This document shows, piece after piece, positions 1 to 35,319 of a DNA stretch of 35,319 nucleotides. The position numbers and the translations under genes are program-made. Numbering within the stretch: position 1 is the first letter of the stretch; each line of letters starts with the position of its first letter. Source of the DNA: Flavihumibacter sp. CACIAM 22H1 (GTDB lineage: Bacteria > Bacteroidota > Bacteroidia > Chitinophagales > Chitinophagaceae). The DNA lies in assembly GCF_001601815.1 (NCBI RefSeq), contig NZ_LUKG01000010.1:24557-59875 (forward strand). The letters run 5' to 3'. Under the pieces are notes generated by a model, which searched no databases, had not been told where the DNA came from, and saw only the letters and a program-made list of their open reading frames with translations.

Positions 1-2450
1 AGTGAAACCCGGTTGAAAAAAGAAACAGGGCCACCTGCTGGTACAGAAATTGTTAATTCAATTTTCCCTTGGCCGATTGCTGTAGCATTGATTACAGGCG
101 TTGACCGGGGCATTTTACCCAATCCTGAATAAACGCCGTTTTCATCAGGCAACCAGTACAGGTTTTCAGCAATGACTTCTTTCTGAAGATTTAAAATTTT
201 AAGGGCCAAGAACGCGCCTTCTTCTTTTGTGGCCTGCCTGATTTCTCTTTTTATAGCAGTAATCATGCGGGTGGTAGATGGGCCAATTTCAGCAAAAACC
301 TGTCCGAGGCTTTTTTCTTTTCCTTCCTTATCATAAATGCTCATTACCAACATCAGATCATACTGATGTGTGAACGTGTTATTGATCAGATGCAAACTCG
401 TATCGGCATGGTTATAAAAAAAATTAACCGGTGCACTGCCTTTTCTCAGGCCATATAAACAGGCATTCGGATCCAGGTAATAATCGTACATCTGGCCACG
501 TAAGGCCGTCCAGGGATTCTGCGTTTTCCAGATAATAACACCTGTATACCAATCCCACATATGCGAACTAAAGCCTTCCATCAAAGACCTGTACTGATCG
601 TAATTAACCAACTGCGCTTTAGTAGCCCATTCTTTTAAATCAGCCGTTTTACCATAGGCATTAATAAAGTTATTATAGCCGATGTATTTGTGATATTGCC
701 AAACAGAATCAACTATTTCTTTTCTGGTTTCCGTAGAATAATCCGGGGCTACCAGGTTCTCTTTTGGAATAAAGCGTTCCAGCGATTGATAATCGCCGGT
801 TCCTACCGATCCGATTTCAGAATTAAAGGGCCAGGTACGATGATTAAAAAAGGTTTTCAGGGGTTGAATGCCGTAAGGCCCATCTCCATTACCACCCAAA
901 AAGTTGAACGACATATCGTCCGAGTTCGAATAATCCACAAACCACCTGGTACCATCCAATGCTGGTAAAATGGAATCGCGCAGAGCGCTTTGAATATCCT
1001 GTGGCAATGTAATTTCATTTCCGCCACACCAGATTGCCAGGGACGGGTAATTACGGATCATTTTAATCTGGTCAATGGCCGATTGCAGAAAAAGCGGATG
1101 GTCGTCGGGATATTTTCTTCGGGTCCACTGATCGTCTTTCTTCATAGGATCTACCCAACGGCCATTACAATCTCCGGATCCCCAGAAATCCTGCATCACC
1201 AGCAGGCCGTACTGATCACATGCTTCATAAAACTCGGGGCGTTCGGTAATTGCCCCACCCCATATCCTGATCAGGTTCAGGTTCATATCACGATGGAACC
1301 GGATTTCGGCCGCATAACGTTCCTTACTGAAGCGTAACATGGCATCCGCTATAATCCAGTTGGCCCCCTTTATAAATACCGGCTGCCCGTTTACCCAGAT
1401 TTGTTTACTACGGGTGGTACTGTTCCAATCGGCCTTGATTTCGCGCACCCCTACCTGCAAATGTTCTTCATCCGAAACTTTTCCATTGGCAACAAATTCC
1501 ATCTTCAACGCATATAAATCCTGCTTTCCATAACCATTCGGCCACCAGAGTTTAGGAGAAACCAACTGGTGATCCGGCAACTGAACCTCACTAACAGAAT
1601 TTGGTTGTATGGTTACGGACTTGGCAATTGTTTTCCCATCAATTGAATACCGCAATAGGCCGGTTACGGCTGAAGCCGTATTATTTAGTAATTCTGCCGC
1701 AACTTTTAAGGTAGCGGGGGCTTGTTGCCCCTGGGGCTTTCTTTTACCAGGAACCAGGGTAACTACATGTGGATGTTGAATGCTGACTGCGCCGGTTTTT
1801 TCAATTTCTACTTTGTCCCAGATACCCGTATTTCGGTCTCTTACCGGTTGAATCCAATCCCAGCCAGCTACATATTGGTGGGCCACATTTTTAGCAATGG
1901 TTCCGTCTCCTCCCTGTCCGCCATTCGGATTACCCGGTTCATCCGGCGGATATACAAGTATAGCCAACCTGTTTTTACCCTGCTTATTAAGCTGCCTGGT
2001 AATATTATAGGACTGCCGTAAAAACATTCCATAATGTCTTTCCTTATTCAGTTTTTGCCCGTTCAGAAAAACATCACAACTATAATTTACACCACGCAGG
2101 TGTATCCATACAGTTTCCCCGGCAACCGGCTTTTCTGTAAATTCCTTTACAAACCAATAGGTATAATAAGCATTTCCTGTATTGAAAATATCCGGAATCT
2201 TGGTATTGTTCATTCCATAAAAAGGATCCGGTATTTTTTTATTCTCCAGCAGGGTTGTTAAAACGGTTCCTGGCACCACAGCGGGCTCCCAGTTACCAAG
2301 GGAATATTCGGTGGAGGACACTAATTTTCCCTCTGCGGAAACCTCTGAAACCGGTGCACATTTCCAGCCCTGATTCAGTTCATACTTTTTTTGTGCCTGT
2401 ATAGAAAAAACTGAAAAAACGTAAATAAACAGTACAGTCAATTGTTTCAT
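1..2450 (-). CDS. Glycoside hydrolase family 2 protein (beta-mannosidase / exo-glucosaminidase-like), 3' end cut by window edge
   Basis: Translating the minus strand from the ATG at 2450 gives an open frame of 816 codons that runs off the left edge, so the C-terminus is missing. Residues 1-20 are a Sec signal peptide ending in IQAQ. A GH2 sugar-binding domain follows (about 25-210), then an immunoglobulin-like domain and a TIM barrel. The barrel carries WCGGNE with the likely acid/base E479, and NSEIGS with the likely nucleophile E545. The NE pair favours a mannosidase-type member; the related exo-glucosaminidase CsxA uses Asp as its acid. The exact substrate cannot be read from sequence. It is the last gene of a GH95-dehydrogenase-GH2 operon, starting 18 bp after the dehydrogenase. 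The family call is firm; the specificity is inferred. Confidence 0.88.
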   Translation of the reverse strand, partial: MKQLTVLFIYVFSVFSIQAQKKYELNQGWKCAPVSEVSAEGKLVSSTEYSLGNWEPAVVPGTVLTTLLENKKIPDPFYGMNNTKIPDIFNTGNAYYTYWFVKEFTEKPVAGETVWIHLRGVNYSCDVFLNGQKLNKERHYGMFLRQSYNITRQLNKQGKNRLAILVYPPDEPGNPNGGQGGDGTIAKNVAHQYVAGWDWIQPVRDRNTGIWDKVEIEKTGAVSIQHPHVVTLVPGKRKPQGQQAPATLKVAAELLNNTASAVTGLLRYSIDGKTIAKSVTIQPNSVSEVQLPDHQLVSPKLWWPNGYGKQDLYALKMEFVANGKVSDEEHLQVGVREIKADWNSTTRSKQIWVNGQPVFIKGANWIIADAMLRFSKERYAAEIRFHRDMNLNLIRIWGGAITERPEFYEACDQYGLLVMQDFWGSGDCNGRWVDPMKKDDQWTRRKYPDDHPLFLQSAIDQIKMIRNYPSLAIWCGGNEITLPQDIQSALRDSILPALDGTRWFVDYSNSDDMSFNFLGGNGDGPYGIQPLKTFFNHRTWPFNSEIGSVGTGDYQSLERFIPKENLVAPDYSTETRKEIVDSVWQYHKYIGYNNFINAYGKTADLKEWATKAQLVNYDQYRSLMEGFSSHMWDWYTGVIIWKTQNPWTALRGQMYDYYLDPNACLYGLRKGSAPVNFFYNHADTSLHLINNTFTHQYDLMLVMSIYDKEGKEKSLGQVFAEIGPSTTRMITAIKREIRQATKEEGAFLALKILNLQKEVIAENLYWLPDENGVYSGLGKMPRSTPVINATAIGQGKIELTISVPAGGPVSFFNRVS

Positions 2451-2468
2451 TAGAAAAAATTTAAACGA

Positions 2469-5402
2469 TCAAACCAGGGCTTCGTACAATACTTCTACCG
2501 GATGTTTTGCTTTTCTACCGGTTCCGTCTTTTATCTGGTGGCGGCAGGATGTACCGGGTGCGGCAATAATGGTTTCTTCTCCGGCAGCGCGTACTGCAGG
2601 TAATAAAACCAGCTCGCCTACTTTCATAGAAATATCATAATGCTCTTTTTCATAACCGAAAGAACCTGCCATTCCACAGCAACCCGATGGAATGGTTTCC
2701 ACGGTATAGTTTTCGGGCAAACTCAATAACTGTACAGAAGGGCCAACCGACGAAATTGCCTTTTGCTGACAGTGGCCATGCAACTTTATGGCGCGTTTTT
2801 CTTTGGTGAATGCCTCCGGAGAAATTCTTGCCATACTGATTTCTCTCGCAATAAATTCATCAATCAGGTATACATGTTGTGCCAGTGCCTGCGCATCTTC
2901 CAGCAGGTCGTCCTCTGCCAGATCAATATATTCATCGCGAAAAGTGAGTATAGCAGACGGCTCAATACCGACCAGCGGTGTTTCATCACTGATCAGCGGA
3001 CGTAACCGGGCAATATTGCGGTTAGCGATACCTTTGGCATGCCGGATCAGTCCTTTCGACATCCAGCTTCTTCCACTTTCTTCATGCTCGGGGATTACTA
3101 CTTCATAACCCAGTCTTTCCAGCAGAAGGATGGCCTTCTTACCAATTTCAACGTCGTTATAATTTGTAAACTCATCACAGAACAGGTATAATTTTTTACC
3201 TCCAACGGGCTGTGCCGTTGTTGGCGTTCCGCGGCGTGCTGAATGACTTTTGAACCAGGCTTTTAAGGTAGTAGCTGCCAGTGTAGGCATAGAGCGTTCA
3301 AGTGCAAAACCGGCAAAATTTTTCACCCATTTGCTTACCAGTTTATTGGTCATAGCAAAATTGTAGAGGCCGGGTGCGATGGAACCCAGTTTTGCCGACA
3401 AACTAAAATTGGCAATCAGCCTGCTTCTAAGCGGTATACCATTGCTATCGTAGTATTGCTGTAAAAATTCAGCTTTCAATTTAGCCATGTCCACATTTGA
3501 CGGGCATTCGGTTTTACAGGCTTTACAACTAAGGCATAAATCCATTACTTCCTTAATCTCTTCATGGTCAAAACGATTGGCCTTTTCGGAGCGGGTCAGG
3601 AATTCCCGAAGAATATTGGCTCTTGCGCGGGTGGTATCTTTTTCATTACGGGTAGCCATGTAAGAGGGGCACATGGTACCTCCACTTAAATGTGTTTTCC
3701 GGCAATCTCCCGATCCGTTGCATTGTTCAGCATGTTGCAGTACATCCTGGTTATAGTAGCGGAAAACCGTTTTAAACGCAGGGGTTTTTTGTCCGGGGGT
3801 ATACCGTAGCATGGTATCCATAGGAGGCGTATCCACAATTTTATTGGGGTTGAAAATATGCTTTGGATCCCAGACTTTTTTGATTTCACGCAACAACTGG
3901 TAATTTTTTTCACCTACCATTTGTTTGATAAACTCACCTCTCAGCCGCCCGTCTCCATGTTCGCCACTAAGAGAACCCTTGTATTTTTTTACAAGCGTGG
4001 CAATTTCTTCTGCAATTACCCTAAACAGCCGATTGCCTTCTTCGGTTTTTAGATTGATGATGGGTCGCAAGTGTAGCTCACCCGATCCGGCATGAGCATA
4101 ATGCACTGAATAGAGGCCATGTTTGGCAAGAATCTCGTTAAATTCCCGGATAAAAGCGGGCAAATCTTCTACATCAACCGCAGTATCTTCAATTACCGGA
4201 ACGGCTTTTTCATCGCCCGGCAAATTAGACAGCAGGCCCAGCCCCGCTTTTCGGAGGGTCCAGATTTTTTTTGTGTCCGCTCCAAATAATAAAGGGAAAT
4301 GATAACCTAGTCCGGCAGCACGCATTTCCGCCTCACAAGCGGCAGCATCGGCTTCAATTTCCGCGCGTGTTGCACGGGCAAATTCCACCACCAGAATTGC
4401 GCCGGGATCGCCCTGCACAAAAAACCGGTTCTGCATTTGCTCGCGGTTCTGCTTGGTGCATTCCAGTATATAATGATCGATCAGTTCACTGGCACTTGGC
4501 CGATATTTCAATGCAATCAGGTTAGCGCGCAGGGATTCGTCAATAGAATTAAAATGCACACAGAGTAAGCCGGTTTCCTTCGGCGGTAATGGAACAAGGT
4601 TTAATTTAATCTCGGTAAGAAAAGCAAGGGTTCCTTCAGATCCGGCTATCAGGGTGCAGAAGTTAAAATCAGGTTGCCCGGCAGTAAAGGGTGCAGTTTC
4701 CAAAAGCAGGTCTACAGCATAACCGGTATTTCTCCGTTCTACCGTTTTTTTGGGAAATTCTCTCCGGATTTCTTCCTGGTTGGCATAATCACTTAATAGG
4801 GAGCGTATCCTCCGGTAAATCTGGTTTTCCAGCGTATCGCCCTCGCATTTGGCATGAAATTCATCGAGGTTCAGCGCTTTGAATTCCGCATCTGAACCAT
4901 CGCTGAGGATGGCTTTCACTTCCAGTAAATGTTCCCTGGTACTTCGATAAACCACTGAGTTGGAACCACAGGAATTATTACCTACCATTCCACCGATCAT
5001 GGCCCTGTTGGCTGTACTGGTCTCAGGCCCAAAAAACAGGCCATGTGGTTTTAAAAAAAGGTTCAGTTCATCGCGGACAACACCCGGCTGTACCCGTACC
5101 CAGTGTTCTTCTTTATTTAATTCAAGGATTTTTGTGAAGGTCCTGGATACGTCTACCACAATTCCGGCGCCCACTACCTGTCCGGCCAGGGAAGTACCTG
5201 CAGTACGGGGTATTAGCGAAGTATGGTGCTTCTTTGCAAATGCGAGTAAGGTTTTAATATCCTGCTCATGCCGGGGTATGGCCACCGCCAGCGGCAGTTC
5301 CCGGTAAGCCGAAGCATCTGTAGCGTAAAGGGTGCGCATCGCAGCATCATAATACAACTCACCTTCTAATTGTCGGCCCAGTTGCTGCAGTTCTTGAATC
5401 AT
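2469..5402 (-). CDS. FAD-binding and (Fe-S)-binding 2-hydroxyacid dehydrogenase, YdiJ type
   Basis: This 977-residue protein fuses an FAD-linked oxidase to an iron-sulfur and CCG-domain oxidoreductase. The N-terminal FAD domain shows PRTAGTSLAGQ and GNNSCGSNS. The middle has a Cys-rich stretch (GSGDCRKTH, GGTMCPSY), then a ferredoxin-like cluster C623-x2-C626-x2-C629-x3-C633-P. Near the C-terminus are a GHCQQKA segment and SGCCGMAG, typical of CCG domains that donate ligands in glycolate and lactate oxidase complexes. The length is close to E. coli YdiJ (about 1018 aa), a family that oxidises D-2-hydroxyacids (D-2-hydroxyglutarate, D-lactate-like) and passes electrons to an acceptor. It has no signal peptide, so it is probably cytoplasmic. 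It sits between two glycosidases, 54 bp after GH95. The substrate is not determined by sequence. Confidence 0.85.
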   Translation of the reverse strand: MIQELQQLGRQLEGELYYDAAMRTLYATDASAYRELPLAVAIPRHEQDIKTLLAFAKKHHTSLIPRTAGTSLAGQVVGAGIVVDVSRTFTKILELNKEEHWVRVQPGVVRDELNLFLKPHGLFFGPETSTANRAMIGGMVGNNSCGSNSVVYRSTREHLLEVKAILSDGSDAEFKALNLDEFHAKCEGDTLENQIYRRIRSLLSDYANQEEIRREFPKKTVERRNTGYAVDLLLETAPFTAGQPDFNFCTLIAGSEGTLAFLTEIKLNLVPLPPKETGLLCVHFNSIDESLRANLIALKYRPSASELIDHYILECTKQNREQMQNRFFVQGDPGAILVVEFARATRAEIEADAAACEAEMRAAGLGYHFPLLFGADTKKIWTLRKAGLGLLSNLPGDEKAVPVIEDTAVDVEDLPAFIREFNEILAKHGLYSVHYAHAGSGELHLRPIINLKTEEGNRLFRVIAEEIATLVKKYKGSLSGEHGDGRLRGEFIKQMVGEKNYQLLREIKKVWDPKHIFNPNKIVDTPPMDTMLRYTPGQKTPAFKTVFRYYNQDVLQHAEQCNGSGDCRKTHLSGGTMCPSYMATRNEKDTTRARANILREFLTRSEKANRFDHEEIKEVMDLCLSCKACKTECPSNVDMAKLKAEFLQQYYDSNGIPLRSRLIANFSLSAKLGSIAPGLYNFAMTNKLVSKWVKNFAGFALERSMPTLAATTLKAWFKSHSARRGTPTTAQPVGGKKLYLFCDEFTNYNDVEIGKKAILLLERLGYEVVIPEHEESGRSWMSKGLIRHAKGIANRNIARLRPLISDETPLVGIEPSAILTFRDEYIDLAEDDLLEDAQALAQHVYLIDEFIAREISMARISPEAFTKEKRAIKLHGHCQQKAISSVGPSVQLLSLPENYTVETIPSGCCGMAGSFGYEKEHYDISMKVGELVLLPAVRAAGEETIIAAPGTSCRHQIKDGTGRKAKHPVEVLYEALV

Positions 5403-5456
5403 GTCGGTTGGTTTGCTTGCGGCGCTAATTTACGACATTCTGTTTCGAGCTGCTTC

Positions 5457-7925
5457 CTATTGTACCAGATATCGCCTGCCTTTAACCGTTTTAAATGTTA
5501 GCACCCTGTCCTGATTCTGGGAAGAAGCAATGGTAGTACCATTTTCGCTTATTATTCTTTTTCCCTTAGGCAGCCAGATTTTGCAGGTATTTCCCAGGCG
5601 CGACAGAAGGGCAGCATGTATAAGCCGTCCTTTTTCCCAGGTTATATCTACCTCAAATCCGTTTCGGGCCGATAACCCGGTAATTACGCCTGTAGCCCAA
5701 TCGGAATGAGTGGGTAAGGCGGGCAGCAGACGGATAACCCCTTCTTCACCATGACTTTGCAGCAGCATTTCGGCCATTCCGGCTGCTCCGCCGAAATTGC
5801 CGTCAATCTGGAACGGCGGATGGGCACAGAATAAATTGGCATATACCCCGCCGCCATTGCTCATATTGGTACCCAAACTGGTAGCGGGTTTAAGCAGTTG
5901 GCGGACCAGTTCATACGCGTGGTTTCCATCGCCCAGGCGGGCCCAGAATGCAATTTTCCAGGCTTTGCTCCAGCCCGTTCCATCATCTCCACGCTGCTCC
6001 AGCGTTTTACGGGCCGCGGCAGCCAGGTCGGGGGTTGCCCAAGGAGTAATTTCATCGTACGGGTGCAGACCATATAAGTGTGAAACATGCCGGTGTTTGG
6101 GTTCACCGTCTTTCCAGTCGTCCAGCCACTCGTTTAAATCGCCGGCAGCACCAATTTTGTTCGGTGCAAGCCGGGGTAATGCCAGTTCCAATTCTTTCTT
6201 AAACCCTTCGTCTGTTTTTAGAATCCCTGCTGCCTGAATGCAGGCTGCAAAAATTTCGCGGGTAATCTGCATATCCATGGTAGGACCCATTGCAGTATTT
6301 CCCCGGAATCCGTTGGGCATGATATAAGCATGTTCCGGCGAATTGGACGGTGCTGTAACCAGGTAGCCGTGGCGGGGAGATTCGATGAGGATAGATTGCA
6401 GGAATTGAGCGGAACCCTTCAGAACCGGGTAATAAGTTCGCAGGAAAGCAGTATCGCGGGTAAATCGAAAATGTTCCCAGATATGGTCACAAAGCCAGGC
6501 GCCCCCGGTTAACGTGGAGCCCCACTCTGCCCCTTCTCCCGGAGATGTATAAAGCCAGGGGTTAGCAATGACATGCGCTGCCCAGCCTTTTGCATTATAA
6601 TAAGCTTTGGCCGTTTTTTCGCCATTTGGAACCAGGGCCCTGGTAAACCGGAAAAGCGGTTCGGCCAGGTCAGAAAGATTGGTTGTTTCTGCCAGCCAGT
6701 AATTCATCTGGATATTGATGTTCAGATGGTAATCTCCATTCCAGGGGGTCTGGTATTCTTCTGCCCACAAACCCTGCAGGTTGGCCGGCAATAATCCGGG
6801 TCTGGAGGAGGAAATCAATAAATAGCGTCCAAAATTATAATATAAAACAGGCAGTGTTGGATCGTTCTGATTGTACCGTTCCAGCCTTTCCTGGGTACTT
6901 AATGTAGCAACAGCCGGATTTTCAGGCATTGTCCACTGGTTGCGCAAATAATAACCAGCATAGACATTGATATTTTTCTCCAGTGCGGTATTGTAGTTGA
7001 GCCCCGCTTTCAAATAGGCCAGTGCTGCCGGCATAGGATCAAAACCAGTGAGGGCATATTTAGGATACGCATAATCGGTAGCTGCGCTAATTTTAATGAT
7101 CAGTTCATTTGCATTTTCGACACGGATAACCGGCCGGCCATTCAGAACATCTTCCCGCATGGAGCCCCCGATTATTTCCGGCTGCAACGCAGTAGCAAAG
7201 CGCAGGCCCTTGTCTTTTCCACTGGGTAATTGCCCGCTCAGTAACAACATATTGCCCGAAACCGACGTACTGGCATTTTCTTTCCGGAAAAGGTCCAGTG
7301 CAAGATTAATACCTCCTGGTTTACTGCTATGAATACGCACCCATAAAATATCATTGGTGAAATCAGCCCAACAGACTTCAGTTATTGTTGCACTATCACG
7401 GTTATAACGGGTACGGGCAACTGCTGTTTTCAAGTCGAGTTCGCGATTGTATCCGGTAACCGCACTGGTGGTATCTCTCCAGGTAATCAATAAATCAGCC
7501 AGGATCTGGTAGGCTCCGTACTTCTGGTTAGCACCGTTCCCATGCCCCGATCCGGGCCCTTTGGCAACAAATTCCTTCATTAGTAAATCCTGCGCTTCTT
7601 TGTTTCTTCCGGCAAGCAGGTGCTCCTGTATAGGTTTGAGAAATTTGTGCGCATTTTCCCGGTCGGCATCCTGTGGCCCGCCCGACCACATGGAAATTTC
7701 ATTAAGCACCAGCCGTTCCCGATTGGGGTTTCCAAACTGCATAATGCCCATCCTTCCATTTCCTACCGGCGAACTTTCTGTAAAATAACGGGCTGGTTGT
7801 TTAAACCGAAGGGTATTGGCGGATCCGTTACCCGCTATAGCTGACCCGTTCATTTGAGATTGGGACTTGGTAGTACTGATCAGCAGGCCTAAGAAGAATA
7901 GCGATGTTATGGCAATTTTATTCAT
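5457..7925 (-). CDS. GH95 alpha-L-fucosidase (or GH95 alpha-L-galactosidase)
   Basis: An 822-residue secreted glycosidase. A signal peptide covers about residues 1-23. The N-terminal domain has the GH95 signature (RYFTESSPVGNGRMGIMQFG, LNEISMWSGGP). The catalytic (alpha/alpha)6 barrel shows NINIQMNYW with N402 and N404, which match the two Asn of characterised GH95 enzymes that assist an Asp base. IDGNFGG holds D708, the likely base, and SPEH holds E531, the likely general acid by alignment from memory. The family inverts at alpha-1,2-fucosyl linkages, some members at L-galactose. It is the first gene of the minus-strand operon, so the promoter should lie in 7926-8094, shared with the divergent sigma factor gene. 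The length is normal for the family and no damage is visible. Confidence 0.92.
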   Translation of the reverse strand: MNKIAITSLFFLGLLISTTKSQSQMNGSAIAGNGSANTLRFKQPARYFTESSPVGNGRMGIMQFGNPNRERLVLNEISMWSGGPQDADRENAHKFLKPIQEHLLAGRNKEAQDLLMKEFVAKGPGSGHGNGANQKYGAYQILADLLITWRDTTSAVTGYNRELDLKTAVARTRYNRDSATITEVCWADFTNDILWVRIHSSKPGGINLALDLFRKENASTSVSGNMLLLSGQLPSGKDKGLRFATALQPEIIGGSMREDVLNGRPVIRVENANELIIKISAATDYAYPKYALTGFDPMPAALAYLKAGLNYNTALEKNINVYAGYYLRNQWTMPENPAVATLSTQERLERYNQNDPTLPVLYYNFGRYLLISSSRPGLLPANLQGLWAEEYQTPWNGDYHLNINIQMNYWLAETTNLSDLAEPLFRFTRALVPNGEKTAKAYYNAKGWAAHVIANPWLYTSPGEGAEWGSTLTGGAWLCDHIWEHFRFTRDTAFLRTYYPVLKGSAQFLQSILIESPRHGYLVTAPSNSPEHAYIMPNGFRGNTAMGPTMDMQITREIFAACIQAAGILKTDEGFKKELELALPRLAPNKIGAAGDLNEWLDDWKDGEPKHRHVSHLYGLHPYDEITPWATPDLAAAARKTLEQRGDDGTGWSKAWKIAFWARLGDGNHAYELVRQLLKPATSLGTNMSNGGGVYANLFCAHPPFQIDGNFGGAAGMAEMLLQSHGEEGVIRLLPALPTHSDWATGVITGLSARNGFEVDITWEKGRLIHAALLSRLGNTCKIWLPKGKRIISENGTTIASSQNQDRVLTFKTVKGRRYLVQ

Positions 7926-8094
7926 ATGGAAACTCTAGGTTCTAAAGATATTCTCACCAATCAGAATAGAATTGGAATTTTTCAACAGATTTCACCTGAA
8001 TCTTCACCAATAACCCGGAAATTCAAAAAAATGCCATGGAATCTGTGATTTTTTTACCCTTTTAGCGAATAATAAGGAAACAGCTCAGCACCGG
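7926..8094. promoter_or_regulatory. Divergent intergenic region between GH95 operon and sigma factor gene
   Basis: This 169-bp region must hold promoters for both directions. The octamer TCACCAAT occurs twice in the same orientation (7954-7961 and 8004-8011), 50 bp apart. An A7T / AT7 inverted pair lies at 8025-8032 and 8048-8055. No exact TAnnTTTG element was found on either strand, which would fit dependence on an alternative sigma factor, but that is inference. AAGGA at about 8071-8075 lies too far from the sigma start to be a convincing ribosome site. Confidence 0.4.
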
Positions 8095-8595
8095 ATGAAG
8101 GAACCGATACAAAAGCAAGCATTTATACAGATGCTGGAAGCTCATAAAGGCCTATTGTATAAGATCGCGCGGTCTTATACCACCACGCCTGCCGACTGCC
8201 AGGATCTGGTACAGGAAATTACCCTGGCACTTTGGCGATCTTTTGAGAAGTATAACCAGCAGTATGAATACAGTACCTGGATCTACCGGATTGCATTAAA
8301 TGTATCGATCAGTCATCTAAGAAAGGAAACCCGGCGTATACAATCACATGCACTCACCGAAGACCACTTGTTCTTACCTATTGATACCGGTGGGGAGGAT
8401 GCTGCAGTAAACCTTCTGTATTCCTTGATTGCCGCCTTGAATCCGTTGGATAAAGCCATTATGTTACTTTATCTGGATGAAAAATCGTATCGCGAAATGG
8501 CTGAAATACTCGGCCTGTCTGAATCCAATATTGCCACCAAAATCAGCCGCATCAAAGAAAAATGGCGGCAGCAACTAAATGTAAAAAACACCTGA
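8095..8595 (+). CDS. RNA polymerase sigma factor, ECF (sigma-70 family)
   Basis: A 166-residue protein with the two-domain ECF layout. Region 2 covers about residues 10-80, with DCQDLVQEITLALWRS and STWIYRIALNVSISHLRK. Region 4 covers about 110-160, with LNPLDKAIMLLYLDEKSYREMAEILGLSESN, a helix-turn-helix for the -35 element. There is no C-terminal extension. It directs core RNA polymerase to a specific promoter set. The stop is followed after 2 bp by the start of a membrane protein gene, so the two are translated together; that partner is a candidate regulator of sigma activity. The gene is divergent from the GH95 operon, a plausible target. The family is certain; the regulon is inferred. 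Confidence 0.93.
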   Translation: MKEPIQKQAFIQMLEAHKGLLYKIARSYTTTPADCQDLVQEITLALWRSFEKYNQQYEYSTWIYRIALNVSISHLRKETRRIQSHALTEDHLFLPIDTGGEDAAVNLLYSLIAALNPLDKAIMLLYLDEKSYREMAEILGLSESNIATKISRIKEKWRQQLNVKNT

Positions 8596-8597
8596 AC

Positions 8598-9245
8598 ATG
8601 CAAGAAAAAGAAATTATAGAAATCTGGAAATCGTACCAGCAAAAACTGGATAGCTCCCTGCAAATGAATAAAAAATGCCTGCAGGAAATACAGCTCATGA
8701 AAGCATCTTCCTCCTTAAAACCCGTTCGGCTAACCAGGTGGATAGGGATTGTATTCGGCCTGGTATGGTTATTATTTATCGCTTTCCTGATGTATCATTC
8801 CTTAAGCTGGTCAAAACTTGTTTTTCTCCTTTCAGCCGGCATTCATTTCATCGTGTCATTGTATGCCATACTTGTTTATATACATCACCTGGTTTTATTA
8901 GATCAGTTTGATAATAGTAATTCAATTGTGGAAGCACAACAAAAACTGGTTCTGCTTTCCACATCTAATCTTCGGGTCCTAGGTATTTTGTTAGTTCAGT
9001 TACCGGTATTTTCTACCTGGTACATGAATCTTGAATGGATGCATTCATCTCCGGAAACTTTTTGGGGCATCCAGGTGCCGATTGTATTAATACAGGCCTG
9101 GATGGGTTGGTGGGCATTCAGAAACCTACATTATCGCAATCATGAAAAAAAATGGTTCCGCTGGTTTTTGAGCAAGGGCGAATTCGCCACCTTTAAAAGA
9201 GCCACGGCTCTTTTAAAAGAAGCTGAAATGCCACTGACTTCTTAA
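8598..9245 (+). CDS. Four-helix membrane protein, putative sigma-factor partner
   Basis: The start chosen is ATG 8598, two bases after the sigma stop; an upstream in-frame ATG at 8562 would overlap the sigma gene and adds residues unlike the rest. The product is 215 residues. An N-terminal hydrophilic helix (EIIEIWKSYQQKLD, then LQMNKKCLQEI) is followed by four hydrophobic segments at roughly residues 37-60, 67-95, 118-140 and 150-172, then a basic tail. I recognise no named domain. Similar proteins (an EIWK...KLD...LN..EI helix plus four membrane spans) are, from memory, common next to ECF sigma genes in Bacteroidota. The cytoplasmic helix could hold the sigma factor at the membrane, but there is no direct evidence and no classical anti-sigma fold such as FecR. 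Confidence 0.7.
   Translation: MQEKEIIEIWKSYQQKLDSSLQMNKKCLQEIQLMKASSSLKPVRLTRWIGIVFGLVWLLFIAFLMYHSLSWSKLVFLLSAGIHFIVSLYAILVYIHHLVLLDQFDNSNSIVEAQQKLVLLSTSNLRVLGILLVQLPVFSTWYMNLEWMHSSPETFWGIQVPIVLIQAWMGWWAFRNLHYRNHEKKWFRWFLSKGEFATFKRATALLKEAEMPLTS
9192..9217. repeat. Perfect 12-bp inverted repeat with 2-bp spacer inside coding sequence
   Basis: Arms TTTAAAAGAGCC (9192-9203) and GGCTCTTTTAAA (9206-9217) match exactly around an AC spacer. It lies in the last 60 bases of the membrane protein gene and encodes FKRATALLK. No T-run follows, so it is not a normal terminator. It could form a strong RNA hairpin near the 3' end of the sigma-operon message. Confidence 0.85.
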
Positions 9246-9336
9246 CAATTCACTAGGGATTCTTCTACACCAATAAGCCTATATTCGCCTTGAATGATTT
9301 ACTTTTTCTCAACGTTCAAGGACTTTAATACCTATT

Positions 9337-9370
9337 CCCCGACTAGCTAATTTTTAGTCGGGGGTTCTTC
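9337..9370 (+). terminator. Probable intrinsic terminator of the sigma operon
   Basis: A perfect 9-bp stem CCCCGACTA (9337-9345) / TAGTCGGGG (9355-9363) with a 9-base loop is followed by a modest T-rich tail (TTCTTCATTT). It lies about 90 bp after the membrane protein stop. A weaker CCTTGAA/TTCAAGG pair (9288-9294, 9315-9321) precedes it. Confidence 0.7.
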
Positions 9371-9471
9371 ATTTGCAGAATCCATTTCGGATTCAATACT
9401 TGTTTCACTAATTTATTACACCCTTGTTTTCCTTGCCATTGCAAGGTAAAAATTCATGTAATCAAAAACAT

Positions 9472-9906
9472 ATGACAGTTCGATCTAATAGTGCGGCTAC
9501 GGCCGGACGCGCCCCCTTATTGCATCCATTGCCCATTATATTACTTAAAGACGATGTAGTGCTGGTTGAATACCTGATGGCACACCATCCGAACTGGCCG
9601 GAAATCGAAACATTAAAAGAAAAAATTAAACTGGCCACCATTAAAGATGGCATGAATTTTCCGACCGGTGTTGCAAGAATTCATTCCAACATACTTATCC
9701 GCGATCAGGTATTAAAACAAAATTTCAGCTACCGGTTAAATCTGCCGGAAAGCGGCTCTACTGCATTCCACAGTGATAGTATTTTCCGTCCCATGGGAGC
9801 CGCTCTTTGGGGAATGCAGAGCGGCGACGAACTCATCTGGCCAACCCCTAAGGGAAACCGCTATTATTTTCTTTTATCCGTTGTAAACCCAGTTGAATCT
9901 TTTTAA
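9472..9906 (+). CDS. GreA/GreB C-terminal-domain-like protein (Rnk-like)
   Basis: The start chosen is ATG 9472 (MTVRSN); the frame extends upstream only through a TTG at 9424. The product is 144 residues. The C-terminal half resembles the FKBP-like C-terminal domain of transcript-cleavage factors GreA/GreB, with the fingerprint IFRPMGAALWGMQSGDEL corresponding to the S-P-x-G-x-A-L-x-G-x-x-x-G-D motif. The long coiled coil that GreA inserts into the polymerase secondary channel is absent; instead there is a short N-terminal region with KDDVVLVEYLMAHHP. It probably binds RNA polymerase as Rnk-type proteins do, but lacks the catalytic acidic tip. A small hairpin CCTTGC/GCAAGG (9431-9446) lies in the leader. 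The domain call is moderately firm and the role unknown. Confidence 0.7.
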   Translation: MTVRSNSAATAGRAPLLHPLPIILLKDDVVLVEYLMAHHPNWPEIETLKEKIKLATIKDGMNFPTGVARIHSNILIRDQVLKQNFSYRLNLPESGSTAFHSDSIFRPMGAALWGMQSGDELIWPTPKGNRYYFLLSVVNPVESF

Positions 9907-9992
9907 AGAAAAACGAGGTTTTGGGATAGCGGGTGCAAGCACAGCAGCCTATTCCATGCACGGCAGTGATTTAACGCCTGATTCGGCAGAAC

Positions 9993-10018
9993 AAGGGCCT
10001 TTTCCGTGGCCCTTTTTT
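9993..10018 (+). terminator. Intrinsic terminator downstream of the GreA-like gene
   Basis: A 7-bp stem AAGGGCC (9993-9999) / GGCCCTT (10008-10014) with an 8-base loop is followed by a T-run. It is oriented for plus-strand transcripts, 87 bp after the GreA-like stop. The rest of 9907-10137 shows no credible gene; a 71-codon minus-strand frame across it also spans this terminator. Confidence 0.8.
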
Positions 10019-10137
10019 CATGGCTTGCAGGAAAGAGTATAAACGCTGTGCTCCATTTTACCGTCATTTTTCCCAGTGCTTTGGCTGCCGCACGGAGCAG
10101 CAGGAAGCTTCTGCGCAAAGCTTTTTGACCTAGTATA

Positions 10138-10953
10138 TTATTGATAAATCCGAACCCAATCGAGATAAATATGAACCGGTAGGTCCGACGCTTTTACCTT
10201 GCCAACCCAAGAGCCACCCAGTTGCTGGTCCAATAATAAATAAAAGGGCTGATCAAAGGGCCATTGGCTGGCATCTACTCCCTTTAGTCTGGGATAGCGA
10301 AATGTTTCTTTCCCATTTAAGCGGAAGGCCAGATAATCGGGTGTCCATTCCAAGCCAAATACATTGAACTCACCCCGTTTAATTGCCGCTTTGCCATAAT
10401 GGGGAGGATTCTTTTTTTCTTTTAATTCAAGTGTATAATAGGAATGGACCGTTTGGTAGATACTGTCTTCAAAGTTGAGGTGCTCCATAATATCAATTTC
10501 ACCATTTCGCGGATAGCTGCCATGCACTGTATTGGCGCCAAGCATCCAGAAAGCCGGCCAGGCCCCTTGCGCCTCCTCCAGTTTTGCGCGAATTTCAATA
10601 CGGCCGTACGTCCAGCTGAATTTATCCTTCGTATAAATTCCACCTGTTAAATAGGGCCGTTTGTCTGTACTTGTATCGGGGTTATTTATTCCTTTGAGCA
10701 CTAATACTCCTTTATCCCAGCCAACTACCTGGTCAGCAGTTGACATATGCCGGCCCCAATCTGCCTGATTGGCGTTAATTCTTACCCATTTTGTAGTATC
10801 CAGCAACGGTTGGTTAAATTCATCGCTCCAGATCAGTTTTTGATAGGCGGTTTCCTGCCCAGTGGAAGCAACAATATGGCTACGACACGATGAGCAAGCT
10901 GTCAGTAATAGTGTACTTAAAGCTATAAGCAGAAAAGAAGCGTTTGTATGCAT
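10138..10953 (-). CDS. GH16 family lipoprotein (beta-glucanase / laminarinase-like)
   Basis: A 271-residue lipoprotein with lipobox LTAC (Cys at residue 20), so it is probably anchored to the outer membrane. The rest is one GH16 jelly-roll domain: LIWSDEFN near residues 40-47, YGRIEIRAKL near 116-125, and the catalytic motif GEIDIMEH with nucleophile E152, D154 and acid/base E157. C-terminal YLDWVRIYQ is the usual last strand. The motif with Met between Asp/Ile and the second Glu belongs to the laminarinase/agarase-like branch, which retains configuration at beta-1,3 or beta-1,4 bonds in glucans or galactans; I cannot choose between them. It starts 12 bp after the GH123-like gene, so the two form an operon. 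The length is typical for a single-domain member. Confidence 0.93.
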   Translation of the reverse strand: MHTNASFLLIALSTLLLTACSSCRSHIVASTGQETAYQKLIWSDEFNQPLLDTTKWVRINANQADWGRHMSTADQVVGWDKGVLVLKGINNPDTSTDKRPYLTGGIYTKDKFSWTYGRIEIRAKLEEAQGAWPAFWMLGANTVHGSYPRNGEIDIMEHLNFEDSIYQTVHSYYTLELKEKKNPPHYGKAAIKRGEFNVFGLEWTPDYLAFRLNGKETFRYPRLKGVDASQWPFDQPFYLLLDQQLGGSWVGKVKASDLPVHIYLDWVRIYQ

Positions 10954-10965
10954 AGACCAAAAGAT

Positions 10966-12702
10966 TTATTGAAGTTCTGCCAATTGCTGTTTGGCGGCGT
11001 TTACAATAGAGTCGGCCGATTGTTTGGCAAGTGCAGCAATGTCAAATCCAGCCAGCAATTCATTTAACCGGCGGAGTTTTTCTGTTTCATTCTTTTTCAG
11101 AAAATCTTCTTTCAGCAAACGTACCTTTTCATAATCCTGAATGCCTTCAATTAGTTTTTCAAAGCGAATACTGCTAGTAGGGCCCGGGTAAACCTGATAG
11201 GTATCACCAGCCGGCCAGGCTGTAAAACGGCTGTCTTCAAGCGGCGCTTTTGTCCAGCTATTGTAGGCCCAACGCAGGTATCCGGTAAATCCCTTAGCCT
11301 GTGCATACCATCCCAGGTACACGTGTTCAGCCGGTGGCGAAAAGCTGAACCCATTCGGATATGCTTCGGTGCAGCAGGTATAAACCGTAGTAGGTTTACC
11401 GGCTGCTATTCGTTTATTTAATACAGCGCTATCTAAAATCCAACGAGAAGCTACACAATAATCAAAAATATCCGGTTCAATTTCGGGATGATAATCCCCT
11501 GCCAATGCAATTTTCCAGGAGGGGTCTATCGACTTCAATAGTGCAATTGCCTGTTGCATAGCAGGCAGGGGGCGCTCATCCATTGCAACCGTGGTAATTG
11601 AAAACCAGTTTTTTTCTTTCAGGTGTTGTGTTAATGCCTGTAACATCGGTTTCCAGGTAGCCGTATATGCCGGGGTATTCATTTCTGTTGCAATGCTGGT
11701 ATCCCGGCCAAGCCCTTCATCATAATACTGCACCATCATTTTCCAGGGAATAATGGAATAACAATTTATACGTTCTTTAATACCGCAATTCATCACAAAT
11801 TCCACGTACTGATCAAAACGGCTGAAGTCGTAGGACCAGGTTCCACTTTTGGTTTTAGTCCATTTTATAAGAGATGGAAAATCGTCATGGGTTTGATGCC
11901 CCCAGGGTTCATGCACAATGGATGCAGTGATATTTTTCTGTCCTGCTGCAGCGAGTTCCTGGTAATATGGCTTCATAACCGCAAAATGTTGTTCGGACCA
12001 GAGTGGTACATTATGCACTCTTGCTATGGCTGCCGGGTGCTGCCACAAATCCAGGTCAAAAGACCAGGCAGCAGGCGGCGGCAATAAGCGGTTAATTACT
12101 TCCAATTGAAGCTGAAGCTTTACGTCATTACTGGTTGTAACGGTAGACCGATAAGTTCCGGGGATCGCAGATTCCGGCACCTGAATGGTGATCCAGAAAA
12201 ATGCAGTACTGTCTGCTTCCAATTCTGTTTGATTAAGCAGGGGGTCGGTGACCAATGATGCATAATATGCAGCAGGATCTGTACGGTAACCACAACCTCC
12301 ATGGAATTCATCCGTAATTACTTTGCCAATAGCTCTTATTTTTATTTGGGCAGCCGCTATGCTGTCGCCCTTCTCGTTTACGAGTGGACTTAGCTCTACA
12401 GCAAAACGTTGTTTTTTTTCTCTAGGCGGAGATTTTAATGCAAGCTGTGTGTGCACCCTTTCTCCGCGCCAGGCAACCAACCGGCTTGTGGACCTAAGAC
12501 GGTTTTCGCCAAATACCGAGTTTGTTGTTATTACCTGGCCATCTTTTAGAATCGGATTAATGGAAGCCTGGTTCTTTTGCTTAATGGAATCAACCAGTCT
12601 TATATCAGAAGAAAAAAAACCGGCATTCCCAGGTTCTGTGCAGGAGGTAAAAACAAATATTACCAACAGCAAAAAAAATGACGCGCGTTGAACTCTAAAC
12701 AT
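10966..12702 (-). CDS. GH123-like lipoprotein (DUF4091), putative beta-N-acetylgalactosaminidase
   Basis: The frame is open up to 12846, but I start at ATG 12702 because it gives a proper lipoprotein signal: a short basic start, a hydrophobic run, then FTSC with Cys at residue 21. The upstream extension also crosses a terminator. The 578-residue product has an N-terminal beta-sandwich (about 60-205) and a TIM-barrel domain of the GH123/DUF4091 type. The barrel contains AMDERPLP with the adjacent acidic pair D375-E376, matching the Asp-Glu pair used for substrate-assisted hydrolysis in characterised GH123 enzymes (D361/E362 in the Bacteroides enzyme, from memory). Known members release GalNAc from glycolipids; many DUF4091 proteins are untested, so the substrate is open. 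It is followed after 12 bp by GH16. Confidence 0.82.
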   Translation of the reverse strand: MFRVQRASFFLLLVIFVFTSCTEPGNAGFFSSDIRLVDSIKQKNQASINPILKDGQVITTNSVFGENRLRSTSRLVAWRGERVHTQLALKSPPREKKQRFAVELSPLVNEKGDSIAAAQIKIRAIGKVITDEFHGGCGYRTDPAAYYASLVTDPLLNQTELEADSTAFFWITIQVPESAIPGTYRSTVTTSNDVKLQLQLEVINRLLPPPAAWSFDLDLWQHPAAIARVHNVPLWSEQHFAVMKPYYQELAAAGQKNITASIVHEPWGHQTHDDFPSLIKWTKTKSGTWSYDFSRFDQYVEFVMNCGIKERINCYSIIPWKMMVQYYDEGLGRDTSIATEMNTPAYTATWKPMLQALTQHLKEKNWFSITTVAMDERPLPAMQQAIALLKSIDPSWKIALAGDYHPEIEPDIFDYCVASRWILDSAVLNKRIAAGKPTTVYTCCTEAYPNGFSFSPPAEHVYLGWYAQAKGFTGYLRWAYNSWTKAPLEDSRFTAWPAGDTYQVYPGPTSSIRFEKLIEGIQDYEKVRLLKEDFLKKNETEKLRRLNELLAGFDIAALAKQSADSIVNAAKQQLAELQ

Positions 12703-12795
12703 GACAGCAATTGTTGATTCAGAAATGAACCCGGAAGTTAGACTGATTGATTGGTTCATTTCATGTCTATGCAACAATTGACGCAATCGGTTGAG

Positions 12796-12828
12796 TAAAA
12801 AAACCGGCTCGCCGTAGCGATACCGGTT
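12796..12828 (-). terminator. Intrinsic terminator after the small secreted protein gene
   Basis: Read on the minus strand, AACCGG...CCGGTT (12828-12823 / 12807-12802), with an inner TCGC/GCGA pair, is followed by a run of T. It ends the transcript from 13196 and separates it from the GH123/GH16 operon. Confidence 0.8.
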
Positions 12829-12872
12829 ATACTCAAGGTAGCACATCCGTACTCAATGAGCACGAATTTGGC

Positions 12873-13196
12873 TTATTGATTCAGCTTGATTTCGCCTACA
12901 TCAACGGTAGCACCTTCGGCTACTTCAACACCGTCTTTAGCTGTGTTCTTATAAGGTGCAACTGCTTCAATTACAATCTGATAAGTACCTGCTTTCATGT
13001 TTTTAAGCTCAAAAGCACCATTTGCGATCGGAGCTTTTACTGTGTCAACAGAGGAAAGTGCCCATGCCTGGGTAGCTCCTTCTGCGGGACTTACAGTTCC
13101 TTTTACAGTTGCCGTATTTACATCTTTAAAAGAGAATAAACTAACTGTTGCAATTCCAAGTGCCAAGGCGGTAATTTGTAACTTTTTCATACTCAT
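12873..13196 (-). CDS. Small secreted protein with carboxypeptidase-regulatory / Cna-B-like fold
   Basis: The start chosen is ATG 13196 (or ATG 13190 two codons later); both give a basic start and a hydrophobic signal segment (LQITALALGIATVSLFSF). The upstream frame to 13289 is Ile/Phe-rich and unlike a protein start. The 107-residue product has about 80 mature residues with TVKGTVSPAEGA, then IANGAFELKNMKAGTYQIVIEA and VDVGEIKLNQ, the pattern of a small beta-sandwich that binds or spaces other proteins (CarboxypepD_reg / Cna-B type). There are no catalytic residues. It is monocistronic, with its own terminator and a probable promoter about 170 bp upstream. Probably periplasmic or exported; its function is unknown. 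Confidence 0.75.
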   Translation of the reverse strand: MSMKKLQITALALGIATVSLFSFKDVNTATVKGTVSPAEGATQAWALSSVDTVKAPIANGAFELKNMKAGTYQIVIEAVAPYKNTAKDGVEVAEGATVDVGEIKLNQ

Positions 13197-13362
13197 GATT
13201 TTTTTAATTGGATAAATGAATTGTTTGATGACAGGAATGTAAATCCAATCATTGTGCCAAAAATGTATTATTGAAATGTTAATGCACACAAAATCACTTA
13301 AAATCCAGTATTGGCAATCATTTCAGCGGGTGGTACAGTTATTGATAATATAAAAATATCGG

Positions 13363-13396
13363 CAAAATTATGCACGGTAACGATACTACTTGCAAA
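13363..13396 (-). promoter_or_regulatory. Candidate Bacteroidota promoter for the small secreted protein gene
   Basis: Read on the minus strand, TTTG (13396-13393), a 22-bp spacer, then TAATTTTG (13370-13363) match the Bacteroidota -33 / -7 pattern. Transcription would begin near 13357 and leave a leader of about 160 nt before ATG 13196. This is a pattern match only. Confidence 0.4.
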
Positions 13397-13567
13397 CAGC
13401 TTGAAGGGAAATAAGAACGGTTATTCAGGTTATAAAAACAGTGGTTTTTTTACGCTTTCGTTAACCCATTAAAAAGCATTTTATCCACCCTTTTTTCTAC
13501 CATTAAAAATAGTTTTAGACGCTGTAAATGTTGAAAAAATAGGGATAAACTGTCTTTATTTTTATCA

Positions 13568-13598
13568 AGTAAATTCAATATAGTATATTAAATTTACT
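13568..13598. promoter_or_regulatory. 31-bp near-perfect palindrome, candidate operator
   Basis: Arms of 15 bases (13568-13582 and 13584-13598) around a single central G match at 14 of 15 positions. The outer part is AGTAAATT / AATTTACT and the inner part AATATA / TATATT. It ends 21 bp before the ATG at 13620. TAAATTTA (13589-13596), inside the right arm, is one base from the TAnnTTTG promoter element, so a bound dimer could block transcription. No T-run follows, so it is not a terminator. The palindrome is seen directly; the operator role is inferred. Confidence 0.65.
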
Positions 13599-13619
13599 CG
13601 ATAGATTATTCCCTAAACC

Positions 13620-14858
13620 ATGAGCCAGCAAAGATTTGTCCGGCATTTAAGCCGTTTTTTGACAAAAAATCAGGTTTTGATTCTTTCAGGACCCCAAATG
13701 ATTGGAAAAAGATTTTTGTCGGAACAGATCGCCAAACAGTTTCGGAGAAAAATTTTGGTGCTTGATTTAGCAAAAACGGTAAATCGTAAAAAACTGGTGA
13801 ACCCAGATTTTTTTCTTTCTGCTCATGCAAGTGATTTTATTGTGCTCGAAAATCTTGAATATTTTCCCGCATTATTGGTTGACATCATCCGATTCCAGGG
13901 AGTCCATAAAAAGTTGCCAAAAATTGTTTTAACCCTCAATTTTCAATTTGAAGCCGTTTTTAGGTTTTATGCTATTCCACGAAAAGTTATTGTCCAGGAG
14001 ATTTTTTCCATCTCCTTCCAGGAGGCCACGAGATTAAAATCGGTGACAATTTTTGATCATTGGTTAAAAGGAGCGTATCCCGGTTTTTTAACGGCGCCTT
14101 CTCACCGGGTATTAAACAACCGGATGGACAGAATTATTGAATCGGTTTGCACAGGCAACACGGCTCAAATTACCGGTCACCAGTTAAGTCGTGATAGATT
14201 GATGGAATTACTAGAAATCCTTGCACAGTTAAACGGTACCATCCTCAACGTTCAGGCAATTGGAAAATCGATGGCATTGAGTGGCCCAACCGTACTTCGT
14301 TATATTAATTACCTCGAAGCCGCCATGCTGATCCGTTTATTGCCCGCATATTCTCAGGCAGGAGCTTCCAAAAGAGTAGTGAAAGCACCCAAGATCTATT
14401 TCCGGGATTGCGGTTTATTACACCATCTTCGGTCTATCAAAACGGTTCAATCGCTCAGTAAGTCAATCGGTCAGGCAGATTCCTGGGAGGCTTATTGTAT
14501 AGATGAAATCACTAAACTGCTGCCGCCGAAATATAAACTTCGTTATTACCGCACACAACATGCTGCTGAAATTCAGTTGGTGCTCACAAAAAATAATAAA
14601 CACCATCCCGCCCTACAACAGGCCGTGGTAGCCATATCCATTCAATCAGGCCCCTCTCCGCAGCTACCCCGTGGGCTCAGAAATTGTTTTGCAGACCTTT
14701 CTACCCGCAAAAATTATATTTTGCCGGGGCCCGGGCAGCATACCCATTCAATTCCACCTGAGTTTCCTGCTGAATTTGCAACTAGTTTAAAATCAGTGAA
14801 TTGCTCGGTTATTTCCCTGGCAGAACTGCTGCTTAAACTCCCTTTTCTCCGGTTCTAA
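13620..14858 (+). CDS. DUF4143-family ATPase homologue with degraded catalytic motifs
   Basis: The 412-residue layout follows the AAA_14/DUF4143 family: an N-terminal P-loop domain (about 1-140), a winged helix (about 185-245, with SGPTVLRYINYLEAAMLIR), KAPKIYFRDCGLL (256-268), and a C-terminal nuclease-like domain. Key residues are altered. The P-loop reads GPQMIGKR, with Arg at 31 where Ser/Thr binds Mg. The Walker B DE pair is E77-N78 in IVLENLEY. In the C-terminal domain the usual EVD is EIQ (307-309) and the usual E-x-K is SIQ. The reading frame is intact, so selection seems to have kept the fold. It may act as a DNA- or protein-binding regulator. It stands alone, 57 bp before polA on the same strand, behind the large palindrome. 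Confidence 0.75.
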   Translation: MSQQRFVRHLSRFLTKNQVLILSGPQMIGKRFLSEQIAKQFRRKILVLDLAKTVNRKKLVNPDFFLSAHASDFIVLENLEYFPALLVDIIRFQGVHKKLPKIVLTLNFQFEAVFRFYAIPRKVIVQEIFSISFQEATRLKSVTIFDHWLKGAYPGFLTAPSHRVLNNRMDRIIESVCTGNTAQITGHQLSRDRLMELLEILAQLNGTILNVQAIGKSMALSGPTVLRYINYLEAAMLIRLLPAYSQAGASKRVVKAPKIYFRDCGLLHHLRSIKTVQSLSKSIGQADSWEAYCIDEITKLLPPKYKLRYYRTQHAAEIQLVLTKNNKHHPALQQAVVAISIQSGPSPQLPRGLRNCFADLSTRKNYILPGPGQHTHSIPPEFPAEFATSLKSVNCSVISLAELLLKLPFLRF

Positions 14859-14903
14859 TCACCCAAACTGCTGCCTTTTTTCCCCTTTCCTCCTTCTCCC
14901 GCC

Positions 14904-14911
14904 TATCTTTG
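14904..14911 (+). promoter_or_regulatory. polA promoter -7 element (TATCTTTG)
   Basis: An exact TAnnTTTG element ends 4 bases before the polA ATG. With the usual spacing, transcription would start at or within a few bases of the start codon, giving a leaderless or nearly leaderless message. No clear -33 TTG is visible in the pyrimidine-rich sequence upstream. Confidence 0.6.
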
Positions 14912-14915
14912 TCAG

Positions 14916-17747
14916 ATGGACAAAAGACTTTTTCTACTCGATGCAATGGCACTGATATTCCGGGCCTATTATGCACTGATTCGTAGTCCGAGAATAACTT
15001 CTCAGGGCAAAAACACCAATGCGCAGTTTGGTTTTACCAATGCGCTGCTTGAATTAATCAATAACCGCAACCCTACCCATATGGCGGTTTGCTTTGATAC
15101 CCAAGCTCCTACTGAACGTCATACTGATTTTACCGAGTATAAAGCCAACCGCCAGGAAGCTCCGGAAGACCTGCTATTGGCCATTCCCGATATAAAAAGA
15201 ATTATTCGGGGTTTTAATATTCCGGTAGTTGAATTGGATGGGTTTGAGGCGGACGACGTGGTGGGTACCCTCTCCAAGCAGGCCGCGGCCGCAGGTTATG
15301 ACGTATTTATGGTGACCCCTGATAAAGATTATGGTCAACTGGTTTCCGACAAAATCAAGATATATAAACCTGGCTACCAGGGAGGAGATATCGAAATAAT
15401 GGGCCCGGAACAGGTTTGTTCAAAGTGGAATATCAAATCGGTTGACCAGGTAATTGATATGCTGGGACTGATGGGTGATGCTGTTGATAATATTCCAGGA
15501 ATTCCCGGTGTGGGCGAAAAAACCGCCTCCAAGTTGTTAAGCGAATTCGGTAGCCTTGAAAATATCCTCGCAAATGCTGATTCCATTAAAGGTGCGGTCG
15601 GAGAAAAAGTCAGAAACGGCCGTGAATCAGCAATTCTTTCAAAAAAGCTGGCCACCATTATTACCACCGTACCCGTAGAATTTCACGAAGAAGACTTTCG
15701 CCTGAAAGACTGGAACAAGGATGCATTACGGGAAATCTTTACCGAACTGGAGTTTAAATCTGTTGCCAAGCGTCTGTTAGGTGAGGATATTTCAACACCC
15801 AACCAGGCAGCACAGGGAGTACAAACCGACTTGTTTGGAAATGTTGTGGGTACGCCAAAAAATGGCGTAGCACCTTTACAGGACAGCGAAACGGAGGAAA
15901 ATTCCATAAATAATGGTCTTATTGTAGATAAAAACATCCAAAATACCCCCCATAATTATGAACTGGTGGAAGGTACAGATGCGATTGACGCCCTGCTTAG
16001 ACAATTATTAGCGGAGCCGGAGATTTGCTTTGATACTGAAACCACCAGCATTGATGCCAACGATGCGGAATTAGTAGGCCTTTCTTTTTCTGTTAAGCCA
16101 CATACCGGGTTTTATATTCCTTGTCCGGCTGATCAAACCAAAACCAAAACGATCCTCAATCAATTGAACCCCTTGTTCCGGGATACGACCAAAACCTGGG
16201 TAGGCCAGAATATTAAATACGATTTGCTGGTACTCAAATGGTACGGTGTTGAGCTGGCCGGAAATTTATTTGATACCATGTTAGCGCATTATGTGATAGA
16301 ACCGGAAGGGAAACGCAACATGGATCTTTTAAGTGCTAAATACCTTGGGTATGAACCCGTACATATTGAAGAACTGATCGGGAAAAAGGGGAAAAACCAG
16401 GGCACCATGCGCGACGTGGAGATAGAAAAGGCAAAAGACTATGCCGCAGAAGACGCCGATATTACCCTGCAGCTGAAGCATAAATTTCTGCCCCTGCTGG
16501 AATCGCTGGAGGTAAAATCCGTTTTTGAAAAAGTAGAGAACCCCCTTGTTAAAGTGTTGACAGATATGGAGTTTGAAGGAATACGGGTAGATACCAATTT
16601 CTTGCAGGAATACTCTAAAGACCTGGAAACCAATGCCAAATCAGCAGAAGAACGGGTATATGCTGCTGCAGGTGTGCGCTTTAACCTGGCATCACCCAAG
16701 CAGTTGGGAGAAGTGCTTTTTGAAAAACTAAAGCTAGACCCCAAGGCGAAAAAAACCAAAACCGGCCAGTATGCCACCGGCGAGGACGTACTTACAAAAC
16801 TGGCCCTGCAGAATCCGATCGTGGACGATATTCTCATTTTCCGGGAACTGACCAAACTAAAATCAACCTATGTAGATGCCCTTCCCCTCATGATCAATCG
16901 AAAAACAGGAAGGGTTCATACTTCTTACGCACAGGCCGTGGCCGTAACCGGGCGATTATCGAGCAATAATCCCAACCTGCAGAATATCCCAATACGTACT
17001 GAACGGGGTAAAGAGATCCGTAAAGCATTTATACCGAGAGATGCCGACCATATTTTATTATCAGCCGATTACTCCCAGATTGAACTGAGGATCGTTGCGG
17101 CCATTAGCGGAGATACGAATATGTGTGAGGCTTTTCGCCAGGGAAAGGATATCCATACTGCCACTGCAGCAAAAGTATATGGGGTTGATGAGGGAGATGT
17201 GACCAAAGATATGCGGCGAAAGGCCAAAAGTGTAAATTTTGGCATCATTTACGGCCAGGGCGCATTTGGCCTGGCAGATAACCTGGGAATTTCCCGCACA
17301 GAGGCAAAAGAGATCATCGATAACTATAAAAAGGAGTTCAGCGGCATAACCAGTTATATGGACGAAACTGTCAACTTCGCCAAAGAACATGGTTATGTAC
17401 AAACCCTAATGGGCAGAAAACGCTGGCTGCGCGATATAAATTCCTCCAATTTTACCGTACGCGGCTTTGCGGAACGAAATGCCATTAATTCTCCCATACA
17501 AGGTACGGCTGCTGATATGATTAAACTGGCAATGAGTGCCTTACACGAAACCATCAAAAAATCCGGACTGAAAAGCAAAATGATTCTGCAGGTGCATGAT
17601 GAACTGGTTTTTGATGCCCGGATGGAAGAGGTTGATCGCCTTAAACCCCTGATCCTGGAATGTATGCAACAGGCCATGCTCCTGCCTAATGACGTGCCCG
17701 TTATTGCAGAAGTTGGGCAGGGTACCAATTGGCTCGAAGCGCATTAA
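14916..17747 (+). CDS. polA: DNA polymerase I
   Basis: A 943-residue three-domain polymerase for Okazaki fragment maturation and repair gap filling. Residues 1-290 form the 5'-3' flap nuclease (MDKRLFLLDAMALIFRAYYAL; GFEADDVVGT; GDAVDNIPGIPGVGEKTA). Residues about 350-540 form the 3'-5' exonuclease, with intact FDTETT (D373, E375), so proofreading should be active. Residues about 560-943 are the polymerase: motif A SADYSQIELR (D718), motif B RRKAKSVNFGIIYGQG, and motif C LQVHDELVF (D895), each about 13 residues beyond the E. coli numbering. The full length is normal. It is probably transcribed from its own promoter abutting the start and ends in a hairpin 4 bp after the stop. Confidence 0.98.
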   Translation: MDKRLFLLDAMALIFRAYYALIRSPRITSQGKNTNAQFGFTNALLELINNRNPTHMAVCFDTQAPTERHTDFTEYKANRQEAPEDLLLAIPDIKRIIRGFNIPVVELDGFEADDVVGTLSKQAAAAGYDVFMVTPDKDYGQLVSDKIKIYKPGYQGGDIEIMGPEQVCSKWNIKSVDQVIDMLGLMGDAVDNIPGIPGVGEKTASKLLSEFGSLENILANADSIKGAVGEKVRNGRESAILSKKLATIITTVPVEFHEEDFRLKDWNKDALREIFTELEFKSVAKRLLGEDISTPNQAAQGVQTDLFGNVVGTPKNGVAPLQDSETEENSINNGLIVDKNIQNTPHNYELVEGTDAIDALLRQLLAEPEICFDTETTSIDANDAELVGLSFSVKPHTGFYIPCPADQTKTKTILNQLNPLFRDTTKTWVGQNIKYDLLVLKWYGVELAGNLFDTMLAHYVIEPEGKRNMDLLSAKYLGYEPVHIEELIGKKGKNQGTMRDVEIEKAKDYAAEDADITLQLKHKFLPLLESLEVKSVFEKVENPLVKVLTDMEFEGIRVDTNFLQEYSKDLETNAKSAEERVYAAAGVRFNLASPKQLGEVLFEKLKLDPKAKKTKTGQYATGEDVLTKLALQNPIVDDILIFRELTKLKSTYVDALPLMINRKTGRVHTSYAQAVAVTGRLSSNNPNLQNIPIRTERGKEIRKAFIPRDADHILLSADYSQIELRIVAAISGDTNMCEAFRQGKDIHTATAAKVYGVDEGDVTKDMRRKAKSVNFGIIYGQGAFGLADNLGISRTEAKEIIDNYKKEFSGITSYMDETVNFAKEHGYVQTLMGRKRWLRDINSSNFTVRGFAERNAINSPIQGTAADMIKLAMSALHETIKKSGLKSKMILQVHDELVFDARMEEVDRLKPLILECMQQAMLLPNDVPVIAEVGQGTNWLEAH

Positions 17748-17750
17748 GGA

Positions 17751-17786
17751 GTTTAGGGGTGGGGTAGTATCCGACCCCTAAACTTT
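17751..17786 (+). terminator. Hairpin directly after polA, probable terminator
   Basis: A perfect 10-bp stem GTTTAGGGGT (17751-17760) / ACCCCTAAAC (17774-17783) with a 13-base loop is followed by only TTT. An alternative pairing GGGGT (17761-17765) / ACCCC exists. The right half resembles a repeat at 22774-22790, so it may instead be an extragenic repeat unit. Confidence 0.6.
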
Positions 17787-17799
17787 CGTAAATTAGGGT

Positions 17800-18405
17800 A
17801 TGCCGCAGACTGACCAGCGAATCGATGCATATATAGCTAAAGCAGCGCCTTTTGCCCAACCTATTCTTCTGCATTTGCGGGAACAGATTCATAGGGCTTG
17901 TCCCGGAGTAGTGGAAACCATCAAATGGGGATTTCCCCATTTCGAATACAAGAGCTCCCTGCTTTGTAGTTTTGCTGCATTTAAACAACATTGTGCCTTT
18001 AGTTTCTGGAAAGCATCCCTGCTACAGGACCAGTTGCAGCAACACCATGCAACGGCTGAAAAATCAATGGGGCAACTGGGTCGTATCCGATCCCTTACCG
18101 ATCTGCCGGCTGAATTTTCCCACCTGCTTCAGGAAGCCATGCTGTTAAATGAACAGGGTATAAAACCCCCGCGAAAAAAAGCAACGGAACAAAAGCAATC
18201 TTTGTTACCGGCTGCATTTGAACAGGCACTCCGGAAACAACACCGCGCCTGGGAAATATTTGATAAGTTCAGTTATAGTAACCGGAAAGATTACATCGAG
18301 TGGATAACCGACGCAAAAACAACCAACACCCGCAGCAAACGTATTTCTCAAGCGGTCGAATGGATTGCCGAGGGCAAAACCCGAAACTGGAAATATTCAG
18401 GTTAA
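17800..18405 (+). CDS. YdeI/OmpD-associated family protein (DUF1801 + OmdA)
   Basis: A 201-residue cytoplasmic protein. The N-terminal DUF1801 domain has the family pattern VVETIKWGFPHFEYKSSLLCSFAAFKQH (about residues 38-65). The C-terminal OmdA region has AWEIFDKFSYSNRKDYIEWI and TRSKRISQAVEWIAEGKTRNWKY (about 147-199). Related YdeI proteins of Bacillus have been linked to protection from cationic antimicrobial peptides, but the biochemical activity is not established. The ATG at 17800 follows the polA hairpin closely, so it may be read at low level from polA. It converges with the acetyltransferase/nitrilase gene with a 5-bp gap and no clear terminator between them. Confidence 0.88.
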   Translation: MPQTDQRIDAYIAKAAPFAQPILLHLREQIHRACPGVVETIKWGFPHFEYKSSLLCSFAAFKQHCAFSFWKASLLQDQLQQHHATAEKSMGQLGRIRSLTDLPAEFSHLLQEAMLLNEQGIKPPRKKATEQKQSLLPAAFEQALRKQHRAWEIFDKFSYSNRKDYIEWITDAKTTNTRSKRISQAVEWIAEGKTRNWKYSG

Positions 18406-18410
18406 ACGGG

Positions 18411-19931
18411 TTATTTCAGCAAGCGTAGTTCATAAAGATCGTGGCGCCGGTCTTTCAGGGTGGTTACACTACCGTATTCATGCAATTCTGTTAACAGGGT
18501 AAGGTCTACATCGGACACTATGATCATTTCTGTATTGGGGGTTGCTTCTGCCTTTATCCCATTCACCGGAAAAGCAAAATCAGAAGGCGTCAGCACCGCC
18601 GATTGTGCAAACTGTAAATCCATATTATGTACTTTAGGCAGGTTGCCAACGGTTCCCGCAATAGCTACAAAGCATTCATTTTCAATGGCGCGAGCCGCGG
18701 CGCAATAACGCACGCGGTTATAAGCATTCTGCGTATCCGTTAAAAACGGAACAAATAAAATCTGCATGCCCTGGTCGGCCAGCAGGCGAGATAATTCCGG
18801 GAATTCCACATCATAGCAGATCAGTACCCCTACTTTCCCCGCATCCGTTTCTATTACTTTTATTGTATCGCCTCCCTTAATGGCCCACTCATATTCCTCC
18901 GATGGGGTGGGATGGATTTTATCATAGGAATCAATTCGTCCGTTTCGATGCAGAAAATAAGAGGTATTGTACAATTCACCGGCTCGCAGGCAGGGCATAG
19001 ATCCACCAATGATATTTACATTATAGGAGATGGCCAGCTTGGATAAAGCCTCTACAATATCCGGGGTAAAAGCGGCCAGCTCGCGGATGGCCGCATGGCC
19101 GGGCAAATGATTGAACTGTTCCATCAAAGGCGTATTAAACAACTCCGGAAGTAGACAGAAATCAGAGTTATAATCGCTCACCGCATCTACAAAATATTCA
19201 ACCTGCTCCAATAGATCCTTTAGCGATTTATAGGGTCGCATCTGCCATTGAACCAGCCCGATACGCACAAAATCTTTCCGCATCTTTAATACATTACTAT
19301 TGGGCTCGTAGTAAATATTATACCAGACCAGGAGGGTTGCATAACCGCGGGATTCTTTATCCTCCGGTAAATAATGTTGCATCACTTTTTTGATCTGGAA
19401 ATCGTTGGCCAGTTGAAAGCTGAGCGTACCATCGTGTAATTCTCTTCGCTTCACTTTATCGATGTATTCGCGGGGGGTCATGGAATCAGCATAACGCCCA
19501 TAGCCCGGTATACGCCCGCCGGCCACAATAGCTCGTAAATTCAGATTTTCACACAGTACTTTCCGGGCTTCGTAAAGGCGGCGTGCAAGACGTAAGCCCC
19601 GGAACTCCGGATGAATAAACATTTCGATTCCGTATAAAACATCCCCTTTGGGATCATGTGTATCAAAGGTATAATTGCCCGTTACCTGCCGATAGGAATG
19701 AGTATCGCCAAATCGGTTGAAATTTACAATCAGCGTAAGGGCGCAACCAACCACTTTGCCTTCGAGCGTTACACATATCTGACCCTGTGGAAACTTCCGG
19801 ATCAATTTATCCAAGGATGCTTCTCCCCAATATTGCCCTCCCATACTGGCATAGGCTTCAATCATGGATTCCTTTAACTCCTGGTAATCTGCCATGGTTA
19901 AATTCCGTACTTCGATTCTTGCATTTTCCAT
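18411..19931 (-). CDS. GNAT acetyltransferase fused to carbon-nitrogen hydrolase (nitrilase superfamily)
   Basis: A 506-residue fusion. Residues 1-200 are a GNAT domain: an acetyl-CoA binding loop RGLRLA at 111-116 after GIEMFIHPEF. Residues about 220-500 are a nitrilase-type amidase with an intact triad E263 (LLPELFN), K338 (SYDKIHP) and C372 (LICYDVEFPE). Members of this fused branch occur in several bacterial phyla, but their substrates are, to my knowledge, unknown; a combined acetyl transfer and amide cleavage on one metabolite is plausible. It has no signal peptide, so it is cytoplasmic. It is divergent from the DsbA-like gene with 108 bp between them. The frame and lengths of both domains are normal, so this is a genuine fusion, not an artefact. 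Confidence 0.93.
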   Translation of the reverse strand: MENARIEVRNLTMADYQELKESMIEAYASMGGQYWGEASLDKLIRKFPQGQICVTLEGKVVGCALTLIVNFNRFGDTHSYRQVTGNYTFDTHDPKGDVLYGIEMFIHPEFRGLRLARRLYEARKVLCENLNLRAIVAGGRIPGYGRYADSMTPREYIDKVKRRELHDGTLSFQLANDFQIKKVMQHYLPEDKESRGYATLLVWYNIYYEPNSNVLKMRKDFVRIGLVQWQMRPYKSLKDLLEQVEYFVDAVSDYNSDFCLLPELFNTPLMEQFNHLPGHAAIRELAAFTPDIVEALSKLAISYNVNIIGGSMPCLRAGELYNTSYFLHRNGRIDSYDKIHPTPSEEYEWAIKGGDTIKVIETDAGKVGVLICYDVEFPELSRLLADQGMQILFVPFLTDTQNAYNRVRYCAAARAIENECFVAIAGTVGNLPKVHNMDLQFAQSAVLTPSDFAFPVNGIKAEATPNTEMIIVSDVDLTLLTELHEYGSVTTLKDRRHDLYELRLLK

Positions 19932-20039
19932 ATACCGCCTTTAGTGTAAATTAAATAATAACCAGTTGCCTTAAAAGAAGGTTGTTAAGATCTCATTAAT
20001 ACTCGCTAAAATTACCGGTGAAAGCCAGTACTTTGCAGA

Positions 20040-20693
20040 ATGACCCCAATTATTTATTACTGTTATGATGCTTATTGTGGCTGGTGTTATGGGTTTAGCC
20101 CTGTAATAAAAAAAATTCAAACCCTCTATTCTGACCAGGTATCCTTCGAAGTATTATCCGGTGGCATGATTTTACCCGACCATCCCCGTCATATTGGGGT
20201 AATGGCAGGTTATATTGCCGAAGCCTATAAATCGGTGGAAGAATTAACCGGTATCCGGTTTGGGCAGGACTATCTCTGGCATATTTTTCATCCTGATCAG
20301 AGCGACTGGTATCCACATTCTGAAAAACCAGCTATTGCACTTTGTATTTTCAAGGAAATTTATCCGGATCTGCAGGTAGCATTTGCGGCCGATCTACAGT
20401 ATGCCCTTCATTTTGAAGGAAGAGATCTTTGTGATAAAGAGGCTTACCGGCACTTGCTGGAAAAATACCGGATAGATCCGGAGATGTTTTATGAAAAGCT
20501 TTCGTCGGATGAGTACAAAGAAAAAGCCTATTATGAATTTCAGCTTTGCAAACAATTGCAGGTAACCGGCTATCCCTGTGTATTAATCCAGGTAAGTGAA
20601 AGTAAATTTTTTATGCTGGCAAGGGGCTTTACCGAAGAATCCACACTGGTTCAACGGATTGAAGCGGTGCTTGCCGATCTGAACAAAAACTAA
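20040..20693 (+). CDS. DsbA-family thioredoxin-fold protein
   Basis: A 217-residue protein beginning IIYYCYDAYCGWCYGF with a C13-G-W-C16 active site and a later GYPCVLIQ segment giving the cis-proline loop. An all-helical insertion (HIFHPDQSDWYPHSEKPAIAL and following) is typical of the DsbA/FrnE subgroup. There is no signal peptide, so unlike periplasmic DsbA it should be cytoplasmic, perhaps a disulfide isomerase or a glutathione-dependent enzyme. TACTTTG at 20029-20035 is one base short of a -7 element and lies 4 bp before the ATG, as at polA. The stop is 4 bp before pfkB, so the two share a transcript. Confidence 0.87.
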   Translation: MTPIIYYCYDAYCGWCYGFSPVIKKIQTLYSDQVSFEVLSGGMILPDHPRHIGVMAGYIAEAYKSVEELTGIRFGQDYLWHIFHPDQSDWYPHSEKPAIALCIFKEIYPDLQVAFAADLQYALHFEGRDLCDKEAYRHLLEKYRIDPEMFYEKLSSDEYKEKAYYEFQLCKQLQVTGYPCVLIQVSESKFFMLARGFTEESTLVQRIEAVLADLNKN

Positions 20694-20697
20694 TGGT

Positions 20698-21624
20698 ATG
20701 ATTCTTACGGTTACCCCCAACCCCGCGGTTGACAAAAGCACCCGTACCAGCCAGTTAATTCCGGAAAAAAAACTTCGGTGCAGTGAGTTGGTGGTGGAAG
20801 CCGGGGGTGGCGGAATCAATGTTACCAAAGGCCTGCAACGCCTGGGTGCCCCAACCCTTGCATTGCTTACCAGTGGCGGTTTTAACGGTCAGCAACTGGA
20901 AGCCGTCCTTAAAAAAGAAGGCCTTACTTATTCCGCCGTTCCCATTACAGGAGAAACCCGTGAAAATCTGGTAGTGCTGGAAGAACAAAGCAATAACCAG
21001 TTCCGCTTTGTTTTACCCGGACCAATACTCGGTGAAGAAACAGCTGCTGCCATCCTGGAGCGGATACAGGCTTTGCCCAAAAAGCCGGAAATCATTGTTG
21101 GCAGTGGCAGCCTTCCACCAGGTTTTGCTGAAAATTTTTATGCAAAACTCGTGCTGCTTGCTGAGCGTATAGGCGCAAAGGCGATCATTGATTGTTCGGG
21201 AAAATCATTACAGTTAGCTGTTGAAGCCGGCGTTTATTTGATAAAGCCCAACCTGCATGAACTGAGTCAGCTGGTAGGCCTGGATAAGCTGGAGACAGAC
21301 CAGGTAGTGGATGCTGCCAAAACACTTCTTTCCGCCGGAGGGTGCAAAGTTGTGGCCGTATCACTTGGCGCTCAGGGTGCATTATTGGTAACCGGAAAGG
21401 ACGTGGTTCAGGTGCCGGCTCCCACGGTAAAAAAACAGAGCACAGTGGGCGCGGGCGACTCTATGGTAGCGGGAATCACCTACCAGTTATTCAAAGGAGG
21501 CAGCCCGCTTGAAATGATCCGCTATGGGGTGGCCTGTGGCACTGCTGCTACTATGAATCCGGGTACGCAGCTTTTCCGTAAAGACGATGTTGAGCGATTG
21601 TACAATTGGCTGGTACATCATTAA
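20698..21624 (+). CDS. pfkB: 6-phosphofructokinase II / 1-phosphofructokinase-family sugar kinase
   Basis: A 308-residue PfkB-family kinase that phosphorylates a sugar phosphate with ATP, feeding glycolysis. Residues 1-12 (MILTVTPNPAVD), the glycine-rich VEAGGGGINV (33-42) and STVGAGDSMVAG (248-259, with catalytic base D254) are all present. The overall pattern, including EKKLRC near 23-28 and GSGSLPPG near 135-142, is very close to E. coli PfkB (D256), which favours fructose 6-phosphate over fructose 1-phosphate. It is the second gene of a pair with the DsbA-like protein and converges on the DUF6265 gene after 13 bp. Start ATG 20698 is chosen over the out-of-frame ATG at 20693. Confidence 0.9.
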   Translation: MILTVTPNPAVDKSTRTSQLIPEKKLRCSELVVEAGGGGINVTKGLQRLGAPTLALLTSGGFNGQQLEAVLKKEGLTYSAVPITGETRENLVVLEEQSNNQFRFVLPGPILGEETAAAILERIQALPKKPEIIVGSGSLPPGFAENFYAKLVLLAERIGAKAIIDCSGKSLQLAVEAGVYLIKPNLHELSQLVGLDKLETDQVVDAAKTLLSAGGCKVVAVSLGAQGALLVTGKDVVQVPAPTVKKQSTVGAGDSMVAGITYQLFKGGSPLEMIRYGVACGTAATMNPGTQLFRKDDVERLYNWLVHH

Positions 21625-21637
21625 AGCTACCAGCACT

Positions 21638-22126
21638 TTATAGTTGTTTCCGAAAATAGAAATCTATCCGGCTGCTGCTATCTGCAGGTCCACCGTCAAT
21701 CCATGCATGCAGCGAATCTCTACCGATAAATTCATACACAATCCGCTTTGGATAATCATGGGTGGGGTTTTCAAAAACAACGGAATTGGGCGAATGGCGG
21801 GTTAGTTCGAAATCGATCCTGTCCTGTTCCGGTTGATTAAATGCTTTGGCCTGGTACAAAATTTTGTGGCTTGTTTGGCGTAAGCGGATTTCTTCAGATA
21901 CAAGGGTATCTTTTCCTGTTACCTTATACATCCTACCCTCTAACAGGGTAGCTGTTTTACGCGTCCACTCCTCAAATTCAGGAGTCGATTTATTGAGTCG
22001 TTGCCAGCGGCCTTCCAGCCTATCGAATGTTTTCATAGGATCAGCCTGCTGTCCCTGCATGGCTGGCTGTAGAAGCAGGAGGAAGAGTATAGACGTCAGA
22101 CAGGTGTTCGAACGGTATGCTAACAT
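21638..22126 (-). CDS. DUF6265-like secreted protein
   Basis: The start chosen is ATG 22126, giving a signal peptide (MLAYRSNTCLTSILFLLLLQPAMQ) and a 162-residue protein; the frame upstream to 22228 is Cys- and Ala-rich and unlikely to be translated. The mature part begins with FDRLEGRWQR, a lipocalin-like G-x-W start, and continues with strands such as EEIRLRQTSHKILYQAKA, IDFELTRHSPNSVVFENPTHDYPKRIVYEF and RIDFYFRKQL. The FENPTHDYPKRIVY motif is typical of DUF6265. It is probably a small beta-barrel that binds a ligand; its role is unknown. It is monocistronic and convergent with pfkB. Confidence 0.75.
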   Translation of the reverse strand: MLAYRSNTCLTSILFLLLLQPAMQGQQADPMKTFDRLEGRWQRLNKSTPEFEEWTRKTATLLEGRMYKVTGKDTLVSEEIRLRQTSHKILYQAKAFNQPEQDRIDFELTRHSPNSVVFENPTHDYPKRIVYEFIGRDSLHAWIDGGPADSSSRIDFYFRKQL

Positions 22127-22363
22127 GTTGGGGTATTTATTAAAATAGATCAATGAGCAGGCCTGGTTTATTTTCTCATTTATCCGGTGAATTGATGTAG
22201 CAGCCGCCGTAGGCCCGCAGCAGCACATCCCTCCCCTTACAACCTATTTTCCTGAACAACCGCACCCGGCAACCCTTGCGGTGCTCAGGCATTGGTCGGG
22301 TTCAACGGCAGCCATAAGCCGGTATCCCGTCAACTGGTCTCGTATAAGTCAACGGCGGCTCAG
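22127..22363. other. GC-rich intergenic region with a bulged hairpin
   Basis: This 237-bp gap separates two minus-strand genes. It contains GCACC (22262-22266), bulge CG, GCAA, loop CCC, TTGC, GGTGC (to 22284), a nine-pair stem that could end the VOC transcript, although no T-run follows. No tRNA or gene is seen; a plus-strand frame through here is a shadow of the VOC gene. Confidence 0.45.
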
Positions 22364-22747
22364 CTACTGAACCGGCACAGAATGCAGCGCAATTCGATTG
22401 CCTTCTGTATCCAGAATCACCGCCATAAATCCATGCTCGGGACTTATCTCTGTTTTCGGTATCAGGATGCTTCCGCCGGCTTCTTCTACCCGGTCCAATA
22501 CCACTTGAACATCCGGATTAGCGTTGAGGTAAACCAGGGTTCCGCTGGCCTGTGGCTGGTAAAAATCAGGTGCATAAACCAAGGCGCCGCCTATATAATT
22601 AAAATCTTCTACCGGAAACATGCGCATCGACAGATTCGGCATATCCAGTTTAACCATTTTTATGGCCAGGATGGTTTCATAGAATTTTTGCGCCCGTTCC
22701 AGGTCGGTGGTCGGAATCTCAAACCAGCTAATTGTATGTTGTGACAT
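22364..22747 (-). CDS. VOC family protein (glyoxalase/bleomycin-resistance fold)
   Basis: A 127-residue protein made of two beta-alpha-beta-beta-beta units. ISWFEIPTTDLERAQKFYETIL opens the first unit (about 6-27) and TLVYLNANPDVQVVLDRVEEAGGSILIPKTEI opens the second (about 71-102). HGFMAVILDTEGNRIALHS ends it in the usual way. Some VOC proteins bind a metal and act as lyases, dioxygenases or drug-binding proteins; the sequence does not identify the substrate. It is a single gene with no informative neighbours. Confidence 0.9.
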   Translation of the reverse strand: MSQHTISWFEIPTTDLERAQKFYETILAIKMVKLDMPNLSMRMFPVEDFNYIGGALVYAPDFYQPQASGTLVYLNANPDVQVVLDRVEEAGGSILIPKTEISPEHGFMAVILDTEGNRIALHSVPVQ

Positions 22748-22776
22748 AGTATTGATTTATATAGTTCTAAGAAGTA

Positions 22777-22821
22777 TCTGACACCTATACCAACAGTGTT
22801 CTAACACCTGTCTGACACCTA
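22777..22821. repeat. Three copies of an 11-bp repeat (TCTRACACCTR)
   Basis: Copies lie at 22777-22787 (TCTGACACCTA), 22800-22810 (TCTAACACCTG) and 22811-22821 (TCTGACACCTA); the last two are head to tail and the last covers the stop codon of the DUF1761 gene. Inside is a GTGTT-CT-AACAC palindrome. The sequence is downstream of DUF1761 and upstream of the VOC gene. It looks like a short extragenic repeat; its function is unknown. Confidence 0.7.
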
Positions 22822-23232
22822 CCGCCAGAGCCCAATAATCGCCCCCATTAAAACCAGCGCAACCACCGAGTACCCGCCATTGATCAATATATGCTTCCAG
22901 GATTTCAGCTCAAATAAACTATGAATAGCAATGGCGCAAAATGTCCAGATACCTGCTAAAAACCCGGCAGTTGCACCCCAGGCCAGATCCGTTTTTACCT
23001 CCGCTGTATCAACCAGGAACATCGCCAGGTTCACCGCCATCAACAAGGAAAATATCGCCGTAAAGCCAAAAATTTTTCCCTTATTGCCCGAACGGATCCC
23101 TTCTTCCGTTAAACCCGATTCCTTCATCCATATACGGCCAAATAACCCCGGTGAATACCAGATACCACCTACTACAAAGGCAGATAAACCGGCAGCCAGC
23201 ACTGCCAGCCAATTGATCGTACTCATGTCCAT
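22819..23232 (-). CDS. DUF1761 membrane protein
   Basis: The start chosen is ATG 23232 (MDMSTINW; MSTINW at 23226 is also possible); the long upstream frame overlaps the divergent kinase gene and is unlike a protein. The product is about 137 residues with four hydrophobic segments (LAVLAAGLSAFVVGGIWYS, IFGFTAIFSLLMAVNLAMFLV, LAWGATAGFLAGIWTFCAIAI, YSVVALVLMGAIIGLW). The GGIWYSPGLFGRIWMKESGL loop after the first segment is the DUF1761 signature. It is an inner-membrane protein with no known activity. It is divergent from the histidine kinase gene with 58 bp between starts. Confidence 0.87.
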   Translation of the reverse strand: MDMSTINWLAVLAAGLSAFVVGGIWYSPGLFGRIWMKESGLTEEGIRSGNKGKIFGFTAIFSLLMAVNLAMFLVDTAEVKTDLAWGATAGFLAGIWTFCAIAIHSLFELKSWKHILINGGYSVVALVLMGAIIGLWR

Positions 23233-23290
23233 ATTAACTGATTTGATTCCTAAACTATTAGGTAAATTCACATCTACCAAGTAAACCAGT

Positions 23291-24373
23291 ATGAAGCCGG
23301 ATTCCAGGGCCCCAAAACCCGATTTTTTCCCGACTAAACCTTTGCCCGAAGCAAAAAAAATAAATGATATCGGGTTCCGGGTAATCCTCATCCCCTTTTG
23401 TGGTATTACTATTCCGCTACTTACCTCTCTGATTCCTTTTCAGCAATTCAGCCTGCTTGAAATTAAACTCAGCTTCCTCTATACTATCGCTATTGCCTTC
23501 ATTATCTGGGAAGGAAACCGATCCCTGCTGTTTACCCTCCGCTCTTATTTTAATTGGTTCAATCAACCTGTAAAAAAAATCCTGGCCCTGTTGCTCGTCA
23601 TCCCTTTTTATACCATCCCCGTTTCTGTACTGCTGATCGTAGGGTGGTACCAGCTTTTTCTCAATGGGCAGGTCAACTGGACAACCATCTGGAACAATAC
23701 CCTCATTATACTTATCTCCGTTCTTTTCATCGTTCATGTATATGAAACCGTTTTCCTGGTAAAAGAATCCGAATCTGAAATGCTCCGCAATGCAACCCTG
23801 GAAAAAGCAAGAGCAGAAGCAGAACTTCAGGCGCTTAAGAACCAGATCGACCCGCATTTCATGTTCAATTCTCTCAATACCCTCAGTCACCTCATCCGTA
23901 CTAACCCCGCAAAAGCTCAGGTTTTTAACGATACCCTGGCTGAGGTTTATCGCTATATTCTTCAAAATAAATCAAGAGACCTCGTTCTGCTGCAGGAAGA
24001 ACTCAGCTTTATGGACAATTATCTGGCGCTCTTGAAAATTCGCTATGGTGATTGCATTTTCATAAATAAGCAGGTCTCCGATACCTGTGTACATACCAGC
24101 CTTTTACCCCCCATATCTCTCCAGATCCTGGTTGAAAATGCAATTAAACACAATACGTTCTCCCAAAAACAACCCCTGCATATACATATTATTGAATCCC
24201 ATGGACAGCTCTCTGTTTCCAATCAAATCCGTGAAAAAAAACAAGCCCATTCAAATGGAATCGGCCTAACCAACCTGCTCGAACGATTTATCCTCATCAC
24301 CGGCAGCCAGCCTGCCATTGAGCGGATGAACGGCTGTTTTTTTGTTCATCTACCTTTACTAATGCTGCGCTGA
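23291..24373 (+). CDS. LytS-type sensor histidine kinase
   Basis: A 360-residue kinase. About four hydrophobic segments lie in residues 28-150 with no extracellular sensor domain of note, then a short coiled coil (ESEMLRNATLEKARAEAELQALKNQ) and the His_kinase domain with DPHFMFNSLNTLSHLIR, phospho-accepting H189. The ATPase domain contains LLPPISLQILVENAIKHN (N-box) and SNGIGLTNLLERF (G-box). This is the LytS/YehU arrangement, in which phosphate passes to a LytTR regulator. The response regulator gene follows after a single base, so the pair is one operon. The signal sensed is unknown. Confidence 0.94.
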   Translation: MKPDSRAPKPDFFPTKPLPEAKKINDIGFRVILIPFCGITIPLLTSLIPFQQFSLLEIKLSFLYTIAIAFIIWEGNRSLLFTLRSYFNWFNQPVKKILALLLVIPFYTIPVSVLLIVGWYQLFLNGQVNWTTIWNNTLIILISVLFIVHVYETVFLVKESESEMLRNATLEKARAEAELQALKNQIDPHFMFNSLNTLSHLIRTNPAKAQVFNDTLAEVYRYILQNKSRDLVLLQEELSFMDNYLALLKIRYGDCIFINKQVSDTCVHTSLLPPISLQILVENAIKHNTFSQKQPLHIHIIESHGQLSVSNQIREKKQAHSNGIGLTNLLERFILITGSQPAIERMNGCFFVHLPLLMLR

Positions 24374-24374
24374 T

Positions 24375-25124
24375 ATGAAAATTTTACTTATTGAAGATGA
24401 ATTGCCGGCCGCTGAACGCCTTTCAGCATCCCTGCTACAGTTGCGGGAAAACCTCCGCCTGCTGGCAATTTTACCAACAGTTAAAGAATCCATCCAATGG
24501 TTAAAGACCCATCCTCATCCGGATCTGATCTTCATGGATATTGAACTTACCGATGGCCAATCCTTCCTAATATTTGATGAAGTAAAACTCGATTGCCCGG
24601 TTATTTTCTGCACCGCCTACGACGATTATTGGCAAAAAGCCTTCGAATACAATAGCATTGATTACCTGTTAAAGCCGATTGCCCGGGAAAAGCTACTGGC
24701 CTCCCTGCAGAAATATGAGCAGCTGAAAGCCCATTTTTCCCATTCCTTTGAACAGTTTCAGCAATTCAGAAAAAACCCCGACCAGTATAAAAAACGCTGG
24801 CTGATTAAACGGGGATCGGATTATATAGCCCTAAAAACTGAGGAAATTGCTTTTTTCTATGCTACCCATAAAATGGTTTGCCTGGTGGACACAGATGGAC
24901 AAAAATACCTGCTCGATAAATCACTCAGTGATATTGAGCGGGAGCTTAATCCCGCCCAGTTTTTTCGGCTCAACCGCCAATTCCTGGCCCATATTAACGC
25001 AATAAAAAAACTGAAGTCCATCGGAAAAGGCAAATTATCCGTAGAATTGGATCCCGCCAGCCCGGAAGAAGTACTGATCAGTGCCGAACATACCGCCGCA
25101 TTCAAGGAATGGCTCGATGCCTAA
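24375..25124 (+). CDS. LytTR-family response regulator
   Basis: A 249-residue regulator. The receiver domain (1-120) has IEDE at 6-9, the phospho-acceptor D55 in LIFMDIEL and K98 in DYLLKPI. A linker with EQFQQFRKNPDQYKKRW leads to a LytTR DNA-binding domain (about 140-245) with LIKRGSDYIALKTEEIAFF, FFRLNRQFLAHINAI and KGKLSVELDP. It works with the upstream kinase and binds direct-repeat promoter sites. Its targets cannot be named from this window; divergent DUF1761 is one candidate. No damage is visible. Confidence 0.95.
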   Translation: MKILLIEDELPAAERLSASLLQLRENLRLLAILPTVKESIQWLKTHPHPDLIFMDIELTDGQSFLIFDEVKLDCPVIFCTAYDDYWQKAFEYNSIDYLLKPIAREKLLASLQKYEQLKAHFSHSFEQFQQFRKNPDQYKKRWLIKRGSDYIALKTEEIAFFYATHKMVCLVDTDGQKYLLDKSLSDIERELNPAQFFRLNRQFLAHINAIKKLKSIGKGKLSVELDPASPEEVLISAEHTAAFKEWLDA

Positions 25125-25189
25125 GCCCCCCTTCCCCCGCCGGGTAGTAAATTTGTTTTATCTTGCATCTCCCTTACAATTTTGTAGAT

Positions 25190-25813
25190 ATGGAATATAA
25201 CAGAATCATTGCCGTGACCGGGTTACCCGGATTGTTTGAATTAGTAGCCAGTAAAACCGACGGAGCCATCGTTCGCTCGCTGGATGATCAGACGACCAAA
25301 TTCGTGTCATCCCGCAAACACAACTTCTCCCACCTCGAGAGCATTGAAATTTATACCAAACGGGATAATATTAACCTGGTGGAAATTTTCAAAGCAATGA
25401 AAAGCAGTGGCGCTGCACTACCGGATGTGAAAGATGGCAATGGCCTGAAAGCCTATTTCGAACAAACCTATCCTGATATGGATTTCGAACGGGTATATGC
25501 CAGCGACATGAAAAAAATGGTTAAATGGTTTGAAATCATCGATAAAAATAAAATCGAATTTAAACTGGCAGAAGTAGAAGCAGCCGATGATACAACCCCT
25601 GAGGTTCCGGAAGAAGAAGCCCCTGCCAAAACTAAAAAAGCTGCCAAAACCGAAGCGAAAGCGCCCGCGGCAGAAGAGCTGACCGAAGAAAAGCCGAAAG
25701 CAAAGAAAAAAGCTGCCCCTAAAAAAACGGCAGATTCCGCAGATGCTGCGCCTGCCGAAGCCGGCGAAGAAAAGCCGAAAAAAACAGCCCGTAAGAAAAA
25801 AACAGAAGAATAA
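25190..25813 (+). CDS. DUF5606 protein with a histone H1-like lysine/alanine-rich tail
   Basis: The start chosen is ATG 25190 (MEYNRIIAV); the longer frame begins at a TTG. The product is 207 residues. Residues 1-130 are a folded domain typical of Bacteroidota DUF5606 (ITGLPGLFELV-like opening, VRSLDD, FKAMKSSGAALPDV, YASDMKKMVKWFEII). Residues about 130-207 are low complexity, alternating acidic stretches (EVPEEEAP) with Lys/Ala/Pro runs (KTKKAAKTEAKAP, KAKKKAAPKKTA, KKTARKKKTEE), like histone H1 or bacterial Hc1 tails. Such a tail could bind nucleic acid or ribosomes. TATCTTG at 25159-25165 is close to a -7 element. It is followed after 9 bp by the M3 peptidase gene. Confidence 0.82.
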   Translation: MEYNRIIAVTGLPGLFELVASKTDGAIVRSLDDQTTKFVSSRKHNFSHLESIEIYTKRDNINLVEIFKAMKSSGAALPDVKDGNGLKAYFEQTYPDMDFERVYASDMKKMVKWFEIIDKNKIEFKLAEVEAADDTTPEVPEEEAPAKTKKAAKTEAKAPAAEELTEEKPKAKKKAAPKKTADSADAAPAEAGEEKPKKTARKKKTEE

Positions 25814-25822
25814 GTTAGTAGT

Positions 25823-27538
25823 ATGTCCATTGCCAATATTCAGAAAACACCCCGGCATTTCCTGCCCGGGGACTTCACTATCAGTACCTGGGAGGCGCTT
25901 GAGCCTTATTTCCAGGACCTGCTCAACAGGCCCCTGCTATCGGGCGATGAGCTGGAGAAATGGATGGCCGATTGCAGCGAATTGGAAGCAGCCGTAAGCG
26001 AAGACGCCTGCTGGCGGCAGATCCGTATGACCTGTGACACGGAAAATAAGGAGCTGGAAGAAGCTTTCACTTTTTTTGTGATGGAAATTCAGCCAAAAAT
26101 TCAGCCCTATGCCGATCAACTGAACCGAAAGCTGATTAGCAATGAATATACAAAGGCATTGGACCAGCAGGAGTATTTTACCTACCTGCGCTCGGTAAAA
26201 AAATCGATCGACCTATACCGGGAAGAAAACATCCCGCTCCAGGCCGAGCTTTCAGTTCTAGCCCAGCAATATGGCGTCATTTCCGGTAAAATGGCCGTTA
26301 CCATAGACGGTAAAGAATATACCCTTCAACAGGCTACGAAATTTTTGGAAAGTCCGGACCGCAGCAAACGAGAAGCCGTTTATCGCAGCATTCAGGAACG
26401 CCGCTACCAGGACAAGGATCAACTGAATGAATTATTCAGCCAGCTGGTCCAAAAACGCCACCAGGTTGCCCTGAATGCCGGCTTTGCCAACTTCCGCGAT
26501 TACAAATTTGCTGAAATGGGGCGCTTTGACTACAGCAAAGAAGATTGCTTTGCCTTCCACGAAGCGGTAAAACAGCAGGTAGTTCCCCTGGTAGCTGAAA
26601 TCTATAAAAAGAAACAGGCAAAACTACAGCTCGACAGCCTTCGACCCTGGGATACCGAGGCCGAACCGGCAGGTATTGAACCCCTGCGTCCTTTTAAAAC
26701 AGGAGAAGAGCTCCTGGAAAAAACCATTGAATGCTTTCGGGCACTCCGGCCCCTGTTTGCCGACTGCCTGCTTACCATGAAAAAAATGGGGCATCTCGAC
26801 CTCGAAAGCAGGAAAGGTAAAGCCCCGGGTGGGTATAATTGTCCCCTCGCCGAATCCGGCGCCCCCTTTATTTTCATGAATGCAGCCGGACAAATGCATG
26901 ATGTTACCACTATGGTGCACGAAGGCGGACATGCCATTCACAGCTTCCTTGCCCACCCATTGCGGCTTTCCGCGTTTAAGGAGTATCCAATGGAAATTGC
27001 GGAAGTAGCCAGTATGAGCATGGAATTGTTCAGCATGGATTTTTGGCACAGTTTTTTTACTACAGAAGAAGAACTGAAACGTGCAAAAGAACACCAGCTG
27101 GAACGAGTAATAACTATTTTCCCCTGGATAGCGATCATTGATAAGTTCCAGCATTGGGTGTACGAAAATCCCCATCATAGTTTAGCAGAAAGAGCCGGTA
27201 AGTGGGTAGAAATAAACGATGAATTTGCTACCGGTGTACTGGATCTAAGCGGATTAGACGAATTCCGGAAATACGGATGGCAACGTCAACTCCACTTATT
27301 TGAAGTTCCTTTCTATTATATAGAATACGGAATTGCCCAGTTGGGCGCTATTGGAATGTGGATGCAGTTCAAAGAAAACAAAGAAACCGCCCTGGATAAT
27401 TATACCAAAGCGCTTTCCCTGGGAGGTACCCGTACCTTACCAGAATTGTACCAGGCGGCTGGTATTTCGTTCGATTTGGGACCAAACCGTGTTAAAACAT
27501 TGATGGATTTTACCGCCGCAGAAATGAAAAAACTTTAA
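25823..27538 (+). CDS. M3 family oligoendopeptidase (PepF-like)
   Basis: A 571-residue cytoplasmic zinc peptidase. The active site is H366-E367-G-G-H370 (MVHEGGHAIHS), with third zinc ligand E394 in the AEVAS motif 24 residues on. The N-terminal helical domain includes DQLNRKLISNEYTKAL, ending before MAVTIDGKEYTL. The C-terminal helical bundle has FYYIEYGIAQLGAIGMWMQF, a family hallmark. It cleaves short peptides, typically the products of larger proteases. It lies 9 bp after the DUF5606 gene and is probably co-transcribed. The length is normal for the family. Confidence 0.94.
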   Translation: MSIANIQKTPRHFLPGDFTISTWEALEPYFQDLLNRPLLSGDELEKWMADCSELEAAVSEDACWRQIRMTCDTENKELEEAFTFFVMEIQPKIQPYADQLNRKLISNEYTKALDQQEYFTYLRSVKKSIDLYREENIPLQAELSVLAQQYGVISGKMAVTIDGKEYTLQQATKFLESPDRSKREAVYRSIQERRYQDKDQLNELFSQLVQKRHQVALNAGFANFRDYKFAEMGRFDYSKEDCFAFHEAVKQQVVPLVAEIYKKKQAKLQLDSLRPWDTEAEPAGIEPLRPFKTGEELLEKTIECFRALRPLFADCLLTMKKMGHLDLESRKGKAPGGYNCPLAESGAPFIFMNAAGQMHDVTTMVHEGGHAIHSFLAHPLRLSAFKEYPMEIAEVASMSMELFSMDFWHSFFTTEEELKRAKEHQLERVITIFPWIAIIDKFQHWVYENPHHSLAERAGKWVEINDEFATGVLDLSGLDEFRKYGWQRQLHLFEVPFYYIEYGIAQLGAIGMWMQFKENKETALDNYTKALSLGGTRTLPELYQAAGISFDLGPNRVKTLMDFTAAEMKKL

Positions 27539-27575
27539 ACACGGGAAAAATACCCACATTAGGGTATATGGAAAA

Positions 27576-27607
27576 TTTGAAAAGAATGATTTATAACAAT
27601 ATATTTG
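27576..27607 (+). promoter_or_regulatory. Candidate promoter for a small RNA
   Basis: TTTG (27576-27579), a 20-bp spacer, then TATATTTG (27600-27607) form a textbook Bacteroidota -33/-7 promoter. No start codon with a credible frame follows; the next feature is a terminator about 75-110 bp downstream. Confidence 0.6.
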
Positions 27608-27611
27608 TACA

Positions 27612-27719
27612 AGAAAACACTTAGAAAGATCCAACGAATCTAAAAAGATTCTTAAAATAGCTACTAATCAGAGCCTTAACCAAAAGTCCCGGTGTGTCTA
27701 CATCGGGGCTTTATTTTTT
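27612..27719 (+). ncRNA. Candidate small RNA of about 105 nt
   Basis: Transcription from the 27576-27607 promoter would start near 27612 and end at the T-run after the hairpin at 27685-27710. The interval contains a GAATCT-AAAA-AGATTC stem-loop (27636-27651), a single-stranded A-rich linker, then the terminator. It does not match 6S, SRP, tmRNA or RNase P as I know them. It lies between the M3 peptidase and the convergent Fur gene. It may be an independent sRNA or just the 3' untranslated region of the peptidase message. Confidence 0.45.
27685..27719 (+). terminator. Strong intrinsic terminator
   Basis: A ten-pair stem, AGTCCCGGTG (27685-27694) / CATCGGGGCT (27701-27710), with a TGTCTA loop is followed by TTTATTTTTT. 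It ends plus-strand transcripts. On the minus strand the same hairpin is followed by TTTT, so it may also serve the Fur gene. Confidence 0.88.
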
Positions 27720-27770
27720 ACCGCCGTTTTATTGACATTTATCAGTTTTTATTTTTCCACCATTCTTCGG

Positions 27771-28193
27771 TTACTCACGGGTACAGTCTTTACACTTTCC
27801 ATTTATCACTACCTGAACCTGGCTGAACTTATAACCTCTTGGTAATCGTATAGCCGGAACCGTTACTTCATCCAGGCATACGGTATTTCCACATTTATCA
27901 CAGACAAAATGAACATGGTTATCATGATGATGGCCTTCCCCGCAGTCATCCTTGCACAATGCATACAACACACTGTTATCTGCCGTGGGAATAGAATGAA
28001 TAATACCTTTGTTCAAGAATACCTGCAGGGTCCTGTATACCGTAACCCGATCAAATTTTTCGCCCGTTTTACGCTCAATATCACCATGCGCAAGTGCCCC
28101 TGGCTGATCCAGAAACAATTCGAGGATCTTTACCCGGCTGCCCGTTACACTTAACTGATTCTTCTTTAATATTTCCTGTATGGCTTCCTGCAT
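27771..28193 (-). CDS. Fur-family metal-responsive transcriptional regulator
   Basis: A 140-residue regulator. The N-terminal winged helix (about 1-75) has SVTGSRVKILELFL and the recognition helix DRVTVYRTLQVFLNKGIIH. The C-terminal dimerisation domain has a structural zinc site C98-x2-C101 and C134-x2-C137, and a His-rich segment GEGHHHDNHVHFVC carrying regulatory metal ligands. Extra cysteines C80 and C84 lie before it. The subtype (Fur, Zur or PerR) is not clear; the company of a MerC-like protein and SCO1 hints at zinc or copper. It follows SCO1 by 10 bp, so the two share a promoter near 28852-28960, where a palindrome lies. Confidence 0.9.
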   Translation of the reverse strand: MQEAIQEILKKNQLSVTGSRVKILELFLDQPGALAHGDIERKTGEKFDRVTVYRTLQVFLNKGIIHSIPTADNSVLYALCKDDCGEGHHHDNHVHFVCDKCGNTVCLDEVTVPAIRLPRGYKFSQVQVVINGKCKDCTRE

Positions 28194-28203
28194 AACTTCT
28201 TAA

Positions 28204-28851
28204 TTAGAAGGTTGATTTAGGTAAACGGGAGGCATCCGTTGCCGTTTCTTCCAGTAAAACCGGAATATCGCTGATCAGCTGCTCCACTTCCTCCTTTTTT
28301 AATCCATCATAAATTCTCCGAACCCGGCCTACCCTGTCTACCAAGGCAAAAAACTGGGTATGAATAAACTGGTCCTCGATCCGTTCATTGTTATTTTTAG
28401 GGTCATCCAGTAAATAACTTACCCGCGCCGCCAGGTATAAGCTATCCTTCGGCCCGGTCAGGAAAAACCAGTTGGCATTATTTACCCCTAACGAATCAGC
28501 ATAAATTTTCATCCGGGCCACGGTATCCGTTGCCGGGTCTACCGAATGCGACAAAATCAGGAAGTCCGGGTTCGTTTTATACTGGTCAAAGACTTTCTTC
28601 ATGTTGGTATTCATCTTCGGACAAATACCCGGACAGGTAGTAAAAAAATACTCTGCCACATATACTTTTCCTTCCACCTGCGCCTGTGTAAAGGATTTTC
28701 CATACTGATCACTAAACCGGAAGGGTTGAACATAACTTAATACAGGCATCTTTACCTCCCCGAAACCGGGTAATAATTTGGTCATGGCAACTACAAAGGC
28801 GACAAATAAAATAACAAAAAAGCCTATAAAATAGATCGTCCGCTTACTCAT
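28204..28851 (-). CDS. SCO1/SenC-family copper chaperone
   Basis: A 215-residue membrane-anchored thioredoxin-fold protein. One hydrophobic helix lies at residues 6-23, then a periplasmic domain with the copper site C73-PGI-C77 and H164 (FIHTQFF), all three ligands intact. DQYGKSF and ADSLGVNNANWFFLTG match the family. SCO proteins deliver copper to the CuA centre of cytochrome c oxidase or keep its cysteines reduced. It is the first gene of a SCO1-Fur operon, divergent from the MerC-like gene, so its expression may be metal controlled by its own operon partner. Confidence 0.93.
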   Translation of the reverse strand: MSKRTIYFIGFFVILFVAFVVAMTKLLPGFGEVKMPVLSYVQPFRFSDQYGKSFTQAQVEGKVYVAEYFFTTCPGICPKMNTNMKKVFDQYKTNPDFLILSHSVDPATDTVARMKIYADSLGVNNANWFFLTGPKDSLYLAARVSYLLDDPKNNNERIEDQFIHTQFFALVDRVGRVRRIYDGLKKEEVEQLISDIPVLLEETATDASRLPKSTF

Positions 28852-28924
28852 ACCTGCAAATTTACGCCCTTATTCCCTCAACTCCCGCACCGGTTAGGCT
28901 ACAAGGGCCGGGTGAAATTTATTT

Positions 28925-28939
28925 TGCAACAAAGTTGCA
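28925..28939. promoter_or_regulatory. Candidate Fur-family operator (TGCAAC-AAA-GTTGCA)
   Basis: This perfect 6-3-6 palindrome lies between divergent genes, 7 bp upstream of the MerC -7 element and 74 bp from the SCO1 start, so it would sit in the -33 region of the MerC promoter. Its size and symmetry suit a Fur-family dimer, and the Fur gene is in the adjacent operon. The palindrome is seen; the binding is inferred. Confidence 0.6.
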
Positions 28940-28945
28940 TCTGTG

Positions 28946-28953
28946 TATTTTTG
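28946..28953 (+). promoter_or_regulatory. -7 element (TATTTTTG) of the MerC-like gene
   Basis: An exact TAnnTTTG element lies 7 bp before ATG 28961. It indicates that the in-frame GTG at 28943 is upstream of transcription start and is not the initiation codon, and predicts a very short leader. Confidence 0.65.
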
Positions 28954-28960
28954 CCGTCCG

Positions 28961-29353
28961 ATGTCATTTAAGATCAACTGGGATGCCCTGGGTATTGCTA
29001 CCTCCGTCGCCTGTGCGATTCACTGCGCTATTTTACCGTTATTGCTGACAAGCCTGCCCATTTTTGGCACAAATATCATTGATAATGAGGCATTTGAGCT
29101 ATTAATGATTGGAATTGCCTTGCTTATTGGCGCCAATGCGCTCTGGCATGGATATAAACGCCACCACCATAAGCCCGGCCCCTATATCATTTTTGGTATC
29201 GGCATTCTCCTGTTGTTTGCTAAACAGGTTTGGCATGATCTCCAACTCTGGTTCCTGGTACCTGCTGTTATTGCCGTGGTGTATGCCCATTTCCTGAATT
29301 ACCAGCTTTGCCGGAAAGCCAATCACTGCCATAGCAGCGACTGTAACCACTAA
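28961..29353 (+). CDS. MerC-domain membrane protein
   Basis: The start chosen is ATG 28961 (MSFKINWD), because the -7 element overlaps the upstream in-frame GTG at 28943. The 130-residue protein has four hydrophobic segments. The first holds C18-A-I-H-C22, the metal-binding CxxxC-like pair of MerC-type proteins (LGIATSVACAIHCAILPLL). A His-rich loop (YKRHHHKPG) follows the second segment and the C-terminus ends CRKANHCHSSDCNH, a second metal-binding patch. MerC imports mercury in resistance operons, but Bacteroidota members stand alone and probably handle zinc or copper. It faces a Fur/SCO1 operon across a palindrome. Confidence 0.87.
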   Translation: MSFKINWDALGIATSVACAIHCAILPLLLTSLPIFGTNIIDNEAFELLMIGIALLIGANALWHGYKRHHHKPGPYIIFGIGILLLFAKQVWHDLQLWFLVPAVIAVVYAHFLNYQLCRKANHCHSSDCNH

Positions 29354-29424
29354 TCAATACAAGCGCGCTGGCCCCGATTCCTTAAGATTTCCTAAATTCA
29401 CAAACATTGCCCGTCGGCATTTGT

Positions 29425-29432
29425 TATTTTTG
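29425..29432 (+). promoter_or_regulatory. -7 element (TATTTTTG) of the nfu-pxp operon
   Basis: An exact TAnnTTTG element lies 19 bp before the nfu ATG, predicting a leader of roughly 15 nt. No convincing -33 TTTG at the standard distance; a TTG lies at 29407-29409, 15 bp upstream. Confidence 0.5.
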
Positions 29433-29451
29433 CAGTTAAAGTTGTTGAATT

Positions 29452-30048
29452 ATGATTAAGACCGGAAATCCCGTTATCAGTATCTATACAGAAATGACTC
29501 CCAATCCGGAAACCATGAAGTTTGTGGCAAATAAACTTTTATATCCCGGAAGAAGCATTGATCTGCCAGATATGGAAAGTGCGAAAGCCTCTCCGCTTGC
29601 CGTGGAGCTCTTTGGCTTTCCCTTTATAAAAAGTGTTTTTGTGGCCAGTAATTTTGTTACCCTCACCAAAACACCCGAAACAGAATGGAGCGATGTTATC
29701 CCTTCCATTCGCCAGTTCCTGAAAGATTACCTGGAAGAAGGCAAGGTTGTCGTAAACGAAGAAGAAATAGCGGCCCTCAAACCACAAGGTAGCAATGAAG
29801 TAAGTGCGGACGATGACGATGTGGTAAAAAGGATCAAGGAGTTGCTGGAAAACTATGTTAAACCTGCCGTTGAAATGGATGGTGGTGCCATTCAGTTCAA
29901 AAGCTACCAGGATGGTGTAGTGAACCTGATGATGCAGGGCTCCTGCTCAGGCTGCCCGAGCAGCATGATTACCCTGAAAGCGGGTATCGAAGGAATGATG
30001 AAACGCATGATTCCGGAAGTGAAAGAAGTAGTGGCTGAAGCTGAATAA
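29452..30048 (+). CDS. NifU-family iron-sulfur scaffold (Nfu type)
   Basis: A 198-residue protein with the Nfu layout. The N-terminal Nfu_N domain (about 10-95) has IYTEMTPNPETMKFVANK and PLAVELFGFPFIKSVFV. An acidic linker (EVSADDDDV) leads to the NifU C-terminal domain (about 123-198) with VKPAVEMDGGAIQF and the cluster ligands C165-S-G-C168 (GSCSGCPSS). It carries a [4Fe-4S] cluster on a dimer and passes it to target proteins. It is the first gene of a run reaching pxpB after 10 bp, so a housekeeping cluster carrier is read together with the 5-oxoprolinase genes. Confidence 0.94.
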   Translation: MIKTGNPVISIYTEMTPNPETMKFVANKLLYPGRSIDLPDMESAKASPLAVELFGFPFIKSVFVASNFVTLTKTPETEWSDVIPSIRQFLKDYLEEGKVVVNEEEIAALKPQGSNEVSADDDDVVKRIKELLENYVKPAVEMDGGAIQFKSYQDGVVNLMMQGSCSGCPSSMITLKAGIEGMMKRMIPEVKEVVAEAE

Positions 30049-30058
30049 ACGATCTGCC

Positions 30059-30790
30059 TTGGCAAATGAGGAGTCCTTTCATATTTACCCGATTGCTGAA
30101 TCAGCTATAACCATAGAATATGGAAAGGAACCTGCTATAGCGGCCAACCAGGTCTTATTAAGGTTTCAACAAAGTTTTCATTCAGTACCTTTTACAGGTT
30201 TTACAGATACCTCTATCACTTATAATAGCCTGACTGTTTTTTTTGACCCAGGCCATATTTTTGCCAAAGGCCAGCCATCACCGCTGGCCTTTGTTACGGA
30301 CCTTATACGTAAGCGGATCCGTAGTTTTTCCGGTTCTGACCTGCAAACCCCTATTCCCGGCAATCATCACTTGATTCCGGTTTGCTATGAAGCAGCGATG
30401 GCACCCGACCTGCCGGCAGTGGCGGCCTTTCACCAAACAAGTTCCGATGCTATCATTCAGGCACATTGTGCGGAGGACTGGTATGTTTTTATGATTGGCT
30501 TCAATCCTGGTTTTTCCTATATGGGTATCTTACCCGACACCCTGGCAATGCCCAGAAAGCAACGTCCGGCCCTCCAGGTTGCTGCCGGATCCGTCGGTAT
30601 TGCAGGAAAACAAACAGGTATTTACCCCAATACATCCCCCGGGGGATGGCAGATCATTGGTCGTACACCCCTCCTGGTGTTTGATCTCAGGGAAGCAGAA
30701 CCCTGTCTCTTCAAAGCGGGTGATACCGTCCGCTTTACCCGCATCGATTTAGCCACTTTTCAATACCTCAATCAGCATGCGAGTCCTTAA
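30059..30790 (+). CDS. pxpB: 5-oxoprolinase subunit PxpB (KipI family)
   Basis: A 243-residue protein starting at TTG 30059; no in-frame ATG or GTG lies between the upstream TAG and the conserved start, so TTG is the best choice. It has the AHS1/KipI signature FMIGFNPGFSYMGILPD, then GSVGIAGKQTGIYPNTSPGGWQIIGRTP. With PxpC and PxpA it hydrolyses 5-oxoproline (pyroglutamate) to glutamate using ATP. In Bacillus the same protein (KipI) also inhibits sporulation kinase A, which does not apply here. It lies 10 bp after nfu and overlaps pxpC by 14 bp. Confidence 0.92.
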   Translation: MANEESFHIYPIAESAITIEYGKEPAIAANQVLLRFQQSFHSVPFTGFTDTSITYNSLTVFFDPGHIFAKGQPSPLAFVTDLIRKRIRSFSGSDLQTPIPGNHHLIPVCYEAAMAPDLPAVAAFHQTSSDAIIQAHCAEDWYVFMIGFNPGFSYMGILPDTLAMPRKQRPALQVAAGSVGIAGKQTGIYPNTSPGGWQIIGRTPLLVFDLREAEPCLFKAGDTVRFTRIDLATFQYLNQHASP

Positions 30791-31754
30791 ATCCGGAATA
30801 TGCACCATCCAGGACCTGGGCCGGTTTGGCAACCGGAACCGGGGATTACCGGTGAGCGGTTTTATGGATCCCCTGGCGGCAAAACTTGGCAACCTGCTTA
30901 CCGGCAATGACAGCAATGCCGCCTCACTCGAAATCAGCCGGGGTGCTTTCAGTGCCAGTTTTGAAACAACCTGCCTGCTTGCTTTAACAGGAAAAGGTTA
31001 TACTGCCTATATAAGCGGCAGGCCAATCCCTTTCTATCATCCTTTCCTGATTAAAGCCGGCGAGTTCCTGCAACTCTTTCCCAAAGAAACCGGTTTTACC
31101 TATCTATCGGTACATGGGGGAATCCGATCTAACCCGGTTTTTGGAAGCCGTTCTACCCACCTTGCGAGTAAACTCGGGGGACAGGAAGGCCGGCCACTCC
31201 GCGCGGGTGATCAGCTACCTGTAACAGTGCTTCCCGACGAAAACGGGCAGCGGATTATTGACTACCTGTTAAAAGCGTCCAACCATCACCAAGTGGGGTT
31301 AAGCCATTCCGTTTTGCCAGATTATACCTGCCAGGAAATCCGCTTTATTGCCGGGGCAGAATATAGCTGGTTCTCGGGCGAAGCCCTGAACCTGTTACAA
31401 AGTTCCGGTTTCCGGCCTTCTGCCTTATCTAACCGGATGGGGTCGCGGTTTACCGGGCCTGAATTAAAAAGAATTCATACAGCAGAGCTGCTGTCACAAG
31501 CCGTATTACCGGGCACTATACAGGTGAGTCCGGATGGACAACTGCTGGTTTTATTTGCCGATGCACAAACAACGGGGGGGTATCCCCGAATCGGACAGAT
31601 CATCCAGGCAGATCTTCACCTGGCTGCCCAATGCAGCGTAGACAATGTGCTCCACTTTAAACAGGTTTCCATTGAAAATGCGGAAAACCTTCTGCTCCAG
31701 CAGGAAAAACAACTGCTTCAACTGAAACGCGACTACTATCTTTATTTTTCCTAA
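30777..31754 (+). CDS. pxpC: 5-oxoprolinase subunit PxpC (biotin-dependent carboxyltransferase fold)
   Basis: A 325-residue protein of the AHS2/KipA family. It opens with VLKSGICTIQDLGRFGNRNRGLPVSGFMD, the family signature, and contains SNRMGSRFTGPEL and QTTGGYPRIGQII. It forms the partner barrel of PxpB; together they activate 5-oxoproline by ATP-dependent phosphorylation before PxpA opens the ring. It overlaps the pxpB end by 14 bp, which suggests translational coupling, and is followed after 11 bp by pxpA. The length is normal for the stand-alone form. Confidence 0.94.
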   Translation: MRVLKSGICTIQDLGRFGNRNRGLPVSGFMDPLAAKLGNLLTGNDSNAASLEISRGAFSASFETTCLLALTGKGYTAYISGRPIPFYHPFLIKAGEFLQLFPKETGFTYLSVHGGIRSNPVFGSRSTHLASKLGGQEGRPLRAGDQLPVTVLPDENGQRIIDYLLKASNHHQVGLSHSVLPDYTCQEIRFIAGAEYSWFSGEALNLLQSSGFRPSALSNRMGSRFTGPELKRIHTAELLSQAVLPGTIQVSPDGQLLVLFADAQTTGGYPRIGQIIQADLHLAAQCSVDNVLHFKQVSIENAENLLLQQEKQLLQLKRDYYLYFS

Positions 31755-31765
31755 AATAGGCGGAA

Positions 31766-32488
31766 ATGGACATCAATTGTGACCTTGGCGAAGGTTTTGG
31801 CTGTGAAGCGGAAATCCTGCCCTTTATTCATTCGGCAAATATTGCCTGCGGATTTCATGCCGGATCTCCCCAGGAAATGGCCCATACGGTTGCGCTTGCT
31901 AAAAAAATGGGTGTGCAGGTGGGGGCCCATCCTTCCTGGAACGACAGGGCCAACTTTGGCAGAACCGCCCAGCAATTATCTTCCGCCGAAATTATTGCAT
32001 TGATCACCTATCAGCTCGGTGCCCTCGATGCCATCTGCAGGAAAGCACAATATCCCCTGCAGCATGTAAAACCACATGGCGCCCTTTATAACCAGGCAAG
32101 CTCGGACCCGGCAATAGCGGGGGCTATTATTGAGGCCGTACTGGCATTTAACCCCGGCCTGCAGCTATATGTGTTAGCCGGCAGTCAATTTTCCAAACTG
32201 GCAAAAGCTGCCGGGCTCCGCATAAAAGAAGAAGCATTTGCCGATCGGATGTACCAGGCAGACGGCAGCCTTGCTCCCCGCCACCAACCCAATGCAGTGC
32301 TTCTTCAAAGCCCTGAGGTTCTGAAGCAGGTCGATTCCATTATGCGTTTCAACCGCGTACAGACCGTAGACGGTAGCTACCTTCAATTACACGCTGATAC
32401 CCTTTGTATACATGGCGATGGACCAACCGCAGTTAGCCTGGCGAAAGCAGTGCACGCCTACCTGCAAACGAATTCACCCGCATGCTGA
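31766..32488 (+). CDS. pxpA: 5-oxoprolinase subunit PxpA (LamB/YcsF family)
   Basis: A 240-residue TIM-barrel-like protein with all LamB/YcsF blocks: MDINCDLGEGFG at the start, SANIACGFHAGSP near 28-40, VGAHPSWNDRANFGR near 51-65, and VKPHGALYNQAS near 95-106, and DGSYLQLHADTLCIHGD near 205-220. It is the ring-opening component of the PxpABC 5-oxoprolinase, cytoplasmic. The end overlaps the next gene by 7 bp (ATGCTGA). The PxpB-PxpC-PxpA-transporter order resembles the Bacillus ycsFG-kip region. Confidence 0.95.
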   Translation: MDINCDLGEGFGCEAEILPFIHSANIACGFHAGSPQEMAHTVALAKKMGVQVGAHPSWNDRANFGRTAQQLSSAEIIALITYQLGALDAICRKAQYPLQHVKPHGALYNQASSDPAIAGAIIEAVLAFNPGLQLYVLAGSQFSKLAKAAGLRIKEEAFADRMYQADGSLAPRHQPNAVLLQSPEVLKQVDSIMRFNRVQTVDGSYLQLHADTLCIHGDGPTAVSLAKAVHAYLQTNSPAC

Positions 32489-33648
32489 AAAATAAACCCT
32501 CCTCGTTCTGGGCCGCGGCTTTCCTTATGGCTACATCGGCAATTGGCCCGGGTTTCCTAACTCAAACTACGGTTTTTACCCAGCAACTACTGGCTGGTTT
32601 CAGTTGCATTATACTGCTTTCTATATTGCTCGACATTGGCGTTCAAATGAATATCTGGCAGATCCTTTTTGCAAGAAAACAACGGGCCAACCAGGTGGCG
32701 GATGAACTTTTACCAGGCCTGGGCAAATTGCTGACCATACTTATTGTTATTGGCGGATTTGCTTTTAATATCGGCAATATTGCCGGTGCCGGATTGGGAC
32801 TGGAAACCATTACCGGTATCTCTCCTAAGGCCGGCGCCGCAATAAGTGTAGCCTTTTTATTGATCCTTTTGTTCAATAAAGAAAAAGCATTACCCCTGAT
32901 GGATGGTGCGGTTAAATGGATGGGGGTGCTGATGCTGGTACTCACGGCCTATATTGCCGTTTCTTCCGGCCCCTCTTATTCCGGTCTTTTAACCGAAACC
33001 TTCTGGCCAAAAAAATTTAGTTATACCGCCTTGGTAACCATTGTAGGCGGTACGGTTGGCGGGTATATTTGTTTTGCCGGGGCCCATAGAATGCTGGAAG
33101 CCGGCAGCACTGAAAAGCTTACCCTGCCTGTAGTGCGTTCCTCGGCTGCAACCGGCATTTTAACGGCCTCACTTATGCGTTATTTATTGTTCCTGGCTGC
33201 ACTGGGGGTGGTTGGAAAAGGCCTCCTGCTCGATGCAGCAAATCCTGCAGCGGATGTATTTCGGAAAGCGGCCGGGGAAACCGGCTTTCGTTTATTCGGT
33301 ATCGTTATGTGGTGTGCCGCTATTACCTCTATATTAGGTTCCGCTTATACCTCCATCTCTTTTGCCCGCTCCTATCTTCCCTGGCTACAGGATCGTCCGG
33401 AAAAAGGGGCCATTCTTTTTATAACCTGCTCCACGGTGTTTTTCCTGCTTTGGGGTAAACCCGTGCAGCTATTATTAGCTGCAGGGTTGATAAATGGGTT
33501 TATTTTACCGGTTTCACTGGTTATTTTACTGGTAGCAGTGAGGACAAACAAAAACGGCTACCAACACCCGAAATTTTTAAGCATTGCCGGATGGGTGATA
33601 GCCGTGTTGCTGGGTTTCGCTTCTATCCAAGTGTTGCTTCAGAACTAA
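32482..33648 (+). CDS. NRAMP-family transporter lacking metal-site motifs (YcsG-like)
   Basis: A 388-residue membrane protein with about eleven hydrophobic segments and the NRAMP repeat fold. In canonical NRAMP metal importers the first helix has DPGN and the sixth has MPH, supplying the metal ligands. Here the first helix reads SAIGPGFLTQTTVFTQ without DPGN, and the matching sixth helix reads VGGTVGGYICFAGAHR without MPH. It therefore probably does not carry divalent metals. It overlaps pxpA by 7 bp, and its Bacillus relative YcsG also sits beside pxp genes, so 5-oxoproline or a related amino acid is the likely cargo. This is inference from motif loss plus context. Its end overlaps osmC by 26 bp on the opposite strand. 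Confidence 0.82.
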   Translation: MLKNKPSSFWAAAFLMATSAIGPGFLTQTTVFTQQLLAGFSCIILLSILLDIGVQMNIWQILFARKQRANQVADELLPGLGKLLTILIVIGGFAFNIGNIAGAGLGLETITGISPKAGAAISVAFLLILLFNKEKALPLMDGAVKWMGVLMLVLTAYIAVSSGPSYSGLLTETFWPKKFSYTALVTIVGGTVGGYICFAGAHRMLEAGSTEKLTLPVVRSSAATGILTASLMRYLLFLAALGVVGKGLLLDAANPAADVFRKAAGETGFRLFGIVMWCAAITSILGSAYTSISFARSYLPWLQDRPEKGAILFITCSTVFFLLWGKPVQLLLAAGLINGFILPVSLVILLVAVRTNKNGYQHPKFLSIAGWVIAVLLGFASIQVLLQN

Positions 33649-34033
33649 TCGCCGTATTCAATAATTTACTGATCGGGCAATTTTGTTCCGCATCTTTAAC
33701 ACAGGCCTGAAACTGCTCTTCGGTAATTCCGGGAACAACCCCTTTAACTTTCAAATGAGACTTGGTAACTGCACCGTTCTCAAATGTAATATCACAGGAT
33801 GTTTCGAGCGATGTGGGGGTAAAGCCCGCCTCACCCAGTACAAAACTCAGTTTCATGGTAAAACAGCCGGAATGGGCTGCAGCTACCAACTCCTCCGGAT
33901 TGGTTCCGATTCCGCTTTCAAAACGAGATCCGAATGAATATTGTGTTTCACTCAATACCCCGCTTTGAGTAGTGAGATGTCCTTTGCCTTCTTTGCCGGA
34001 GCCGTTCCAAACGGCAGTTGCTTTGCGAATCAT
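33623..34033 (-). CDS. OsmC-family peroxiredoxin
   Basis: A 136-residue thiol peroxidase. Peroxidatic C57 lies in AAAHSGCFTMKLSF and resolving C119 in DAEQNCPISKLL, the OsmC pair. NPEELVAAAHSG is the usual block. It reduces organic hydroperoxides with lipoyl or thiol donors in the cytoplasm. It lies 10 bp after the lysine-dehydrogenase-like gene on the minus strand, so both are probably one operon. Its last 26 bp overlap the NRAMP-like gene tail to tail. Confidence 0.94.
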   Translation of the reverse strand: MIRKATAVWNGSGKEGKGHLTTQSGVLSETQYSFGSRFESGIGTNPEELVAAAHSGCFTMKLSFVLGEAGFTPTSLETSCDITFENGAVTKSHLKVKGVVPGITEEQFQACVKDAEQNCPISKLLNTAISSEATLG

Positions 34034-34043
34034 ACGTATAGTT

Positions 34044-35174
34044 TTAATGGTTGATAATGCCTTCCCAATTTACGCCCCTATTGGTTAGGTAACGTAGTAT
34101 AAATTCAAAACAGGCGGCATCACTTCCTACCAATTCAGGAGGAAACACGCCTTTTTTACCAAACCGGCCGGTTGCCACCAGTTCCGCCACCGCAGTACAG
34201 GTATAGCCCGTAGTGCGAGACATGGAGGAGGTTTTGGTAACAGCATCGTAACGATCCAGCAGGTTATAGGTTACCCGCATCGGTTTGCCCTCTTTTTTGC
34301 CCTCCACCATTACCCGCATAACCGTAAATTCGGGCTCCTCTTCTCCCAGCTTCCATTCTTTAAACAATACCGCCGAACTCAGGTCGAGCGGCCGAACAGT
34401 TGTTCCGTTCAGCTCCAAAGGTTCTTCACTAAAAAACCCTGCCAGTTGCAGTGATTGAATCAGGTCTATATGGCCCGGATAACGCAATGTCTGTTCCTTC
34501 AGGTCCGGAATATGGGGCATGGTGTAAAGCAAGGACCGCAACCCGTCGGTATTAAAAGCTTCCAGCGTGCCTACCCCGTCGAAGTTCATCAGGCTCCGCT
34601 CCGATAAAGCAGGTTTTGTAACAATAACCCCGTTTTCTTTTAAACGGGCCGGCCGGGTATATTCCTCAATTACATCAACCGGTGAAAATGGCGCTTTGTA
34701 TTCGAACGGTTTTTTACGGATCAGGGGGAGCCCGCCTACATAACACTCGAACCGGCTTACTTCCATTTCCTCATTATAACGGCCGAGTATCAGGTTTCCC
34801 ATACCAGGTGCTACGCCACAATCTGTTACCACCGTTACTCCTACCGACTTCGCCAAAGCATCTAATACACGGGAGTCTTCCGGAAAAAATGAAATATCTA
34901 CGACCGGTTTACCGGATCTGATAACGGCTTCGAGTGTGCGAAATCCCATGAACCCGGGAACTGCGGTAATGACCAAATCAAATTCGTTCAGCCAGCCGGA
35001 ATAGGCCGCAACATCGGCCAGATCTGCCCGATGAACAGCAATTTCAGGCGTTTTTCGATGCAGTTTCTGAAGGGCCGATTCATCTCTGTCAAAGGAATGT
35101 ACTTCATGCCTATCGGCAAGATCACTGGCAATGGTCCTTCCTACCATTCCGGCACCTAAAACAGCTATTTTCAT
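34044..35174 (-). CDS. Saccharopine dehydrogenase-family oxidoreductase (lysine 6-dehydrogenase-like)
   Basis: The start chosen is ATG 35174 (MKIAVLGAGMVG); the frame upstream only offers a TTG. The 376-residue protein opens with the dinucleotide loop GAGMVG (8-13), followed by an acidic end of the second strand (HSFDRDE), suggesting NAD. TDCGVAPGMGN near 120-131 and SSMSRTTGYTCTAVAELVATG near 316-336 are family blocks. The length is close to characterised lysine 6-dehydrogenase (about 385 aa), which oxidises the epsilon-amine of lysine. Related saccharopine reductases are the alternative. It is followed by osmC after 10 bp and divergent from the pnuC-like gene. Confidence 0.87.
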   Translation of the reverse strand: MKIAVLGAGMVGRTIASDLADRHEVHSFDRDESALQKLHRKTPEIAVHRADLADVAAYSGWLNEFDLVITAVPGFMGFRTLEAVIRSGKPVVDISFFPEDSRVLDALAKSVGVTVVTDCGVAPGMGNLILGRYNEEMEVSRFECYVGGLPLIRKKPFEYKAPFSPVDVIEEYTRPARLKENGVIVTKPALSERSLMNFDGVGTLEAFNTDGLRSLLYTMPHIPDLKEQTLRYPGHIDLIQSLQLAGFFSEEPLELNGTTVRPLDLSSAVLFKEWKLGEEEPEFTVMRVMVEGKKEGKPMRVTYNLLDRYDAVTKTSSMSRTTGYTCTAVAELVATGRFGKKGVFPPELVGSDAACFEFILRYLTNRGVNWEGIINH

Positions 35175-35220
35175 GCAAAGAATTTCCGGCAATCTAAAAA
35201 TTCTGACGGATTTTTAGCCA

Positions 35221-35319
35221 ATGGAAACGATTTGGCAACAATTCCTGGATGGACTGATGCAGACTTCTGCATTGGAATTTATTGCAGTTATTACAGGAAT
35301 TCTTAGTGTGATTTACAGC
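35221..35319 (+). CDS. pnuC: Probable nicotinamide mononucleotide/riboside transporter PnuC, 5' part only
   Basis: An open frame from ATG 35221 to the right edge encodes 33 residues: a short amphipathic start (METIWQQFLDG), then a hydrophobic helix ALEFIAVITGILSVIYS. The L-E-x-I-A-V-x-x-G-x-L-S-V pattern is the first helix of PnuC. Only the N-terminus is visible, so the call rests on that helix. The start lies 46 bp from the divergent saccharopine dehydrogenase-like gene. No thiamine or NAD riboswitch is visible in that short gap. Confidence 0.55.
   Translation, partial: METIWQQFLDGLMQTSALEFIAVITGILSVIYS

What the first reader, a model, noticed from the sequence alone, without database searches (positions are those of the whole stretch)
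13568..13598. 31-bp palindrome with 15-base arms, 21 bp before the degenerate DUF4143 gene
The arms match at 14 of 15 positions around a central G and overlap a near-match to the promoter -7 element. This is much larger than chance structure and is placed like an autoregulatory operator; the downstream protein keeps a winged helix.
Basis: partly seen in the sequence, partly recalled or inferred. Interest (0 to 1): 0.6.

Follow-up and report, generated by a model that had tools for sequence, protein, structure and literature searches.

The report
Self-recognised operator of a DUF4143 gene
The palindrome is very probably the site where the protein of the next gene binds and controls its own expression; in related genes single amino acids of that protein largely predict single letters of the palindrome, which suggests a readable DNA-recognition rule in a very common gene family whose job is unknown.

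Summary
The palindrome is real and larger than reported: 13563-13603, 18 of 20 pairs around G13583 (0 of 1000 shuffles). It has one copy in the genome and recurs before the syntenic gene in six other Flavihumibacter genomes, with a decayed distal arm in four. It belongs to a family-wide element: DUF4143 (PADLOC PDC-S01) genes often carry such a palindrome at their start, and its letters covary with the gene's own protein. Residue 314, at a beta-hairpin tip, tracks base -16 (His-G, Asn/Gln-A, Ala/Val-T, Asp-C); recognition-helix residues track -5 to -7. Rules written down beforehand predicted 29 of 35 fresh genes (permuted mean 13; nearest homologue 9), or 10 of 13 clusters entirely; all three Ser predictions failed. 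So the protein probably reads its own palindrome. 37 of 173 relatives have a second copy after the stop codon, suggesting a mobile cassette. The window's copy stays at one locus, has lost catalytic motifs and any downstream palindrome, but keeps its DNA-reading residues under purifying selection: a probable autoregulator. No binding or repression has been measured.

The parts
13563..13603 (.). palindromic operator, arms 20 nt (18 matching), centre G13583
13568..13598 (.). core palindrome as reported (14 of 15)
13567..13567 (+). operator position -16 of the distal half: A (the family rule for His314 expects G)
13599..13599 (+). operator position -16 of the proximal half: G on the minus strand (C here), as expected for His314
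13589..13609 (+). two weak matches to the TAnnTTTG -7 box (13589-13596 and 13602-13609)
   Evidence: sequence; position of the box in the family
13620..14858 (+). DUF4143 / PDC-S01 gene with degenerate ATPase and nuclease motifs (P0001)
14280..14291 (+). residues 221-224 (SGPT), N-end of the recognition helix of the winged helix
14547..14567 (+). residues 310-316 (YRTQHAA), beta-hairpin tip; Gln313 and His314 are the candidate specificity residues for the outer operator

Best explanation
The palindrome is the operator of the DUF4143 gene, recognised by that gene's own protein, most likely as a symmetric dimer (dimer inferred). On each half-site the winged-helix recognition helix (residues about 221-223) reads bases -5 to -7, and the tip of a beta-hairpin in the PD-(D/E)XK-like C-terminal domain (residues 313, 314) reads bases around -13 to -16, with near one-residue-to-one-base rules. 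In many family genes the site lies just upstream of the -7 box, over the -33 region, so binding should repress the gene (inferred, not measured). Intact relatives look like a self-contained cassette bounded by such palindromes. The Flavihumibacter copy is a fixed, catalytically degenerate descendant that keeps DNA reading and operator.
For: Palindrome far beyond chance, one copy. Order sample: 63 of 111 DUF4143 genes have an upstream palindrome beating all 60 shuffles, against 8 of 100 other genes in the same loci. Common register. Covariation in 116 genes: residue 314 x base -16 at z 21.7; next 7.8 and below, led by residues 221-223 x -5 to -7. Table: H30 (29 GG, 1 AG), N21 AA, Q7 AA, A17 TT, D15 CC. 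Held-out rules: 29 of 35 genes, 62 of 70 half-sites; permutation mean 13.0, maximum 20 in 5000; nearest-homologue baseline 9 of 35; at 60% identity 10 of 13 clusters entirely right, 1 mixed, 2 wrong. 37 of 37 pairs with at least 60% identity but different predicted class differ in base (pairs not independent). TAnnTTTG between palindrome and start in 49 of 104 genes, shuffled expectation 5.2, control stretch 0 of 104. dN/dS 0.13-0.23 in the six unsaturated Flavihumibacter pairs. Gln313 and His314 are kept in 6 of 6 Flavihumibacter proteins compared while most catalytic residues are replaced.
Against: In four orthologues (G003, G004, G005, G008) the distal arm has decayed (14-15 of 20 symmetric positions). 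By the generic score L003-L007 and L010 do not stand out one by one (z -1.0 to 2.6); placed by the family matrix L006 (3.4) and L007 (1.9) remain weak. The window's distal half breaks the rule at -16 (A, not G). Its -7 box is imperfect. Of the held-out genes 22 of 59 had no operator at my threshold; 6 of 35 predictions failed, including all 3 Ser and 3 of 7 Ala; the 20 Asn genes, all right, fall in few clusters. Below z about 5.5 the covariation list is scattered over the protein, mostly with base -14, which separates subclades. Palindrome placement varies: of 153 called sites 69 are centred at -45 to -33, 64 nearer the start and 20 further off, so the -33 argument does not fit all. Downstream regions of the same genes are enriched too (28 of 109), which plain autoregulation does not explain. 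No experiment; dimerisation, repression and DNA geometry are inferred.
Confidence: 0.82

Rival explanations
1. The palindrome is primarily the end (cleavage or transposition site) of a mobile cassette that the protein acts on; control of transcription is secondary or absent.
For: 37 of 173 genes have a second palindrome after the stop codon; 33 of 37 obey the residue-314 rule in both halves. DNA homology between dispersed copies ends within 10 bp of the palindrome's outer edge in 26 of 29 pairs with a called site, the pairs coming from few groups. One locus-level presence/absence case.
Against: The window's copy has no downstream palindrome, has lost nuclease and ATPase motifs, sits at one locus in seven Flavihumibacter genomes, and still keeps operator and DNA-reading residues. 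In 49 of 104 genes a -7 box lies between palindrome and start, 38 of them at -12. No base-exact empty site found.
Confidence: 0.12
2. The site is the operator of a different transcription factor.
For: A wide AT-rich palindrome by a promoter would suit many dimeric regulators (general knowledge; no call).
Against: Bases covary with residues of the DUF4143 protein itself, with a largely successful held-out test, and no further site was found in the genome at up to 3 mismatches.
Confidence: 0.03
3. RNA hairpin in the 5' leader, or a terminator.
For: Long inverted repeat next to the start codon; some relatives have one after the stop.
Against: Mismatches that would be G-U pairs on the mRNA strand and on the other strand are about equal: 46 and 43, 12 and 12 in an earlier set. 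No Rfam match in the window at gathering scores. In 49 of 104 genes a -7 box lies downstream of the palindrome, so there it would not be transcribed.
Confidence: 0.03

Closest known systems
PDC-S01 of PADLOC-DB (DUF4143 with AAA_14), a solitary phage-defence candidate
   Same: P0001 matches PDC-S01 at 7.1e-40 and three intact relatives at 6e-89 to 1e-91. PMC12988326 (passages) calls PDC-S01 the fourth most common defence across all prokaryotes and an ATPase fused to a PD-(D/E)XK member.
   Different: The passages and listings seen mention no operator, palindrome or DNA-recognition rule; the window's copy lacks most catalytic residues.
MmeI-type (Type IIL) restriction enzymes
   Same: Amino-acid/base covariation predicts specificity (PMC4833311: search listing and start of abstract only; the rest recalled).
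   Different: There the target is a restriction site read by a target-recognition domain (recalled); here the target is the gene's own palindrome and the main reader a hairpin of the nuclease-like domain.
Archaeal AAA+ ATPases PABY2304 (2qen) and SSO1545 (2fna)
   Same: ATPase plus winged-helix fold, Z 15.2 (240 residues, 3.3 A) and 14.5 (245 residues, 3.2 A) over model residues 1-272.
   Different: The C-terminal domain with the specificity hairpin is not covered; I know of no operator for them.
Classical autorepressors with a palindromic operator (recalled)
   Same: Works like one: site by the own promoter, self-recognition.
   Different: Not a member of a repressor family known to me; DNA reading seems split between a winged helix and a nuclease-like domain on an ATPase.
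REP/RAYT or IS200/IS605-type elements (recalled)
   Same: Gene bounded by palindromes that its own protein reads.
   Different: Different protein; hairpin processing not shown; mobility not shown base-exactly.

Membership tests
Pfam DUF4143 (PF13635) | profile score above the curated cut-off | tested here: met
   96.4 bits against 28.1
Pfam AAA_14 (PF13173) | profile score above the curated cut-off | tested here: not met
   window copy 20.3 bits against 27; intact relative L143 95.5 bits; Walker residues replaced in the window copy
PADLOC PDC-S01 | similarity to its models | tested here: met
   E 7.1e-40, no cut-off shown
PADLOC PDC-S01 | anti-phage activity | not testable with these tools
PD-(D/E)XK nuclease | catalytic residues (E317, D319, E340, K342 in P0001 numbering; assignment recalled) | tested here: not met
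   window copy E, Q, S, Q; the 66 non-Flavihumibacter proteins of 72 aligned have E 66, D 64, E 66, K 66
PD-(D/E)XK nuclease | fold of the C-terminal domain | tested here: inconclusive
   matches listed by VIA cover mainly residues 1-303; the domain was not modelled alone
Self-encoded palindromic operator | promoter-proximal palindrome conserved in orthologues | tested here: met
   with decay of the distal arm in four orthologues
Self-encoded palindromic operator | the gene's own protein reads the site | tested here: met
   indirectly only, by covariation and held-out prediction
Self-encoded palindromic operator | binding represses transcription | not testable with these tools
   needs an experiment
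Mobile element bounded by palindromes | defined ends shared by dispersed copies | tested here: met
   in relatives, 26 of 29 pairs with a called site, from few groups; not for the window copy, which has no downstream palindrome
Mobile element bounded by palindromes | base-exact empty site or target duplication | tested here: inconclusive
   locus-level absence in three relatives, borders about 91 and 134 bp outside the palindromes; no junction-spanning hit seen (list cut)

The most novel reading that the evidence does not exclude
DUF4143/PDC-S01 genes, counted as one of the most common prokaryotic defence candidates, are a self-contained class of palindrome-bounded mobile genes whose AAA+/winged-helix/PD-(D/E)XK protein recognises, regulates and moves its own ends through a near digital one-residue-one-base code, each copy having a private address that keeps paralogues apart; the window shows a copy tamed into a pure regulator.
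Probability: 0.4. Interest if true: 0.92.

Novelty: new variant of a known kind. Interest (0 to 1): 0.82.

Why it matters
PDC-S01 is very widespread and, in the passages I read, without a tested function. A residue-to-base rule gives it a concrete, directly testable DNA target (its own ends), partly predictable from sequence alone, and suggests that its embedding in other loci may reflect mobility. It also offers a natural DNA-reading hairpin that could be studied like other recognition codes.

Tried and rejected
RNA structure: no Rfam hit in the window at gathering scores; wobble test neutral. Similar DNA in plasmids: none. The first scan of genome contigs with P0001 alone found nothing; with the alignment it gave the best 80 of 449 relatives.

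Regulon search: one site in each of 5 of 15 genus genomes, all at the gene (G004's site missed). In 119 order genomes a generic exact pattern gave 14 places in 13 genomes (each listed on both strands). It requires CC ends and so misses the window's own site and the GGACAAAT-type sites. By eye 9 of the 14 are well symmetric; 7 of these lie at DUF4143 genes and 2 (L303, L304) have none in the DNA held; the other 5 look like chance.

Empty sites: joined-flank searches in 18 genomes, 10 genomes and 65 genomes showed no base-exact junction; the list was cut and its flanks are themselves repeated. The L032 locus gave a locus-level case.

Solved structures by sequence (best 60 of 110 rows shown): the ATPase part matches 2fna at 2e-7, the HTH weakly RacA at 0.0098, and the recA rows at the top have no stretch that passes alone. 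VIA rows cover mainly residues 1-303, so the C-terminal fold is untested. Literature: nine searches of the held open-access library; DUF4143 is in 1 paper, PDC-S01 in 3. I read passages of PMC12988326 and PMC13356809 and only listings of the rest. No operator or palindrome for this family was seen; 'palindrom' occurs 0 times in PMC12988326.

Selections: one search scored 111 of 112 genes (1 with too little upstream DNA); one search scored 115 of 117; 226 records from the two calls collapsed to 215 non-redundant ones. One search used 116 genes: those passing the operator threshold plus eight genes of Flavihumibacter kept whether or not they passed. One search dropped L291 as a duplicate. One search used the rule amended after the held-out test (Lys313 with Ala, Ser or Val gives G). 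One search used a looser threshold for a called site. The paralogue test used a list of genomes that I picked by hand. Palindromes of the second DUF4143 clade were not analysed for a code.

Full report
1. The observation. The sequence AGTAAATTCAATATA-G-TATATTAAATTTACT is at 13568-13598 as stated. It extends to 13563-13603 with 18 of 20 pairs matching. It is the best palindrome in the window for arms of 15 and 20; 0 of 1000 dinucleotide shuffles of the 330-bp intergenic region reach 18/20 and 1 of 1000 reaches 14/15. The genome has one copy at up to 3 mismatches.

2. The gene. The ORF 13620-14858 (412 aa) is a DUF4143 protein (96.4 bits, cut-off 28.1) and matches PADLOC's PDC-S01 (7.1e-40). It lies between a small CarboxypepD_reg-like gene and polA. 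Syntenic orthologues occur in five genus-mates at 48-56% identity and, more distantly (33-34%), in F. stibioxidans. Of 15 genus genomes 9, the window's own included, have some relative at E 1e-30 or better.

3. Conservation. These six have the palindrome at the same place, centre 37-39 bp before the start. Symmetric positions out of 20 are 18 in the window and 14, 15, 15, 15, 14 and 12 in the others. The gene-proximal arm is nearly fixed in the close ones and the distal arm decays in four species. Taken singly with a generic score the orthologues are not remarkable, and two stay weak with the family matrix; the case rests on the shared position and on the family pattern.

4. A family-wide element. 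In 119 genomes of the order I scored 111 DUF4143 genes: 63 have an upstream palindrome that beats all 60 shuffles, against 28 of 109 regions downstream of the same genes and 8 of 100 other genes. In 115 genes of later loci (a few the same as before) the numbers are 71 of 115 upstream and 34 of 113 downstream. One clade, which includes the window's gene, shares an odd-centred register. From 73 strong sites its half-site reads, from the outside in (-20 to -1), WWCCNNGHAAATYNAAAATN, with -16, -15, -13 and -8 to -6 the most variable inside it. Of 153 called sites 69 are centred at -45 to -33 from the start, 64 nearer and 20 further off.

5. The code. Operators were placed from DNA alone; proteins were aligned separately. 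Of all protein-column/operator-position pairs in 116 genes (effective number 70), residue 314 with base -16 stands at z 21.7. Residues 221-223 with -5 to -7 and 313 with -13 follow at 6.6-7.8; below about 5.5 the list is scattered over the protein, mostly with base -14, as expected of relatedness. The table is nearly deterministic: H 30 (29 GG, 1 AG), N 21 (all AA), Q 7 (all AA), A 17 (all TT), D 15 (all CC), S 5 and V 4 (all TT), T 11 (6 GG, 5 TT), others 6. The one H with a non-G half is the window's own palindrome.

6. Held-out test. I wrote rules into the notebook, then fetched 60 fresh loci. Of 59 new genes 37 had a called operator and 35 a prediction; 29 of 35 were right in both halves (62 of 70 half-sites). 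Permuted predictions average 13.0 (maximum 20 in 5000), and copying the base of the nearest training homologue gives 9 of 35. By residue: Asn 20 of 20, Ala 4 of 7, Asp 2 of 2, His 3 of 3, Ser 0 of 3. The genes are related: at 60% identity they form 13 clusters, of which 10 are entirely right, 1 mixed and 2 wrong. Two of the Ser failures have Lys313, like the Lys-Thr exception. Over 153 genes the residue changes about 54 times and the base about 45 times on the tree; among pairs with at least 60% identity 37 of 37 with different predicted class differ in base and 150 of 158 with the same class agree (rule amended for Lys313; pairs not independent). In genomes that I picked, 22 of 23 paralogue pairs differ at 4 or more of 14 half-site letters.

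7. Structure. AlphaFold2 gives the window protein a mean pLDDT of 93.5. Residues 313-316 are the loop between strands 305-312 and 317-325, and helix 222-234 is the recognition helix of the winged helix. An intact relative folds alike (pLDDT 93.6). The ATPase and winged helix resemble 2qen (Z 15.2) and 2fna (Z 14.5) over residues 1-272. The C-terminal fold was not matched; I call it PD-(D/E)XK-like from its E-x-D...E-x-K residues (recalled motif) and from the description of PDC-S01 in PMC12988326 (passage).

8. How it works. Among 104 genes with a called site near the start, a TAnnTTTG box lies between palindrome and start in 49 by the script's count, with its first base at exactly -12 in 38; shuffles predict 5.2, and a stretch of the same length upstream of the palindrome has it in 0 of 104. 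There the palindrome covers the -33 region and binding should block the promoter; that step is inferred, and in genes whose palindrome touches the start the layout differs. The window's own boxes are imperfect. Mismatches show no RNA wobble bias (46 against 43), so selection seems to act on DNA.

9. A mobile cassette in relatives. 37 of 173 genes carry a second palindrome after the stop codon, 34 of them centred 12-34 bp beyond it; one of the others is the operator of the next gene. 33 of 37 follow the code in both halves, and in 34 of 37 the left half equals the upstream one at 11 or more of 14 positions. Among 92 pairs of genes with at least 80% DNA identity and 250 bp of upstream DNA, homology stops within 130 bp of the start in 60 and runs on in 32; where a site was called it stops within 10 bp of its outer edge in 26 of 29. 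These pairs come from few groups (Bacteroidales sets, Daejeonella, a Cytophagales pair, Segetibacter), so they are not independent. One locus in genome G127 has gene and palindromes within about 1.5 kb that is 37-43 bp in three relatives, but the borders lie about 91 and 134 bp outside the palindromes. Other empty-site searches gave nothing decisive.

10. The window's copy. It has no downstream palindrome. Walker A Thr31/Thr32, Walker B Asp77-Glu78, Arg122 (to Lys) and three of four nuclease residues are replaced; Gln313 and His314 are kept in 6 of 6 Flavihumibacter proteins compared and the recognition helix largely so. The F. stibioxidans copy still has Walker B and Asp319. dN/dS is 0.12-0.25 in the 14 of 15 pairs where it could be computed, 0.13-0.23 in the six pairs that are not saturated. 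This is what a degenerate element kept for DNA binding would look like.

11. Known or new. PDC-S01 is known as a widespread candidate without a tested role in what I read. No listing or passage that I saw in nine searches of the held library, which lacks most subscription journals, mentions an operator or recognition rule for it. The nearest idea is specificity prediction by covariation in MmeI enzymes (listing).

Noticed in passing
L303:759-795 and L304:1180-1216: Operator-type palindromes (CCATGAAAATC type) in two genomes of one genus with no DUF4143 gene in the DNA held; in L304 an ORF that looks like a DNA methyltransferase begins about 140 bp away. Possible solo sites left by a lost element.
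   Followed up: partly
L097, L082, L085, L088, L098, L083, L053: A second DUF4143 clade has long even-centred or composite palindromes upstream (for example 54 bp at L097); not tested for a code.
   Followed up: no
12873-13199 (-): The 108-aa CarboxypepD_reg-like protein next to the palindrome is 100% identical between the window and G014, while the DUF4143 protein is 56% identical: an unusually constant neighbour.
   Followed up: no
14904-14911: TATCTTTG, a full TAnnTTTG box 4 bp before the polA start, so polA probably has its own promoter; the same box is visible in orthologue loci L003 and L004.
   Followed up: partly
window centres 17767 and 9205: Two further palindromes (13 of 15): one between the polA stop and the next ORF, terminator-like, one near the end of the ORF 8562-9245.
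   Followed up: no
L055, L207, L229: Some family copies carry internal stop codons, as expected of decaying elements.
   Followed up: no
L164, L165, L195 (KSB1), L192 (Calditrichota): The operator and the residue-314 rule also hold in four loci labelled outside Bacteroidota (metagenome bins, so labels may be wrong).
   Followed up: partly
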